From positions 1 through 64,000 of the forward strand of contig JAUQWS010000060.1 in the NCBI GenBank assembly GCA_030835025.1: a stretch of 64,000 nt of DNA, in the 5' to 3' direction. Shown here one piece after another: positions 1 to 64,000 of this stretch. The DNA comes from Ignavibacteria bacterium (GTDB lineage: Bacteria; Bacteroidota; Ignavibacteria; Tepidaquicellales; OLB5). The position numbers and the translations under genes were made by a program. The first letter of the stretch is position 1, and each line of letters opens with the position of its first letter. Below the pieces are notes generated by a model that saw only the letters and a program-made list of their open reading frames with translations, made no database searches and had not been told where the DNA came from.

Positions 1-303
1 TATCTGAAGATAATAAATCTGATAGTCCATTACGAAATGAAGAACTTTGCCCTGCTCAAGCATCTGATAATATCAACATATCGTTACCTTTACAAACGGG
101 AAAAGCTTTTCAGGCTTGAACAGCTCATCATAGAATTCATAAGGAAACTTCCTGAAATCAAGAATGAACACGATCTTGAATTCATGTTCGGCAAGTTTAC
201 TAAAAAGCTTAGTGTATTAAGCAAAGATAAATATGAAAGAAATGCTTTTGAATATTTTGATTATCTTAAATGGATCAAAAGTAAATCTACAGCAGAAATC
301 TAG
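1..303 (+). CDS. C-terminal fragment of a truncated hypothetical protein (alpha-helical, ORF open to the window edge)
   Basis: Frame is open from base 1 through the first ATG at 37 to the stop at 301-303; helical, charged composition. Confidence 0.55.
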   Translation, partial: YLKIINLIVHYEMKNFALLKHLIISTYRYLYKREKLFRLEQLIIEFIRKLPEIKNEHDLEFMFGKFTKKLSVLSKDKYERNAFEYFDYLKWIKSKSTAEI

Positions 304-2306
304 TTTCTCACAAACACTATACCAAGGCCGCCTCCTTTAGCGAGCCGGAAAGTCCTTGAATCGGAAGAAGTGACTTTTTCACTTGTGATTTTTACATTTC
401 CGGGGTTCGAATCCGCATCCGGAGCATCTGTGTAGTATTCTGCTTTAAAATTGCCGGGGCCAAGAAAACCCAGATCTATCTCAACTTCCCGTGCATTCCA
501 GTCGGTCAATGCACCAACAAACCATTTATTGCCGTTTTTACGCGCAATAACAGCATAATCACCTATTTCGCCACCCAATACTATTGTCGAATCCCATGTT
601 GCCGGAACCTGTTTAATAAAGCTGAACTCAGGAAGTTTCTCGTATATCTTAGGTGATTCACACAGTGAAACAATGCCCGATTCGAACACTACAAGCATTG
701 CCATCTGACTTGCCCGGGTACCCTTTGTCATTGGAAGTTTCCACCTTCCAATATAGGCTTCCTCGGTTGAGTTTGTCATAGAACCGGGGGTATAATCCAT
801 TGGACCTGCAACCATTCTGGTAAAAGGTAAAGTCACATAATAATCAGGATTCGGAAGACCGGTTATCCATCTTGCATACTCATTACCCAAAACCCCTTCG
901 TAAGAAAGAATATTGGGATACGTCCTGCTTAACCCGTCCGGCTTATAGGCACCATGGAAAGTAACGAACATTTTTCTCTTGGCGCAGGCTTCGGCCGTTC
1001 GTTTGTAAAAATCCGTCATATACTGATCATCTCTATCCATAAAATCAACTTTAATTCCTTTAATCCCAAGGCTTTCATAATAATTTAATGCTTCTTCAAA
1101 CTGGCGTTCTAGCTCAAACCAAACTACCCACAATATAAGCCCTACTCCTTTTTGTTTCGCATATGCAGCAATCATAGGAAGGTCAAGCTCCGGGAGCGAT
1201 TTAGTAATATCGTGAATCAAGTCTTCTCTTATTTCCATAAACCAGCCATACCATCCTCCGTCAAGAGTAACGTATTCTATTCCGTTAGCCGAAGCAAAAT
1301 CTATATAATATTTCACTGTATTATTGGCCAGTATCTGGTAACCGAATGAAGGGTCAAAACCCCGTTCTTCTGCCCACCAGCTCCACGTTGATCTTCCCGG
1401 TTTAATCCAGTCATCGGGTCTCTGTAACTTTGTAGGTTGGTTCAGATTCAAAAGCAATGTTGATTCAATCAGCACTCCCGGCCTGTTACCAATAATGAAT
1501 ACACGCCAGGGTGTTACTGCGGGTGTTTTTCCTTTAACCGAGATGTTGTTGTCGGCTAAATCGGGTGAAAGTTTGCTTTTCAAAGTGAATCCTTTTTCCT
1601 TTACAAGGTACATTCCTGCATAATCAACAATTGCTGCTTCAGTCAAACACAGAAAACTTTCCTTGCTCACTTTCATTGTAAGAGGAAGTGTAATATACGG
1701 GAAGAAACTTGTTGAATCTCCGGGCGAATTATCAATATTGCTCAGATTGTACTTTCTGTATTCACCTTCATAACTGTGCTTGAATCGGTCTTTCTTCATT
1801 GCCCAACAGGTGTAATCTCCGGCAAAATTGAAATATGATTCTTCAGTGGAAAGCACAAACTCGCTGAAACCGTCTTGAAGGGGAATACCATAGCGGAAAG
1901 CTGCCCCATCATCGTATGCTCTGAAATAAATATCAATCTTTCTTCCGCTGCCGTTAGTTTCACCAAGGGTGATCTTTGTTTCATTGCAGTAATTACGCGA
2001 ATATCTTGATTTCCCCGATATTATCGGGAAGGTTTCATCTATTGAGTTTCTTTCTATTGACAGGACTTTAAATCCGCTTGAGAGCATTCCGCTACTCTTG
2101 AAATTCAGTCCAAGCTTTGACCAGTTCAACATGTCATTGTTTTCGAACGAAACCCGGTAATAGGGTGTTCCGTAATTATCCAGCTTGAAGCTTATTGTAA
2201 TATTTCCTGATGGTGAAGTTGTTTCTATATCTGCTGAAAATACATAAGAATTAATAAGAAAGAGCTGAAATATCAGCAGTGCGCAAAATGTGAATTTTCT
2301 GTTCAT
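300..2306 (-). CDS. Secreted glycoside hydrolase family 97 (alpha-glucosidase/alpha-galactosidase-like)
   Basis: GRSTWSWWAEERGFDPSFGYQ, EYVTLDGGWYGW, GIKGIKVDFMDRDDQ and FHGAYKPDGLSRTYPN motifs typical of GH97; signal peptide beginning MNRKFTFCALLIFQLFLINS makes 2306 a better start than 2366. Confidence 0.88.
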   Translation of the reverse strand: MNRKFTFCALLIFQLFLINSYVFSADIETTSPSGNITISFKLDNYGTPYYRVSFENNDMLNWSKLGLNFKSSGMLSSGFKVLSIERNSIDETFPIISGKSRYSRNYCNETKITLGETNGSGRKIDIYFRAYDDGAAFRYGIPLQDGFSEFVLSTEESYFNFAGDYTCWAMKKDRFKHSYEGEYRKYNLSNIDNSPGDSTSFFPYITLPLTMKVSKESFLCLTEAAIVDYAGMYLVKEKGFTLKSKLSPDLADNNISVKGKTPAVTPWRVFIIGNRPGVLIESTLLLNLNQPTKLQRPDDWIKPGRSTWSWWAEERGFDPSFGYQILANNTVKYYIDFASANGIEYVTLDGGWYGWFMEIREDLIHDITKSLPELDLPMIAAYAKQKGVGLILWVVWFELERQFEEALNYYESLGIKGIKVDFMDRDDQYMTDFYKRTAEACAKRKMFVTFHGAYKPDGLSRTYPNILSYEGVLGNEYARWITGLPNPDYYVTLPFTRMVAGPMDYTPGSMTNSTEEAYIGRWKLPMTKGTRASQMAMLVVFESGIVSLCESPKIYEKLPEFSFIKQVPATWDSTIVLGGEIGDYAVIARKNGNKWFVGALTDWNAREVEIDLGFLGPGNFKAEYYTDAPDADSNPGNVKITSEKVTSSDSRTFRLAKGGGLGIVFVRN

Positions 2307-2472
2307 ATTGTTACAATTTGAGAAATCTGATTTTAAAATACAGTGTATTTTGAAATTAAGGGGCAAATTCTTTACTTACTACTGTATTTTCGTTAGGTTA
2401 GCATTTAAAATTTCCTTAATTTTGTAGTCCTTTGTTGTTAATTTCGTCATTCTTTCTGAATCATCAGGCAAA

Positions 2473-3777
2473 ATGCATAAATCTGTTTCATTACATACAC
2501 TAGGCTGCAAGCTGAATTACTCCGAGACCTCGACGCTTGCCTCAAGGTTCTCAGCAGGCGGTTTTGAGCTCAGGGAGTTCGGTGAGCGTTCAGATATATT
2601 TGTGCTCAACACATGTTCTGTAACAGATAATGCTGATAAGGAGTGCCGTCAGATAATCCGAAGCGTGCTCAATTCAAATCCGGATACATACATAATAGTT
2701 ACCGGGTGTTATGCCCAGCTTCAGCCGGACGAAATATCTGCGATTCACGGAGTTGATCTGATACTTGGTTCAAACGAGAAGTTTAAGCTCTTTGATTATG
2801 CAGAGAATTTCGAGAAAAAGGATCTCTCTTGTGTATTCACGTCACCCATTAATGAAATAACAGAATTTGATTATGCTTATTCCTCGGATGTTGAATCCCG
2901 TACGCGTGCTTTTTTGAAAATCCAGGATGGCTGCGATTATAACTGCTCTTTCTGCACAATTCCTATGGCAAGAGGCGGCTCAAGGAGTCTTGAATTGAGT
3001 AAGGTGATAGATAATGCAAAGAAGCTGCTAGACCTTGGCTATAAGGAAATGGTATTAACCGGAGTTAATACCGGTGATTATATGTATAAATTAGGAACTG
3101 ATAAATTCAAATTGATCGATGTACTAAATGAACTGGATAAGCTGGATATTCCGAGAATAAGAATAAGTTCAATAGAACCAAATCTTCTGACCGATGACAT
3201 CATCCAGCTCGTGAGCTCTTCGGAAAAATTCTGTAAACATTTTCATATTCCGCTTCAAAGCGGGGATGTGGAAATCCTGAAGCTTATGCGGAGGCGGTAC
3301 AACAGAGATCAATATGAAGAGCTTATACACAAACTGAATTCTGCAATTCCGAAATTGGGCATTGGTGTTGATGTAATTGTCGGGTTTCCGGGTGAAACTG
3401 AAGAGAGATTTGAAAATACGTTCATGTTCCTGGAATTACTGCCGGTCAGTTATCTGCATGTATTCAGTTATTCTGAAAGAAGAAATACACATGCCATTAC
3501 TCTGCCGGGAAGAGTAGATACTTCCGAAAGAAAAAAAAGGAGCAGAATACTAAGGGAGCTTTCCAACAAAAAGAAACTTCAGTTCTATTCAAAGAATCAT
3601 GGTAATTCTCATAACGTACTTTTTGAAACTATAAAGGATGATGATCACATTTACGGATTTACTGAAAATTATATAAAAGTCAGGGTTCCCGCAAGACCTG
3701 AACTTGAGAACACAATCGTTCCGTTTACAATTACAAGGACAGAGTCATACAATTATGCCGAGGGCGAGGCTGGCTGA
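2473..3777 (+). CDS. mtaB: tRNA (N6-L-threonylcarbamoyladenosine(37)-C2)-methylthiotransferase MtaB
   Basis: TLGCKLNYSET N-terminus, radical SAM CDYNCSFCTIP motif, C-terminal TRAM-like region. Confidence 0.9.
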   Translation: MHKSVSLHTLGCKLNYSETSTLASRFSAGGFELREFGERSDIFVLNTCSVTDNADKECRQIIRSVLNSNPDTYIIVTGCYAQLQPDEISAIHGVDLILGSNEKFKLFDYAENFEKKDLSCVFTSPINEITEFDYAYSSDVESRTRAFLKIQDGCDYNCSFCTIPMARGGSRSLELSKVIDNAKKLLDLGYKEMVLTGVNTGDYMYKLGTDKFKLIDVLNELDKLDIPRIRISSIEPNLLTDDIIQLVSSSEKFCKHFHIPLQSGDVEILKLMRRRYNRDQYEELIHKLNSAIPKLGIGVDVIVGFPGETEERFENTFMFLELLPVSYLHVFSYSERRNTHAITLPGRVDTSERKKRSRILRELSNKKKLQFYSKNHGNSHNVLFETIKDDDHIYGFTENYIKVRVPARPELENTIVPFTITRTESYNYAEGEAG

Positions 3778-4295
3778 TGGATATTTATATTGTCAGGCAC
3801 GGAGTGGCTGCAGATCTTGACCATGACATGGCTGAAGAGAGCTATCGCTATTTGACAGTACACGGCAGGAATCACTGCAAGATCGTTGCTCAGCGTCTTA
3901 AAGACCTTAAAGTAAAATTCGACGTTATGATATCCAGCCCGCTTGTAAGAGCAATACAGACCGCAGAGGTTTTTGCATCAGTTTTGAAATTTGACAATGA
4001 AATAAAAACAGCCATAGAACTTATTGGCGGAAGTTCGTACAGCCGTTTTTTGCAGCTTCTGAAAAGAAATTCTCACCATAAGAGCATAGGTATATTTGCA
4101 CACGCGCCTGATGTAAACACGTTTGCCCTAAGCCTGATAAAAAGTCAAAATCTTAAAGACCTGCAGCTGAATTTCAAGAATTCAAGTGTGTGCAAGATAA
4201 AGTTCGACCCTGCGACGGAAAACGGAAGCTTCGAATGGTTCCTTAACTCAGAGAACATGAAGCTTACTGAATTTCCCGGCAACTCAAAAATATAA
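3777..4295 (+). CDS. sixA: SixA-type phosphohistidine phosphatase (histidine phosphatase superfamily)
   Basis: MDIYIVRHGVA RHG motif, ISSPLVRAIQTAEV, second catalytic His in FAHAPDV; overlaps the mtaB stop. Confidence 0.82.
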   Translation: MDIYIVRHGVAADLDHDMAEESYRYLTVHGRNHCKIVAQRLKDLKVKFDVMISSPLVRAIQTAEVFASVLKFDNEIKTAIELIGGSSYSRFLQLLKRNSHHKSIGIFAHAPDVNTFALSLIKSQNLKDLQLNFKNSSVCKIKFDPATENGSFEWFLNSENMKLTEFPGNSKI

Positions 4296-4351
4296 GAAGT
4301 AATTAGTAACGGAAGTACGAATAAAGCTTGACAACCTCCCTTATCAGACTA

Positions 4352-5356
4352 TTATAGATCTTTCACGGGTGCAGGTATAAACGAACTTATGAACATCCAG
4401 ATTGCAAATAGCCCGAGCAGTTTTCTCACAATCCCAAGTTCTTGCGGATCGTAAAAAGGCGGATGATCGATCTTGATCACAAAAAATATGAGCAGCAGCC
4501 AAACGCCCCACATAATAGAACCATAATCCTGATAATTTGCCAATTCAAAATAGTTAAGGACCCCAATAATTGTCATTACAAAAAGCAAAACGAAAAAGAT
4601 TCTCGCAATTATCCTGTGTTTTGAACCGAGGAGTGCATACGTAATATGACCACCATCAAGCTGCCCCACGGGCATCAGGTTTAAAGAAGTAACAAACAGA
4701 CCGAACCAACCAGCACACAAATACGGATAATGATAAATCTCGTTCATTGGAGGCAAAAAACCATTTACGGGAATCGGTATAATCTTCTTCAGTAAAAAGT
4801 ATAACAAGGTATCCGAAAAGGTCAATCCGCCGGCCGGAATTCCGGTCAATGCGTATTCAGGGTGAATGGAATAAAGATAGTCAATTGGGGGCAGATTCAT
4901 AAGTCCATACACAAGAGTACCTGCTGCAATTACATACCCGGCGATAGGGCCGGAAATACCGATATCAAAAAGAGCTTTCCTTGATTTAATATGGTCCTTA
5001 ATTCTTATCACCGCACCCATTGTTCCGAAATTACCCTCAACAAAGGGGAAAGGAATATAGAAAGGTAGTGTAACTTTTATCTTGTGATATCTTGCCGCAA
5101 AGTAATGTCCAAACTCGTGGAATGTCAGAAATAAAAGTATTAAGAACGAATAAGTCAGCCCGATTGAAAAATTCCCCAGATCATACGGGTCTTTCCCAAC
5201 CCAAAAAACACCGGCAAGTGTAGTTGTAACCACACTTGCACCAAACAAAACAATGTTTACCCAAATACCAAGCGGTTTTTTCTTCCCGGAAAGCTCACTG
5301 CTAAAAAGTGTTTCTTGTTGAGACTGGCTGCTGATATTTTGAATTTCTTCTGCCAA
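4352..5356 (-). CDS. Site-2 protease family (M50) membrane metalloprotease
   Basis: HEFGHYFAAR (HExxH) and LNLMPVGQLDGGHI motifs in a multi-TM protein. Confidence 0.87.
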   Translation of the reverse strand: MAEEIQNISSQSQQETLFSSELSGKKKPLGIWVNIVLFGASVVTTTLAGVFWVGKDPYDLGNFSIGLTYSFLILLFLTFHEFGHYFAARYHKIKVTLPFYIPFPFVEGNFGTMGAVIRIKDHIKSRKALFDIGISGPIAGYVIAAGTLVYGLMNLPPIDYLYSIHPEYALTGIPAGGLTFSDTLLYFLLKKIIPIPVNGFLPPMNEIYHYPYLCAGWFGLFVTSLNLMPVGQLDGGHITYALLGSKHRIIARIFFVLLFVMTIIGVLNYFELANYQDYGSIMWGVWLLLIFFVIKIDHPPFYDPQELGIVRKLLGLFAIWMFISSFIPAPVKDL

Positions 5357-5555
5357 ATTTCTATATGGTTTAATACAAAGTTAACGGAGTACCCGTTATT
5401 AAAAAGGAAATAATTATTCATGGCGGGATTCCAATTCGTGAATAGGTTCGCATATCTGCTTTTTGCTTAATAACCCAAACCGAATATGATATCCTTATCA
5501 TTCTGTGCAAGAATACACAGAGATATATTATTGAATTTAATAAATCAAAACTTAG

Positions 5556-5568
5556 TGCTAATTTAGCA
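5556..5568. promoter_or_regulatory. Palindrome TGCTAA-T-TTAGCA upstream of ndk (possible operator)
   Basis: Perfect 6-bp inverted repeat around one base, 35 bp upstream of the ndk ATG. Confidence 0.35.
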
Positions 5569-5602
5569 TTATCTGTTAACAATTATAATAACAATACTTT
5601 AG

Positions 5603-6019
5603 ATGAAAGAAAGAACACTCGCTATTTTGAAACCGGATTGCCTGGAAAAAAGGGTCCAGGGCAAAGTGATACAGCACATAATTGATGCGGGATTCGGGAT
5701 TAAGGGCATGAGGCTGCTGAGTTTAAGCGAAGATTCAGCAAAAAAATTCTACGCAGTTCATAAGGAAAGACCGTTCTATGTTGAACTTGTTGCGTATATG
5801 ACTTCAGGACCGGTGATTCCTCTTTGCCTGGAGAAAGACAATGCCGTTGCTGATTTCAGGAAACTCATCGGGGCTACTAATCCGGCTAATGCAGAAGAAG
5901 GCACTATACGAAAAATGTACGCTGATTCAATTGAGCGAAACATAGTTCATGGTTCAGATTCACCTGAAAATGCAAAGAACGAGATTTCCCATTTCTTCAA
6001 AGATAGTGACTTAGTCTAG
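5603..6019 (+). CDS. ndk: Nucleoside diphosphate kinase
   Basis: [11 protein letters not shown]-terminus, [12 protein letters not shown] active-site motif. Confidence 0.93.
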
Positions 6020-6037
6020 TCATAACTGTTTTTTCGC

Positions 6038-6070
6038 CTCTACGCCTCTTCTATTAGGAGAGGCATAGAG
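6038..6070. repeat. Stable hairpin CTCTAcGCCTCT/AGAGGCaTAGAG downstream of ndk
   Basis: 11 paired bases with one internal mismatch; no downstream T-tract on the + strand. Confidence 0.5.
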
Positions 6071-6127
6071 AGAGTTACTCCATCCATCCTGACGAGCAGA
6101 TTTCCGTATTAACCGGTTTATTAACTA

Positions 6128-6158
6128 TTGACAAAGTGAACACTTTGCCTTATCTTTG
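6128..6158 (+). promoter_or_regulatory. Promoter of the lrp-glnA-glnA unit: TTGACA-N17-TATCTTTG with an internal CAAAGTG-AA-CACTTTG palindrome
   Basis: TTGACA 6128-6133, TATCTTTG 6151-6158; perfect 7-bp inverted repeat at 6132-6147 lies between the two elements. Confidence 0.7.
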
Positions 6159-6230
6159 CAGGTATAGAATAATATATACCTTACTAATTAAGATTTTTTA
6201 TCAATAATTCCTTAATTATTTAGGAGACCA

Positions 6231-6701
6231 TTGGGCCATTCCGTAGACGATACCGATTTTAAGATCCTTGAGCTGCTTCAATCTGATGCCCGGATAAAGC
6301 GAAACGATATTGCCGAAAAGATCGGGCTTTCGCTCCCATCTGTTACAGACAGGATGAACAAGCTTGAAGAAAGCGGAATAATTGAGTCGTACTTCACAAA
6401 GCTTAACCATAAATCCCTCGGGAAAGATATCACTGCATTCATTTTTGTTACCAGCGATTCATCGGCTCATTACAGAGATTTTATTTCACACGCACAGCAG
6501 AATCCTGAAATACTTGAATGCCATTCAGTCACCGGCGACGGCTCTCACATACTTAAAATAAGGACATCAAACACATCATCTCTTGAAAAACTGCTGGCAA
6601 AGATCCAGTCATGGAAGGGCGTCCGTTCAACACGCACTTCTATTGTCCTTTCAACACACAAGGAAACACTTTCAATTGACCTAAAACAACAAAAGAAATG
6701 A
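6231..6701 (+). CDS. Lrp/AsnC family transcriptional regulator
   Basis: DDTDFKILELLQSDARIKRNDIAEKIGLSLPSVTDRMNKLEESGII winged-HTH signature plus RAM-like C-terminal domain; TTG start. Confidence 0.87.
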   Translation: MGHSVDDTDFKILELLQSDARIKRNDIAEKIGLSLPSVTDRMNKLEESGIIESYFTKLNHKSLGKDITAFIFVTSDSSAHYRDFISHAQQNPEILECHSVTGDGSHILKIRTSNTSSLEKLLAKIQSWKGVRSTRTSIVLSTHKETLSIDLKQQKK

Positions 6702-8080
6702 CTACCAATACAGTTCAGAACATAAACCGCTTAATTAAGGAAAAGAACATCGAAGTTGTTGACCTTAAGTGCATAGACCTGACAGGAAGGCTTCACCACG
6801 TTTCGCTTCCTGTCTTCCCGAACATCATTCAAAACCTCATTAGTGAAGGTGTAGGGTTCGACGGCTCAAGCTACGGTTTCCGCAAAGTCGAAAACAGCGA
6901 TATGATACTTATTCCTGACCTTGAAACAATGTTCATAGATCCTTTCAGAGATACACCAACCCTTAGCTTTTATGCAAACATATATCTTACGGGCGATACA
7001 CGAACACCGTTCTCGCAGGATGGCAGGCATATTGCAAGGCTGGCCGAGGCTCTGGTGAAGAAGTACACAGGGAGCGATACTTCATGGTGGGGTCCCGAAT
7101 TCGAGTTCTACATTTTCTCGAAAGTAAAATACGATACACGCACATCAGCTTCTTATTATGAGATAGATCATGCAGAGGAGTTTTTCGCCAATGCATATCA
7201 CGCGGCAAATCCTTTTGACGTGTATGATGACTTTCGAGATAAAGCCTGTAAGACACTTAAAGAATTCGGGATCAAAGTGAAGTACCACCATCACGAAACC
7301 GGCGAGCGGGGGCAGCAGGAAATCGAAACGTATTTCGAGCCGCTCTTAAAAACCTCTGATAATATCGTTACAGTCAAATATGCATTATTTAATCTTGCCA
7401 AAAAGAATGATATTCACATAACATTCATGCCAAAACCCATGTTCAAGCAGCCCGGCAGCGGTATGCATTTACATACGTTCTTAACCAATAAAGGCAAGAA
7501 CTCATTTTATAAAAAAGGCGAGTATGGTAACATCAACCAAACCGGCAGATACTTCATAGGCGGGCTGCTTAAGAACGGCAGAGTGCTTTCGGCGTTCACT
7601 AATCCCAGCACCAATTCATACAAACGCCTTGTGCCCGGATTTGAAGCTCCCGTTGCTCTAACCTACAGCAAAGGAAACCGCTCCTCTGCGATCAGGATAC
7701 CATCTTACATTTCGAATCCGGAAATGACGCGCTTTGAATACCGGCCGCCGGACTTTACTGCTAATCCCTACCTGTGCCTCTCGGCAGTGCTGATGGCCGG
7801 CATAGACGGTATAATTAACAAGATCGATCCTGTCAAAGAAGGTTTCGGTCCGTTCGATAAGAACATTATTGATCACTCACACGGCGAAACAGTAAACTTT
7901 CTGCCGCGAAATCTTGAAGAATCACTGGATGCTCTGGAGTCAGACAGTCGTTTCCTGGGGCGCGATAATGTTTTTTCTGATGAACTCATAAAACAGTGGA
8001 TAGAGAACAAACACAAAGAGATCAATTCTATCAATACAATGCCTCATCCGTTTGAATATAAAATGTATTTTACATTATAA
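6698..8080 (+). CDS. Glutamine synthetase family protein (paralog 1)
   Basis: [59 protein letters not shown] motifs. Confidence 0.87.
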   Translation: MTTNTVQNINRLIKEKNIEVVDLKCIDLTGRLHHVSLPVFPNIIQNLISEGVGFDGSSYGFRKVENSDMILIPDLETMFIDPFRDTPTLSFYANIYLTGDTRTPFSQDGRHIARLAEALVKKYTGSDTSWWGPEFEFYIFSKVKYDTRTSASYYEIDHAEEFFANAYHAANPFDVYDDFRDKACKTLKEFGIKVKYHHHETGERGQQEIETYFEPLLKTSDNIVTVKYALFNLAKKNDIHITFMPKPMFKQPGSGMHLHTFLTNKGKNSFYKKGEYGNINQTGRYFIGGLLKNGRVLSAFTNPSTNSYKRLVPGFEAPVALTYSKGNRSSAIRIPSYISNPEMTRFEYRPPDFTANPYLCLSAVLMAGIDGIINKIDPVKEGFGPFDKNIIDHSHGETVNFLPRNLEESLDALESDSRFLGRDNVFSDELIKQWIENKHKEINSINTMPHPFEYKMYFTL

Positions 8081-8104
8081 ATAAATAAGGAGAGAAAAAT
8101 AAAA

Positions 8105-9532
8105 ATGGCAGCAAACTCGGCAGCAGTCAAAAACGTTCTTGCAATGATAAAAAAGCACGACGTGAAAATGATCGACTTCCGTTTCACAGATCTTCCCGGG
8201 CAGTGGCAGCATTTCAGCATTCCTGCCAAACACCTTGATGAAAAAGTTTTTTCAGAAGGGCTTGGATTTGACGGCTCATCAATTAGAGGATGGAAATCAA
8301 TAAATGAATCGGATATGCTTATCTTCCCCGATCCGGGTACAGCCGTTATTGATCCGTTTATGGGTGTGACAAATCTTTCTATGATCTGTGATATCCATAG
8401 TCCGCTTACCGGAGAGCCGTATGACCGCGACCCGAGGTTTATAGCAAAAAAAGCCGAGGATTACCTACGCTCAACAAAAATTGCAGATACTATCTATTGC
8501 GGGCCTGAAGCCGAGTTTTTCATTCTAGACCATGTTGCATATAATGTAAACGAATACAGCAGCTGGTACAAGGTTGATTCACGTGAGGGCTTCTGGAACA
8601 CAGGTTCTGAGCTTGAAGCGAATTTGGGGCACAAGATCCGGATGAAAGAAGGATATTTTCCTGTACCGCCGGCAGATTCAACCAATGATATAAGAAATGC
8701 AATGGTTGAACATTTGATGAATGCCGGAATTGACGTTGAAACACAGCATCATGAAGTGGCAACAGGCGGACAGGCTGAAATAGATTACAGATTCTGCCCG
8801 ATGCGCGAGTGCGCCGATAAACTGATGATGTTTAAATACATTGTGAAGAACACTGCAAGAAGTTTCGGAAAGACCGCAACGTTTATGCCAAAGCCTATCT
8901 TCGGGGATAACGGAAGCGGAATGCATACTCATCAGAGCTTGTGGAAAGGCGGCAAACCGCTTTTTGCAGGTGATGAATATGCGGGCTTGAGCGAAACCGC
9001 TCTCTATTATATCGGCGGATTATTGAAACATGCTCCTTCCCTGCTTGCACTTACAAATCCGACAACAAATTCATACAAACGACTCGTTCCGGGTTATGAG
9101 GCACCGGTGAACCTCGCATACTCCAAAGCCAATCGAAGTGCAGCTATCCGGATACCGATGTATTCTGAAAGCCCCAAGGCAAAGCGTGTTGAGTTCCGCT
9201 GCCCTGATGGTACTGCAAATCCATACCTCGCATTTTCTGCAATGCTTATGGCGGGAATTGACGGCATTAAGAACAAGATCCACCCCGGTGATGCAATGGA
9301 AATGGATATATATCACTTAAGCAGCAAGGAACTTAAGAGGATTCCGCAGGCGCCCGATAATCTTGAATCAGCGCTTGAACATTTGCAGAACGATAATGAA
9401 TATCTGAAAGCCGGCGGCGTTTTCACTGATGAACTGATAGAAACCTGGGTAAACTACAAGATGGAAAATGAAGTCAAGCCGATGGCTCTAAGGCCGCATC
9501 CATATGAATTCCATTTGTATTACGAAGTCTAA
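8105..9532 (+). CDS. glnA: Type I glutamine synthetase (paralog 2)
   Basis: [73 protein letters not shown] motifs. Confidence 0.93.
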
Positions 9533-9565
9533 GAGTAGAAAAGCAAAAAGTAAAAAAGAAGTATT

Positions 9566-9597
9566 AAAAAATAAGGGGCTGGTCCCCTTATTTTTTT
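9566..9597 (+). terminator. Intrinsic terminator after the glnA pair
   Basis: AAAAAATAAGGGG-CTGGT-CCCCTTATTTTTT, a perfect 13-bp stem ending in a T-tract. Confidence 0.92.
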
Positions 9598-9682
9598 ATT
9601 TGCTGATGATTTTGGTGTCTTCAAATATTGGAATCAAAAATCAACATTGCTTTGTTCTATTATTAGCAATATTTTAAGATAA

Positions 9683-10306
9683 ATGAACTCAAATAAATAC
9701 ATATTCATCAGTTTTCTTACAATTTCCGTGTTCTTAGGGTCAACTTCGTATTCCCAGGAAAAGAAGAAAATTCCGATACCGGGCATTTACAGCACCGGCT
9801 TAAGTGATAACCGCATTCCTCTTGCTGACGGCGAAACCGACCCGCATTACATTCTTTCTATGAGTGATGACCCGGGTTTTCCCGGACCCGAGAGCAAAGT
9901 GGTTTTCTCCTATGGATTCCCGATGAATCCATGGATATATAATGACAACGACTCCAAATGGATTGCGCCTCGCGCTGATGCAGGAGAGTTCAATGCACCC
10001 GGAACATATGTATATACACTGGCTTTTTCTCTCGGAGCGTTTAAACATGAAACTGCAGAAGTCAGGGGATTCTGGACAACCGATAATAGCGGAATGGATA
10101 TTATATTGAATGGCAAGAGTACAGGATATTCTACCGCATATAATTCATTTGCATTCGGTTTTTTCCCGTTTGAAATGAAAACAGGATTCTCTGAGGGACT
10201 GAATACGATCTCTTTTGTCGTTATTAACGGTGAAGCACCAACCGGACTCAGAGTTGTTATATATGGCGAGGCAGAGCCCAAAGACTTCGCAGAAAATAAT
10301 CCGTAA
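9683..10306 (+). CDS. Secreted hypothetical protein
   Basis: N-terminal signal peptide (MNSNKYIFISFLTISVFLGSTSYSQ); no recognised domain. Confidence 0.7.
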   Translation: MNSNKYIFISFLTISVFLGSTSYSQEKKKIPIPGIYSTGLSDNRIPLADGETDPHYILSMSDDPGFPGPESKVVFSYGFPMNPWIYNDNDSKWIAPRADAGEFNAPGTYVYTLAFSLGAFKHETAEVRGFWTTDNSGMDIILNGKSTGYSTAYNSFAFGFFPFEMKTGFSEGLNTISFVVINGEAPTGLRVVIYGEAEPKDFAENNP

Positions 10307-10369
10307 AAGACTGGCTTGTTGAGCCTGTGAAATCCCGACTTACTCCTAGCCTGCTGCTTTATAATCAGT

Positions 10370-10867
10370 TTACGCTCCCGGAGGCGGCGCAGCTGCAGTT
10401 TTGCTTCTTTCTATTGACTGCAGCGCCAGATAGTTCTGCCCGAATTTTGTAATATTCTCAAGCTCTGTATCATACTGATTAAAATGACGCTCTTCATCTG
10501 CAACTAGCGCTTCAAACAGCTGTTTTGAGATCGCATCGGCATCTGCAGAACATTCATTAGCCCACCTGTTATAGTCCTTTGCACTTTCAACTTCCATTAT
10601 TCTTGCCAGCTCCAGCATTCCCTTTACATCTTTAATGGGCTGCACTTTTTCCTTGGGAACCATAACAACATCACCCTTGAGGAAAAGAATTCTTTCTGCA
10701 AGCTTCTCTACGTGCATCATTTCTTCAATTGCAGTTCGCCTGAATAATCCTGCAAGCAGGTCATACCCTTGGTCATCACAATGAAAATGGAAATACATGT
10801 ACTGGTGCACTGCGCTAAGCTCATCGGCTGCGGCTTTATTAAGTAATTCAATGCTTTTCTTATGCAT
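10370..10867 (-). CDS. bfr: Bacterioferritin / ferritin-like diiron protein
   Basis: ELSAVHQYMYFHFHC, EEMMHVEKLAERILFL, ADEERHFNQYDTELENI four-helix diiron motifs. Confidence 0.87.
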   Translation of the reverse strand: MHKKSIELLNKAAADELSAVHQYMYFHFHCDDQGYDLLAGLFRRTAIEEMMHVEKLAERILFLKGDVVMVPKEKVQPIKDVKGMLELARIMEVESAKDYNRWANECSADADAISKQLFEALVADEERHFNQYDTELENITKFGQNYLALQSIERSKTAAAPPPGA

Positions 10868-11020
10868 AACGTGTGGATTTAATTGATTGAATTTTCCTAT
10901 AGTACTAAATTAGTCAATTATGCAAGGTTTTAATATGATTTGGGTCATTTGCACCTCAGGTATTTGGTTTATGCAACCTTATGGAAAAATAATAGTCTAA
11001 ATACTATAAAATCTCAAAAT

Positions 11021-11656
11021 ATGGAACGAAATATACAATTAAACTGGGTAAGAACCGGAATTGCGTGCGGCCTGGCAACTTTTGTAGTTTATCCGGTTAT
11101 GATGCTTGTTGAACTTCCTGTCCAGTTCACTTTATTACTTGCATACTCATTCGGGATATTTTTCATGCTGGCTTCGGTCGGGTTGTATAATTTTATGTCA
11201 ACAAGTTCGAAATCTGCATTTCTTCAGTCAGCACTTTTGTTCAATATCATTGGATGCACAGTAGTTGTCATAATGCTTACTATTCAGCTTGCACTTTTTT
11301 CCAAAGCGAAATACGTTTCCGGTGATGCATCTAAAGAGCTGGTAAATTACATCTTCTCGCTTACCAATCTTGTTCAGCTTTCGCTTGATGTTGTGTGGGA
11401 TGTGTTTGTATCAGTTGGAACAATTCTGTTCGCACTCAAAATGTTCAAACATCCAAAGCTCGGAAAAATAATCGGAAGCATTGGTATAATGGTTGGAGGA
11501 GCCTTGCTGTTCAATAATGTTTACACTTTCCCGGTCCCTCCCGCAGAAGCCGGTTCTATTGATTTCGGCCCGTTTGTCGCACTGTGGTACCTTTCAGTTA
11601 CAGTTATGATGTTAAGATCCTTCAAATGGTTAAAGGAAATCATAGGTACCCATTGA
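11021..11656 (+). CDS. Multi-TM hypothetical membrane protein
   Basis: Several hydrophobic helices; ATG at 11021 (MERNIQLNWVRTG) preferred over 10940. Confidence 0.65.
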   Translation: MERNIQLNWVRTGIACGLATFVVYPVMMLVELPVQFTLLLAYSFGIFFMLASVGLYNFMSTSSKSAFLQSALLFNIIGCTVVVIMLTIQLALFSKAKYVSGDASKELVNYIFSLTNLVQLSLDVVWDVFVSVGTILFALKMFKHPKLGKIIGSIGIMVGGALLFNNVYTFPVPPAEAGSIDFGPFVALWYLSVTVMMLRSFKWLKEIIGTH

Positions 11657-11741
11657 TCGGGCTGCAAAAAATCCTTTAACTCTGCGGAACAAAACCTTAT
11701 CATTCATAGTAGACACTCTATACTTAATTTTAAGGTTTATT

Positions 11742-12404
11742 ATGAAACACGAAAATCTATTCAAAATCTACATTCCGGAACCCTGCCACGAGGACTGGGA
11801 TAAAATGGCACCGAATGAACAGGGTGCTTACTGCAAGGTATGTGCTAAAACCGTGGTGGATTTTTCTGACCGAAAAGAAGATGAAATTCAGCGCTTCCTG
11901 AATGATAACATAAACAACAAGATCTGCGGACGTTTCAGGGTAAACCAATTATCACAAAGTGAAATCCCCCCGCTTAAAATTAATATTGAAAGGCCCAAGT
12001 TTGAATTTCCCGGATTCCTGCTTCCGGTTTTAACGCCTTTCCGTGCTACTGCGCTGGCGTTGATGCTCTGGGCATCGGCAATGCTTTCTTCATGTGCGGG
12101 AGAAGGTTCCGGCGGCGGTGATGATGAAAGATTAAGCGGAGCAGTTGAGCTGGTTGATACTACTGATAATTCATTCAACATTGATGACTCAAGGATACAG
12201 GGCGGAATAACGGTGAGGAATGCTGCGGACTCAACCTGTAATACTGAAGATTATTCCAGAATAACGAAGACTGTCGGAAAGATAAAGATCGAACGGACTC
12301 CCCTGCCGGATACACGCAAAACAGATTCAACAGAGATATTTATGAAGGGCGAAATTCAGAAGAAAACACATGGTGTTATCAAGAAATCACCGGATGAAAA
12401 ATAA
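11742..12404 (+). CDS. Hypothetical protein with N-terminal Cys motif and an internal TM segment
   Basis: YIPEPCHEDWDKMAPNEQGAYCKVCAKTVVDFSD motif followed by a central hydrophobic segment. Confidence 0.7.
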   Translation: MKHENLFKIYIPEPCHEDWDKMAPNEQGAYCKVCAKTVVDFSDRKEDEIQRFLNDNINNKICGRFRVNQLSQSEIPPLKINIERPKFEFPGFLLPVLTPFRATALALMLWASAMLSSCAGEGSGGGDDERLSGAVELVDTTDNSFNIDDSRIQGGITVRNAADSTCNTEDYSRITKTVGKIKIERTPLPDTRKTDSTEIFMKGEIQKKTHGVIKKSPDEK

Positions 12405-12415
12405 ATAATATAATT

Positions 12416-12496
12416 CCCCTCTTGAGAGGGGTGGCTGCCGAAGGCAGACGGGGTGTGTTGCTTGTATTAGTGCGGAGGCAAGCCAGCCTCCTACAG
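12416..12496. repeat. Composite of two interspersed palindromic repeats: CCCCTCT-TG-AGAGGGG and GCGGAGGCAAGCCAGCCTCC
   Basis: Palindrome at 12416-12431; the second element (12472-12496) is similar to sequences at 15447-15472 and 50718-50741. Confidence 0.75.
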
Positions 12497-12498
12497 AA

Positions 12499-15384
12499 TT
12501 ATCTCACTTTCTGCCCAACAAATCCCTTCAGCATTTCAATCTCACCATCACACCATTTTACAAAATCAGAATTAACAGAAATATTTTTCTTTTGCATGAT
12601 CTGTCCGATCAGATTGATCTTCACAAACTCACTTTGGTATTCCGGCATCATTTTTATAAAGCTTACAAAAATAATGAAATCGTTTTCCGGAAGCGCATTT
12701 AAGCACTGCATAAATGCAATCAGCGGAACCTCATCTTTTGGGAAATTTGGAAGTGCATTATCGGTCATTGTCATCATCTGAAGCTGCGGGAATTTCTTCA
12801 GGTTCTCAGCGGCAACAAATCGCGCGCCGTAATATGGATTCTGTAACATTCCAAGCAATATCTCAAATGCATTTGGAGAAATGTAATTCCCCAACGCAAA
12901 AGCAATATCTTTATTATACAATTTCTTTTCGGACTCTTCCGAAGCAAGCTCACCAAGTCTGGTGACAACCCTGTTGATATAATCTGTTTCCGAGGTATCA
13001 TACTTTATCTTTCCCAGTGCATTTATTGCTGATGAACGCACGCGATAATTTTCATCATAAGTAAGCTGCAGCAGTATCTCCCTGCCCTGCGGATTCTTGG
13101 TCTCACCAAAAATATAACACGCAAAACTTACCTCGGGCTGCGTCATATTGACTTTCTCCTCGAGATAATCTGTTAATTTCCCCATTAGTGCATCTGCAAT
13201 CGGTTTTTGCATCCGTTGCGAAAGCACCCTCATAACCTGTGTTTCTCTGTGGTCGTCTGTCCCAAGCTTAGTAAGGACATGTTCAGCTGTGTTAAGGCTG
13301 TCTTCAATCAGCTTTCGGAAACCCAGATCCTGCCACAATGAAAAACGCGGCTCAATGGTTTTCGCCATGATAAAATACTGCTCAGTGGAATAAATCTCTT
13401 GAGACCTGGAGAACAAGGGGTCTTGACCCCTTGTTCCCGAAGTATCTATATTTTTCGTTGAATCCACCGCAACCTTAAAATTATCACCGCTCACCTGCTC
13501 AGGTAGATCACGCAGATAATAATCATTGTATATCCCCCATTGCGAGGAGTTCATTATCAGGCTGTCATAGCCGGGCTGGGAGTAGTAATCCTCGCCCGAT
13601 GCATCGAGGAATATCCCAAGGCTCCCGAACTCACGCCTTGGATTACCGTATCCCCTTGTGTTGCCCGGGAATTTATTCAGGTACCCGTCAACTCCGCTTT
13701 CATCAATCAGTATTCCGATACCATCAGCATTTCCCGCACCCTGCGAGAGTGAATATGCCGAATAGTTATCATTTCCCTTCACATCCCAAAGCATGCCATA
13801 GCCGAAATCATGCCCGCAGCCCTGTGATACACCGTTTGACTGGTAGAGATCCCAGCCGTCATAATCCTTAAGCAAGCCAACCGCCAAATGTATTCCCGCG
13901 CCTTGTGAATACTGGTAACCGTTATATTTATCGTGCCCGCCTTTATCTACAATTGCGCCGAGTGAGTACCAATAAGCTCCACCCTGCCCGAAAATATCAG
14001 TGTTATAAATATCATTTCCCTCGCCTTCAATAATAAGCCCGATACCGCCTGCATAATAGGGCCTTAGTCCCAATCCATAGCCCTGGCACATTGATACATA
14101 ATGATCATTGTAGCGGCCAATATCAAGCGAGCGCGAATCAACCAAATATGAATCATTGCCCTTGTTATCAACTATTGCACCTACACCTTCGGTCATTCCA
14201 AACCCCTGTGAGTATGAATTAGCGATATAAAAATCATTCCCTTCTCTATCAACTAATAATCCGACTCCGAAACAACCGGCACCGATAGAAAATGAAATTC
14301 CCTTGTAAGTATCGTTCCCTTTTTCATCGTAAAGCAGACCCAGTCCACCGATTGCAGCGCCAAGATTCCCTGCGCCTTTTGATTCATAATAATCATCGCC
14401 TTCTTTATCGAAGATAAATGACGATGAGAATAGTCCCCCTGCCAGCGCAAAATCGCTTGAGGTTGTGTAGTAATCGTTGCCTGCAAGATCGATGATGCAT
14501 GAGAAACCGCCCATTGATAATTCCCCTTTTGAGAGGGGTGGATTCTCAATATTATATACATCATCTCCGCCCAGATCAATTATGAAATCAAATTTGCCGG
14601 TGTAGATGTTCTTCCCGGGTCCGCCGAAAGCTATTCGAAAACTACCATCATCATAATAAAATGAAAATTCCCCTTGCACAAATTCATTACTTACAACTTT
14701 AGTATCCCATTCCTTAAAGAAAGTCAAAAAATGATTTGATATCCAATATTGATAATAGAATCCTTCTTGTCTATTCTCCAATTTAAGTTTATTTAGCAAA
14801 TCCAGTACTTTCCTTGAACTATGTATGGATGAATCCCTCATTCTGTTATAATCAAAAATGTCCATGCTTGAAGTATTCGATACTTCTGTTTCTTCAAAAA
14901 TGGATTTTAGATTCCTCTGTAAATACTTCTTTTCCCTTTTGTCAAAAGTACTCAAAATATCCGTCCTACGTTTCTTAATATGCTCCAAAAAAATAACAAT
15001 CTGTTCATTCAATTTTTCAGCGGATTGCGGTGGATTAATCTCTATAAAATCGATTATCACAAAATTTTGGCCTAATAATTTTCTATATATATCCCATACT
15101 ACCGATCCAAAATCTGCGGTTCCCCAATTTCCCACACTATCCAACCACGTCATGCTCCTCAACGGATTCACCATCATATCCTTCACAAGAGGGAGGATAA
15201 GCTTTGAATCATTGGTGGGTGATTTCTCCGCAGCGGAAAAGAACTCCACGGGAATAGTGACGTCTTGACGGGTGAGTCCACGGCTGCGCAAAGTATAATC
15301 CAGTATATCCGGAATATTCCTATCCTGTGAAAATGAAAAGGTGCCGATCATAAGAAAATAAATAACAAATAAGCGTTTTATCAT
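12499..15384 (-). CDS. Secreted surface protein with Gly/Asp-rich beta repeats and C-terminal HEAT-like repeats
   Basis: Signal peptide MIKRLFVIYFLMIGTFSFS; iterated GxGxLxDxxGNDxYxxxxxSQGxG units; HEAT-like region (NYRVRSSAINALGKIKYDTSE...). Confidence 0.77.
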   Translation of the reverse strand: MIKRLFVIYFLMIGTFSFSQDRNIPDILDYTLRSRGLTRQDVTIPVEFFSAAEKSPTNDSKLILPLVKDMMVNPLRSMTWLDSVGNWGTADFGSVVWDIYRKLLGQNFVIIDFIEINPPQSAEKLNEQIVIFLEHIKKRRTDILSTFDKREKKYLQRNLKSIFEETEVSNTSSMDIFDYNRMRDSSIHSSRKVLDLLNKLKLENRQEGFYYQYWISNHFLTFFKEWDTKVVSNEFVQGEFSFYYDDGSFRIAFGGPGKNIYTGKFDFIIDLGGDDVYNIENPPLSKGELSMGGFSCIIDLAGNDYYTTSSDFALAGGLFSSSFIFDKEGDDYYESKGAGNLGAAIGGLGLLYDEKGNDTYKGISFSIGAGCFGVGLLVDREGNDFYIANSYSQGFGMTEGVGAIVDNKGNDSYLVDSRSLDIGRYNDHYVSMCQGYGLGLRPYYAGGIGLIIEGEGNDIYNTDIFGQGGAYWYSLGAIVDKGGHDKYNGYQYSQGAGIHLAVGLLKDYDGWDLYQSNGVSQGCGHDFGYGMLWDVKGNDNYSAYSLSQGAGNADGIGILIDESGVDGYLNKFPGNTRGYGNPRREFGSLGIFLDASGEDYYSQPGYDSLIMNSSQWGIYNDYYLRDLPEQVSGDNFKVAVDSTKNIDTSGTRGQDPLFSRSQEIYSTEQYFIMAKTIEPRFSLWQDLGFRKLIEDSLNTAEHVLTKLGTDDHRETQVMRVLSQRMQKPIADALMGKLTDYLEEKVNMTQPEVSFACYIFGETKNPQGREILLQLTYDENYRVRSSAINALGKIKYDTSETDYINRVVTRLGELASEESEKKLYNKDIAFALGNYISPNAFEILLGMLQNPYYGARFVAAENLKKFPQLQMMTMTDNALPNFPKDEVPLIAFMQCLNALPENDFIIFVSFIKMMPEYQSEFVKINLIGQIMQKKNISVNSDFVKWCDGEIEMLKGFVGQKVR
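13411..13436. repeat. Palindromic repeat GAACAAGGGGTC-TT-GACCCCTTGTTC inside the 961-aa CDS
   Basis: Perfect 12-bp inverted repeat; read through in frame (..RGQDPLFSR..). Confidence 0.8.
14523..14538. repeat. Palindromic repeat CCCCTTTTGAGAGGGG inside the 961-aa CDS
   Basis: Same family as 12416-12431; translated as NPPLSKGEL in the protein. Confidence 0.77.
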
Positions 15385-15446
15385 AAGTTAAATATAAATA
15401 TTGGTGTCGTATAATAGTATCTAAAATTATTGCTTTTGGCAACTTC

Positions 15447-15472
15447 AAAGGAGGCTGGCTTGCCTGCCTCCC
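15447..15472. repeat. Interspersed repeat GGAGGCTGGCTTGCCTGCCTCC
   Basis: Shares the GGCTGGCTTGCC core with 12472-12496 (reverse orientation) and 50718-50741. Confidence 0.7.
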
Positions 15473-15622
15473 AGCGTAGTCAACAAGAATGTGCTTTGCA
15501 TTTGAGCTTTGACATTTGAGCTTTGACATTTAGCATTACTCATTTTGAGTACTACTTCTTATGAAACAATTCCCCAAATACATCAGTATACAAATTAACA
15601 AATACCCGAAGGGTACAAGACC

Positions 15623-16567
15623 ATGAACTACACAAAAACATTGATTTTAGCCTACATTCTGCCTTTTGCTGTGCTGTTAAGCGCATGCCAGGAGCAGAGT
15701 GATAAACAATCCGTTGATCAACAAAGGAATCTGGTTGTTACTGATCTGGAACCACCACCATCCGGAAATGAAGATGTTTCCTCGTCACCGAAATCGGACA
15801 TGAAACAAAGGGATTTTGACTCAAAGAGTGATGGCAATCTGAAACAGGTAAGCTACCAGCAGGAGGATATCACGCAGAACAACACACAGGATAAGCGGAT
15901 GATAATCCGCACGGGAACAATGAGTATTGAGAATGAAAGCTTTGATGAGACCGAAAACAAATCAAAGGAAATAGTAAAGAATCTGGGTGGTTACATTACA
16001 AACTCCACTTCTCAGGTAAACCAGAGCGGGAAGAAACAGGGAACACTAACGATCCGTGTTCAGGCTGATAAGTATGATGCATTGCTTGCTGAGCTTGCAA
16101 AGATAGGCAAAGTAATGAACCAGAATATCTCGGGCAGGGATGTTACAGAAGAGTATGTTGATGCCGAAGCAAGGCTTAAAACCCAGCGCGAGCTTGAATC
16201 AAGATTACTGCAATTGCTTGCAGAAAAAACCGCTAACCTAACAGCAGTAGTCGAAGTTGAGCAGAAGCTTGCAAGTGTGAGAGAGAATATCGAAAGGACC
16301 GAAGGCAGAATGAGAATGCTTAAGGACCAGGCTTCATACTCAACAGCAACGGTTAGCATTTATGAGCCTGCAATACTAAATACCTCATCGGGCGGATTCT
16401 TTTATGAGCTGGAGCAGGGATTTGAAAAGGGGCTGACTGGATTTACCAAAGTTCTCAGCGGTATAATAACATTCATAATCGAGCTTTCGCCAATTCTGGC
16501 AATAATCGGACTGGTGATATACATAACAATAAGGTTCATCAGAAAAAGAAAAGTTGTGAAAGCGTAG
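15623..16567 (+). CDS. DUF4349 domain-containing lipoprotein
   Basis: Lipobox-like LLSACQE; RMIIRTGTMSIENESFDETENKSKEIVKNLGGYI, TLTIRVQADKYDALLAELAKIGKV, VTEEYVDAEARLKTQRELESRL typical of DUF4349; C-terminal TM. Confidence 0.85.
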   Translation: MNYTKTLILAYILPFAVLLSACQEQSDKQSVDQQRNLVVTDLEPPPSGNEDVSSSPKSDMKQRDFDSKSDGNLKQVSYQQEDITQNNTQDKRMIIRTGTMSIENESFDETENKSKEIVKNLGGYITNSTSQVNQSGKKQGTLTIRVQADKYDALLAELAKIGKVMNQNISGRDVTEEYVDAEARLKTQRELESRLLQLLAEKTANLTAVVEVEQKLASVRENIERTEGRMRMLKDQASYSTATVSIYEPAILNTSSGGFFYELEQGFEKGLTGFTKVLSGIITFIIELSPILAIIGLVIYITIRFIRKRKVVKA

Positions 16568-16706
16568 GTCTTGAAACATAAAACCTGCAAGGTTTTTGAA
16601 AGCCCGGCAGGTCTGTATCAAAATTTATGCTTCGGCTGAAAAGCCGGGGCTCCCCAAAAAACAAGCAGAACGTAAAAAGGGATTTCTAAAGAGATCCCTG
16701 TTCTGT

Positions 16707-17954
16707 TTATTTGACCAGAATCATCTTTTTCGTTTCTGTAAAGCTTTCAGTCTCAAGCCTGTAAAAATAGATCCCGGAACTCAGTGCCGAGCCGTCAAAA
16801 TATGTTTTGTATGAGCCCGCACTCAGATTACCCCTGAACGGAACAGCCAAAGTCTTTCCTGTTAAGTCAAATATGCTCAATCTGACATTGGATGCTCTCG
16901 GAAGTTCAAAGACAATATTTGTTGAGGGATTGAACGGGTTAGGGTAATTCTGCTGCAATGAATATTTCTGAGGAACTTCCGACGAGATCTGGATTAATCC
17001 GATAATTTCATTTGCTTCCCTTTGGAAAATCCCGCTGCTGGTTGCAGCAAGTATCTCATCTCCGTACAGGATCAGTTTTTCGATACTGGTCAAAAACGGA
17101 AGACCTGTTTTAAATTCTGTCCACTCTTCACCGTCATTAACCGAGCGGAACATTCCCGAACCGCCGAATTTCAGCGACGTCAATAATATTCCGTTTACTC
17201 TGATGATCGAACTGCTGTAAGGATCTGCACTCAAGCCATTGCTTTTCCTTGACCAGTCCGTTCCGCTATTGGTCGAAAGCCACACACCGTCGATCGTTCC
17301 TGCCCACAAGTTAGCCCCGTCACTGAAGAAGGTGATTGCGGGCAAATTGCCTGTACCCTGAATGCTGAATGGTGACCACGAAGCCCCGTTATCCGCTGAA
17401 CGGTAGCTGCCAATACTGCTGCCTACTTCTCTGGCAGCAAACAACAAGCCTCCGTGTAGTGCATAGCCCTTTGTCCTTATGCTTGAGCCCGTAATATTCG
17501 TTGCCGCCCAGCTGTTTCCGTTATTTACAGAGCGGTATATGCCGGTATGAGTGCCGGTCACCAGGGAACCGCCGGTTTCATAGACCGATTCCGCAAATAC
17601 ATAAATTGCACCCCCGCCTACAACAATTCCGTCACTTTTTCTTACCCATGTCCCAGAGAAATTAGTTGACTTATAGATACCGTCAACAGTTGCTATATAC
17701 ATCCCTGAAGGTGCAGCGATAATCTGTTTACACTGAATTGCCTGCGGATTCAAGAGTCCGTTATTGCGCTGGTTCCAGTTTGTTCCGTTGTTGGTTGTTC
17801 TGTATATTCCGCCGGATGTTGCTGTATAGACCGTATCTCCGTGGATAATTATATCCCACACGTAAACATTCGGATGGGTGTTCATTTTCAGCCAGTCTGC
17901 ATTCAGATCCGAAAAAACCAGGATCAATGCAGGTATAAGTATGAATTTCAGCAT
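16707..17954 (-). CDS. T9SS-exported beta-propeller-like (BNR/YCF48-type) protein
   Basis: Repeated GIYRSxNNGxSW units; C-terminal NYPNPFNPSTNI...SGIYFYRLETESFTETKKMILVK sorting domain. Confidence 0.87.
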   Translation of the reverse strand: MLKFILIPALILVFSDLNADWLKMNTHPNVYVWDIIIHGDTVYTATSGGIYRTTNNGTNWNQRNNGLLNPQAIQCKQIIAAPSGMYIATVDGIYKSTNFSGTWVRKSDGIVVGGGAIYVFAESVYETGGSLVTGTHTGIYRSVNNGNSWAATNITGSSIRTKGYALHGGLLFAAREVGSSIGSYRSADNGASWSPFSIQGTGNLPAITFFSDGANLWAGTIDGVWLSTNSGTDWSRKSNGLSADPYSSSIIRVNGILLTSLKFGGSGMFRSVNDGEEWTEFKTGLPFLTSIEKLILYGDEILAATSSGIFQREANEIIGLIQISSEVPQKYSLQQNYPNPFNPSTNIVFELPRASNVRLSIFDLTGKTLAVPFRGNLSAGSYKTYFDGSALSSGIYFYRLETESFTETKKMILVK

Positions 17955-17977
17955 AACTTTTCCCTCAGCTTTGCTGC

Positions 17978-18616
17978 TTATCTGATGCGTTCTTTAGCCT
18001 GCGGACGGATCGTTCGCGGCCTTTCTGTTTCAGTCTTATTTTCGGGAACAACTTCCTTTTCCCTATCGGTGATCTTTGAGTCAATAATCTTGCGTTTGCT
18101 GTTATTCTCTGTCTTTGATTTTTCTTCTATTATCTTCAGCATTCTGCGCGCTTCATCATATTGCGGATCTGATTCCGGGACGTTTTTGAGAAATCTTTCA
18201 GCAAGCTTGTACTTTTTCATCCTGAAAAAATCTGACCCTCTTTTGAAGTGAATTGATGTATCCGGAGCATCTGTAACGACTTCCCGAAGTGCCGTTGAAT
18301 CCGTTTGAGAAGTTTCGTATGTTACTGCTCTGTCTTCGGTGATATTCGTTTCTTCATCCTGGGAACTGCTCAACAGCAGGAATACCACTGCACTCAGCAA
18401 AGAAATCAGCATAATAACCACCGCTATTATGATAAAACCCGCTTTGCCTCCTGATGTGCTGCCTGATACTTTAAACGGATTGTTGTAGTATGGAAGGATG
18501 TATTTTTTGTAATAGGCAGGATCCGCCTGCTGATAATATTTGGCAAGCTCGTCGAAATATTGACGGCTGTTTTGCCAGTAATTTTCCAGTTCTTCTTTAG
18601 AGGGACCTGTTGACAT
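17978..18616 (-). CDS. Membrane-anchored hypothetical protein (GPSKEEL family, paralog A)
   Basis: N-terminal GPSKEELENYWQNSRQYFDELAKYYQQADPAYYKKYILPYYNNPF, one TM segment, C-terminal TPR-like hairpin; paralogous to 18646-19209. Confidence 0.75.
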   Translation of the reverse strand: MSTGPSKEELENYWQNSRQYFDELAKYYQQADPAYYKKYILPYYNNPFKVSGSTSGGKAGFIIIAVVIMLISLLSAVVFLLLSSSQDEETNITEDRAVTYETSQTDSTALREVVTDAPDTSIHFKRGSDFFRMKKYKLAERFLKNVPESDPQYDEARRMLKIIEEKSKTENNSKRKIIDSKITDREKEVVPENKTETERPRTIRPQAKERIR

Positions 18617-18645
18617 AATTCCTCTGAGTGTTTAAAAAACCCGGA

Positions 18646-19209
18646 TTATTTTCTATACTTTCGCAGGTATTTCATATTCTTAAGCAGTTCTTTTGACTGC
18701 TCGTAATATTCTGTACCAGGTTTAACTTTTTTGAGATGATATTCTGCTTTGTCGTAATCCTGTTCTGCGATTTTCTTTGAACCCACTATGAAATGATCGT
18801 CCGAAGTCATTCCGTCTGAATCCTCTTCTTCATCAGGAGTTTTCAGTTCCTTTTTCTCTTTTTCGGTTCCGGGTTCAATCTCCCTGACCTTCTGTTCATC
18901 ATCGCTGCCGATAATCTTCTCCAGCTTTTTGGTTTCAGTGCTTAGATCATCCCGGAAGATAAAATATGCAGCACCTGCAGCACCTATTGCAAGTACAAGC
19001 AGGAAAACAAAAACAGGAAGAATTTTTGCTCCTCCGCCCGGTTGTTTGCCCCGCTGAACGTTTGCAAACGGATTGTCATAGAAGGGCTGAATGTGTGCCC
19101 TGTAATATTCAGGATCTGCCTGGCGGTAATGATTTGCAAGCTCATCAAAGTATTGACGGCTGTTTTGCCAGTACATCTGCAATTCTTCCTTCGAGGGTCC
19201 GCCTGCCAT
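18646..19209 (-). CDS. Membrane-anchored hypothetical protein (GPSKEEL family, paralog B)
   Basis: N-terminal GPSKEELQMYWQNSRQYFDELANHYRQADPEYYRAHIQPFYDNPF; same architecture as its neighbour. Confidence 0.75.
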   Translation of the reverse strand: MAGGPSKEELQMYWQNSRQYFDELANHYRQADPEYYRAHIQPFYDNPFANVQRGKQPGGGAKILPVFVFLLVLAIGAAGAAYFIFRDDLSTETKKLEKIIGSDDEQKVREIEPGTEKEKKELKTPDEEEDSDGMTSDDHFIVGSKKIAEQDYDKAEYHLKKVKPGTEYYEQSKELLKNMKYLRKYRK

Positions 19210-19291
19210 ATCTCAAAATATACAATAAATGCATTAAAATTTATACGTAATTCCGACAAAAGAATTATTTTTGATACCCGATTTTTCCCTA

Positions 19292-19321
19292 TTGACAAAT
19301 TAAATGAATGTGTTATATTTG
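19292..19321 (+). promoter_or_regulatory. Promoter TTGACA-N16-TATATTTG of the candidate ncRNA
   Basis: TTGACA 19292-19297, TATATTTG 19314-19321, no plausible + strand CDS downstream. Confidence 0.7.
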
Positions 19322-19326
19322 CATTA

Positions 19327-19448
19327 GAAGGTTACACGTTCTTTTAGTAACATCAAAAGTATGGCAACAGGAGTTAGCTAGGTAAGGGTGGCTAACGTTT
19401 TTAGTAAGAATGCTCCCAGTATTCTGAAAAAACCTGTTGCCTTTTTTA
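19327..19448 (+). ncRNA. Candidate structured small RNA with a three-way-junction core
   Basis: P1 GGCAACAGG (19363-71)/CCTGTTGCC (19433-41) followed by TTTTTT; P2 GTTAGC (19373-78)/GCTAAC (19391-96); P3 AGAATGC (19407-13)/GTATTCT (19419-25); extra 5' hairpin GTTAC/GTAAC; consensus promoter just upstream. Ends are estimates. Confidence 0.55.
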
Positions 19449-19472
19449 TTGATTTTTTTGAAGAATTCAATA

Positions 19473-19506
19473 AAAAAGCCTGCCCGAAGTATGGACAGGC
19501 TTTTTT
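19473..19506. terminator. Bidirectional intrinsic terminator
   Basis: AAAAAAGCCTGcCC-GAAGTAT-GGaCAGGCTTTTTT; serves the - strand ACP-like gene and could act as back-up on the + strand. Confidence 0.85.
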
Positions 19507-19541
19507 GAATTTCTTGCCTTAGTACGACTAATGGGAGCCTG

Positions 19542-19781
19542 TTATCCAAGTTTTTTCTTGATCAGTATGACTGCGTCTCCTACCGTGAGGATCCCGTCTT
19601 CGTCGCCTTGTTCATAAGGTACGCCGAAAAACTGCTCCAGTTCAACAATGTAAGTAATTGTATCCTGTTCTGTAACTATTCCGATATTTGCAAGAGCGGT
19701 CAAGTCGTTGATTGATGCCGGAGGATACCCCGTATAGTCAGCAGTAAAATCTATTACCTGCTGATTAATTGGATCTGCCAT
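19542..19781 (-). CDS. Acyl carrier protein-like small protein, apparently lacking the phosphopantetheine Ser
   Basis: 79 aa; ANIGIVTEQDTITYIVELEQFFGVPYEQGDEDGILTVGDAVILIKKKLG aligns by eye with ACP helix II and C-terminus, but the DSL Ser position is Glu. Confidence 0.5.
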   Translation of the reverse strand: MADPINQQVIDFTADYTGYPPASINDLTALANIGIVTEQDTITYIVELEQFFGVPYEQGDEDGILTVGDAVILIKKKLG

Positions 19782-19842
19782 ATGTATTCCTTTCTATGGA
19801 TCATTTCAGAAAACCCGTCATCGTCATTAATATAACACAAAA

Positions 19843-19896
19843 GGCGAAACGGTTTTCATAAATATAACCATATTTATGAAAAAAATCAGTTTCGCC
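19843..19896 (-). terminator. Long hairpin, probable terminator of the 88-aa gene
   Basis: GGCGAAAC...TTTTCATAAATAT-AACC-ATATTTATGAAAA...GTTTCGCC; followed by TTTTG on the - strand. Confidence 0.65.
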
Positions 19897-19921
19897 CATA
19901 TGTTAGATAGGTGGCCTGGAA

Positions 19922-20188
19922 TCATTCAGTCTGTTTCAAAGACTCAAAATCGATGACTTCCTCCAGCAATCCGTTTGAATCACAAACCCTCAATTCGGCT
20001 TTGCGGCTTCCCAGCATGCTTTCTGCGAAGTACAGCAGCATCATCTTGTACTTCGCTTTTTTGATGATCGAGTTCGAGCCTTCTTTCCTTAGCACCCAGC
20101 CGCTCAGTGCATTGCTGGGTTCAAGGTAATATCTTTCTTTCAAAAGATACTCTTTGTGTACGTATTGACCTGAGAATTTTTCAGCCAC
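19922..20188 (-). CDS. Hypothetical protein (88 aa)
   Basis: Intact ORF preceding the ACP-like gene and ended by a strong hairpin. Confidence 0.5.
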   Translation of the reverse strand: MAEKFSGQYVHKEYLLKERYYLEPSNALSGWVLRKEGSNSIIKKAKYKMMLLYFAESMLGSRKAELRVCDSNGLLEEVIDFESLKQTE

Positions 20189-20391
20189 GTTTGTTCTCCG
20201 TTATTGCGATAATGCTTTTGATAAAAAAATGTAACTTTCCCATGATTGAGCAATTAGCTTGATACGAATATAGAATAATTGTTTTTGATATGTCAAAGAA
20301 AGTTTTTCGCCATTGTCGAACGGTGAGATGTGTATTTTTGTGGATTTTGCCGAAAAAGATGATTATTTTAGGTTAATTTGTCGAATGAGAT

Positions 20392-21840
20392 ATGGATATT
20401 GTAGACTCAAAAATAGCGATTCTCTTTAGGTCATTTTCCAAAAACGAGTTTGAAGAACTCGAAAACTTCGTAAAATCACCCTTTTTCAATACAAGCAGTC
20501 AGATTACCGGTCTTTTTCAGCTACTCAAGAGTGATTACCCTCAATTTAGTACTCTTGATAAAAAGCGAATATTCAATGCTTTATATCCAAAAGAGGAGTT
20601 TAAAGATAAGAAGATCCGTGACCTTTTTACCAGGCTGCTTAAGATTGCCGAAGAGTTCCTTGCACAGTTGGAATTTCGGAAGGCGGAGCTTAACTTCAAC
20701 CGCCTGGTTCTGAAACAATATGCCGAAAGGAATCTTGAAAGGCATTTCAGTTCGAAGCTCAAAGACGCTGAAACAAGAATGAACAAAGAAGAACATCACG
20801 GCAGTAATTATTATTTTGAAAGATATGCATTGCTTAGAACAAGGCGTGAATATTTTGAAAGCCTTAAAGCTTTTGGAAAAGGCAAAGAATTCTCTGAGGA
20901 TTTTTCGCTGGAAATCGAATTGTTCAATGACTACGTGATCTTCAGTTTGTTAACTTATGGAGTGCACCTTGAGATACACAAGAAAGGATTCAATTTTGAG
21001 TATGAATATGTAATGCTCGAAAAACTGATCGAATACCTCCGTCAATATCCTGATAAGACAGACCCGCTGATGAATGTTCTTTTGCATTTGATTCTCCTTG
21101 CAAAAAATCCAAACGAAGAAAGTCTCTATTTCAATATCAGGAAAGAACTTGATTCCTGTAAAGGCATTTTTGAAGAAAATGATCTCAGGTATATAATGAT
21201 CGAGCTGTTCAATTATACTAAGCTTCAGTCACTTGAAAAGGATAAGCCCGAATTCCGCAAAGACAACTATGCACTTCTTAAGGAATCCATTGAGATGGGA
21301 ATGTATCCGAAAGAAGGCATCTTTCTGGCTGAATCTTCTTACATAACGGTTTGCGCTACTGCATTGCAGGAAAAGGACTTCGAGTGGGCTCTTTACTTCA
21401 TGAATAAATATAAAGAAAAGCTGAATCCGGATATTGCAGCTAATGCATTCCGATATTGCATGAGCGTTTATGAATACCGCCTTGGGAATTATAGTGAAGC
21501 GCTTAAAGGGTTTGCCAAGGTATCGCTAGATGACTTTTATTATCAGCTCCGTGTAAAGAATCACCAGTTAAAGATATATTACGAAACTGCCAAATATGAA
21601 AGCGCCCTGAGCCTGATAGACAGCTACAGGCATTTTCTTTCCGCAAATCGTTTTCTGCCAGAATTCGTAAGGGTCAGGTTTTCGAACTATGTCAATTTCC
21701 TCAGCAGGATAGTTAATATCCATCTTGGCGGAAACATAGCAAATATCCCGGATATTATCAAAGATATCGAAAGCATTAACCAGTCAGAGATCGAAAATAA
21801 GGTGTGGCTCCTTGAACAGATCTCGAAGCTAAAAGCCTGA
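20392..21840 (+). CDS. Helical-repeat hypothetical protein (paralog of 56361-57857)
   Basis: FRSFSKNEFEELENFVKSPFFNT...LFQLLKSDYPQFS...ALYPKEEFKDKKIRDLFTRLLKIAEEFL matches the other paralog; C-terminal SLIDSYRHFLSANR is also shared. Confidence 0.77.
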   Translation: MDIVDSKIAILFRSFSKNEFEELENFVKSPFFNTSSQITGLFQLLKSDYPQFSTLDKKRIFNALYPKEEFKDKKIRDLFTRLLKIAEEFLAQLEFRKAELNFNRLVLKQYAERNLERHFSSKLKDAETRMNKEEHHGSNYYFERYALLRTRREYFESLKAFGKGKEFSEDFSLEIELFNDYVIFSLLTYGVHLEIHKKGFNFEYEYVMLEKLIEYLRQYPDKTDPLMNVLLHLILLAKNPNEESLYFNIRKELDSCKGIFEENDLRYIMIELFNYTKLQSLEKDKPEFRKDNYALLKESIEMGMYPKEGIFLAESSYITVCATALQEKDFEWALYFMNKYKEKLNPDIAANAFRYCMSVYEYRLGNYSEALKGFAKVSLDDFYYQLRVKNHQLKIYYETAKYESALSLIDSYRHFLSANRFLPEFVRVRFSNYVNFLSRIVNIHLGGNIANIPDIIKDIESINQSEIENKVWLLEQISKLKA

Positions 21841-21879
21841 AAAACATTCAAAAATCCCCTTTGTGGACTATTAATAATC

Positions 21880-21910
21880 TTGACTTTTTTGTATAGATGA
21901 AGTATCTTTG
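21880..21910 (+). promoter_or_regulatory. Promoter of the suf operon: TTGACT-N17-TATCTTTG
   Basis: TTGACT 21880-21885, TATCTTTG 21903-21910, about 40 bp upstream of sufB ATG. Confidence 0.65.
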
Positions 21911-21949
21911 AGTAACATTTTTTCGGGAAAACTTAAAGATTTTCAAATA

Positions 21950-23404
21950 ATGAGCACAGAAGTTAGCAATGTAGAAGAACTTGCGATAAAAGACTATAAA
22001 TACGGGTTCCAGACCGATATCGAAATGGATATCGTTCCCAAAGGACTATCAGAAGATACGATCAGGCTCATTTCAGTAAAAAAAGGTGAGCCCGACTGGA
22101 TGCTTGAATGGAGATTGAAGGCTTACCGCCACTGGCTCACAATTGCAAAAGAAAACGAACCAAAGTGGGCAAACATTTCCTATCCGGACGTTGATTTTCA
22201 GGACATAATCTATTACGCAGCTCCAAAGCAAAAACCGGAGCTTAATTCCCTTAACGAAGTTGATCCGGAATTACTGAGGACTTTTGAAAAACTCGGCATA
22301 TCGCTGCAGGAGCAAAAGCGTTTAACCGGAGTTGCAGTTGACGCCGTATTTGACAGCGTATCGGTAACAACTACATTCAAAGAAGAGCTTTCAAAGCTCG
22401 GAATAATTTTCTGCTCAATGAGCGAAGCAATTAAGGAACACCCTGATCTTGTAAGGAAATATATCGGCTCAGTAGTTCCTTATACTGATAATTTTTATGC
22501 ATCACTTAACTCCGCAGTATTTACAGACGGGTCTTTCTGTTATATTCCAAAAGGAGTAAGGTGCCCTATGGAGCTATCCACATATTTCCGCATCAATACG
22601 ATCGGTACCGGTCAGTTCGAAAGAACTCTCCTTATTGCTGATGATGGCGGATACGTAAGTTACCTTGAAGGATGCACAGCTCCAATGCGTGATGAGAACC
22701 AGCTTCACGCAGCAGTAGTAGAGCTTGTTGCCCTTGATAATGCTACCATAAAGTATTCAACAGTACAGAACTGGTACCCCGGCGATAGCGAAGGCAAGGG
22801 CGGTATCTATAATTTCGTGACCAAGCGCGGTGCATGCCGCGGAGTGAATTCCAAGATCACCTGGACACAGGTTGAAACCGGGTCCGCTATCACATGGAAA
22901 TATCCGAGCTGCATTCTGCAGGGCGATAACTCTGTGGGCGAATTCTATTCCGTAGCAGTAACAAATAACCGCCAGCAAGCTGATACCGGAACTAAGATGA
23001 TACATCTTGGAAAGAATACAAGGAGTACAATAGTATCAAAAGGTATTTCTGCGGGAAAGAGCAACAATTCATACCGCGGACTTGTACGCGTTCATAAGAA
23101 AGCTGATAATGCAAGGAATTTTACACAGTGTGATTCACTGCTCATTGGTGATAAATGCGGCGCGCATACATTCCCCTATATTGAAGTTGCAAATGAATCA
23201 GCAAAAGTTGAACATGAAGCGACAACATCCAAAATTGGCGAGGACCAGCTCTTTTACTTAAGGCAGCGAGGCATTGCGATGGAAGATGCAATCAATATGA
23301 TAGTAAACGGATACTGCAAAGATGTCTTCCGGGAACTGCCAATGGAATTTGCTGTTGAAGCGCAAAAGCTGCTAAGCATTTCACTTGAAGGAAGTGTTGG
23401 ATAA
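21950..23404 (+). CDS. sufB: Fe-S cluster assembly scaffold SufB
   Basis: [53 protein letters not shown] motifs; start at 21950 (MSTEVSN). Confidence 0.95.
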
Positions 23405-23416
23405 CATTGTGATGAT

Positions 23417-23890
23417 ATGTCACAAGTAAATTATGAAAAATGGGATCACCTTTTCATCAGAGGTGAATATGAAAACCGGGAGCGAATACTTGCAGGATTG
23501 ACTCTTGAAGAAGTAAATACTCTTCCTTCCGAAAAGCTTCACACGATATTCGGTGAGCTTTGGCATATAACAAAGTGGCAAAACATAGTTGTAAACAACG
23601 ATCAGAAGGCATATGAAGAATGGATATCCGGCGGCAGCAGGTATCCGGTAAAAAATGCTGATTCATTCAGCGAGTGGGAAGATCTGAGAAATGAGTTCCT
23701 GACCGGACTCAAATCGGTAATGGCACTGACAGGTTCAACGGAGAAACTTGCCGAAGTAGTAGTTGATGGGTTTACAGTTGAAGATAATCTGTATTCGCTT
23801 GCCGTGCACAATGCATATCATTTAGGAAAGATCGTTGCCCTGAGACAAATGATATTTGCATGGCCGCCTCCGGAAACAAAAGAAAAATAA
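23417..23890 (+). CDS. DinB-like putative metal-binding four-helix protein inside the suf operon
   Basis: GELWHITKWQNIVV and VHNAYHLGKIVALRQM spacing of His residues typical of DinB/YfiT-like proteins. Confidence 0.7.
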   Translation: MSQVNYEKWDHLFIRGEYENRERILAGLTLEEVNTLPSEKLHTIFGELWHITKWQNIVVNNDQKAYEEWISGGSRYPVKNADSFSEWEDLRNEFLTGLKSVMALTGSTEKLAEVVVDGFTVEDNLYSLAVHNAYHLGKIVALRQMIFAWPPPETKEK

Positions 23891-23924
23891 TAAATAAAAC
23901 AACATTACAGGAAATCAAAACTAA

Positions 23925-24689
23925 ATGTTAACAGTAAAAGACCTATTTGTAAAGGTTGAAGATAAAGAGATTCTAAAAGGAATAAACCTGCAGGTTAATG
24001 CAGGCGAAGTTCACGCCATTATGGGACCCAACGGTTCAGGCAAGAGCACGCTCGCAAACGTTATTGCCGGTAAAGAAGGTTACGAAGTAACTTCAGGCGA
24101 AATCACTCTGGATGGTAAAGATATTTTCGAGATGCTCCCCGAAGAACGCGCCCGGGAAGGTGTGTTCCTTGCTTTCCAGTACCCCGTGGAAATTCCGGGT
24201 GTAAGCAACGCATCATTCCTTAAAACAGCAGTGAATGAAATTCGTAAGCATAAAGGACTTGAAGAGCTTGATGCAATGCACTTCCTTAAGTTCATGAAGG
24301 AAAAAATGAAAATGGTTGGGATCGATGATAAGCTTATAAACCGCCCGGTCAACCATGGATTTAGCGGCGGTGAAAAAAAACGGAACGAGATCTTTCAGCT
24401 TCAGATGCTGCAGCCAAAGCTTGCGGTACTTGATGAAACTGATTCAGGGCTCGATATCGATGCGCTTAAGATCGTTTCACACGGTGTAAACCTGTTCAGG
24501 AATAAAGATAATGCAGTAGTGGTGGTTACACATTATCAGAGGCTGCTTAATTATATTGTCCCTGATTTTGTCCACGTGCTTGTTGACGGAAGAATTGTAA
24601 AATCAGGCGGCAAAGAGCTTGCTCTTGAACTTGAAGATAAGGGCTACGACTGGGTGACAAACAATCAAACAGAAGAGGCTGCTGTATAA
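23925..24689 (+). CDS. sufC: Fe-S cluster assembly ATPase SufC
   Basis: [16 protein letters not shown] Walker [15 protein letters not shown] signature, [15 protein letters not shown]. Confidence 0.95.
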
Positions 24690-26002
24690 TGGATAAGATG
24701 CAGAATTTACATCCCAGGGACAGATTCATTTCGAACTTCAGCAAGTTCGAGGCCGGCTTGAATGGTGAATCAAAGTCACCGTTCCACGAGCTGAGAAAAA
24801 AAGCAATATCTAAGTTTGAAGAGCTCGATTTCCCGACAACAAAGAACGAGGACTGGAAATACACAAATATAGCCCCGATTCTTGCGCATGAGTTCAATCC
24901 GGCAGCGGGAGCAGCACTTACAAAGAAAGATATTGAACCTTACCTGGTGCCCAATCTTAAGGTTAACCTGCTGGTCTTTATCAATGGTAAATTCCGCAGT
25001 TCACTTTCGCATATATACAAACAGCGGGATGGAGTTGTGATTGAAAGCCTTGCCAAAATGCTCAAAACGAATCCTGAACTTGTATTGAAATACATGGGAA
25101 GGTACTCCGGGCTTGATAACGGTTTTGCGGCGCTTAATACAGCTTTTGCCGATGACGGCGCAGTTGTTTATGTGCCTGATGATTCAACCGTGGATAATTA
25201 CATTCATATAATGAATCTGCTGGGAAGTGCCGGTGAAAACGCACTTGCTCAGCCGCGTAATCTGATAGTTGCGGGTAGGAATTCAAAGCTTAAGATAATT
25301 GAAAGCTATCATAGTATTTCAGAGCTTGAAAATTTAACTAATGTTGTTAACGAGGTTGTGCTTGGCGAAAATTCGGATGTTGAAATTTACAGGCTGCAGC
25401 ATGAGAATATGAGCTCATTCCAGGTCAATAAAACTCAGGCATACCAGCAGAAAGGCTCAACTTACACTCACTACAGCGTAACGCTTGGCGGAAGCATAGT
25501 AAGGAATGACACTAATACTGTACTTGATGCTGAGAACTGTACGGGAAATTTGTTCGGGCTTTACCTGACAGAAGGCCGGCAGCATGTGGATAACCATACA
25601 TTTATTGACCACGCAAAGCCGCATTGCCAAAGCAATGAAATGTATAAGGGAGTTCTTGACGGCAAGTCCAGGGGCGTGTTTAACGGAAAGGTTTTTGTAA
25701 GAGTTGATGCGCAGAAGACAAACGCGTACCAATCCAATAAGGCAATATTGTTAACCAGCGATGCAATGATAGATACCAAGCCGCAGCTTGAGATCTACGC
25801 AGATGATGTGAAATGCTCGCACGGCGCGGCGATCGGTCAGCTTGACGATGAAGCTGTTTTTTATCTGCGCTCCAGGGGCATAGGCGAAGAGCACGCAAAA
25901 CGTGTTTTGATACGCGCATTTGCAAATGATATTTTCGAAACTTTGACAAGTGATGAACTGCACGAACACCTGAACCATCTCGTGTTCGAAAAACTTAAAT
26001 AG
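24689..26002 (+). CDS. sufD: Fe-S cluster assembly protein SufD
   Basis: CHSNEMYKGVLDGKSRGVFNGKVFVRVDAQKTNAYQSNKAILL-type SufD motif, CSHGAAIGQLDDEAVFYLRSRGI. Confidence 0.95.
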   Translation: MDKMQNLHPRDRFISNFSKFEAGLNGESKSPFHELRKKAISKFEELDFPTTKNEDWKYTNIAPILAHEFNPAAGAALTKKDIEPYLVPNLKVNLLVFINGKFRSSLSHIYKQRDGVVIESLAKMLKTNPELVLKYMGRYSGLDNGFAALNTAFADDGAVVYVPDDSTVDNYIHIMNLLGSAGENALAQPRNLIVAGRNSKLKIIESYHSISELENLTNVVNEVVLGENSDVEIYRLQHENMSSFQVNKTQAYQQKGSTYTHYSVTLGGSIVRNDTNTVLDAENCTGNLFGLYLTEGRQHVDNHTFIDHAKPHCQSNEMYKGVLDGKSRGVFNGKVFVRVDAQKTNAYQSNKAILLTSDAMIDTKPQLEIYADDVKCSHGAAIGQLDDEAVFYLRSRGIGEEHAKRVLIRAFANDIFETLTSDELHEHLNHLVFEKLK

Positions 26003-26013
26003 CCGCAGGATAA

Positions 26014-27255
26014 ATGGAAGCTGCACTCACAAAACAAATGTTTGATGTTGAAACTCTTAGGAAAGAATTCCCTATTCTTAAAAGGGTAGTTAACGGCAAA
26101 CCTCTTGTTTATCTGGATAATGCCGCTACTTCGCAAAAACCGCTGAGTGTGATAAATGCCATTTCGGATTATTACTGTAACTATAATTCCAATGTGCACC
26201 GGGGAGTTTATTCCATAAGCCTCGAAGCTTCTGACGCATATGACTGCACGAGAGATAAGATCAGTGAATTCATCAATGCAGGCTCGGCATCAGAGATCAT
26301 TTTCACCCGCGGAGCAACAGATGCTGTTAACCTGGTTGCTTATTCATACGGACTTGAGAACGTCGCCGAAGGAGATGAAATAATTGTCTCCGAAATGGAG
26401 CATCACGCAAACATTGTTCCCTGGCAGGTGTTATGCAAAAAGAAAAACGCAGTACTAAAGGTCATCCCCGTAAACGATAAAGGTGAACTGATAATTGATG
26501 AGTACAAAAAGCTGCTTAACAACAAAACAAAGATCGTTGCGGTAGTCCATATTTCAAATGCGCTTGGGACAATAAATCCGGTTAAGGAGATAACTGATCT
26601 TGCACATCAAAGAGGTGCAAAGGTCCTGATAGACGGCGCACAGGCAGTTCATCACATGCCGGTTGACGTTCAGGATATAGGCGCGGATTTCTATACTTTT
26701 TCCGGACATAAAATGTACGGACCGATGGGAATCGGTGTACTTTATGGCAAACTCGAATTGCTCGAAGCAATGCCCCCTTATCAAACGGGCGGCGATATGA
26801 TAATTTCAGTAAGCTTCAAAGGTACAACATATAATGAAGTCCCCGTGAAGTTCGAAGCAGGCACTCCGAATGTTGAGGGAGTGATTGGGCTGAACAAAGC
26901 AATAGATTTCATAAAATCAGTTGGATTCGATGTGATCAATTCTCATGAACAGGAGCTTATTAATTATGCAACTGAGAAGATATCTGAAATTGATGAAATA
27001 GAAATAATAGGAACTGCAAAAAACAAAGCAAGTGTTCTTTCTTTTGTTGTACGCGGGCAGCATCCTATGGATATTGGCATAATGCTTGATACATACGGCG
27101 TTGCTCTTCGTACCGGAAAGCATTGCACCGAACCTCTGATGGATAGATTCAGCATACCCGGCACTGTTAGAGCCTCGTTTGCAGTATACAATACTCCGGA
27201 AGAGATTGATATTTTCATAGATGCTCTAAAAAGAACCATAAAAGCTCTGAAATAA
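26014..27255 (+). CDS. sufS: Cysteine desulfurase SufS
   Basis: FPILKRVVNGKPLVYLDNAATSQKP, FSGHKMYGPMGIGVLYGK PLP-Lys motif, LRTGKHCTEPLM catalytic Cys loop. Confidence 0.95.
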   Translation: MEAALTKQMFDVETLRKEFPILKRVVNGKPLVYLDNAATSQKPLSVINAISDYYCNYNSNVHRGVYSISLEASDAYDCTRDKISEFINAGSASEIIFTRGATDAVNLVAYSYGLENVAEGDEIIVSEMEHHANIVPWQVLCKKKNAVLKVIPVNDKGELIIDEYKKLLNNKTKIVAVVHISNALGTINPVKEITDLAHQRGAKVLIDGAQAVHHMPVDVQDIGADFYTFSGHKMYGPMGIGVLYGKLELLEAMPPYQTGGDMIISVSFKGTTYNEVPVKFEAGTPNVEGVIGLNKAIDFIKSVGFDVINSHEQELINYATEKISEIDEIEIIGTAKNKASVLSFVVRGQHPMDIGIMLDTYGVALRTGKHCTEPLMDRFSIPGTVRASFAVYNTPEEIDIFIDALKRTIKALK

Positions 27256-27256
27256 C

Positions 27257-27700
27257 ATGGACACTAAACCGATATCCGAAATCGAGGAGGAAATCGTAGA
27301 AGAGTTCAGTTTTTTCGGCGAATGGAATGATAAATATGAGTACATCATTGAGCTCGGAAAGAAGCTGAAGGATTTCCCCGAAGATAAGCATACTGACGCC
27401 AACAAGGTCAGAGGATGTCAGTCAAATGTATGGCTGGCGGCAGATTCGGAAAACGGAGCGATAATTTTTAAGGCTGATAGTGATTCCGTTATTGTGAAGG
27501 GACTGATTGCACTTTTAATAAGAGTGCTTTCGGGAAAGACACCTGATGAAATTCTGGACGCAAAGCTTGAATTCATAGATAAAATAGGACTTAAACAGCA
27601 TCTTGCAAATACAAGGGCTAACGGACTTGCTGCAATGATAAAGCAGATAAAAATGTATGCAATGGCTTACAAAGCCAAACAGGAATTGGAAACAAAATAA
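27257..27700 (+). CDS. sufE: SufE family sulfur acceptor protein
   Basis: KYEYIIELGKKLKDFPED, NKVRGCQSNVWL motif. Confidence 0.92.
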   Translation: MDTKPISEIEEEIVEEFSFFGEWNDKYEYIIELGKKLKDFPEDKHTDANKVRGCQSNVWLAADSENGAIIFKADSDSVIVKGLIALLIRVLSGKTPDEILDAKLEFIDKIGLKQHLANTRANGLAAMIKQIKMYAMAYKAKQELETK

Positions 27701-27708
27701 TTTTCTAA

Positions 27709-28068
27709 ATGGCAGATACCATAGATACCAAAACTTCAGAAGTGACATCGGCAAAGACCGATAAAGCTGATCTAAATAACAATATAGTTGAGGCACTTAA
27801 GAGTGTGTATGATCCGGAAATACCGGTAAACATTTACGAACTCGGGCTGATATACTCTGTAAGCATTGATGAAGATGCAAAAGTTACTATTGAAATGACT
27901 CTTACCTCGCCCGCATGTCCCGTGGCAGGATCGTTGCCGCCTGAAGTTGAAGGCAAGATAAGATCAATTCCCGGTGTTAAGGAATGCGTGGTGAAGGTTG
28001 TATGGGATCCGCCATGGGGAATGCACATGATGAGCGAAGAGGCAAAGCTCCAGCTGAATCTATTATAA
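27709..28068 (+). CDS. DUF59/MIP18-family (SufT-like) Fe-S assembly protein
   Basis: VYDPEIPVNIYELGLIYSVSI, MTLTSPACPVAG, VKVVWDPPW motifs. Confidence 0.87.
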   Translation: MADTIDTKTSEVTSAKTDKADLNNNIVEALKSVYDPEIPVNIYELGLIYSVSIDEDAKVTIEMTLTSPACPVAGSLPPEVEGKIRSIPGVKECVVKVVWDPPWGMHMMSEEAKLQLNLL

Positions 28069-28113
28069 GCAGATATTAAATTTTTATTAAACTATAAAAC
28101 AATAATAAATAAA

Positions 28114-28650
28114 ATGTTCCAGATAAATCAAAGAGCACCGATATACGATCCCGAAGCGGTTCAGCCGATGAGAGATGAACTCACGGCAGCAGGATTCACT
28201 GAAATGCTGACACTTGCTGATGTTGATACTTTTGTTGGCAATAAAGAAGGCACTACGCTTGTAATGATAAACTCTGTCTGCGGGTGCGCAGCAGGCAGCG
28301 CAAGGCCGGGTGTTACACTTGCTTTGCAGAACAGCATAATTCCCGACAGAATTACCACCGTGTTTGCAGGCCAGGACCGTGATGCAGTAGATCACTTAAG
28401 GAATTCATATTTGCCGGGTATTCCCCCGTCATCCCCATACATGGCACTTTTTAAAGCGGGCGAGCTTGTTTTCCTGATGCAGAGAATGAACATCGAAGGC
28501 AAAACTGCTGAAATGGTTGCAGAAGAATTAATCACCGCTTTTAATGAATATTGCAAAAAGGCTGGACCTTCTGTTCCCAAAGAGCATTATGATGCAATAC
28601 TGCACGCTAAAGCATGCGGTTCAAAGATTCCAAAATACGCAGGTAATTAA
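28114..28650 (+). CDS. BrxA/BrxB family bacilliredoxin
   Basis: INSVCGCAAGSARPGV (CGC motif), FAGQDRDAVDHLRNSYLPGIPPSSPYMALFKAGELV. Confidence 0.9.
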   Translation: MFQINQRAPIYDPEAVQPMRDELTAAGFTEMLTLADVDTFVGNKEGTTLVMINSVCGCAAGSARPGVTLALQNSIIPDRITTVFAGQDRDAVDHLRNSYLPGIPPSSPYMALFKAGELVFLMQRMNIEGKTAEMVAEELITAFNEYCKKAGPSVPKEHYDAILHAKACGSKIPKYAGN

Positions 28651-29106
28651 ATGAAATTCAGCACACTTGAAGAGTACGGTTTAAGGTGCCTTCTTCGTGT
28701 AGCTAGCGAAGGCGGCGAAAAGGGACTCACAATTCCCGAAATAAGCAAGGCTGAGGGTATCACTACCCATAACACTGCAAAGATTCTCCGCGGTTTAAGA
28801 CTTGGGGGATTTCTTGCAAGCTCGCGCGGTCAAATAGGCGGCTACACCTTAAGCAGACCGGCTGACGAGATACTTGTAAAGGATGTACTTGATTCACTCG
28901 GCGGCAAGCTGTTTGATGACGAATTCTGTAACGATCACCGCGGAGCATTAAGCATCTGCACTCACACCGTTGATTGTTCCATTCGTTCACTGTGGCAAAT
29001 GCTTCAAAGCGCTGTCGATGGTGTGTTGAAGGATCTCTCAATAAAAGACCTGCTTGCTACAGAAGAAACTCTGGTATCTCAGATTTCATACACACCAAAA
29101 GTCTAG
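28651..29106 (+). CDS. Rrf2/IscR-like transcriptional regulator with conserved Cys cluster
   Basis: MKFSTLEEYGLRCLLRVA, LTIPEISKAEGITTHNTAKILRGLRLGGFLASSRGQIGGYTLSRP; C-x(10)-C-x(5)-C region. Confidence 0.88.
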   Translation: MKFSTLEEYGLRCLLRVASEGGEKGLTIPEISKAEGITTHNTAKILRGLRLGGFLASSRGQIGGYTLSRPADEILVKDVLDSLGGKLFDDEFCNDHRGALSICTHTVDCSIRSLWQMLQSAVDGVLKDLSIKDLLATEETLVSQISYTPKV

Positions 29107-29148
29107 GAAACAATTAAGTTATAGGAAATTAAAAAATTATTTTAATAC

Positions 29149-29229
29149 AAAGGCGGGCGGTTTTGAAATATCTGATATTTCAAACCTTCAATCAATTTAG
29201 TCGTTGGTGAGGAGCCGCCCTGCCTTTTT
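29149..29229. terminator. Elaborate branched terminator/structured element between convergent genes
   Basis: Outer stem AAAGGCGGGCGG/CCGCCC(T)GCCTTT enclosing a perfect 10-bp hairpin TTTGAAATAT-CTG-ATATTTCAAA and a weaker second arm; T-tract follows. Confidence 0.7.
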
Positions 29230-29244
29230 ATTTACCCGGTGGAG

Positions 29245-30297
29245 TCATTTCTCTTTTAAGTTACCTACAAGTATATAGTTGTGCGGAACACTTGTTACTG
29301 CATAATAAAAACCGAAATAAGTATTGTTTGCAAAAGCAATATCCACAGGGAAAGTAGCAAAGTCGTAATTGGGTAAAGGAAGCGCTGACTGATAAAGCCA
29401 TTTTTCTCCGTCGTAAAAATACATATTACGGAATATGCTTATAAACCCGCTGGAAAGAAATTTATTTGTAGAGGGACCAGCTATACTATACGGCTCAAAC
29501 GATGGGGTCTCAGTCAATACCTGCCAGATTGAGCCATTAAATAATTCTATACGTTCTGTACGCACCCTCAATAACGAATCATTTACAAAAAATGGGCTGG
29601 TTCTATACTGTAATGAAATATCGCTTGTTTCATCTGTAATGTATTCTACCCATTCATTCTCGGTAAATTTATATATTTTGTGAATCCTGGTATTACTTGT
29701 TGGATAATAGAAATAGTAAAACAATTCATTTCCAAACACAAAAAAGGCAGGTACGTTAATGTTAGTTGTATTTAACTGATATGTTAAAACAGTATCCTGT
29801 ATGTAATGATAGATTCGTCCTGAATGACAGCTTATCCAGACATCTTCCGGTGCTCTCACATATATTTTTACAATAGTATAGTTTGAGTCTTTCGGTAATG
29901 GAATTTCTGATGTGGTTATACCATTCCATTTTTTTAGCCAAGGGTAATAGATACTATTATTGTCCCTTTGCCAACCTCCGATAAAAACAATGTTAGAACT
30001 TGTCCCTGCAATATTTGTAGCTCTTTGAGAACTATTGTGGATAATCACAGAAGATGAACCATTATAATGAAATACTTTTTCATCACCAACATAATAAATA
30101 TTGTTTGTATCAATAATGTAATAATCAAAAAAGTTTTTTATTGTAACAGGAATAAATCTCCAGTTAAAAATATTACTGTCAATAATTTGTATGTGCGGGT
30201 TATTTGCAGGTAGTGTTAAGGGATCATCTTTGCAGGAGTAAAGTAATGCAATAACACAAACTGCAAACATGAAATATACTTTCTTCAGGGTTTTCAC
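29245..30297 (-). CDS. Hypothetical lipoprotein, beta-propeller-like
   Basis: Lipobox-like ALLYSCKDD; repeated short beta motifs. Confidence 0.65.
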   Translation of the reverse strand: MKTLKKVYFMFAVCVIALLYSCKDDPLTLPANNPHIQIIDSNIFNWRFIPVTIKNFFDYYIIDTNNIYYVGDEKVFHYNGSSSVIIHNSSQRATNIAGTSSNIVFIGGWQRDNNSIYYPWLKKWNGITTSEIPLPKDSNYTIVKIYVRAPEDVWISCHSGRIYHYIQDTVLTYQLNTTNINVPAFFVFGNELFYYFYYPTSNTRIHKIYKFTENEWVEYITDETSDISLQYRTSPFFVNDSLLRVRTERIELFNGSIWQVLTETPSFEPYSIAGPSTNKFLSSGFISIFRNMYFYDGEKWLYQSALPLPNYDFATFPVDIAFANNTYFGFYYAVTSVPHNYILVGNLKEK

Positions 30298-30597
30298 TGA
30301 TGCCGGTATTTTAAGAATTTTTCCGGAAGGGGTCTACGCTGTAAACTTCCTTGCTGGAGCATTGGCAAATGGTAAGTAACATTTCAGGGTACCTCCTATA
30401 ATTATAAAGATTTGAAGCAAACTTATGTTGACAATACAAATATAACGAATAGAAAAAAAAAATTGTCAACAATAATTTCGTTATTGGCGTATCAAATTTC
30501 GTGCCATAATTTCACTGCTGCAAATCTTTTGTTTTTGACATACCGTTTTGATGCTAAAATGAACGGCAAAGATACCTACTTAACAGTAGAAACAAAA

Positions 30598-30621
30598 AAG
30601 CCTGCCGATAACGGCAGGCTT
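30598..30621. terminator. Hairpin AAGCCTGCCG-ATAA-CGGCAGGCTT (possible terminator)
   Basis: Perfect 10-bp stem; A-rich flank on its left, so T-rich on the - strand. Confidence 0.6.
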
Positions 30622-30658
30622 AAGTTTTGTGCAAATCCCATTTCGACCTCCCCTCGGT

Positions 30659-30679
30659 CCCCTCCTTGCTAAGGAGGGG
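30659..30679. repeat. Palindromic repeat CCCCTCCTT-GCT-AAGGAGGGG
   Basis: Same family as 46909-46929; related to 12416 and 14523. Confidence 0.77.
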
Positions 30680-30727
30680 AAGAAGAAGTGTGCCTCTTTT
30701 ACTTTTTGCTTTCTTACTTTTGCCTTT

Positions 30728-32770
30728 TTACTTAACAACAACCATCTTCTTCACTTCATTGAAAATTCCGCCGCCTTCTTCAGCTTTGGCTGTAATTTCA
30801 TAGTAATATATTCCTGAGGAAAGATTAGTTGCATCAAACTCAGCGGTATATTTCCCTGCTTCGCTCATCTCATTCAACACTACCTGAATAAGCCTGCCGG
30901 TTACATCAAATACTTTGAGCTGAACATTTGAGCGTTTCGGTATATCGAAGTTTATAAGTGTTACCGGATTGAACGGATTAGGATAGTTCTGCCCCAAAGC
31001 AAAAACCTTCGGAATTTCGCTGTTATTCACTGTTATTCCGACGGTTCCGGGAACTGTGCCGGCAGTTGTATTTCCCTGCTTTAAGACTATATCTGCATTG
31101 GGATCAAACGTGAACGTAAGCGGCTGACGGTTGAAAGTCCATATCCAGATCTGGTTGTTACTCGTATTATCAACTCTGAATACAGAATCAGCACCGGTTG
31201 CAAAAGTTATCCTAATTGGCAGGATCATTCTGAAAAACGGGGGATTTGATTGTGTCTGCCTTGCCTGGAACCCTACATTCCATGTACCGTTTCCGTTATT
31301 GTTGAACTGGTAATAATTTGCGTAAACAGGGTGATTTGGTTGTTTAACCCAGCCGTTGATATACCACGTTAAATCCTGCCCATAAGCCTGGCTTATTTTG
31401 GCTGCAAAATCATCTGTTGCCGAGGATTTATATTTAAAGTTCGCTGTATCAGTTGCGTATGCCCTGATGATATTGAAAAATGTTGCCGAGTCACCAACCA
31501 TGTATCTAAGCTGGTGAAGTATACATGCACCTTTATTATAAGTTATTGCCGTGTTGAACAGTGTTCCGTTTGGCGGCGTGTTGATTGCCCATTCTGGATT
31601 ATACATCGGCCAGCCGGGGTTGCCTGATAAATATCCGCTGGCATCACTGTTTATATCACTCTTGTATGAAGAGTATCCGCCTGTATATTCATACCATATA
31701 GCTTCGCTGTATGTTGCAAAACCTTCATTCAGCCAGATATCTGCCCATGTTGCAGGAGATATCATATCGCCAAACCACATATGCGCGAACTCATGTGATA
31801 CTAGGTTTGCGCTCCAGCAATTTGCGCACAAGGTTGTCAGGGTCTGATTCTCCATTCCGCCCCAGGTAAATCCCGAAGCCGGAGCTGTTGTGAATCCGTT
31901 CTTTTCAAACGGGTACTCGCCGTACTTCTGGGAAAAATGCGTTGTCATATTGCCAATAATGTTCTGAATGCTTGTCGGGTTCTCGCCGGAATTAAAATAG
32001 AATCTTATAGGAATATACTCGCTTGGATTAGAAATTTTCTGCCAGTAAACAATATTCAGATTGTAGTTTACTTTCCCGGTTAATACTGTCAAATATGTTG
32101 TAATTGGGTCTCGGCTTATCCAATGATAATATATAGTATCACCAATTATAAGAGAGTCATTTAGTCTTCCGTTTGATCCTATCTTTACGCTTAGCGGAAC
32201 TTTAACCGTAATATCTATCGTCGCCTTATCAGATGGTTTATCCCAGCAGGGAAACCATTTTCTTGCGCCTTCAGGTTCAGCGTCGGTAAATACTCCTCCG
32301 TTGCTTGCATAAAACGCCTGGTCGCTTACATTAAGGTGCTGGTAATTAATAAGCACTTGTGCGATTTCGTTAGGATTGTAAGTACGGTCAAGATTTATCG
32401 TCAGGATGTTGCTTGTATGCGTGAACGATACTCCGGACATGCCGACTGAATTTATTTGCAAAGATGTATTCACAGCATTCAATGTGATCTGGCTGAGCGC
32501 TGTATCGATTCTGAACTTAACAATTATTGTGCCGGTGAATGACCTTGGATACGGTGAAAGGAAACAATTGTATATATCAAGGTTCAATTTATAGTCAAGA
32601 ACGTCAAACTTATGTTTTGGAGAGTTGGGTGAATCACCCAGCACAAACTGGTGCGGTGAATTCATCTTCTTGTGTGAACAGTAGTCACTCCCCTTCTGAA
32701 AAGAGCCCTGAGAGAATGAAAATGATGCTGTAAGCAGCAGAATGATCGGTATAAATAACTTAGGTGTCAT
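30728..32770 (-). CDS. Secreted M1 family aminopeptidase with T9SS sorting domain
   Basis: GGMENQTLT, LVSHEFAHMWFGDMISPATWADIWLNEGFATYSEAIW zinc site; C-terminal NYPNPFNPVTLINFD...SGIYYYEI. Confidence 0.93.
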   Translation of the reverse strand: MTPKLFIPIILLLTASFSFSQGSFQKGSDYCSHKKMNSPHQFVLGDSPNSPKHKFDVLDYKLNLDIYNCFLSPYPRSFTGTIIVKFRIDTALSQITLNAVNTSLQINSVGMSGVSFTHTSNILTINLDRTYNPNEIAQVLINYQHLNVSDQAFYASNGGVFTDAEPEGARKWFPCWDKPSDKATIDITVKVPLSVKIGSNGRLNDSLIIGDTIYYHWISRDPITTYLTVLTGKVNYNLNIVYWQKISNPSEYIPIRFYFNSGENPTSIQNIIGNMTTHFSQKYGEYPFEKNGFTTAPASGFTWGGMENQTLTTLCANCWSANLVSHEFAHMWFGDMISPATWADIWLNEGFATYSEAIWYEYTGGYSSYKSDINSDASGYLSGNPGWPMYNPEWAINTPPNGTLFNTAITYNKGACILHQLRYMVGDSATFFNIIRAYATDTANFKYKSSATDDFAAKISQAYGQDLTWYINGWVKQPNHPVYANYYQFNNNGNGTWNVGFQARQTQSNPPFFRMILPIRITFATGADSVFRVDNTSNNQIWIWTFNRQPLTFTFDPNADIVLKQGNTTAGTVPGTVGITVNNSEIPKVFALGQNYPNPFNPVTLINFDIPKRSNVQLKVFDVTGRLIQVVLNEMSEAGKYTAEFDATNLSSGIYYYEITAKAEEGGGIFNEVKKMVVVK

Positions 32771-32962
32771 TGATGTATTAATGATAATTTTTAGGCAAAA
32801 CTTAGCGTAAAATTAGCGCTTTTAGTCAAATTTCCCTATGACCTGCATCATAATTTTCGAGCAATACAACTGATATATTTGTGTGTTAGATGCATAGTTT
32901 TTTGAGAAAATTTTGATGATTTTGCCTTAAAAAGCGAAAAATTTTCGTAGGAATCTGTAAAG

Positions 32963-33358
32963 ATGAAAAAATTCGACCCCGTAAAATCTGACCCGAACAA
33001 AGTCAAGCTTTTGGAAGTATTCTCGAACTCCTTCCCCGGCAGGGATTATCTTATAATTCATGAAGCTGCGGAGTTTACTTCAGTTTGCCCGAAGACCGGC
33101 CAGCCTGATTTTGGCATTATTACCATCTCTTACATCGCAAATAAAAAATGTGTTGAGCTTAAATCCCTCAAATTCTATCTCCAGTCATTCAGAAATGAAG
33201 GAATCTTTTATGAAGACGTCACAAACAGGATACTTGAAGACCTTGTTGGTGTGCTGAAGCCTAAATGGATGGAAGTAAAAGGCGAGTTTTCTGTGCGCGG
33301 AGGAATATGCTCGACCGTAATTGCCGTTTATGGCAAACGAAATGAAAAAGATAGATAA
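32963..33358 (+). CDS. queF: NADPH-dependent 7-cyano-7-deazaguanine reductase QueF
   Basis: [14 protein letters not shown] catalytic Cys motif, [26 protein letters not shown]. Confidence 0.93.
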
Positions 33359-34448
33359 AAATGGACTGGGGAGCATTATCAGTGCTCTTCTTGAAAAAGG
33401 TTACAAAGTTATCGGCCCTGTACTTAATGGTGGAGCAATAATATACGATGAGATCACCGGAGTTAATGATTTGCCCGAAGGATGGGGCGACAAGCAGGAA
33501 GCTGCAACTTACAGGGTTGTTAAAAGAAGTGATAAGGCTCTTTTTGGTTATGTGGTCGGTCCGCACTCCTGGAAGAAGTTCCTTTATCCCCAGAAGACAA
33601 AGCTTTGGGAAGCAGAAAAAAATAACAAGGGTTTTGATATTAAACCCTCAAACGGCACCGCGGTTAAATATGCATTTCTCGGAGTCCGTTCATGCGAACT
33701 TAATGCAATACAGATACAGGACAGAGTCTTTAACAACGGAATGTTTGCAGATACCTTTTACAACAAAATAAGAAAAGAGATTTTTACAATTGCAGTAAAC
33801 TGCACTCAGGCAGGCGGTACGTGTTTCTGTGTTTCGATGGATACAGGTCCGAAGGCAAAAGGCGGGTATGACCTTGCTCTCACAGAAGTTATAAATGAAA
33901 GCGGTCATTACTTTATTCTTGATGAAGGCAGTGAAAAAGGCAGAGAAATTTCATCTAAAGTATTGAGTTCAGAAGCCTCGCAAGATGAAATTTCTGCTGC
34001 CGATAAAGCAGTTAAGAATGCCGAAGATAACATGGGCAGGAAGATGAACACCGATGGGATCAAGGAAATGTTATACAACAATCATGACCATCCCGCATGG
34101 GCTTTGATCGCCGCGCGCTGCTTATCCTGTGCAAACTGTACTATGGTTTGTCCCACATGTTTTTGCGCAAATGTCGATGATACTACAGATCTGACAGGCA
34201 GCCACACAGAAAGATGGCGTAGATGGGATTCATGTTTTGCCCTGGACTATTCAAAAGTCGCAGGAGGAAATTTCAGGACATCCATTAAAGCCCGTTACAG
34301 GCAATGGATGACACATAAGCTGGCTTCGTGGATCGACCAGTTCGGATCTTCCGGCTGTGTTGGCTGCGGCAGGTGCATTTCCTGGTGCCCTGTTGGTATT
34401 GATATTACCAAAGAAGTTGAGCTTATAAGAGAAACAGCTAAAGCATAA
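33342..34448 (+). CDS. hydB: Group 3b [NiFe] hydrogenase-type beta subunit (4Fe-4S dicluster protein)
   Basis: [16 protein letters not shown] and [18 protein letters not shown] clusters; overlaps queF by 17 nt; followed by HydG/D/A-like genes. Confidence 0.83.
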
Positions 34449-34477
34449 TTTATCTATTCACTTAATTATTTAATATT

Positions 34478-34936
34478 ATGGAAGATCTATCCGGAATACT
34501 CAAAAACCATCCTTTCCTGAAGGACCTTGATGAGAATTACCTTCAGCAGATAACAAGCTGCGCTTCTAATGTTGTTTTCAAAGAAAACGATATCATTTTC
34601 AAGGAAGGTGATGAAGCTAAGAGCTTTTATCTAATCAGGAGCGGAAAGGTAGCCTTAGAGCTAAACGGCAGAGAAAAAGGGAATGTCAGGATTCTGACTA
34701 TAGGTTCAGGCCAGATCCTCGGCTGGTCATGGATAGTATCTCCCTATAAATGGCATTTCGAAGCCCATGCGCTTGAGGATGTTAACGCAATTGCTCTCGA
34801 TGGCAAATGCCTCCGCGAAAAATGCGAAGAGGATCCTAAAATGGGTTACGAAATGATAAAAAGATTTACACAGATTCTTGAACAGAGGCTGCGCTCTACA
34901 AGAATGCAGCTCCTGGATGTTTACGGCAAAAGCTAG
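34478..34936 (+). CDS. Stand-alone cyclic-nucleotide-binding-domain-like protein in the hydrogenase operon
   Basis: HPFLKDLDENYLQQI..., FKEGDEAKSFYLIRSGKVAL CNBD beta-roll; no HTH; atypical GWSWIVSPYKWHFEAHAL segment. Confidence 0.8.
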   Translation: MEDLSGILKNHPFLKDLDENYLQQITSCASNVVFKENDIIFKEGDEAKSFYLIRSGKVALELNGREKGNVRILTIGSGQILGWSWIVSPYKWHFEAHALEDVNAIALDGKCLREKCEEDPKMGYEMIKRFTQILEQRLRSTRMQLLDVYGKS

Positions 34937-35027
34937 GCTCAGCACGCGCTGGAGGCTATAACCGGATATACGATGCATAGATTACGAAACGGATGAGTGT
35001 TGCAATCAATATAGAAAGATTCTTAAC

Positions 35028-35894
35028 GTGGAAAAAATACTGGAAAAAAGGATCGATACTATGCAGCTTGACCCGATGATACCGCTTAGAGCAAAAGTGA
35101 AGAAGATATTCTGGGAAACCGAAGACGTTTTCACTTTTGAGCTGGTTTATGATGAGGAAAACAGACGTGATTTCAGCTTCAAACCCGGACAATTCAACAT
35201 GCTTTACTCTTTTGGAGTTGGTGAGTCCGCAATATCCATTAGTTCAGATTCCGATAAGCACGGCTCCGTGCTCCATACAATTCATAAAGTCGGTTACGTT
35301 ACAAGCGCATTATCAAAGCTTAAAAAAGGTGATATAGTTGGCTTGCGCGGTCCATTCGGCAGTTCGTGGCCGCTTGATATAACAAAAGGAAGAGATGTCT
35401 GCATAATCGCCGGCGGTTTGGGTCTCCCGCCCTTAAGACCTGCCATTTATCATATCTTCAAACACAGAAAACAATACGGAAAAGTTACGATCCTGTATGG
35501 TGCCCGCTCGCCAAGAGATATTATGTTCCCGGTTGAGCTTGAAGCATGGAAGAAAAAACACGATGTACAGGTTGAGGTAACTGTTGATAGAGCAGATAGC
35601 ACGTGGCGCGGTCATATTGGAGTTGTAACAACGCTTCTCAGTTATACTGAGCTTGATCCTGAAAAGACAACTGCAATGATCTGCGGACCCGAAATTATGA
35701 TGAAATATACAGTTGATGAGCTTATGAAGAATAATATAAGCGATAAGAACATTTATGTTTCACTTGAAAGAAATATGAAATGTGCACTGGGATTCTGCGG
35801 ACATTGCCAGTACGGCCCGAGTTTTGTCTGCAAAGATGGACCGGTGTTCAGTTTTTCGAATGTAACCGATATTTTTGAGATAAGAGAGTTATAA
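35028..35894 (+). CDS. hydG: Group 3b hydrogenase gamma subunit (FAD/NAD(P)-binding, 2Fe-2S)
   Basis: [49 protein letters not shown]. Confidence 0.87.
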
Positions 35895-35896
35895 CA

Positions 35897-36673
35897 ATGG
35901 CATATAAGAAACCAAGGCTTGCAGTATTCAAGATGTCTTCCTGCGACGGATGCCAGCTTTCACTGCTGGATGCTGAAGACGAGCTGCTGGATGTTCTTGG
36001 CGGAGTTGAGCTGGCTTACTTCCCTGAAGCATCAAGTAAAATGCTTAAAGGACCGTATGATATTGGTCTTGTTGAAGGAAGCATCACTACACCGCGCAAT
36101 GTGGAAGAAATAAGACAGATAAGAAAAGACTGCAAGATACTTATAACAATAGGTTCCTGTGCTACAGCAGGAGGAATTCAGGCACTCAGGAACTGGAAAG
36201 ACGTCAAGGAGTTCACAAAAATAGTATATGCTTCCCCTGAGTATATTTCAACGCTTGACAGGTCTCTGCCCGTCAGCGCATATGTTCACGTTGATTTTGA
36301 ATTGCGCGGCTGTCCTATCAACAAATATCAGCTGATTGAAGTATTGAACGCATTCCTTAACAGCCGCAAGCCAAATGTTGCAACTCACAGTGTCTGCATA
36401 GATTGCAAACTCAAAGAGAACGTATGTGTAATGGTTGCTCACGGTACGGCATGTCTTGGACCCGTTACTCAGACCGGCTGCAATGCTCTGTGTCCTTCTT
36501 ATGACAGGGGCTGTTTCGGGTGCTACGGACCGATGGATTCAACCAATACTGCTTCTTTGGCAAAAGAGTTTAAGATTTTGGGAAAAACAAGCTTTGATGT
36601 GATGACAATGTTCAGGAATTTTAATGCATATGCAGAACCTTTCAGAAAAGAAAGCGAAGCAAATGAAAAATAA
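35897..36673 (+). CDS. hydD: Group 3b [NiFe] hydrogenase small (delta) subunit
   Basis: [58 protein letters not shown]. Confidence 0.88.
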
Positions 36674-37952
36674 GACTATAAAAGTAGACTATATGGCGCG
36701 CGTTGAAGGCGAAGGCGCGCTTTACCTTAAGATAAAAAATGGCGAGGTTGCCGATGCGAAGTTAAAAATATTCGAGCCGCCAAGGTTCTTTGAGGCATTC
36801 CTTCGCGGAAGGCACTATTACGAAGCTCCCGATATTACTGCACGTATTTGCGGGATCTGTCCTGTTGCTTACCAGATGAGCGCAGTACATGCAATGGAAG
36901 ATGCTTTCGGTGTTAAGATATCCAAACCGATCAGAGAGCTCCGCAGGCTGCTTTATTGCGGCGAGTGGATCGAAAGCCATACACTCCATCTTTATATGCT
37001 TCACGCCCCGGATTTCCTCGGCTACGATGATGTTGTTCAAATGTCGAAAGACTATCCCGATATCGTGAAAAAAGCTCTCAGACTTAAGAAAGTTGGTAAT
37101 GATATTATGAGCCTTATCGGCGGAAGGGAAATCCACCCGATAAATGTCAAGGTTGGTGGATTCTATAAAGTCCCAACTAAGAAGGATCTGATGAAAATGT
37201 ATGATGAGATAAAATGGGCGCGCGATGCCGCTATTGATACGGCAAGATTCGCAGCGTCTCTTAAATTCCCTGAGTTCCTGCAGGATTATGAATGTGTTTC
37301 CCTTGTCCACCCCGATGAATATCCGTTCAATGAGGGAAGGATAATGTCAAATAAGGGAATTGATATTGCCCCCGAGCAGTATGATTTCCATTTCAGGGAA
37401 GAACACGCCGAGCATTCACATGCTTTGCATTCAAGGATAAGAGAAAGGGATAATTACCTCGTGGGTCCGATCGCAAGGTATAACCTTAATCATGATAAGC
37501 TGACACCGACCTGCAAGGAAGTTGCTGCAGAGGTCGGTCTTGGCACAGAGTGTTATAATCCGTTCAAAAGCATAATAATCAGAGGAATAGAGACACTATA
37601 TTCCTGTGAAGAGGCTTTGCGGATAATTGAAAATTATGAAATGCCGGAGAGTCCTTCGGCAGAGGTCATACCGATCGAAGCAACAGGCTACGCCTGCACA
37701 GAAGCTCCGCGGGGGATGATCTATCACAGGTACAGAGTAAACGAAGACGGTTTGATCGAAGATGCTAAGATAGTTCCGCCTACATCGCAGAATCAGAAGA
37801 CCATTGAGAACGACTTGAAGAATTTTGTTCCAATGTATATAGATCTTCCGGATAAAGAGCTTATCTGGAAGTGCGAGCAGGCTGTCAGGAATTACGATCC
37901 GTGTATATCATGTGCAACACATTTTCTAAAACTTAATATTCAGCGGGAGTGA
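36663..37952 (+). CDS. hydA: Group 3b [NiFe] hydrogenase large (alpha) subunit
   Basis: L1 [19 protein letters not shown] and L2 DPCISCATH, with a short C-terminal extension FLKLNIQRE; start [16 protein letters not shown] at 36663. Confidence 0.9.
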
Positions 37953-38003
37953 TGTTCAAAGTGAGCTTTATGCTCCTGGAACTCACTGTACGCAACAATA
38001 CTG

Positions 38004-38489
38004 ATGGATGGTTCTGGGATTTTAATAATTGGAATTGGCAATGAATACCGAACCGATGATGCTGCCGGGCTTTTGGCAGCAAGGAAAGTAAAAGAATTAG
38101 CGATACCGGGAATTGATGTAAGAGAAAACAATGGCGATGGCGCTGACCTTATGGAGCACTGGGCCAATAAGGAAAACGTTATCCTTATCGACGCAGTTTT
38201 ATCCGGCTCTGCACCGGGCACAATACACCGCTTCAGTTTGCCCGGCCCCGAGTTACCTTCGGAGTACTTCAGATTTTCAACACACCTTTTCAGTGTACCA
38301 CAGGCTATATATCTTTCAGCTTCTCTGGGCAGACTGCCTAAGAGCCTTGTGCTTTACGGCATAGAGGCTTCCTCATTTGACTCAGGCACATCTCTATCAG
38401 GCGAAGTTGAACTTGCAGTTAATAATATTGTAAATATTCTGAATAATGATATCAATAAACTTATAATCAATCCTAAAGGAGTAAATTAA
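38004..38489 (+). CDS. Hydrogenase maturation protease (HyaD/HycI-like), first copy
   Basis: GIGNEYRTDDAAGLLAARKV, DGADLMEHW, VILIDAVLSG. Confidence 0.85.
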   Translation: MDGSGILIIGIGNEYRTDDAAGLLAARKVKELAIPGIDVRENNGDGADLMEHWANKENVILIDAVLSGSAPGTIHRFSLPGPELPSEYFRFSTHLFSVPQAIYLSASLGRLPKSLVLYGIEASSFDSGTSLSGEVELAVNNIVNILNNDINKLIINPKGVN

Positions 38490-38492
38490 TTA

Positions 38493-39152
38493 ATGGATAC
38501 GACCATTGACGTTAAATCGTTTGCGCCGAATGGAAAACAAAATGGCTACAACGGCAAAGCTAAGATGATAAACAGAAAGATCAAGTATGAAAGTGAACTG
38601 AGCAGTGATTTCAAAGAAACCATTGCAGAACTTGCTCATGGAGAAAAGCTTTACGGCTGTATCCAGTGCGGTACCTGCAGTGCAACATGCCCTGTTAGTC
38701 ATTATATGGACTATACTCCGCGTAAAATAATACAGATGGTAAGAGAAGGATTCAGAGACGATGTGCTGAAAAGCTCAACTGTTTGGCTCTGCGCTTCCTG
38801 CTATTCCTGCACTGTAGAGTGCCCCAAAGGAATCAAAATTACAGATGTAATGTATGCTTTAAAACGCGAGGCTATATCCGCCGGATACTTTCCGAAGCGT
38901 TTTCCGACACCGGTACTTGCTGAAAATTTCTTCGCACAAGTGCTTAACAACGGCAGGAACAGCGAAGGCCCCCTGCTGATGAAGATGTATATGAAAACCA
39001 ATCCTTTTAATGCTCTCAAAAATACAATGCTTGCCTTCAGACTCTGGAAGACCGGAAGACTGACACTTAAAACAGAGCATACGAAAGACAGAAAAAGCCT
39101 TAAGAAACTTCTTGGAAGCATCGATAAACAGAAGGAGGCTTTGGCAAAATGA
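38493..39152 (+). CDS. hdrC: Heterodisulfide reductase subunit C-like 4Fe-4S protein
   Basis: CIQCGTCSATCPVSHYMDYTPRKIIQMVREG, LCASCYSCTVECPKGI. Confidence 0.88.
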   Translation: MDTTIDVKSFAPNGKQNGYNGKAKMINRKIKYESELSSDFKETIAELAHGEKLYGCIQCGTCSATCPVSHYMDYTPRKIIQMVREGFRDDVLKSSTVWLCASCYSCTVECPKGIKITDVMYALKREAISAGYFPKRFPTPVLAENFFAQVLNNGRNSEGPLLMKMYMKTNPFNALKNTMLAFRLWKTGRLTLKTEHTKDRKSLKKLLGSIDKQKEALAK

Positions 39153-40051
39153 GATATCTATATTATCCCGGCTGTTCGCTTAAGAGCACCGGAAAATCAT
39201 ATGAAGAATCACTGCTTGCAGTCTTTAAAGCTCTCAAAATGGATGTTGTTGAGATCAATGACTGGAACTGCTGCGGAGCGACTGCTTACATGGCTGTTGA
39301 TGAGACCAAAGCTTTTGCAATTGCAGCAAGAAATCTTGCACTTGCAGAAGAGCAGTTCAATAAAGAAGAAGAGATCCATGTAATAGCCCCATGCAGTGCA
39401 TGTTATATGGTACTGCTTAAGACTAAGATGTTTCTGGAGCAGAATCTGGCCGAAAAAGGCAGAATCAAAAATGCGCTCAAGGAATCAGGACTGAATTACG
39501 AAGGCAAAGTAAAGATCCGCCACCCTCTTGATGTGCTAGTCAATGATATCGGAGTGAAAGAAATAGCCAAGGCTGTAACTCATCCCCTTAAAGGCGTAAA
39601 AGTTGCATCATACTATGGATGCCAGACAGTCAGGCCGTACTCAACTTTTGATGACCAGAGAGAACCCCATACTATGGATGATATTACCGCAGCAATAGGT
39701 GCAGAGTCAGTTGACTGGCCGCTTAAAACACGCTGCTGCGGAGCAAGCTTAACCGGAACAATTGACCGTGTAGGATTGCCGCTCAGCTTTATGATACTTA
39801 AGGAAGCATCAAAGCGCCGCGCCGATGTGGTTTCCACTTCGTGCCCGCTTTGCCAGTTCAATCTGGAGTGCTACCAGGACAATATGAATAAACAATTCCG
39901 CAATGATATACATATCGGCGTTGTATACTTTTCTCAGCTTATGGGTCTTGCCCTGGGCATTGATCCTAAAACGCTCGGAATGAACCGCTTGTTCGTTCCG
40001 CCCGAAAATGTATACAAAATAATGAAGGGAGGCGAAAAGGTATATGTCTAA
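39149..40051 (+). CDS. hdrB: Heterodisulfide reductase subunit B-like (two CCG domains)
   Basis: YYPGCSLKSTGKSYEES, NWCCGATAYMA, APCSACYMVL, TRCCGASLTG, STSCPLCQFNLE. Confidence 0.9.
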   Translation: MRYLYYPGCSLKSTGKSYEESLLAVFKALKMDVVEINDWNCCGATAYMAVDETKAFAIAARNLALAEEQFNKEEEIHVIAPCSACYMVLLKTKMFLEQNLAEKGRIKNALKESGLNYEGKVKIRHPLDVLVNDIGVKEIAKAVTHPLKGVKVASYYGCQTVRPYSTFDDQREPHTMDDITAAIGAESVDWPLKTRCCGASLTGTIDRVGLPLSFMILKEASKRRADVVSTSCPLCQFNLECYQDNMNKQFRNDIHIGVVYFSQLMGLALGIDPKTLGMNRLFVPPENVYKIMKGGEKVYV

Positions 40052-42092
40052 TACCAACGGAAACGGAACCATAAAAGGCATTACGCCCAGAATCGGATTC
40101 TATATATGCCATTGCGGCCACAATATTGCAGCTATGGTAGATGTTGAAAAAGTGCAGAAATTTGTTGCATCGCTTCCCGGAGTAGTAGTATCACGTGATT
40201 ACAAATACATGTGCTCCGATCCCGGTCAGGAGCTGGTACAAAAAGATATAAAAGAGCTGAAGCTGAACCGTATTGTTGTTGCTTCCTGCTCTCCGCTTTT
40301 GCACGAGCACACATTCAGAAGAGCAGTAGAAAAAGCGGGATTAAATCCTTTCTTCTTCCATATGGTAAATATCCGCGAAAACGTTTCGTGGGTAACCGAT
40401 AACAGGGAACAGGCAACTGCCAAAGCTAACGCACTTGCCCGCGCTGCAATTCAGAGGGTATTTTTCCATAAGTCACTCGAAACCAAGAAAGTACCAATCA
40501 ACCCCGATGTACTGATAGTTGGCGGAGGCATTGCAGGCATTCACGCTGCACTTACTATTGCAAACGCAGGTAAGCATGTTTACCTTGTCGAGCGCGAACC
40601 GACTATCGGCGGGCATATGGCAATGTTCGATAAAACATTCCCTACTTTAGACTGCGCGGCGTGTATTTTAACCCCTAAAATGTCATCGGTGAAGAATCAC
40701 CCCAACATTACACTTTGGACATATTCAGAAGTTGAAAAAGTCGAGGGATTTGTAGGAAACTATAAAGTAAATATCAAACGCAAACCCCGTTATGTTATTG
40801 AAGAGCTTTGCGTAGGATGTATGGATTGTATTGATGCATGCATATACAAAGAAGCCAAATACCCTGATGAATTCAACCAGGGCCTAAGCAAGCGCAAACC
40901 GATATATATCCCCTTCCCTCAGGCTACACCGCAGGTAGTTCTGTTCGATCCTGAAACCTGTATCGATTTCAAGAGCCATCGCTGCAAAAAGACATGTATC
41001 GAAGCATGCGACAGAAAAGCAATTGATCTTAAACAGGTACCTGAATACAAAGAGATAAACGTAGGAACAGTTATCCTTGCAACAGGATTCAAGACATACG
41101 ATGCAGAAAAGTCACCGCAATACGGTTACAAAAAATTCCCCAACGTATTTACATCGCTTGAAATAGAGCGCATTGTCAATGCATCGGGTCCGACTAACGG
41201 TGAAGTACTTACCAAAGAAGGTAACATACCTAAATCAGTCGGAATCATCCACTGCGTAGGTTCGCGTGATGAAAAAGCACATAAATGGTGCTCACGTGTA
41301 TGCTGCATGTATTCATTAAAACTAGCCCACCTGATAAAAGAGCATACCGGAGCGGAGGTTTACAACTTCTACATCGATATGAGAACTCCGGGCAAGGGAT
41401 ACGAGGAATTCTATGATAAGCTGATGAATGAAGGTGTCCATTTTGTAAGGGGACGCGTTGCTGAAGTTACCGATTGGGCACTTATACCCGAAGAAGAGCA
41501 CAAGCTCACCATCAGGGTTGAAGATACGCTCATCGGAGTGGTAAGAAGAATACCTGTTGATATGGTCGTTCTCGCAGTTGGCATGGAGCCGCGCGAAGAT
41601 GCACAGGATATCCGCAGAATGTTCAACATATCCTGCTCAACCGAAGGATTCTTCCTTGAGCGCCACCCGAAGCTGGCCCCGGTAAGCACATTCACAGACG
41701 GAATATTCATAGCAGGCGGATGCCAGGGTCCAAGAGATATACCTGACTCCGTTGCACAGGCTGGTGCTGCAGCAGCAGAAGCGCTTTCATTAATAAGCGC
41801 AGGCAGCATTGAGCTAGAGCCTAATACTGCAAGCATTATAGAAAGCTTCTGCTCGGGCTGCAAATCATGCATCCCGCTTTGCCCTTATTCAGCAATTTCG
41901 TTCAATGAAGGCACTAAAAAAGCAGTCATTAACGAAGCCCTATGCAAAGGCTGCGGCACCTGCGTTGCAGCATGTCCCTCAGGCTCAATTATTCAGAACC
42001 TGTTTGAAGATGAACAGATATTCAGCGAGATTGATGGGCTACTTAAATTTGCAGGAATTGAACTAGAAGAAATGGAGGTAGTAAATGCCTAA
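40044..42092 (+). CDS. hdrA: Heterodisulfide reductase subunit A-like FAD/4Fe-4S flavoprotein
   Basis: FYICHCGHNIA, VGGGIAGIHAALTIANAG, PTIGGHMAMFDKTFPTLDCAACILTPKM, C-terminal ferredoxin domains. Confidence 0.93.
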   Translation: MSNTNGNGTIKGITPRIGFYICHCGHNIAAMVDVEKVQKFVASLPGVVVSRDYKYMCSDPGQELVQKDIKELKLNRIVVASCSPLLHEHTFRRAVEKAGLNPFFFHMVNIRENVSWVTDNREQATAKANALARAAIQRVFFHKSLETKKVPINPDVLIVGGGIAGIHAALTIANAGKHVYLVEREPTIGGHMAMFDKTFPTLDCAACILTPKMSSVKNHPNITLWTYSEVEKVEGFVGNYKVNIKRKPRYVIEELCVGCMDCIDACIYKEAKYPDEFNQGLSKRKPIYIPFPQATPQVVLFDPETCIDFKSHRCKKTCIEACDRKAIDLKQVPEYKEINVGTVILATGFKTYDAEKSPQYGYKKFPNVFTSLEIERIVNASGPTNGEVLTKEGNIPKSVGIIHCVGSRDEKAHKWCSRVCCMYSLKLAHLIKEHTGAEVYNFYIDMRTPGKGYEEFYDKLMNEGVHFVRGRVAEVTDWALIPEEEHKLTIRVEDTLIGVVRRIPVDMVVLAVGMEPREDAQDIRRMFNISCSTEGFFLERHPKLAPVSTFTDGIFIAGGCQGPRDIPDSVAQAGAAAAEALSLISAGSIELEPNTASIIESFCSGCKSCIPLCPYSAISFNEGTKKAVINEALCKGCGTCVAACPSGSIIQNLFEDEQIFSEIDGLLKFAGIELEEMEVVNA

Positions 42093-42591
42093 TCCCGAAA
42101 AAAAGGAAAAGAAATTCGAACCTAAAATAGTAGCATTTTTCTGCAACTGGTGCACTTACACTGCCGCAGATCTGGCCGGAGTCTCAAGACTCAAATATGC
42201 GCCCAATGTAAGGGTCATAAGGATAATGTGCTCAGGCAGGGTTGACCCGCAGTTCATACTGCAGGCATTTGCCTCCGGAGCTGACGGTGTCCTTATCGGC
42301 GGCTGCCACCCGGGTGATTGCCATTATTCAGAAGGCAATTACAAGATGCTCAGGCGATTCCGCCTACTGCAGAGAGTGCTCAAAGTGCTCGGTATAGCCG
42401 AAGAGCGCTGCAGGCTCGAGTGGATCTCTGCCTCCGAAGGTGATAAGGTGAAGACAGTTATCAACGATATGGTTGAGAAGGTCAGGAACCTTGGTCCGCT
42501 TTCGATACCCGCAAAAATGTCTGATATAGACGAAGAGATAAAAGAACTTGAAAAAGAAATAAACAGGGAGGAGGTTCCTCAACATGCCTGA
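42085..42591 (+). CDS. mvhD: MvhD-like hydrogenase/Hdr-linking iron-sulfur subunit
   Basis: AFFCNWCTYTAADLAGVSRL, RVIRIMCSGRVDPQFILQAF, GGCHPGDCHYSEGNYK. Confidence 0.92.
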   Translation: MPNPEKKEKKFEPKIVAFFCNWCTYTAADLAGVSRLKYAPNVRVIRIMCSGRVDPQFILQAFASGADGVLIGGCHPGDCHYSEGNYKMLRRFRLLQRVLKVLGIAEERCRLEWISASEGDKVKTVINDMVEKVRNLGPLSIPAKMSDIDEEIKELEKEINREEVPQHA

Positions 42592-43555
42592 TAAACCCAA
42601 AATTGGATTTTACTGGTGTGCTTCCTGCGGAGGATGTGAGGAATCTGTTGTTGACCTTGCTGAGGATATAGTAATGGTTGCTGACGCAGTCGATATCGTC
42701 TTCTGGCCGGTCGCAATGGATTTCAAAAAGGCAGACGTAGAAGCAATGGAAGACGGCTCGATACTTGCAACAATGATAAACGGCGCCATCAGAACTTCCG
42801 AACAGGAAGAAATGGCAAGACTGATCAGGAGAAAAAGCAAGATCGTTATAGCTTACGGTTCCTGCGCTCATATGGGCGGGATTCCCTCACTTGCAAATGA
42901 ATTTACCCGCGAGCAGATTCTTGAATACATGTATCAGGAAGCGCCATCGGTAGTGAATCCCGAAAAGACACGGCCGATGCTTGAATTTAAACATAATTCT
43001 CAAACTGTTACACTTCCTGAGATCAGGAATCTCGTACGCACGCTTGACCAGGTAATTGATGTTGATTACTATCTGCCCGGCTGCCCGCCAACTCCAAAAC
43101 TGCTTAAGGCCGCGGTATTAACACTGCTCTCGGGTGAGTACCCCCCAAAAGGCACGGTACTTTCGCCCGATGAAGCACTTTGCGAAGAGTGCCCCCGCAA
43201 GGAATCAAAACCAACTGACCTTGCATTCAAACACTTCTACAGGCCGCACCAGATACTGTTTGATAACAAGAAATGCCTGTTAGCACAGGGTGTTGTTTGT
43301 ATGGGACCTGCAACACGCGCAGGATGCGAAGCACTATGCATAAACGGCAACATGCCGTGCAGCGGATGTTTCGGACCGACATCAAGGGTCAGGGACCAGG
43401 GTGCAAAGATACTTTCTTCGATCTGTTCTAATATCGACCCGAAAGAAGAAATTGCTATCGATGCAGTACTGGACGATATCCCCGATCCTATCGGAACATT
43501 TTACAGGTACGGACTCGCTTCTTCACTTCTCAGAAAAAAAGTCATGGAGGATTAA
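42584..43555 (+). CDS. mvhG: MvhG-like [NiFe] hydrogenase small subunit (group 3c)
   Basis: CASCGGCEESVVDL, YGSCAHMGGIP, LPGCPPTPKLLK, CMGPATRAGCEALCINGNMPCSGCFGP. Confidence 0.9.
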   Translation: MPDKPKIGFYWCASCGGCEESVVDLAEDIVMVADAVDIVFWPVAMDFKKADVEAMEDGSILATMINGAIRTSEQEEMARLIRRKSKIVIAYGSCAHMGGIPSLANEFTREQILEYMYQEAPSVVNPEKTRPMLEFKHNSQTVTLPEIRNLVRTLDQVIDVDYYLPGCPPTPKLLKAAVLTLLSGEYPPKGTVLSPDEALCEECPRKESKPTDLAFKHFYRPHQILFDNKKCLLAQGVVCMGPATRAGCEALCINGNMPCSGCFGPTSRVRDQGAKILSSICSNIDPKEEIAIDAVLDDIPDPIGTFYRYGLASSLLRKKVMED

Positions 43556-43561
43556 ATATAA

Positions 43562-45085
43562 ATGGAAACCATAGTTCAGGAAAAATGGAACGAAGGGCTT
43601 ATGAAAGCTGACGATTCCTATATGAAAACAAGGAGGATCACAATTGATCCTATCACAAGGCTTGAAGGCCACGGAAAAATAGATATCCTGCTTGATGATA
43701 AGGGAGAGGTCGAAAAAGCATATTACCAGATCCCCGAAATACGCGGATTTGAGACTTTTTGTTTAGGCCGCCCTGCGGAGGAAATGCCGCAGATCACCAG
43801 CCGCATTTGCGGCGTCTGCCCTACTGCCCATCACATGGCAGGTACAAAAGCCCTCGATAGTTTGTACCAAATTGAGCCCACTTCAGCCGGTCGTAAATTA
43901 AGAGAGCTGGTTTACAATGCATTTATGCTTGAAGATCATGCACTGCACGTTTATGTACTCGGCGGACCGGATTTTATCGTAGGTCCCACTGCAGAAAAAA
44001 GCAAAAGGAATATACTTGGCGTTATTGAAAAGGTCGGACTTGAAACCGGCAAGCGCGTTATAGAAATGCGCAGAAAGATAAGGAACATCATTACTTATCT
44101 CGGAGGAAAGGTCATTCACCCCGTACTCGGACTTCCGGGAGGTGTATCAAAGGGTATAGATCCGGCTGACCTTCCGCTTTTCAAACAAACGGCTAAGGAG
44201 GCACTTGAATTTGCAAGATTTACATTGCAGGTGTTCAAAGATATAGTGCTTAAGAATGATGACTATGTTAAGCTCATAACTTCCGATGCATATACTCACC
44301 GTACTTATTACATGGGTATGGTTGATGAAAATAATAAGGTTAATTTCTACGACGGTAAAATAAGGGTTGTTGACACCGTGGGCAAAGAATTCGCAAAATT
44401 CCATATCAACGATTACCTTGAGCACATTGCAGAAAGGGTTGAACCGTGGAGTTATGTTAAGTTCAATTACCTTAAGAAGCTTGGCTGGAAAGGCTACATT
44501 GATGGAGAAGATACCAGCGTTTATGCAGTTGCTCCGCTTGCAAGGCTTAATGCAGCTGATGGAATGGCTACGCAGGAATCACAGGCCGCTTTTGAAGAAT
44601 ACTTTAAAACACTTGGTGCAAAGCCGGTACATCATACACTTGCAAATCACTGGGCAAGAGTGGTTGAAATGCTTCAGGCTGCTGAAAGGATCGTTGAGCT
44701 TGTTAACGATCCCGAGATCACAAGTGAAGATATCCGTGCAATTCCGAATGCAAAACCTTCAGTCGGTATTGGTGTTGTGGAAGCTCCCAGGGGAACTTTG
44801 ATACATCATTATGAGACTGATGAACGCGGGCTGATAACCAAAGCTAACTTAATAGTTGCAACGCAGAATAATTCCGCAAGGATTGCAATGAGCGTGGATA
44901 AGGCAGCAAAAGGACTGATACACAATGGAATGGCTTCGGACGGACTTCTTAATATGATCGAAATGGCTTTCAGAGCTTATGACCCGTGCAACGGCTGTGC
45001 AACACATTCACTGCCGGGAAATGTTCCGATAGTTATCAACATTTACGATAAAGAAAGAAATGTAGTACAAACACTATCAAGATGA
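43562..45085 (+). CDS. mvhA: MvhA-like [NiFe] hydrogenase large subunit (group 3c)
   Basis: ITIDPITRLEGHGKI, SRICGVCPTAHHMAGTKALD, DPCNGCATHSLPGNVPIVINIYDKERNVVQTLSR. Confidence 0.92.
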   Translation: METIVQEKWNEGLMKADDSYMKTRRITIDPITRLEGHGKIDILLDDKGEVEKAYYQIPEIRGFETFCLGRPAEEMPQITSRICGVCPTAHHMAGTKALDSLYQIEPTSAGRKLRELVYNAFMLEDHALHVYVLGGPDFIVGPTAEKSKRNILGVIEKVGLETGKRVIEMRRKIRNIITYLGGKVIHPVLGLPGGVSKGIDPADLPLFKQTAKEALEFARFTLQVFKDIVLKNDDYVKLITSDAYTHRTYYMGMVDENNKVNFYDGKIRVVDTVGKEFAKFHINDYLEHIAERVEPWSYVKFNYLKKLGWKGYIDGEDTSVYAVAPLARLNAADGMATQESQAAFEEYFKTLGAKPVHHTLANHWARVVEMLQAAERIVELVNDPEITSEDIRAIPNAKPSVGIGVVEAPRGTLIHHYETDERGLITKANLIVATQNNSARIAMSVDKAAKGLIHNGMASDGLLNMIEMAFRAYDPCNGCATHSLPGNVPIVINIYDKERNVVQTLSR

Positions 45086-45588
45086 ATCCTTTAGATAATA
45101 AATTGCTGGTGCTTGCTTTAGGAAATGACCTTATGGGTGATGATGCCGCAGGTCTTGCAGCAGCAAGGGAACTGAAGAAAAAATTCGGCAGTGAGATCGA
45201 TATATTTGAGGTTGCATCTGCCGGATTCATGCTTCTTGATGTGATGGAAGGGTACAGCAAAGTGCTTCTGCTTGATACTGTCCTTTCAACTAACGGCACA
45301 AGAGGCAAGGTTCGGGAGCTTACGAAAGAAGATCTCTCGAAGAAATTTTCGAACTCACCGCATTACGTTGGACTTCCTGAGCTGATCGAACTTGCTGAGA
45401 GGCTTGATATCGATTTTCCGAAAACCATTAAGGCTCTTGTGATTGAAATCAGTGAAGCGGGCATTATCAGGCTCGGGCTCAATCCCGATATTAGGGATAG
45501 AATTCCCGAACTGGTTGATAAAGCAGCTGCCATAGTTAAACAATGGCTCTCTGAAGCAGAGATCGAAGAAGAAAGCCTTACGCGTTAA
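45082..45588 (+). CDS. Hydrogenase maturation protease, second copy
   Basis: LALGNDLMGDDAAGLAAARELKKKF, LLLDTVLSTNGTRG. Confidence 0.85.
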   Translation: MNPLDNKLLVLALGNDLMGDDAAGLAAARELKKKFGSEIDIFEVASAGFMLLDVMEGYSKVLLLDTVLSTNGTRGKVRELTKEDLSKKFSNSPHYVGLPELIELAERLDIDFPKTIKALVIEISEAGIIRLGLNPDIRDRIPELVDKAAAIVKQWLSEAEIEEESLTR

Positions 45589-45618
45589 GCAAAGTTCCTT
45601 TAATTGATAGAAATAGTC

Positions 45619-45650
45619 GCGTCAGAACCTTTCTCTGACGCTTTATTTTT
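45619..45650 (+). terminator. Intrinsic terminator after the hydrogenase structural operon
   Basis: GCGTCAGA-ACCTTTC-TCTGACGC followed by TTTATTTTT. Confidence 0.88.
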
Positions 45651-45799
45651 GTCTCAACTTACCCTATCTAATCCTGGTACCTGACGAGAATTAGCGCTAG
45701 ATTGTAATTTACGTATTTTCAGCAGCTTATAGCTCAAATCTTGGTAGGGCAAATCCCTTTCACCTTATCTAAATCATATTTTCCTGAAGTGCTAAAGGT

Positions 45800-45807
45800 T
45801 ATATTTG
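45800..45807 (+). promoter_or_regulatory. TATATTTG -7/-10 element upstream of hypA
   Basis: Matches TAnnTTTG; upstream element not clear. Confidence 0.4.
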
Positions 45808-45871
45808 TATAAGCGTTTGATGAGTTTTTTTGCGATACGCATAAGAAAATATTGATCAGGAGCATTGCAAA

Positions 45872-46231
45872 ATGCATGAACTATCACTGGCACGAGATAT
45901 AATAGAAACAGTATACCAAAACGTCCCCAAAGAAGAGGTCAACCGGGTAAGCAGCGTTGTTATAAAGGTCGGTACATTTTCGGGTGTAGTAACTGATTCC
46001 CTTAAATTTTCTTTTCAGGCAATAACTTCAGGAACAGAGCTCGAAGGAGCTGAGCTTGAAACCATCGAAATTCCCTTTATGCTAAAGTGCAATGACTGCA
46101 ACAAAGAAACTACAAATGAGATCGGGATGATGCTGTGTTCAGATTGCGGAAGCGGAAATACAGAGATCATTTCGGGGGGAGAATTGCAGATAGTGGAAGT
46201 TAAAATTCAGGAAGCAGAGGAAGCAGCATAA
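45872..46231 (+). CDS. hypA: Hydrogenase nickel insertion protein HypA
   Basis: MHELSLARDIIETV; Zn-binding CNDCNKE...CSDCGS. Confidence 0.92.
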   Translation: MHELSLARDIIETVYQNVPKEEVNRVSSVVIKVGTFSGVVTDSLKFSFQAITSGTELEGAELETIEIPFMLKCNDCNKETTNEIGMMLCSDCGSGNTEIISGGELQIVEVKIQEAEEAA

Positions 46232-46887
46232 TGGATGTCATAACTATAGAAAGAAAAGTACTGGCAAAAAACGATGCCATTGCAGAAGAGAACAGAAAGC
46301 TCCTTAAAGGGAAAAAGATCTACACTGTGAATATAGTAAGCTCACCGGGCTCGGGGAAAACAAGCCTTGTCGAAAAAACAATTGAGAAGATCGGCAGCAA
46401 AAGAAAAATTTCCGTCATCGAAGGCGATGTGCAGACTGATCTTGATGCAAAACGTGTTGCAAATTATAACGTTCCCGTTGTGCAGATAATTACTAACGGC
46501 GGCTGTCATCTTGAAGCGGGGTTGGTTAGGGATGCTTTATCCGGATTGAAAATAGAGGGCACTGAATTACTGATTATTGAGAACGTAGGAAATCTTGTTT
46601 GCCCCGCCGGATACGATCTCGGAGAGGATCTGAAAGTCGTTGTAATCAGCGTTACCGAAGGCGACGATAAACCTCTCAAGTACCCGAAGATGTTCATGAA
46701 TTCAGAGGTACTCGTGATAAATAAAACGGACCTGCTTCCGTATGTAAACTGTAAAATGGGTGAGCTAAAATCAAATGCGCTTAAGATAAATCCAAAACTG
46801 GAGATTTTCGAAACATCATGCACCAGCGGTTCAGGAATCAATGAATGGTGCAATTGGCTTGAAAGTAAAATACAGTTAGAAAAGTAA
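46231..46887 (+). CDS. hypB: Hydrogenase nickel incorporation GTPase HypB
   Basis: NIVSSPGSGKTSLVEKTI, EGDVQTDLDAKRV, ENVGNLVCPAGYDLGE; no His-rich N-terminus. Confidence 0.93.
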   Translation: MDVITIERKVLAKNDAIAEENRKLLKGKKIYTVNIVSSPGSGKTSLVEKTIEKIGSKRKISVIEGDVQTDLDAKRVANYNVPVVQIITNGGCHLEAGLVRDALSGLKIEGTELLIIENVGNLVCPAGYDLGEDLKVVVISVTEGDDKPLKYPKMFMNSEVLVINKTDLLPYVNCKMGELKSNALKINPKLEIFETSCTSGSGINEWCNWLESKIQLEK

Positions 46888-46908
46888 ATTTCTCTGAATT
46901 TATTAGCT

Positions 46909-46929
46909 CCCCTCCTTACTAAGGAGGGG
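46909..46929. repeat. Palindromic repeat CCCCTCCTT-ACT-AAGGAGGGG
   Basis: Nearly identical to 30659-30679. Confidence 0.77.
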
Positions 46930-47001
46930 AAAGACAACGAAGACAAAGTCTGAGTTGGCAGGGGTGGTAGAAACACCCGGTACGTAAACAGAACAAATTC
47001 C

Positions 47002-49260
47002 TTGAACGAAAGAATCAAAATAGTGATACGCGGCGCTGTGCAGGGTGTGGGATTTCGTCCTTTTGTGTACAGGCTTGCATCTGAACTTGGCATCAAAGGC
47101 TGGATAATAAACTCATCCCAGGGAGTATTCATCGAAGCTGAAGCTGAAGGATGCACACTTGATATGTTCATATCCCGCCTCCAGTCAGATAGACCCAAGA
47201 ATTCCTTCATTCAAAGCTTTGAGCATTCTGTATTAGACTATTTCGGTTATGAAAATTTTGAGATCCGTGAAAGCACTGAATCAGGAGTCAAAACCGCCCT
47301 GGTCCTTCCGGATGTATCTACATGCAGTGATTGCCTTGAAGAAGTTTTCGATCCCAGCAACAGGCGGTACCTTTACCCCTTTACAAACTGCACAAACTGC
47401 GGCCCCCGATTCTCCATAATCCAGCGCCTGCCATATGACAGGAATAACACTACAATGGGTGAGTTTGAAATGTGCCCTGAATGCAAGGCTGAGTATAAGG
47501 ACCCTTCAAATCGCCGCTTCCACGCAGAGCCAACTGCCTGCCCGGTCTGCGGTCCGCAGCTTACACTCTTGGATAGCACCGGCAAGCCGATCTCCGAAAA
47601 ACATAGTGCATTGATGGAAGCAGTAAGGCAGATCAAGAACGGGAAGACAATTGCATTAAAGGGTATTGGCGGGTTCCAGTTACTGTGCGATGCACGCTCA
47701 AGTGATGCAGTTAAGCTGTTAAGATCAAGGAAAAGACGGAGCGAGAAACCATTTGCCCTGATGTTCCCTAATATGGATGATATAAAAATAGAGTGTGAAG
47801 TATCGGCAGCAGAAGAGCGGCTGCTAACATCTGTTGAATCACCCATTGTTCTGCTCCGCAGGAAAAAGGGTGTTACTTCCGGAATATCCAGTGAAACGGC
47901 AAAAGGCAATCCATATTACGGTATAATGCTTCCATACTCGCCGCTTCGTCATATACTAATGAAAGAGCTTGGTTTCCCGATAATTGCGACTAGCGGAAAC
48001 ATTTCCGAAGAGCCGATCTGCATTGATGAGTTTGAAGCTTTGGAAAAGCTTCGCGGTATCGCAGATTTTTATCTGGTACACAACAGAAAAATACAGAGAC
48101 ACGTTGATGATTCTATTGCGCGCATTGCTGAGGGAAGGGAAATGCTCATACGCCGGGCGCGCGGCTATGCTCCCCTTCCTGTTTCAATAAAAGGACTCGA
48201 TAGTTCTTTCCTTGCATTCGGTCCGCACTTAAAGAACACAATAGCTGTTAACAAGGGGAACAATGTTTTCATCAGCCAGCATATAGGTGATCTTGAAAAC
48301 ATCGAATCAATCAACGCTTTTAAACGGGTTGCGTGTGACCTGCAGAATTTTTATGCTATAACCCCGGAAAAAGCTATTTGTGATCTGCACCCTGAATACA
48401 TATCAACAAAGTTCGCTAAAGAACTGAATACTGAACTTGACCAGGTTCAGCATCATTATGCACACGTACTTTCATGCATGGCAGAAAATGAAATTGAAGG
48501 TGATGTGCTTGGAGTTTCATGGGACGGTACAGGTTATGGGTCCGACGGAACTATCTGGGGCGGCGAGTTCATCATTCCGCAGGGCAGGGATTTTGAACGC
48601 GCAGCTTACCTGAAGCCATTCAGACTACCGGGAGGTGAACAGGCAATTCGTGAGGTGTGGCGAATTGGTTTTGCGCTTTTGTATGACGTGTTCGGTGCTG
48701 AAGTCTTCAGGCTTACGAATATTGAGTTTATTCACCGCATCAGGCAGGTGCTCTATATTAAGCAGATGCTTGATAAGAACATCAACTCGCCCGTTACTTC
48801 AAGTATGGGCAGGCTTTTTGACGGTGTTTCCGCAATTCTGGGAATACGCAGTACAGCAAGCTTCGAGGCTCAGGCTGCCATGGAATTGGAATTTGCCGCT
48901 GCAGAAGTGAACACAAATGATTATTTTAAATACAATATTGAATTATTGCCGGAGGGAACATATGTTGTTGACTGGCATGTTACTCTCAAGGAACTGGTCA
49001 AAGAGCTCAATGGAGATGTTCATAGCGATATACTCTCGGCAAAATTCCACAATACACTATCTGAGGTTATTACAGATGTTGCAAAACGCTGCGGGCTCGA
49101 AAAAGTCGTTTTGACAGGCGGCTGCTTCCAGAACAAATACCTGCTGGAAAGAAGCATCCGGCGCTTAAGAGAAGAAAAATTTAAAGTTTACTGGCATCAA
49201 AGAGTGCCCACCAACGATGGTGGTATATCCCTTGGCCAGATAAAATATTCATCATTCTAA
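47002..49260 (+). CDS. hypF: Carbamoyltransferase HypF
   Basis: IRGAVQGVGFRPFVYRLA acylphosphatase domain, CxxC zinc motifs, CAGENCxx-like VQHHYAHVLSCMAE and VVLTGGCFQNKYL. Confidence 0.93.
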   Translation: MNERIKIVIRGAVQGVGFRPFVYRLASELGIKGWIINSSQGVFIEAEAEGCTLDMFISRLQSDRPKNSFIQSFEHSVLDYFGYENFEIRESTESGVKTALVLPDVSTCSDCLEEVFDPSNRRYLYPFTNCTNCGPRFSIIQRLPYDRNNTTMGEFEMCPECKAEYKDPSNRRFHAEPTACPVCGPQLTLLDSTGKPISEKHSALMEAVRQIKNGKTIALKGIGGFQLLCDARSSDAVKLLRSRKRRSEKPFALMFPNMDDIKIECEVSAAEERLLTSVESPIVLLRRKKGVTSGISSETAKGNPYYGIMLPYSPLRHILMKELGFPIIATSGNISEEPICIDEFEALEKLRGIADFYLVHNRKIQRHVDDSIARIAEGREMLIRRARGYAPLPVSIKGLDSSFLAFGPHLKNTIAVNKGNNVFISQHIGDLENIESINAFKRVACDLQNFYAITPEKAICDLHPEYISTKFAKELNTELDQVQHHYAHVLSCMAENEIEGDVLGVSWDGTGYGSDGTIWGGEFIIPQGRDFERAAYLKPFRLPGGEQAIREVWRIGFALLYDVFGAEVFRLTNIEFIHRIRQVLYIKQMLDKNINSPVTSSMGRLFDGVSAILGIRSTASFEAQAAMELEFAAAEVNTNDYFKYNIELLPEGTYVVDWHVTLKELVKELNGDVHSDILSAKFHNTLSEVITDVAKRCGLEKVVLTGGCFQNKYLLERSIRRLREEKFKVYWHQRVPTNDGGISLGQIKYSSF

Positions 49261-49332
49261 GATAATCAGTGCAGCGGCCGGCATCCTGAACTTTATCCAG
49301 GACTGTCGCCCAGTAAAGAAAGAACAAAACCT

Positions 49333-49620
49333 ATGTGTTTAGCAGTACCGGGAAAAATAATCAGCATAGATGATTCACAGGGTGAACTGATGAGGATCGG
49401 TAAGGTTAACTTTGGCGGAATACTCAAAGAGGTTAACCTTGCATACGTTCCCGAAGCGAAAATTGATGATTACGTAATTGTTCACGTGGGTTTTGCGCTT
49501 AATACAGTCGATGAATCCGAAGCTGCCCGTGTTTTTGAATACCTTAAGGAAATGGATGGCCTTGCAGAATTGGATGACCCAAATAAACCGGTAAGACCCC
49601 CCGCCCAAACGGACAAGTGA
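49333..49620 (+). CDS. hypC: HypC/HybG family hydrogenase assembly chaperone
   Basis: [13 protein letters not shown]-terminus. Confidence 0.93.
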
Positions 49621-49624
49621 CTCC

Positions 49625-50713
49625 ATGAAATTCATAGATGAATACAGAGATCCTGAAGCAGCCCGGAGATACTCACACCTTATTCACGATATCACCACAA
49701 AGAAATGGAATATAATGGAAGTTTGCGGCGGACAAACACACGCCATTGTAAAATACGGAATTGATGAGCTTTTGCCTGAAGGCATTAACCTGATCCACGG
49801 ACCCGGCTGCCCGGTATGCGTTACGTCACTTGAACTTATCGATAAATCCACAGAAATTGCCTCGCGCCCTGATGTCATCTTCTGTTCATTCGGCGATATG
49901 CTCCGCGTTCCGGGCTCAAGAAAAGATCTCTTGCAGATAAAAGCCGAAGGAGGAGACGTAAGGATGATGTACTCCCCTCTTGATGCTATCAAAATAGCAA
50001 AAGATAATCCTGATAAAGAAGTTGTTTTTTTTGCTGTTGGATTTGAAACCACTGCTCCCGCAAATGCAATGGCGGTTCATCAGGCAAAAGTACAGGGCAT
50101 AAAGAATTTTTCAATACTCGTTTCGCATGTGCTGGTACCGCCTGCAATGGAAGCAATCCTGTCATCAAGACAAAACCTTGTGCAGGGATTCCTTGCAGCG
50201 GGTCATGTTTGCACTGTGATGGGATATAATGAATATTTCCCGCTGGCAGAAAAATACAAAGTTCCGATTGTTGTAACCGGATTTGAGCCGCTGGATATAC
50301 TCCAGGGAATTTATATGTGTGTAAAACAGCTTGAAGAGAACAGTCACGAAGTCGAAAATCAGTACGCCCGCGCCGTGAACCGGGAAGGCAACAAGCCGGC
50401 ACAGGAACTGGTAAACAAAGTATTCAAGATCGGCACTAGGAAATGGCGCGGAATAGGAGAGATTCCCGATAGCGGACTTATTCTGCAGGAGGATTATATA
50501 GAGTATGACGCCTCACTTAAATTTGGTTTGGCAGAACTGACGGTTGATGAACCAAAGGAGTGTATAAGCGGTATTATTCTGCAGGGACTCAAAAAGCCGC
50601 ATGACTGCGATGCATTCGGAACTAAATGCACACCTGAGCATCCGCTCGGCGCAACCATGGTTTCATCCGAAGGCGCATGCGCAGCATATTACAGATACCG
50701 GAGCAGAAAATAA
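49625..50713 (+). CDS. hypD: Hydrogenase formation protein HypD
   Basis: [45 protein letters not shown]. Confidence 0.95.
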
Positions 50714-50717
50714 TAAT

Positions 50718-50741
50718 GTAGGCGGCTGGCTTGCCCGCCGC
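50718..50741. repeat. Interspersed repeat GTAGGCGGCTGGCTTGCCCGCCGCA in the hypD-hypE junction
   Basis: Shares GGCTGGCTTGCC core with 12472-12496 and 15447-15472. Confidence 0.7.
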
Positions 50742-50751
50742 AATTAATGAA

Positions 50752-51798
50752 ATGAAAGATTTCACGTTGCAATGTCCGATTCCTATCAGCGATTACCCCA
50801 AAGTGCTCCTGGCGCACGGTGGCGGCGGAAAACTTATGCACACTCTCATACAGAAAATGTTCGCCACTGCATTCAGCAATGATATACTTCAGCAGGACCA
50901 TGACTCCGCGCAAATTAATTTACCCGATTCGAAAATTGCATTTACAACGGATTCATATGTTGTACAGCCAATCTTTTTCCCGGGCGGAGATATAGGCTCA
51001 CTCGCTGTAAACGGTACCGTGAACGATCTCGCAATGAGCGGGGCAAAGCCATTGTATCTGAGCCTTGGTCTCATCATCGAAGAAGGCTTTGCAATGGAAG
51101 ACCTCTGGAAAGTCGTGCAGAGCATTGCAGATGCTGCTAAAACGGCGGGAGTAAAAATAGCAACAGGCGATACGAAAGTAGTTGATAAGGGCAAGGGAGA
51201 CGGTATTTTCATAAATACTTCCGGAATTGGTACAATTGAACACAATTTGAATATTTCACCAAAGAATATCAAAACAGGTGATGTGATAATCATTAACGGC
51301 GATATTGGCAGGCACGGAATTGCAATTATGGCTGAGCGTGAGGGACTTGAGTTTGAACATAAGATAGAGAGCGACTGCGCTCCCTTGAATGATATTGTGC
51401 AGAACATAGTTGAAGCTGGAGTTGATATTCACTGCCTCAGAGACCTTACCCGCGGCGGCCTTTCAAGCACGCTTAATGAACTCGCTTCATCATCAGGCTC
51501 TGAAATTACCATAAGTGAAAGTCTTGTATATGTACGCGAAGATGTACAGGGTGCGTGCGAAATTCTCGGATTTGACCCTATGTATGTTGCAAACGAAGGC
51601 AAGTTCATAGCAATTGTACCCAAAGCAGATGCTGATAAATGCCTGAAAATAATGAAAGCGCATAAATACGGCTATGATTCAGTGATAATTGGTGAAGTTA
51701 CCGGCAATACAGAACCGATCGTTAAGCTCAAAAGCAGAATAGGTACAATGCGAATACTGGATATGCTCTCAGGGGAACAACTCCCGAGGATTTGCTGA
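50752..51798 (+). CDS. hypE: Hydrogenase expression/formation protein HypE
   Basis: [55 protein letters not shown]-terminal PRIC; ATG at 50752 preferred, since 50731 starts inside the repeat. Confidence 0.92.
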
Positions 51799-51916
51799 TA
51801 ATTTCACTATCCTTCAAAAAATTTTCATCCATCCAAAAAAGCAGTCATTGATAATTACTATTCAAAATACCTGAACGGAAAATAAAGAATTGAATAATAA
51901 TTAATCTAACATATTA

Positions 51917-53098
51917 ATGGATACCAAGAGATCAGGATTCAACACAAAACTTATACATGCAGGTGATTTCAAAGACCAGTTCAAAAGCGCATCTGTTCCT
52001 ATATACCAAACCTCAACATTTGCATTCGAAAGTGCCGAAGACGGTGCACGCTGTTTCGGAGGCGAGTCCGACGGCTACATTTACTCCCGTATCGGCAATC
52101 CTACAATAAACGCACTCGAGCGCGAGCTCGCCATTCTTGAGGGCGGTTATGGCGGTATCGCGGTTAGTTCTGGTATGGCAGCAGCATGCACCATATACCT
52201 GACTCTCTTGAGTAACGGTGACCACATCGTCAGTACTGATGCTGTTTACGGTCCTTCACGTGGTGTAATGGAAAAGGAATTCGTAAGATTCGGTATAGAA
52301 TCAACATACATAAATACTACTGATTACCGGAACATTGAAAAAGCAATAAGGCCGAATACAAGAATGCTTTATATTGAAACGCCGGCTAATCCTACCATGG
52401 ATATATCTGATCTTGAGGTATGTTCGCAGATCGCACGAAAGAATAATTTGATATTTGTGGTAGATAATACCTTTGCAAGTCCTTACTTACAGAACCCGCT
52501 GGCTTTTGGTGCAGATATTGTGTTCCACTCAATGACAAAATTAATAAACGGACACGCTGATATAGTTGCCGGAATTATCATCACACAAGAAAAGGCGATG
52601 TACACAAGGCTTCGCAGCATGATGATAAACCTTGGCTGCAATATGGATCCACACCAGGCGTATATGGTGCTTCGGGGATTGAAGACGCTGAGTCTTCGTA
52701 CGGATAGAGCGCAATTTAATGCCGAACACGTTGCAATGTTCCTTGAAAAACATCCAAAGGTTGCATGGGTAAAGTATCCCGGATTGAAATCACACCCTCA
52801 GCACTGCCTTGCAAAGAAACAGATGCGCGGAAGCGGCTCGACCATAAGTTTCGGGCTCAAAGGAGGTTACGAAGCTGCTACTAAATTACTTAATAACCTG
52901 AAACTTGCCTTGCTTGCGGTTTCGCTTGGGGGAGTTGAAACACTCATTCAGCACCCGGCTTCAATGACACACTCAAAAGTATCGAAAGAGAACAAACTCA
53001 AATCCGGAATAACAGATGACCTTATCCGTTTGGCAGTCGGAATAGAGGACATAGAAGATATCATATCAGATCTGAATGACGGCCTGATGAAAGTCTGA
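51917..53098 (+). CDS. PLP-dependent trans-sulfuration enzyme (cystathionine gamma-synthase/methionine gamma-lyase family)
   Basis: SVPIYQTSTFAFESAEDGARCFGG, YSRIGNPTINALERELAILEGG, HSMTKLINGHADIVAG. Confidence 0.9.
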   Translation: MDTKRSGFNTKLIHAGDFKDQFKSASVPIYQTSTFAFESAEDGARCFGGESDGYIYSRIGNPTINALERELAILEGGYGGIAVSSGMAAACTIYLTLLSNGDHIVSTDAVYGPSRGVMEKEFVRFGIESTYINTTDYRNIEKAIRPNTRMLYIETPANPTMDISDLEVCSQIARKNNLIFVVDNTFASPYLQNPLAFGADIVFHSMTKLINGHADIVAGIIITQEKAMYTRLRSMMINLGCNMDPHQAYMVLRGLKTLSLRTDRAQFNAEHVAMFLEKHPKVAWVKYPGLKSHPQHCLAKKQMRGSGSTISFGLKGGYEAATKLLNNLKLALLAVSLGGVETLIQHPASMTHSKVSKENKLKSGITDDLIRLAVGIEDIEDIISDLNDGLMKV

Positions 53099-53247
53099 AA
53101 CAATAACCGGCATTTCTACAGCATATAGAAACCACGTGTCAGGATTTGTCACAAGCGATACCGTCAGTAATGCCTTTTCAAGTTATTATTGTAAATGTGA
53201 TCCCGATTAGTAATTTTTTTTATACTACGTAAAGTGAATGATATAAA

Positions 53248-55827
53248 GTGAACTTCCATTTACTATCATTATCAGAAATTTCCGGTTCGCTGAATACTAA
53301 TCCCGGAGGTCTGGATAGTGCCGCAGTGAACAGACTTCTCTTGAAGTACGGTAAGAATTTGCTTACTGAAACAAAAAAGAAGACTGTTTGGGTGATACTT
53401 TTAAATCAGTTCACTGACCTTATGATCCTTATCCTTCTGGCAGCTGCCATTATTTCTTCCTTACTCGGCGATCTCACCGACTCAATTGTAATTTTTGCGA
53501 TAGTACTCATTAATGCTATTGTTGGCTCTGTGCAGGAATTCCGTGCAGAAAAAGCCATGTCTTCACTTAAAAAAATGTCAGCAACCCATGCAAGGGTTTT
53601 GCGTGATGGTATTACTTCCATTATTGCAGCATCAGAGCTCGTTCCGGGAGACGTTATATTGCTTGAAGCGGGCGATGTTATTCCGGCAGATATTCGCTTC
53701 ATTGAAACCCATTCATTAAAAATAAATGAATCATCTATCACAGGTGAGTCCGCCAACGTAGACAAAAGTGCGGTTGAGCTTTCCGAAGGTGATTATGCAT
53801 TAGGCGATAGATTAAACATGGGTTTTAAAGGCACCTTTATTACTAACGGCAGGGCAAAGGCTTATGTTGTTTCAACGGGAATGAATACCGAACTGGGCCG
53901 TATTGCCCGGCTGATACAAATTGAAGATACCGTTACTCCATTGCAGAAACGACTGAACAGCTTTGGCAAAAGAATAACTATCTCCATAATTTCCATTTGT
54001 ATAGGTATTTTTGCAATCGGCCTCCTGAGAGGCGAAAAAGCAATAACTTTGTTCTTAACCGTAATATCCCTTGCCGTTGCCGCAATACCGGAGGCAATGC
54101 CTGCAGTTGTAACAATAGCTCTTGCTCTTGGAGCCAGAAACCTTGCGAAAAACTTTGCTTTGATCAGAAACCTTCCCGCAGTTGAAACACTTGGTTCGGT
54201 AACTTATATATGCACCGATAAAACCGGCACCCTTACTGAAAACAAAATGACTGTGGAAAAAATATTCTATGCTGAAGACCTCACAGGTCAAAACATGTTT
54301 TCAGGCAAAGACCCTCTGTTGACAGCTATGGCTTTGAATAATGATGTTACAATTGAAAATGACGGTACATTAACAGGTGAATCGACAGAAACCGCATTGG
54401 TAAGATTCGCGCTGAATAATGGCTTTGATAAAAATAAACTGGAAGTATCTTATCCTAGAGTTGCTGAATTTCCTTTTGATTCAAAAAGGAAATGTATGAC
54501 AACAATTCATAATATGGATAATGGTATTATAGTTATTACAAAAGGAGCAGTAGAATCTATTGTTTCCAAAGCATCAGTTCCGCGCAAACTGGGTGAATCT
54601 GAAATAATTCTAAATGCCGATAAAGAAGCGGCAAATGGTTACCGCGTTCTTGGATTTGCGGCAAAGATAATTCCAAATCTCCCTGATGAGCTTGATATTG
54701 AAAATATAGAGTCTGATCTGACATTTTTGGGCTTTGCCTGCCTGATTGACCCTCCAAGGGTAGAAGCAAAAGAGGCCGTTGAACAATGCAGGGAGGCAGG
54801 GATCATACCGGTTATGATAACAGGTGACCATAAACTCACCACGAAATCAATTGCCTCAAAGATTGGTATCATAACTTCCGCCAGCGATCTTGTGCTGGAA
54901 GGAACAGAATTTGAGAAATTACCGGATGATGTGTATGATAGCGTTGCAGAAAGCGTTCGTGTTTATGCGCGGGTGAATCCTGAGCAAAAATTAAGGATCA
55001 TTAACGCGCTGCAGGCAAAGCATCATCTTGTTGCAATGACGGGTGACGGAGTTAATGACGCTCCCGCATTGAAATACGCAGATATAGGAATTGCTATGGG
55101 CATCAACGGGACTGAAGTATCCCGTGAAGCTTCCGATATGATTCTGCTTGATGATAATTTTGCAACTATCATTAAGGCAGTGAAACTTGGCAGAACCGTT
55201 TACAGTAACATCCTGAAGTTCATTAATTACATAATGTCGGGTAATACCGGTGAAATAATGGCAATTGTACTTGCACCTTTTTTTGGGCTGCCTATTCCGC
55301 TATTGGCAATACATATACTATGGATAAATCTTGTCTCTGACGGCTTACCGGGACTTGCTCTTGCGTATGAAAAACCTGAATCAAACATTATGAAAATTCC
55401 GCCCCGCAGCCCGAAGGAAAATATTTTTTCACCGGGAACTGCATTCAGGATACTGCGGATAGGTTTCTTATTGGGTTTGGTTACTGTTGGCACACAAGCC
55501 TGGGCTATGAATAATAATATAGCTCATTGGCAAACAATGGCTTTTACTGTTTTGTGTTTCAGCCAAATGGGTCTGGCTATGGCTTTCAGATCAAGATTCT
55601 CGGTGATTACCGCAGGTGTATTTACAAACTGGCGCATGATTGGAGCAATTTCGATGACATTCATACTGCAGTTAATGCTTATATACATCCCGCAGCTAAA
55701 TATTATTTTTAAAACTCAGCCGCTTAGCTTAAGAGAGTTATTGATAACAATTGTTCTTTCAAGTATTGTTTTCTGGGTTGTTGAAGCAGAAAAATTCATT
55801 ATGAACTTAAAACACTTCAATAGATAA
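53248..55827 (+). CDS. P-type cation-transporting ATPase (Ca2+-ATPase-like, P2)
   Basis: CTDKTGTLTENKMTVEK, TGDGVNDAPALKYADIGIAMG, PEAMPAVVTIALALGARNLAK; GTG start. Confidence 0.9.
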   Translation: MNFHLLSLSEISGSLNTNPGGLDSAAVNRLLLKYGKNLLTETKKKTVWVILLNQFTDLMILILLAAAIISSLLGDLTDSIVIFAIVLINAIVGSVQEFRAEKAMSSLKKMSATHARVLRDGITSIIAASELVPGDVILLEAGDVIPADIRFIETHSLKINESSITGESANVDKSAVELSEGDYALGDRLNMGFKGTFITNGRAKAYVVSTGMNTELGRIARLIQIEDTVTPLQKRLNSFGKRITISIISICIGIFAIGLLRGEKAITLFLTVISLAVAAIPEAMPAVVTIALALGARNLAKNFALIRNLPAVETLGSVTYICTDKTGTLTENKMTVEKIFYAEDLTGQNMFSGKDPLLTAMALNNDVTIENDGTLTGESTETALVRFALNNGFDKNKLEVSYPRVAEFPFDSKRKCMTTIHNMDNGIIVITKGAVESIVSKASVPRKLGESEIILNADKEAANGYRVLGFAAKIIPNLPDELDIENIESDLTFLGFACLIDPPRVEAKEAVEQCREAGIIPVMITGDHKLTTKSIASKIGIITSASDLVLEGTEFEKLPDDVYDSVAESVRVYARVNPEQKLRIINALQAKHHLVAMTGDGVNDAPALKYADIGIAMGINGTEVSREASDMILLDDNFATIIKAVKLGRTVYSNILKFINYIMSGNTGEIMAIVLAPFFGLPIPLLAIHILWINLVSDGLPGLALAYEKPESNIMKIPPRSPKENIFSPGTAFRILRIGFLLGLVTVGTQAWAMNNNIAHWQTMAFTVLCFSQMGLAMAFRSRFSVITAGVFTNWRMIGAISMTFILQLMLIYIPQLNIIFKTQPLSLRELLITIVLSSIVFWVVEAEKFIMNLKHFNR

Positions 55828-55867
55828 TAGTTGTTACACGTCAGAGACATAAACTTACACTTAATCC

Positions 55868-56308
55868 TTAATTAAATACGTAGAACAATATCCCCGCAAT
55901 CAATAAACAAAACAGCGGCAATGATGTTATTGCAACTGCTTTGAAATACTGCCTCAAATGCTCAGCAGGATCTTCCGGTTCAATATGATCAGCGTCATAT
56001 CTGTACATGTAATACCCGGATACTGCGTACATTACTGCAGCGATGTTTATTATCACAAAAAAAGTTAATTGAGTTGTGCCTGTAAAGGAGCCGGATATCA
56101 TCATCGGATCAGTGCCCTGAGTGCGTTTTACGAAAAAAATCAGAAATGATGAGAAGAACAGAAGTATTGCCTGAAAAAAGTTAATAATAAAAAGAAGCTT
56201 AATCCATTTGGATACTGGCCATTTTTCATGCTCTGATTTATCCAAAGCACCGGAATTTATGGAATGAGTGTTCATTGTTGTATTTTTTGTACTACAAAAA
56301 TAAATCAA
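55868..56308 (-). CDS. Small multi-TM hypothetical protein
   Basis: Several hydrophobic helices. Confidence 0.6.
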   Translation of the reverse strand: MIYFCSTKNTTMNTHSINSGALDKSEHEKWPVSKWIKLLFIINFFQAILLFFSSFLIFFVKRTQGTDPMMISGSFTGTTQLTFFVIINIAAVMYAVSGYYMYRYDADHIEPEDPAEHLRQYFKAVAITSLPLFCLLIAGILFYVFN

Positions 56309-56360
56309 AAATCATTAGTATGTAATTCGGATATTCCTGAAACCTGAGTTTTGCTTGTTT

Positions 56361-57857
56361 TTAAGGGTTTTTCCCGGTTTTTTCAGTCAGCTCGTCTATT
56401 TTCCTCAGAAGCCACGGCCTGTTTATCAGCGGAGTACATTCGGAAATTTCCCGATTTAGTTTTGGGAGATCGTCTTCATCAAATTTACCTATCTTATTTT
56501 TGATACAAAATATTCTTTTTGAAAATGAGATGTAGTTGTTAAGTGAATCTTTGATCTTATCAAATACAAGCTTATTGCCCGCAATAAAATGCCGGTAACT
56601 ATCAATATGTGACAAAAAAGGCTCTATTTCGTTTGTATCAAAATAGAGTTTGAGTGTAAGGGACCTTACATTATGTTTATATGTCATATCATCGGTTGTG
56701 ATCTTTGAAAGAAATGTAAAAGCCGTCCCGTAATCACATTTGTAATAATGCAGGTTTGCCAGGCAGAAATTAAGAGTATCTTCCCTTGAATCATCTTTCA
56801 GTCTGTGCCCGTCTTCAGAAATGAACTTTTCCACCCATTCCTGCTCGCCGCATTCAAGCCCGGTGGTTACAACATTCATAAAAAACACGTTAGGAATATT
56901 ACCCGCAGCGGTTGTAAACAGATCGTTTTTTATCATCTCACGGTTATTCATGAAACTTTCCCTGATATATTCATCATCGCCTTTTGTTATTCTTACATAA
57001 CAGTAATTAGCCAATGAAATGTATGTATCTCTTCTGATTTCCCTTGGAAGTCTTTCAAAATCTGATTGAATAAAATCCCTCAAGAGGAAATAATACTTCT
57101 CCTGCTGTGTTCTAAGAAGTTTAAAATTGTAGTACAGGCATTTTATGTAAACGTTTTCAAGGAATCTGCTGCCGCTGCTTGAAAGAAACTGGTCTATCTC
57201 ATCTTCAAAATTCAGTTTGTAATCAAAATCAAATTTCTTTTCAATACTTGTCAGTTTAAGATTGCAGTATATCATTTCCAGCAGAGAAATTGCTGTAACT
57301 TGATCTGATACTTCCTGTTCTCTGTTCTTCGGGTTTATGTATATATCTTTATGGATTATCTCGTGTTGTTTCTTTGATCTCTCAATTTCAAGCCTGTTCT
57401 TATAGAAATCTATATCTTCTGTTTGTGTTTGTGAAAGAATAGACTCTGCTTTTTCAACATTCCGTTCAAACAATGAGATCAGCTTCCTTCTGCTGAATTC
57501 ATTCATCAAAAGTATCTTTGATTTAAGTTCTTCTTTCCGGCTTGATTCAGCTGTTATGAAACTCTCTGCGAGCCTCAGCATATCGGATGCTATATTTCTC
57601 ATCAGTTTATCATTATAGGGTTTACCTGGGTAAAGTTTAGTGAAAACATTTTCTTTGCTGAGAGATTTGGAGGCAAATTCAGGATAATGTCTTTTAAGCA
57701 TATCATATAGCTTCACAGGCAGCTTTTCAGTGTTGAAATACGGAGAATTCAGGAATACGCCAAACGTCTTGAACTCCTGAGGCGAAAACGATCTCAATAC
57801 TTCTATGAATTTTGCCGAATGCATAATTCTAAGACTGCCCGTTTTAATTCTGCGCAA
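56361..57857 (-). CDS. Helical-repeat hypothetical protein (paralog of 20392-21840)
   Basis: LRSFSPQEFKTFGVFLNSPYFNTEKLPVKLYDMLKRHYPEF...LYPGKPYNDKLMRNIASDMLRLAESF; SHIDSYRHFIAGNKL. Confidence 0.77.
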   Translation of the reverse strand: MRRIKTGSLRIMHSAKFIEVLRSFSPQEFKTFGVFLNSPYFNTEKLPVKLYDMLKRHYPEFASKSLSKENVFTKLYPGKPYNDKLMRNIASDMLRLAESFITAESSRKEELKSKILLMNEFSRRKLISLFERNVEKAESILSQTQTEDIDFYKNRLEIERSKKQHEIIHKDIYINPKNREQEVSDQVTAISLLEMIYCNLKLTSIEKKFDFDYKLNFEDEIDQFLSSSGSRFLENVYIKCLYYNFKLLRTQQEKYYFLLRDFIQSDFERLPREIRRDTYISLANYCYVRITKGDDEYIRESFMNNREMIKNDLFTTAAGNIPNVFFMNVVTTGLECGEQEWVEKFISEDGHRLKDDSREDTLNFCLANLHYYKCDYGTAFTFLSKITTDDMTYKHNVRSLTLKLYFDTNEIEPFLSHIDSYRHFIAGNKLVFDKIKDSLNNYISFSKRIFCIKNKIGKFDEDDLPKLNREISECTPLINRPWLLRKIDELTEKTGKNP

Positions 57858-58172
57858 AATAGCCTTATATGTTCATAAATGCAATTGTTTCAAAGGTTTA
57901 GTGTTTAATCTGATTTTTGCTGAAATTTCCACAAAATTGGCTTTTTTATTGACTCTCGTCTCACAGACCTCATTCTTTTACAAAAGCATCGCTCACTTTT
58001 GCGGTGCAAAGGAATCCAGTTTTTCTGGAAAATCTTACTGTTTTACACGTTTTTTGGCGAATCTCGAATAGTGAGAGACATTCTCCAGGGTGCAAACAGA
58101 ACATATTTTCTTTCATTTACCCTGCCTTCTGAAACTATCTTTGTAGCGTTATCAAAAACAACGCAAAAGAAA

Positions 58173-58349
58173 ATGAAAACAGAGAATATAAATAACGAAA
58201 GAATTCAATCAGCATTCGGATCCTTTATGTGGGTATTCAATTCGGGCGGGGTAGATTTCCAGTCGCATAACGAAGCGGAGTACCAGGCATTTCTCAAAGC
58301 AAATTATGAAAGTAAAACAAGTACATATCAATATCTAAATTCATTATAA
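58173..58349 (+). CDS. Small hypothetical protein (58 aa)
   Basis: MKTENINNERIQSAFGSFMWVFNSGGVDFQSHNEAEYQAFLKANYESKTSTYQYLNSL; TATCTTTG at 58136-58143 just upstream. Confidence 0.5.
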   Translation: MKTENINNERIQSAFGSFMWVFNSGGVDFQSHNEAEYQAFLKANYESKTSTYQYLNSL

Positions 58350-58373
58350 AAAAACAAGAAAGGAATTACAGAA

Positions 58374-59648
58374 ATGAAAACATTAAACATCTTTTTGGCA
58401 GTATTAATTCTCGTACTTGCTTCGTCAATCCAAACTCAATGGCAGCAAGTGCATGGAGGGTCAAATCAATTCCTCTATAAGGTCGCAAATTTCAATTCAA
58501 ACGTGATAGTAGCCACGGGAGAGTCTGGGCTGATACTCAGATCAAGCAACGGCGGAAACAATTGGCTGCAAATACCTTCGGGTACAAACAGTACTTTAGG
58601 ATATCTTTCAACGAAGGGAAATACCGGATTGGCCGCAGGCAGTTACGGAGAGGACTTAATCAAAACCAATGATCAGGGAATAAGCTGGTACGCAATAGAT
58701 GCTCCATGGTATGGAAGTTATCATGCTGCCAGCATAAATGTATTAAGTGAAAACACATATTATGTTGTAGCGGTAGGTTATTACAATATGAACTACAATT
58801 ATCTGGTTTATAAAAGCACTAATGGCGGGGCAAACTGGACTAACATCAGCAATACGTTTCCCAGTGTATCATCAGTTGACATACATTTCATTAATGAATC
58901 TACGGGATTTATGGTTGCAGGTACTTCAGTTCGCAAAACTACAGATGGCGGGTTAACATGGAACCTTGTTTCAAATGTAAACCATCCGTTATTTGGCGAT
59001 TCTTCAATTGAGTTCATAAACGAAAATACGGGATATCTATGTGCAAACACTTATCCTGCCGGAAACTACACTAACCGTTTCTTAAAGTCAACAAACGGAG
59101 GTCTTAACTGGAGTGTACAGAATTTGCAGAGTACACTGTCGATCTGGAATATGGATTTTCTAGACGCCAACAATGGTATGATAGTAGCTGACAGCGGGAT
59201 CACTTTCAGGACAATAAATGGAGGATTAAACTGGACAATTGAAAATACAAACTATACAAATCCATGGGGTCTGGATGATATAGTTGTTACAAGTGCCAAC
59301 AATGCCATAACTGTTGGTTCATATTCAGTTATCTACAAATTTACCGGTCTAACTGGGATTTCGCAGACTAATAACAACATTCCGTCTGATTTTACCCTTT
59401 CACAAAATTACCCCAACCCGTTCAATCCTTCTACTTCCATCAGCTTCAGCATACCTGCAGGTTCAAAAGTAAAGCTCATTGTGTTCAATGCTGCAGGACA
59501 GCAGGTTGCTGAGCTTGTCAACGAAAACTTAAGTGCAGGCACTTATGAGTACCAGTTCAATGCCGGAAAGCTCACAAGCGGAATCTATTTCTACAGGCTC
59601 ACCACTGATCAGTTTACAGATACAAAGAAAATGATTCTGGTAAAATAA
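58374..59648 (+). CDS. T9SS-exported YCF48/BNR beta-propeller-like protein 1
   Basis: Repeated KSTNGGxNW units; NYPNPFNPSTSISFSIPAGSKVKL...KKMILVK. Confidence 0.87.
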   Translation: MKTLNIFLAVLILVLASSIQTQWQQVHGGSNQFLYKVANFNSNVIVATGESGLILRSSNGGNNWLQIPSGTNSTLGYLSTKGNTGLAAGSYGEDLIKTNDQGISWYAIDAPWYGSYHAASINVLSENTYYVVAVGYYNMNYNYLVYKSTNGGANWTNISNTFPSVSSVDIHFINESTGFMVAGTSVRKTTDGGLTWNLVSNVNHPLFGDSSIEFINENTGYLCANTYPAGNYTNRFLKSTNGGLNWSVQNLQSTLSIWNMDFLDANNGMIVADSGITFRTINGGLNWTIENTNYTNPWGLDDIVVTSANNAITVGSYSVIYKFTGLTGISQTNNNIPSDFTLSQNYPNPFNPSTSISFSIPAGSKVKLIVFNAAGQQVAELVNENLSAGTYEYQFNAGKLTSGIYFYRLTTDQFTDTKKMILVK

Positions 59649-59666
59649 TTCTAAATAATTAATCAG

Positions 59667-59690
59667 GTCCCCGGTAATTAGACCGGGGAC
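59667..59690. repeat. Hairpin GTCCCCGGT-AATTAG-ACCGGGGAC between T9SS genes
   Basis: Perfect 9-bp stem, no T-tract, close to the next start codon. Confidence 0.65.
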
Positions 59691-59705
59691 AAGAAGGAGA
59701 ATGTC

Positions 59706-60929
59706 ATGAAACCAATTTTAACAGCTTTACTATTCTGCATTTCTGTATTTCAGTTTTCTTACTCACAATGGGTTTCAACAGGTACATTTAGCGGACCGGT
59801 CAATACTATACTGACCGTTCCGGCCTCTGATAACAGCGGAGGAGAGATCATTTTTGTTGGACTTGGTAACAATTCAGGAGTTGAAATATCGACAGATGGC
59901 GGTAACACCTGGAGCAGTACAGCAATGGATGGGAAAACAGTTTACTCAATGGCTGCAAATGGAAGCTATATTGTCTGCGGGACCGATGAAGAAGGGGTTT
60001 ATTTTTCACCGAATAACGGAGCATCATGGTATCAATCGGGTCTCTTCGGGTGTTCAGTTCTTTCTTTAGAGCAAAGAGGCTCTCACTTGTACGCCGGAAC
60101 TGCAAATTATGGAGTGTATTGTTCAGATAACAATGGAGCCAATTGGGTCTATATTGGTCTCAACGGAAAGAGCGTTTCATCTTTGGGCACAATTGGTAAT
60201 AATCTATACGCAGGTACTATTAGCAACGGACTCTTCAAGACAGAAAACATCGGAGCAACCTGGACTCAGACTCCCTTAAACAATCTTCATATAGTCTCGA
60301 TTGTCATAAATCCTGTAGACAACGCAATACATGCAGGAACAAACACGGGGATTTGGAGATCATCAGACGGAGGAATGGTGTGGAATCAAGCACTGGCGGA
60401 TTTCACAGTTCTGGCTGCAATGATAAGCGGAGGTACAGTTATTGCCGGGACTGACGGAGGCGTGCAGGTTTCATACGATAACGGAACAACCTGGGCACCA
60501 AGAAATGAGGGATTCACCGGTTTACCCGGAATACGGGCACTGCGTTCAGCAAACGGACAAATTCTGGCAGGCGGAGTAATGTCAAGAGATGGCACGGATA
60601 ATATCGTTTTCAAAAGGCCGCTTAATGAACTTATCGGAATAATTCCCATATCGGGCCAGGTTCCTAAGGGATTCGAACTTTCGCAAAACTATCCGAACCC
60701 GTTTAATCCTTCAACTTCGATAAGGTTCAGTTTACCGAAAAGCTCTAATGTTAAGCTTGCTGTATTTAACTCAGCCGGGCAGGAAGTTGCAAACCTTGTG
60801 AACGAGGAGATGAATGCTGGGACTTATGAATACAAGTTTGATGCCGGTAAGCTCACAAGCGGAATTTATTTCTATAAGCTTGTAACCGATAATTTCACTG
60901 ATACAAAGAAGATGATTTTGGTAAAATAA
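59706..60929 (+). CDS. T9SS-exported BNR beta-propeller-like protein 2
   Basis: DGGNTW/NNGASW units; NYPNPFNPSTSIRFSLPKSSNVKL...KKMILVK. Confidence 0.87.
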   Translation: MKPILTALLFCISVFQFSYSQWVSTGTFSGPVNTILTVPASDNSGGEIIFVGLGNNSGVEISTDGGNTWSSTAMDGKTVYSMAANGSYIVCGTDEEGVYFSPNNGASWYQSGLFGCSVLSLEQRGSHLYAGTANYGVYCSDNNGANWVYIGLNGKSVSSLGTIGNNLYAGTISNGLFKTENIGATWTQTPLNNLHIVSIVINPVDNAIHAGTNTGIWRSSDGGMVWNQALADFTVLAAMISGGTVIAGTDGGVQVSYDNGTTWAPRNEGFTGLPGIRALRSANGQILAGGVMSRDGTDNIVFKRPLNELIGIIPISGQVPKGFELSQNYPNPFNPSTSIRFSLPKSSNVKLAVFNSAGQEVANLVNEEMNAGTYEYKFDAGKLTSGIYFYKLVTDNFTDTKKMILVK

Positions 60930-60986
60930 AATTTTTATCATAAACAAAACTCATCCCGGGTATTCGGGACCGAAAGGAAAATTATC

Positions 60987-62657
60987 ATGTTAAACAAGGA
61001 GAATTTCCGATTCTTATCGGGGAAATCAATTTTAATCACATTTTTTGTATTCATTCTGTTAGTTCAATTATCCAGTGCGCAATGGGTGCAGCTGCAAAAC
61101 GTGATGAGCGATCGGGACGTAAACGCATTAGTATCCAGCGGGAGCTATATATATGCCGGACCTGCTGACGGACTTCATGGCGTATATATATCTACAAATA
61201 GCGGCGCAAACTGGGTTCTATCTGCCCCTCCTTTTTTTACTGTTACATCGTTCCTGGTAAACGGAAGCAATATGTATGCCGGAACTATTGCCGGAGGTGT
61301 TTTCAAATCCACAAACGGCGGCTCAAACTGGACCCAAACTTCTTTATACAGCAATAACATTGCTTCATTGGGAGGAAACGCTAATACCATTTTTGCAGGT
61401 ACTATTGGTCTGTATAAATCTACAAACAGCGGCACAAACTGGAACCTTAGCGGGTTAACAACTACCATCACTCAATCACTAGCGGCAAGAAATGATAATA
61501 TAGTTGCAGGTACTCCTAATGGTATATATTTATCTACAAATAACGGCACAAGCTGGACTCAAACTTTGCAGTTTCTGTCTGTATATTCACTAATATCAGG
61601 AGCAAATAATCAAGATTTCTTTGCCGGAACCGCAAGTGGTGTATGGAAATCTACAAATAACGGAGCAAGCTGGTTTCAAACTGTTTTGCAGAATCAGAAC
61701 GTTGCTTCACTTGCAGTAAGCGGAAATACTATTGTTGCCGGGACTCACGCCGGCGGTGTTTATGTATCCAATGATAATGGAACAAATTGGACACAAAGAA
61801 ATGAGAGTTTAGGAAATCTTTGGGTAATTTCTCTGTGTATTTTCAATAATTACATATTTGCCGGTACATATGCAGGCATTTGGAGAAGGCCATTCGGCGA
61901 GCTTACATCACCGACTTCCCAATCGCAGTTTAACCGGAATAATTTAAACAAACCTATCAGTGATAATGGAAGTACACGTGATACAATTTCGGTCGGATTT
62001 CATTCTTCAATGACGTATTCAGTCCTTGATGTGAACCTGAGGATAGATACGGTCATTCATACAAACGATTCTGACCTTGAGTTCTACCTTATACATAACG
62101 GGATTACAGACACTGTAATATATCAAGCCGGCGGAAGCGGAGACAATTTTATCGGAACAATATTGAACGATTCCGCTTCAACGTTAATTTCAAACGGAAC
62201 AGCTCCGTTTACAGATTCGTACAGGCCGCACAAGCAGCTCTCTCAATTTAATAACGGTGATGTTAACGGTACATGGATATTAGAAATATTTGACAGGGCA
62301 ACAGGGAATACGGGGATATTACAATCATGGTCACTGATAATTACAACTATAAGTAATCCAATCGGCATTCAGCCGATAGGAAATGAAATCCCGAAAGGTT
62401 ATTATCTATCGCAAAATTATCCCAACCCGTTTAATCCTTATACTTCTATCGGTTTCAGTATACCCGCAAGCTCAAGTGTAAAATTGACCGTATTCAATAC
62501 AGCCGGGCAGGAAGTAACGCAGCTGGTCAATGAAAGACTCAGGGCGGGCTTTTACGAATATCAATTTAATGCCGTTAAGCTTTCAAGCGGAGTCTATTTC
62601 TACCGAATTGAAACTGACAGATTCGCCGAAACTAAAAAGATGGTTCTTGTAAAATAG
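60987..62657 (+). CDS. T9SS-exported BNR beta-propeller-like protein 3 with P-domain (proprotein convertase-like)
   Basis: STNNGASW units; SDLEFYLIHNGITDTVIYQAGGSGDNF...DVNGTWILEIFDRATGNTGILQSWSLIIT P-domain; T9SS C-terminal domain. Confidence 0.87.
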   Translation: MLNKENFRFLSGKSILITFFVFILLVQLSSAQWVQLQNVMSDRDVNALVSSGSYIYAGPADGLHGVYISTNSGANWVLSAPPFFTVTSFLVNGSNMYAGTIAGGVFKSTNGGSNWTQTSLYSNNIASLGGNANTIFAGTIGLYKSTNSGTNWNLSGLTTTITQSLAARNDNIVAGTPNGIYLSTNNGTSWTQTLQFLSVYSLISGANNQDFFAGTASGVWKSTNNGASWFQTVLQNQNVASLAVSGNTIVAGTHAGGVYVSNDNGTNWTQRNESLGNLWVISLCIFNNYIFAGTYAGIWRRPFGELTSPTSQSQFNRNNLNKPISDNGSTRDTISVGFHSSMTYSVLDVNLRIDTVIHTNDSDLEFYLIHNGITDTVIYQAGGSGDNFIGTILNDSASTLISNGTAPFTDSYRPHKQLSQFNNGDVNGTWILEIFDRATGNTGILQSWSLIITTISNPIGIQPIGNEIPKGYYLSQNYPNPFNPYTSIGFSIPASSSVKLTVFNTAGQEVTQLVNERLRAGFYEYQFNAVKLSSGVYFYRIETDRFAETKKMVLVK

Positions 62658-62672
62658 TTATTCGAAATGACA

Positions 62673-62702
62673 AAAAAGCCCGCTAAAATAAGCGGGCTTT
62701 TT
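62673..62702 (+). terminator. Intrinsic terminator after the T9SS array
   Basis: AAAAAGCCCGCT-AAAATA-AGCGGGCTTTTT. Confidence 0.92.
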
Positions 62703-62724
62703 GAATAGTTCTATTCATGTTTAG

Positions 62725-62991
62725 TTATTCCATAAACAATTCATCAGCATAGCACCACATCCAGCTTTCGCCGGGCTCAAATGATCTGACTAACGGGTGA
62801 CCGGTTGAATGATAGTGCTTGGTCGCATGTTTGTTCTTTGAATTATCGCAGCAGCCAACGTGGCCGCATGTTAAGCAAAGCCTCAAATGAACCCACGTAT
62901 CCCCCATCTTCAGGCATTCCTCGCATCCTTCCGGAGTATTCGGTTCTATTTCAATATTTACTTCAGAAATATGTTTGCAGTTTTCCGGCAT
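62725..62991 (-). CDS. UBP-type (ubiquitin-hydrolase-like) zinc finger protein
   Basis: GCEECLKMGDTWVHLRLCLTCGHVGCCDNSKNKHATKHYHSTGHPLVRSFEPGESWMWCY. Confidence 0.87.
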   Translation of the reverse strand: MPENCKHISEVNIEIEPNTPEGCEECLKMGDTWVHLRLCLTCGHVGCCDNSKNKHATKHYHSTGHPLVRSFEPGESWMWCYADELFME

Positions 62992-63045
62992 TTGATCATC
63001 CTTTTATAATTATTTTTGTAACCTGAACACTCTGGGAATACATCA

Positions 63046-63951
63046 TTATGTATCGGGAGTCTCAGCCCTGAAGAATTCCGTATTCCATCCGGCAATTCTT
63101 GCGCTTTCATCATAGGTAGAGTTAAGAAAGCCAAGAATCAGGTCACCGGGTGAGGTTGATTTCCTGATATCTTCGTAATTCAAAATGAATTCACCCAGTT
63201 TACTATTGAAAGATGCTTCGGCGGGATTTATAACTGCACTCTCCATTCCGTCCGGTGACGGATACATATAAGAATAGAATGCCGCTTCAGGATAATTCGC
63301 ATTGCCCGGCCAGAAACCGCACGCGAAATTCTCTTCATTCTCTCCGTACTTCATTATTACACCCCCATAATTCGGCGGCGTGCATGGTTTCCCGGAATAA
63401 CGGGCATGGCTAAGATCGAAAGACCCCCAAAAAAATTGCACAGGACTGCTTTTTCCCCTGAATGAGGAACGGAATTTTTCAATTATCAGCTTTGTATTCA
63501 GGTTGATCTTCCACCATCGTTGAACGTATTTTTCATCATACGCATGCCGGGTATCGTTGTAACAATGGATCGGGTCCGGCACTTCTGACGGCAGAGTATT
63601 TATCGTGACCTTGATACCAAGCTCACTCAGGTTTTTCATCAGCTCATCATAGAATTCCGCGACAGTACAGTTCTTTAATGAAACAGTTCTGACTTCATTA
63701 TCCGAAGTACGAATGTTTGCAGTATGAGCATAGAAATCAAAATTGATCTCAAAAGATCTCTCCTTGTATGGTATCAATCCTGTCGTCATTCCGGAAGCAC
63801 TGAGGTAAAATGCAACATTCCACCAGTGATTTAAGAAAGGATTCAAAGCAAGTTTCACTTTCCCAACAACCTGCATTTTCATGTGGAGTGCCTCAAGGGA
63901 ATCTTTCCACTCAACATATGGTAAATCCGGCCATTGGGTGATCTTATTCAT
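63046..63951 (-). CDS. DUF5996 family protein
   Basis: WPDLPYVEWKDSLEALHMKMQVVGKVKLALNPFLNHWWNVAFYLSASGMTTGLIPY and PVQFFWGSFDLSHARYSG. Confidence 0.77.
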   Translation of the reverse strand: MNKITQWPDLPYVEWKDSLEALHMKMQVVGKVKLALNPFLNHWWNVAFYLSASGMTTGLIPYKERSFEINFDFYAHTANIRTSDNEVRTVSLKNCTVAEFYDELMKNLSELGIKVTINTLPSEVPDPIHCYNDTRHAYDEKYVQRWWKINLNTKLIIEKFRSSFRGKSSPVQFFWGSFDLSHARYSGKPCTPPNYGGVIMKYGENEENFACGFWPGNANYPEAAFYSYMYPSPDGMESAVINPAEASFNSKLGEFILNYEDIRKSTSPGDLILGFLNSTYDESARIAGWNTEFFRAETPDT

Positions 63952-64000
63952 AATATTAATATATCAATTTCCCTGCAGCTATTCAATTCAACTAATCAGC

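Follow-up and report, generated by a model that had tools for sequence, protein, structure and literature searches.

Comparative analysis of a 64-kb stretch of Ignavibacteria DNA (the window) identified, at positions 19364-19448, what is almost certainly a genuine, uncatalogued family of structured small RNA (sRNA), which is limited to one family of Ignavibacteria. A preliminary description had proposed a novel structured sRNA with its own promoter at this locus, and covariation, conservation of the promoter and the lack of an Rfam match all argue for that proposal. The sequence combines its own promoter and an intrinsic terminator with no linked coding sequence, and comparison of the copies revealed a core of ~80 nt arranged as a three-way junction, in which P1 is the closing helix, P2 carries a GGUAAGGG loop and the third arm consists of P3a, an AGUA/GAA internal loop and P3b (Table 1). 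Covariance models detected the sRNA in all 15 of the 15 genomes of the window's family, spanning three genera, with confident members scoring 48-110 bits. With these results, a bacterial group in which the literature searched had shown no regulatory RNA gains a well-supported RNA family, and the structure is good enough for immediate biochemical work.

Table 1. Positions of the sRNA and its flanking elements in the window
Feature	Position	Strand	Evidence
Promoter: TTGACA, 16-nt spacer, TATATTTG	19292-19321	+	11/12 matches; kept in syntenic orthologues
Leader from -7 box to P1; predicted transcript start in its first few bases	19322-19363	+	
Weak stem P0 (GTTAC/GTAAC) around boxA	19331-19351	+	anchored stem covaries in 9 orthologues
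boxA-like GTTCTTT	19338-19344	+	13/14 orthologous leaders; rRNA leader/spacer heptamer identical
P1 5' strand GCAACAGG	19364-19371	+	pairs with 19433-19440; ninth pair through 19363
P2, 8 bp; its 8-nt loop GGUAAGGG (19381-19388) is nearly invariant	19373-19396	+	97.8% of cells paired; 5/8 pairs with double changes
P3a 5' strand UUUU (19399-19402) and AGUA of putative bulged-G motif (19403-19406)	19399-19406	+	P3a covariation; AGUA in 24/24 copies
P3b, 7 bp, with loop UCCCA (19414-19418)	19407-19425	+	6/7 pairs with double changes
GAA of putative bulged-G motif (19426-19428) and P3a 3' strand AAAA (19429-19432)	19426-19432	+	covariation
P1 3' strand CCTGTTGC, C, U tract	19433-19447	+	U-rich tract in aligned copies
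Terminator-like hairpin, bidirectional and separate from the sRNA, ahead of the convergent gene 19542-19781	19472-19506	.	read from sequence

The four-helix model, with 27 base pairs, was evaluated on 24 copies, 17 of them distinct; 94.3% of cells were paired and 18 of the 27 pairs changed on both sides. Double changes were found in 68 cells, as compared with 21.5 in shuffles, none of 500 of which reached the real value, and with at most 14 in slid versions of the model, which paired no more than 52.5% of cells. Compensatory changes, which the preliminary description had named as the check on its proposal, were abundant in P1, P2 and P3 across homologues. P3a covaried as well (column pair 39/70 was UA in 8, CG in 7 and AU in 1), and the copy at locus L094 carried one added base on either side of this helix, a paired insertion. 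Pair 18/29 was U-G in 16 and pair 51/59 was G-U in 11 of the 17 distinct copies, and because these conserved pairs fit only a + strand RNA, the + strand RNA is taken as the functional form. Such strand-specific pairs, together with the promoters, the terminators and the stable synteny of the main copy, make it extremely unlikely that the locus is a DNA-level repeat or mobile element and not an RNA gene, even though genomes hold multiple copies, some of which are close to conjugation-type or defence genes; none of the phage and plasmid collections scanned carried the sRNA. While the stems vary, GGUAAGGG, AGUA and UCCCA/UCUCA were nearly fixed, even among paralogues at unrelated loci, as expected of a surface that binds a partner or forms tertiary structure.

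Both the MFE and the centroid predictions returned the P1/P2/P3 fold (z -3.1, 1 of 200 shuffles equally good), and the core folded alone (19364-19440) gave z -3.9, with 0 of 200 shuffles as good. P1 was found as proposed, GGCAACAGG (19363-19371) pairing with CCTGTTGCC (19433-19441) directly before TTTTTT, and it doubles as an intrinsic terminator stem with the U tract behind it. The GTTAGC/GCTAAC pairing of P2 is likewise present, in a helix that is in fact 8 bp long through an added A-U and U-G. For P3, the AGAATGC/GTATTCT pairing and its UCCCA loop stood, but the arm is not the single helix that had been described, as comparison split it into P3a and P3b; P3a, formed by UUUU/AAAA (19399-19402/19429-19432) below the AGUA/GAA internal loop, was absent from the earlier description. 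One base separates P1 from P2, two separate P2 from P3a and none separates P3a from P1, and this spacing indicates a tight three-way junction.

Between the two covarying helices P3a and P3b, AGUA lies opposite GAA, the sequence arrangement of a sarcin-ricin motif. The second strand read GAA in 20 of 24 copies as aligned, CAA in 2 and GAG in 1, and that of L094, which has one extra base, reads GAA once shifted. We take the AGUA/GAA internal loop to be the sarcin-ricin (bulged-G) signature, and infer that the P3 internal loop forms a bulged-G motif. The modular use of this motif and its base-triple core have been described (PMC8450098). A GGG:CCC contact may perhaps also form between the P2 and P3b loops; this candidate contact showed little covariation, CUC loops retain a G-U, and it is not kept in L093, the most diverged copy. 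The L093 copy (1789-1875 of G004:C66), in which P1 and the P2 loop are altered, is perhaps a decaying paralogue.

The presence of a putative bulged-G motif raises the question of whether the sRNA mimics the 23S sarcin-ricin loop (SRL, H95) and has as its partner a translation factor, a ribosomal protein or a toxin that attacks the SRL. The sRNA paralogues and the 23S sarcin-ricin stem alike have AGUA/GA flanked by helices, and most paralogues carry CGUUCUUAGUA, an 11-nt sequence identical to the 5' strand of the 23S stem in this genus. However, the main copies are one base off (CGUUUUU), neither the GAGA loop nor the 3' strand is copied, and the 11-nt match is only mildly unusual given the common motif and possibly due to chance. 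The apical loop of the sRNA also differs from that of H95, and its motif sits inside a three-way junction. On this evidence we consider SRL mimicry decidedly improbable. An rRNA-derived origin of the sRNA was rejected, as the rRNA matches were short only.

A DNA search of 60 relatives recovered the locus in 12 of 12 sampled genomes of the genus, where identities were 79-91%; for two more genera of the family, it recovered parts of the locus. Outside the family, no score exceeded ~27 bits, whether in sister-family genomes or in the remaining genomes of two samples, one of 296 relatives and one of 398 genomes from the phylum; the covariance matches below 27 bits, mostly ~30 nt long, resembled terminator stems arising by chance and were discarded. 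When 85,462 species were scanned for exact matches to GGTAAGGGTG-N4-8-CGTT-N1-3-TTAGTA, 21 stretches were returned, all from records titled Ignavibacteria, Chlorobi or Chlorobiota bacterium. The main copy was syntenic in 14 genomes, lying upstream of, and divergent from, a small membrane-protein-like gene (the homologue of 18646-19209), beyond which there was mostly a small ACP-like gene and sufB. Upstream of the homologues of this flanking gene in the sister family, a syntenic counterpart was sought and none was found. The presence of the sRNA in every family member and its fixed locus suggest a housekeeping role.

The promoter that had been proposed is present in the window, with TTGACA (19292-19297) and TATATTTG (19314-19321), a Bacteroidota-type TAnnTTTG -7 box, separated by 16 nt. 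Since a promoter scan by itself was not above chance (1 found vs 1.5 expected), the match draws its value from conservation in the syntenic orthologues and not from a single-sequence score. The leaders of the orthologues are 39-65 nt long, and the region between promoter and P1 is divergent apart from GTTCTTT, which occurred in 13 of 14 leaders and in at most 7 after shuffling; outside these seven bases, the boxA consensus varies. A 5' hairpin had been described here, and one does fold best at ~19323-19348, but the conserved feature is a different one, boxA in the loop of a weak stem. An anchored GAnnn/nnnTC stem gave 43 paired positions in nine orthologues vs 30.7 expected (p 0.0014, in a test chosen after the sequences had been viewed), and a general stem search around boxA was weakly significant, with 29 of 500 shuffles equally good. 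P0 of the window copy is placed differently from the anchored stem of the orthologues.

The same heptamer occurs in the rRNA operons of two relatives (G009 and G002), where the leader contains ATTACGTTCTTTCAACA right after a possible hairpin and the 16S-23S spacer contains TTGTTCTTTTAACAA; judged by position and sequence, these are the boxA sites of the host genus. Over the heptamer, the boxA of the sRNA leader matches the rRNA boxA of the organism, as would the sequence of a boxA transcription unit, and GTTCTTT agrees with the published consensus GYTCTTTAANA, which is gamma-proteobacterial (PMC5725501). In rRNA leader boxB-boxA units and in the boxA-controlled suhB, a GTTCTTT boxA follows shortly after the promoter of a structured RNA, as here, but the boxA in the window precedes a short terminated sRNA (PMC5725501). 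The published boxA survey left non-coding RNAs out, by its own statement (PMC5725501), and with an rRNA-type boxA ahead of a small RNA, Nus-factor control would reach non-coding RNAs as well.

Eleven further loci lay outside the syntenic place, and one genome (G010) holds five copies in all. These extra copies, which have no boxA leader, adjoin rpsF, follow an Omp28-like gene or lie close to ThiF/type I restriction or HerA/primase-like genes. Of the 11, 8 have TAnnTTTG or TATAAT no more than 30 nt from P1 (7 no more than 16 nt), where 2-12% would be expected per locus (P 2e-10 to 2e-7). The position of these -7 boxes next to P1 makes the 80-nt core look like a transcription unit of its own, and the extra copies are predicted to start transcription directly at P1. 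Because the extra copies lack boxA and the flanks of the heptamer are variable, boxA is no part of the core function. One extra copy (L089, region 5808-12451 of G012:C6) has a ThiF/E1-type gene with its neighbours on one side and a type I restriction S/M pair on the other, in what is likely a defence or mobile region, and another (L086, region 5852-8642 of G010:C116) adjoins genes for a HerA-like ATPase and a DnaG-like protein, surroundings that suggest an integrative element.

The arrangement of the copies also bears on whether the sRNA could be a cis-acting element (a riboswitch, attenuator or terminator) of a neighbouring gene. P1 and the U tract do form a terminator, and two extra copies lie directly behind the Omp28-like gene. 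In the window, however, the nearest downstream gene on the + strand starts at 20392, ~940 bases beyond the RNA; no conserved same-strand gene lies directly downstream, as one would for a riboswitch or cis-leader; the neighbours vary between copies; and most copies have their own promoter abutting P1, making a cis-acting role very unlikely. The claim that no credible + strand coding sequence lies here was borne out by reading the sequence, as two of the frames are stopped within the invariant UAGGUAAGG and the remaining one ends soon after.

We propose, with the chances about evenly balanced, that the RNA is a family-specific trans-acting sRNA, the main copy of which is an rRNA-like boxA unit, and that a conserved partner binds it as a rigid scaffold or decoy. 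The main copy would be transcribed from its own promoter, and P1 and the U tract would end transcription. BoxA may load NusB-S10 on RNA polymerase, as on rRNA, so that the main copy would be treated like rRNA, being made, folded or processed in the same way and rising with growth. The junction and the putative bulged-G motif would fix the position of the two loops relative to each other, perhaps via the GGG:CCC loop contact, and the RNA could then bind one conserved partner in trans, as scaffold or decoy; the likeliest partners are proteins and ribonucleoproteins of the gene expression machinery. We hold the partner-binding step more tentatively, at somewhat less than even chances. We prefer a protein or ribonucleoprotein to mRNA pairing for two reasons: some of the invariant sequence lies in a non-canonical internal loop, and these genomes show weak SD complementarity. 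We consider it improbable that the sRNA is a lineage-specific housekeeping RNA made as a mini rRNA unit, with a boxA antitermination complex formed on a transcript of ~125 nt, and that its bulged-G junction imitates a site on the ribosome and so titrates a factor of translation or ribosome assembly in parallel with rRNA synthesis.

LhrC-type sRNAs of Listeria are multi-copy RNAs with UCCC loops. The window sRNA resembles them in having several copies per genome, an intrinsic terminator and a C-rich hairpin loop, and might by analogy be an antisense-type trans-acting sRNA, the UCCCA loop, perhaps with the G-rich P2 loop, pairing with the ribosome binding sites of several mRNAs. The UCCC is in an exposed hairpin loop that is the same in several copies per genome, and AGGA and GGAG occur upstream of 22% and 11% of starts vs 5% and 3% in a control stretch. 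SD use is weak, however, with GGGAG, the direct complement, before just 2% of long ORFs, and simple antisense loops would account neither for P3a and the invariance of AGUA/GAA nor for the conservation of the apical stretch of P2. Unlike LhrC, the window sRNA also has a three-way junction, a putative bulged-G motif, a conserved G-rich loop, an rRNA-type boxA leader and no Rfam match. We regard antisense action as possible but on balance doubtful.

Comparison with known families supported the claim that the RNA belongs to none of them, as 0 families of Rfam 15 reached the gathering threshold in the 64 kb; at E up to 10 there were sub-threshold matches only, many on terminator sequence. The literature search returned no description of this RNA. 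The best sub-threshold + strand match of the sRNA type was BTnc231 (RF04180), with 25.5 bits vs a gathering score of 80.4; it has a AAAAAGCCU...AGGCUUUUUU terminator in common with the window, but the match is convincing only over the separate terminator (19472-19506), outside the sRNA. Like 6S RNA (RF00013, RF01685), the sRNA is a stand-alone RNA of the housekeeping type, present in every member of the family, but 6S RNA is a long rod with a central, open-complex-like bubble whereas the sRNA is a junction with two hairpins. The Rfam 6S models had no match in the window or in 10 genomes of the order, although the 6S-Flavo control matched nowhere, so that this result does not show 6S RNA to be absent. 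Replacement of 6S by the sRNA is unsupported, as the sister family, like the window's family, gave no match to the 6S models. The idea that the sRNA stands in for a missing 4.5S RNA was rejected, since SRP RNA was found in 10 of 10 genomes tested.

Finally, the genes that flank the sRNA in the window, all on the - strand, have features of their own. Two tandem paralogous genes (17978-18616 and 18646-19209), whose products start M(A/S)(G/T)GPSKEEL..YWQNSRQYFDELA, encode a likely transmembrane segment, belong to no clear Pfam family and have homologues in the sister family too. The convergent gene at 19542-19781 encodes a 79-aa acyl-carrier-like protein with no Pfam match, which seems to lack the DSL serine motif and has LANIGI instead.
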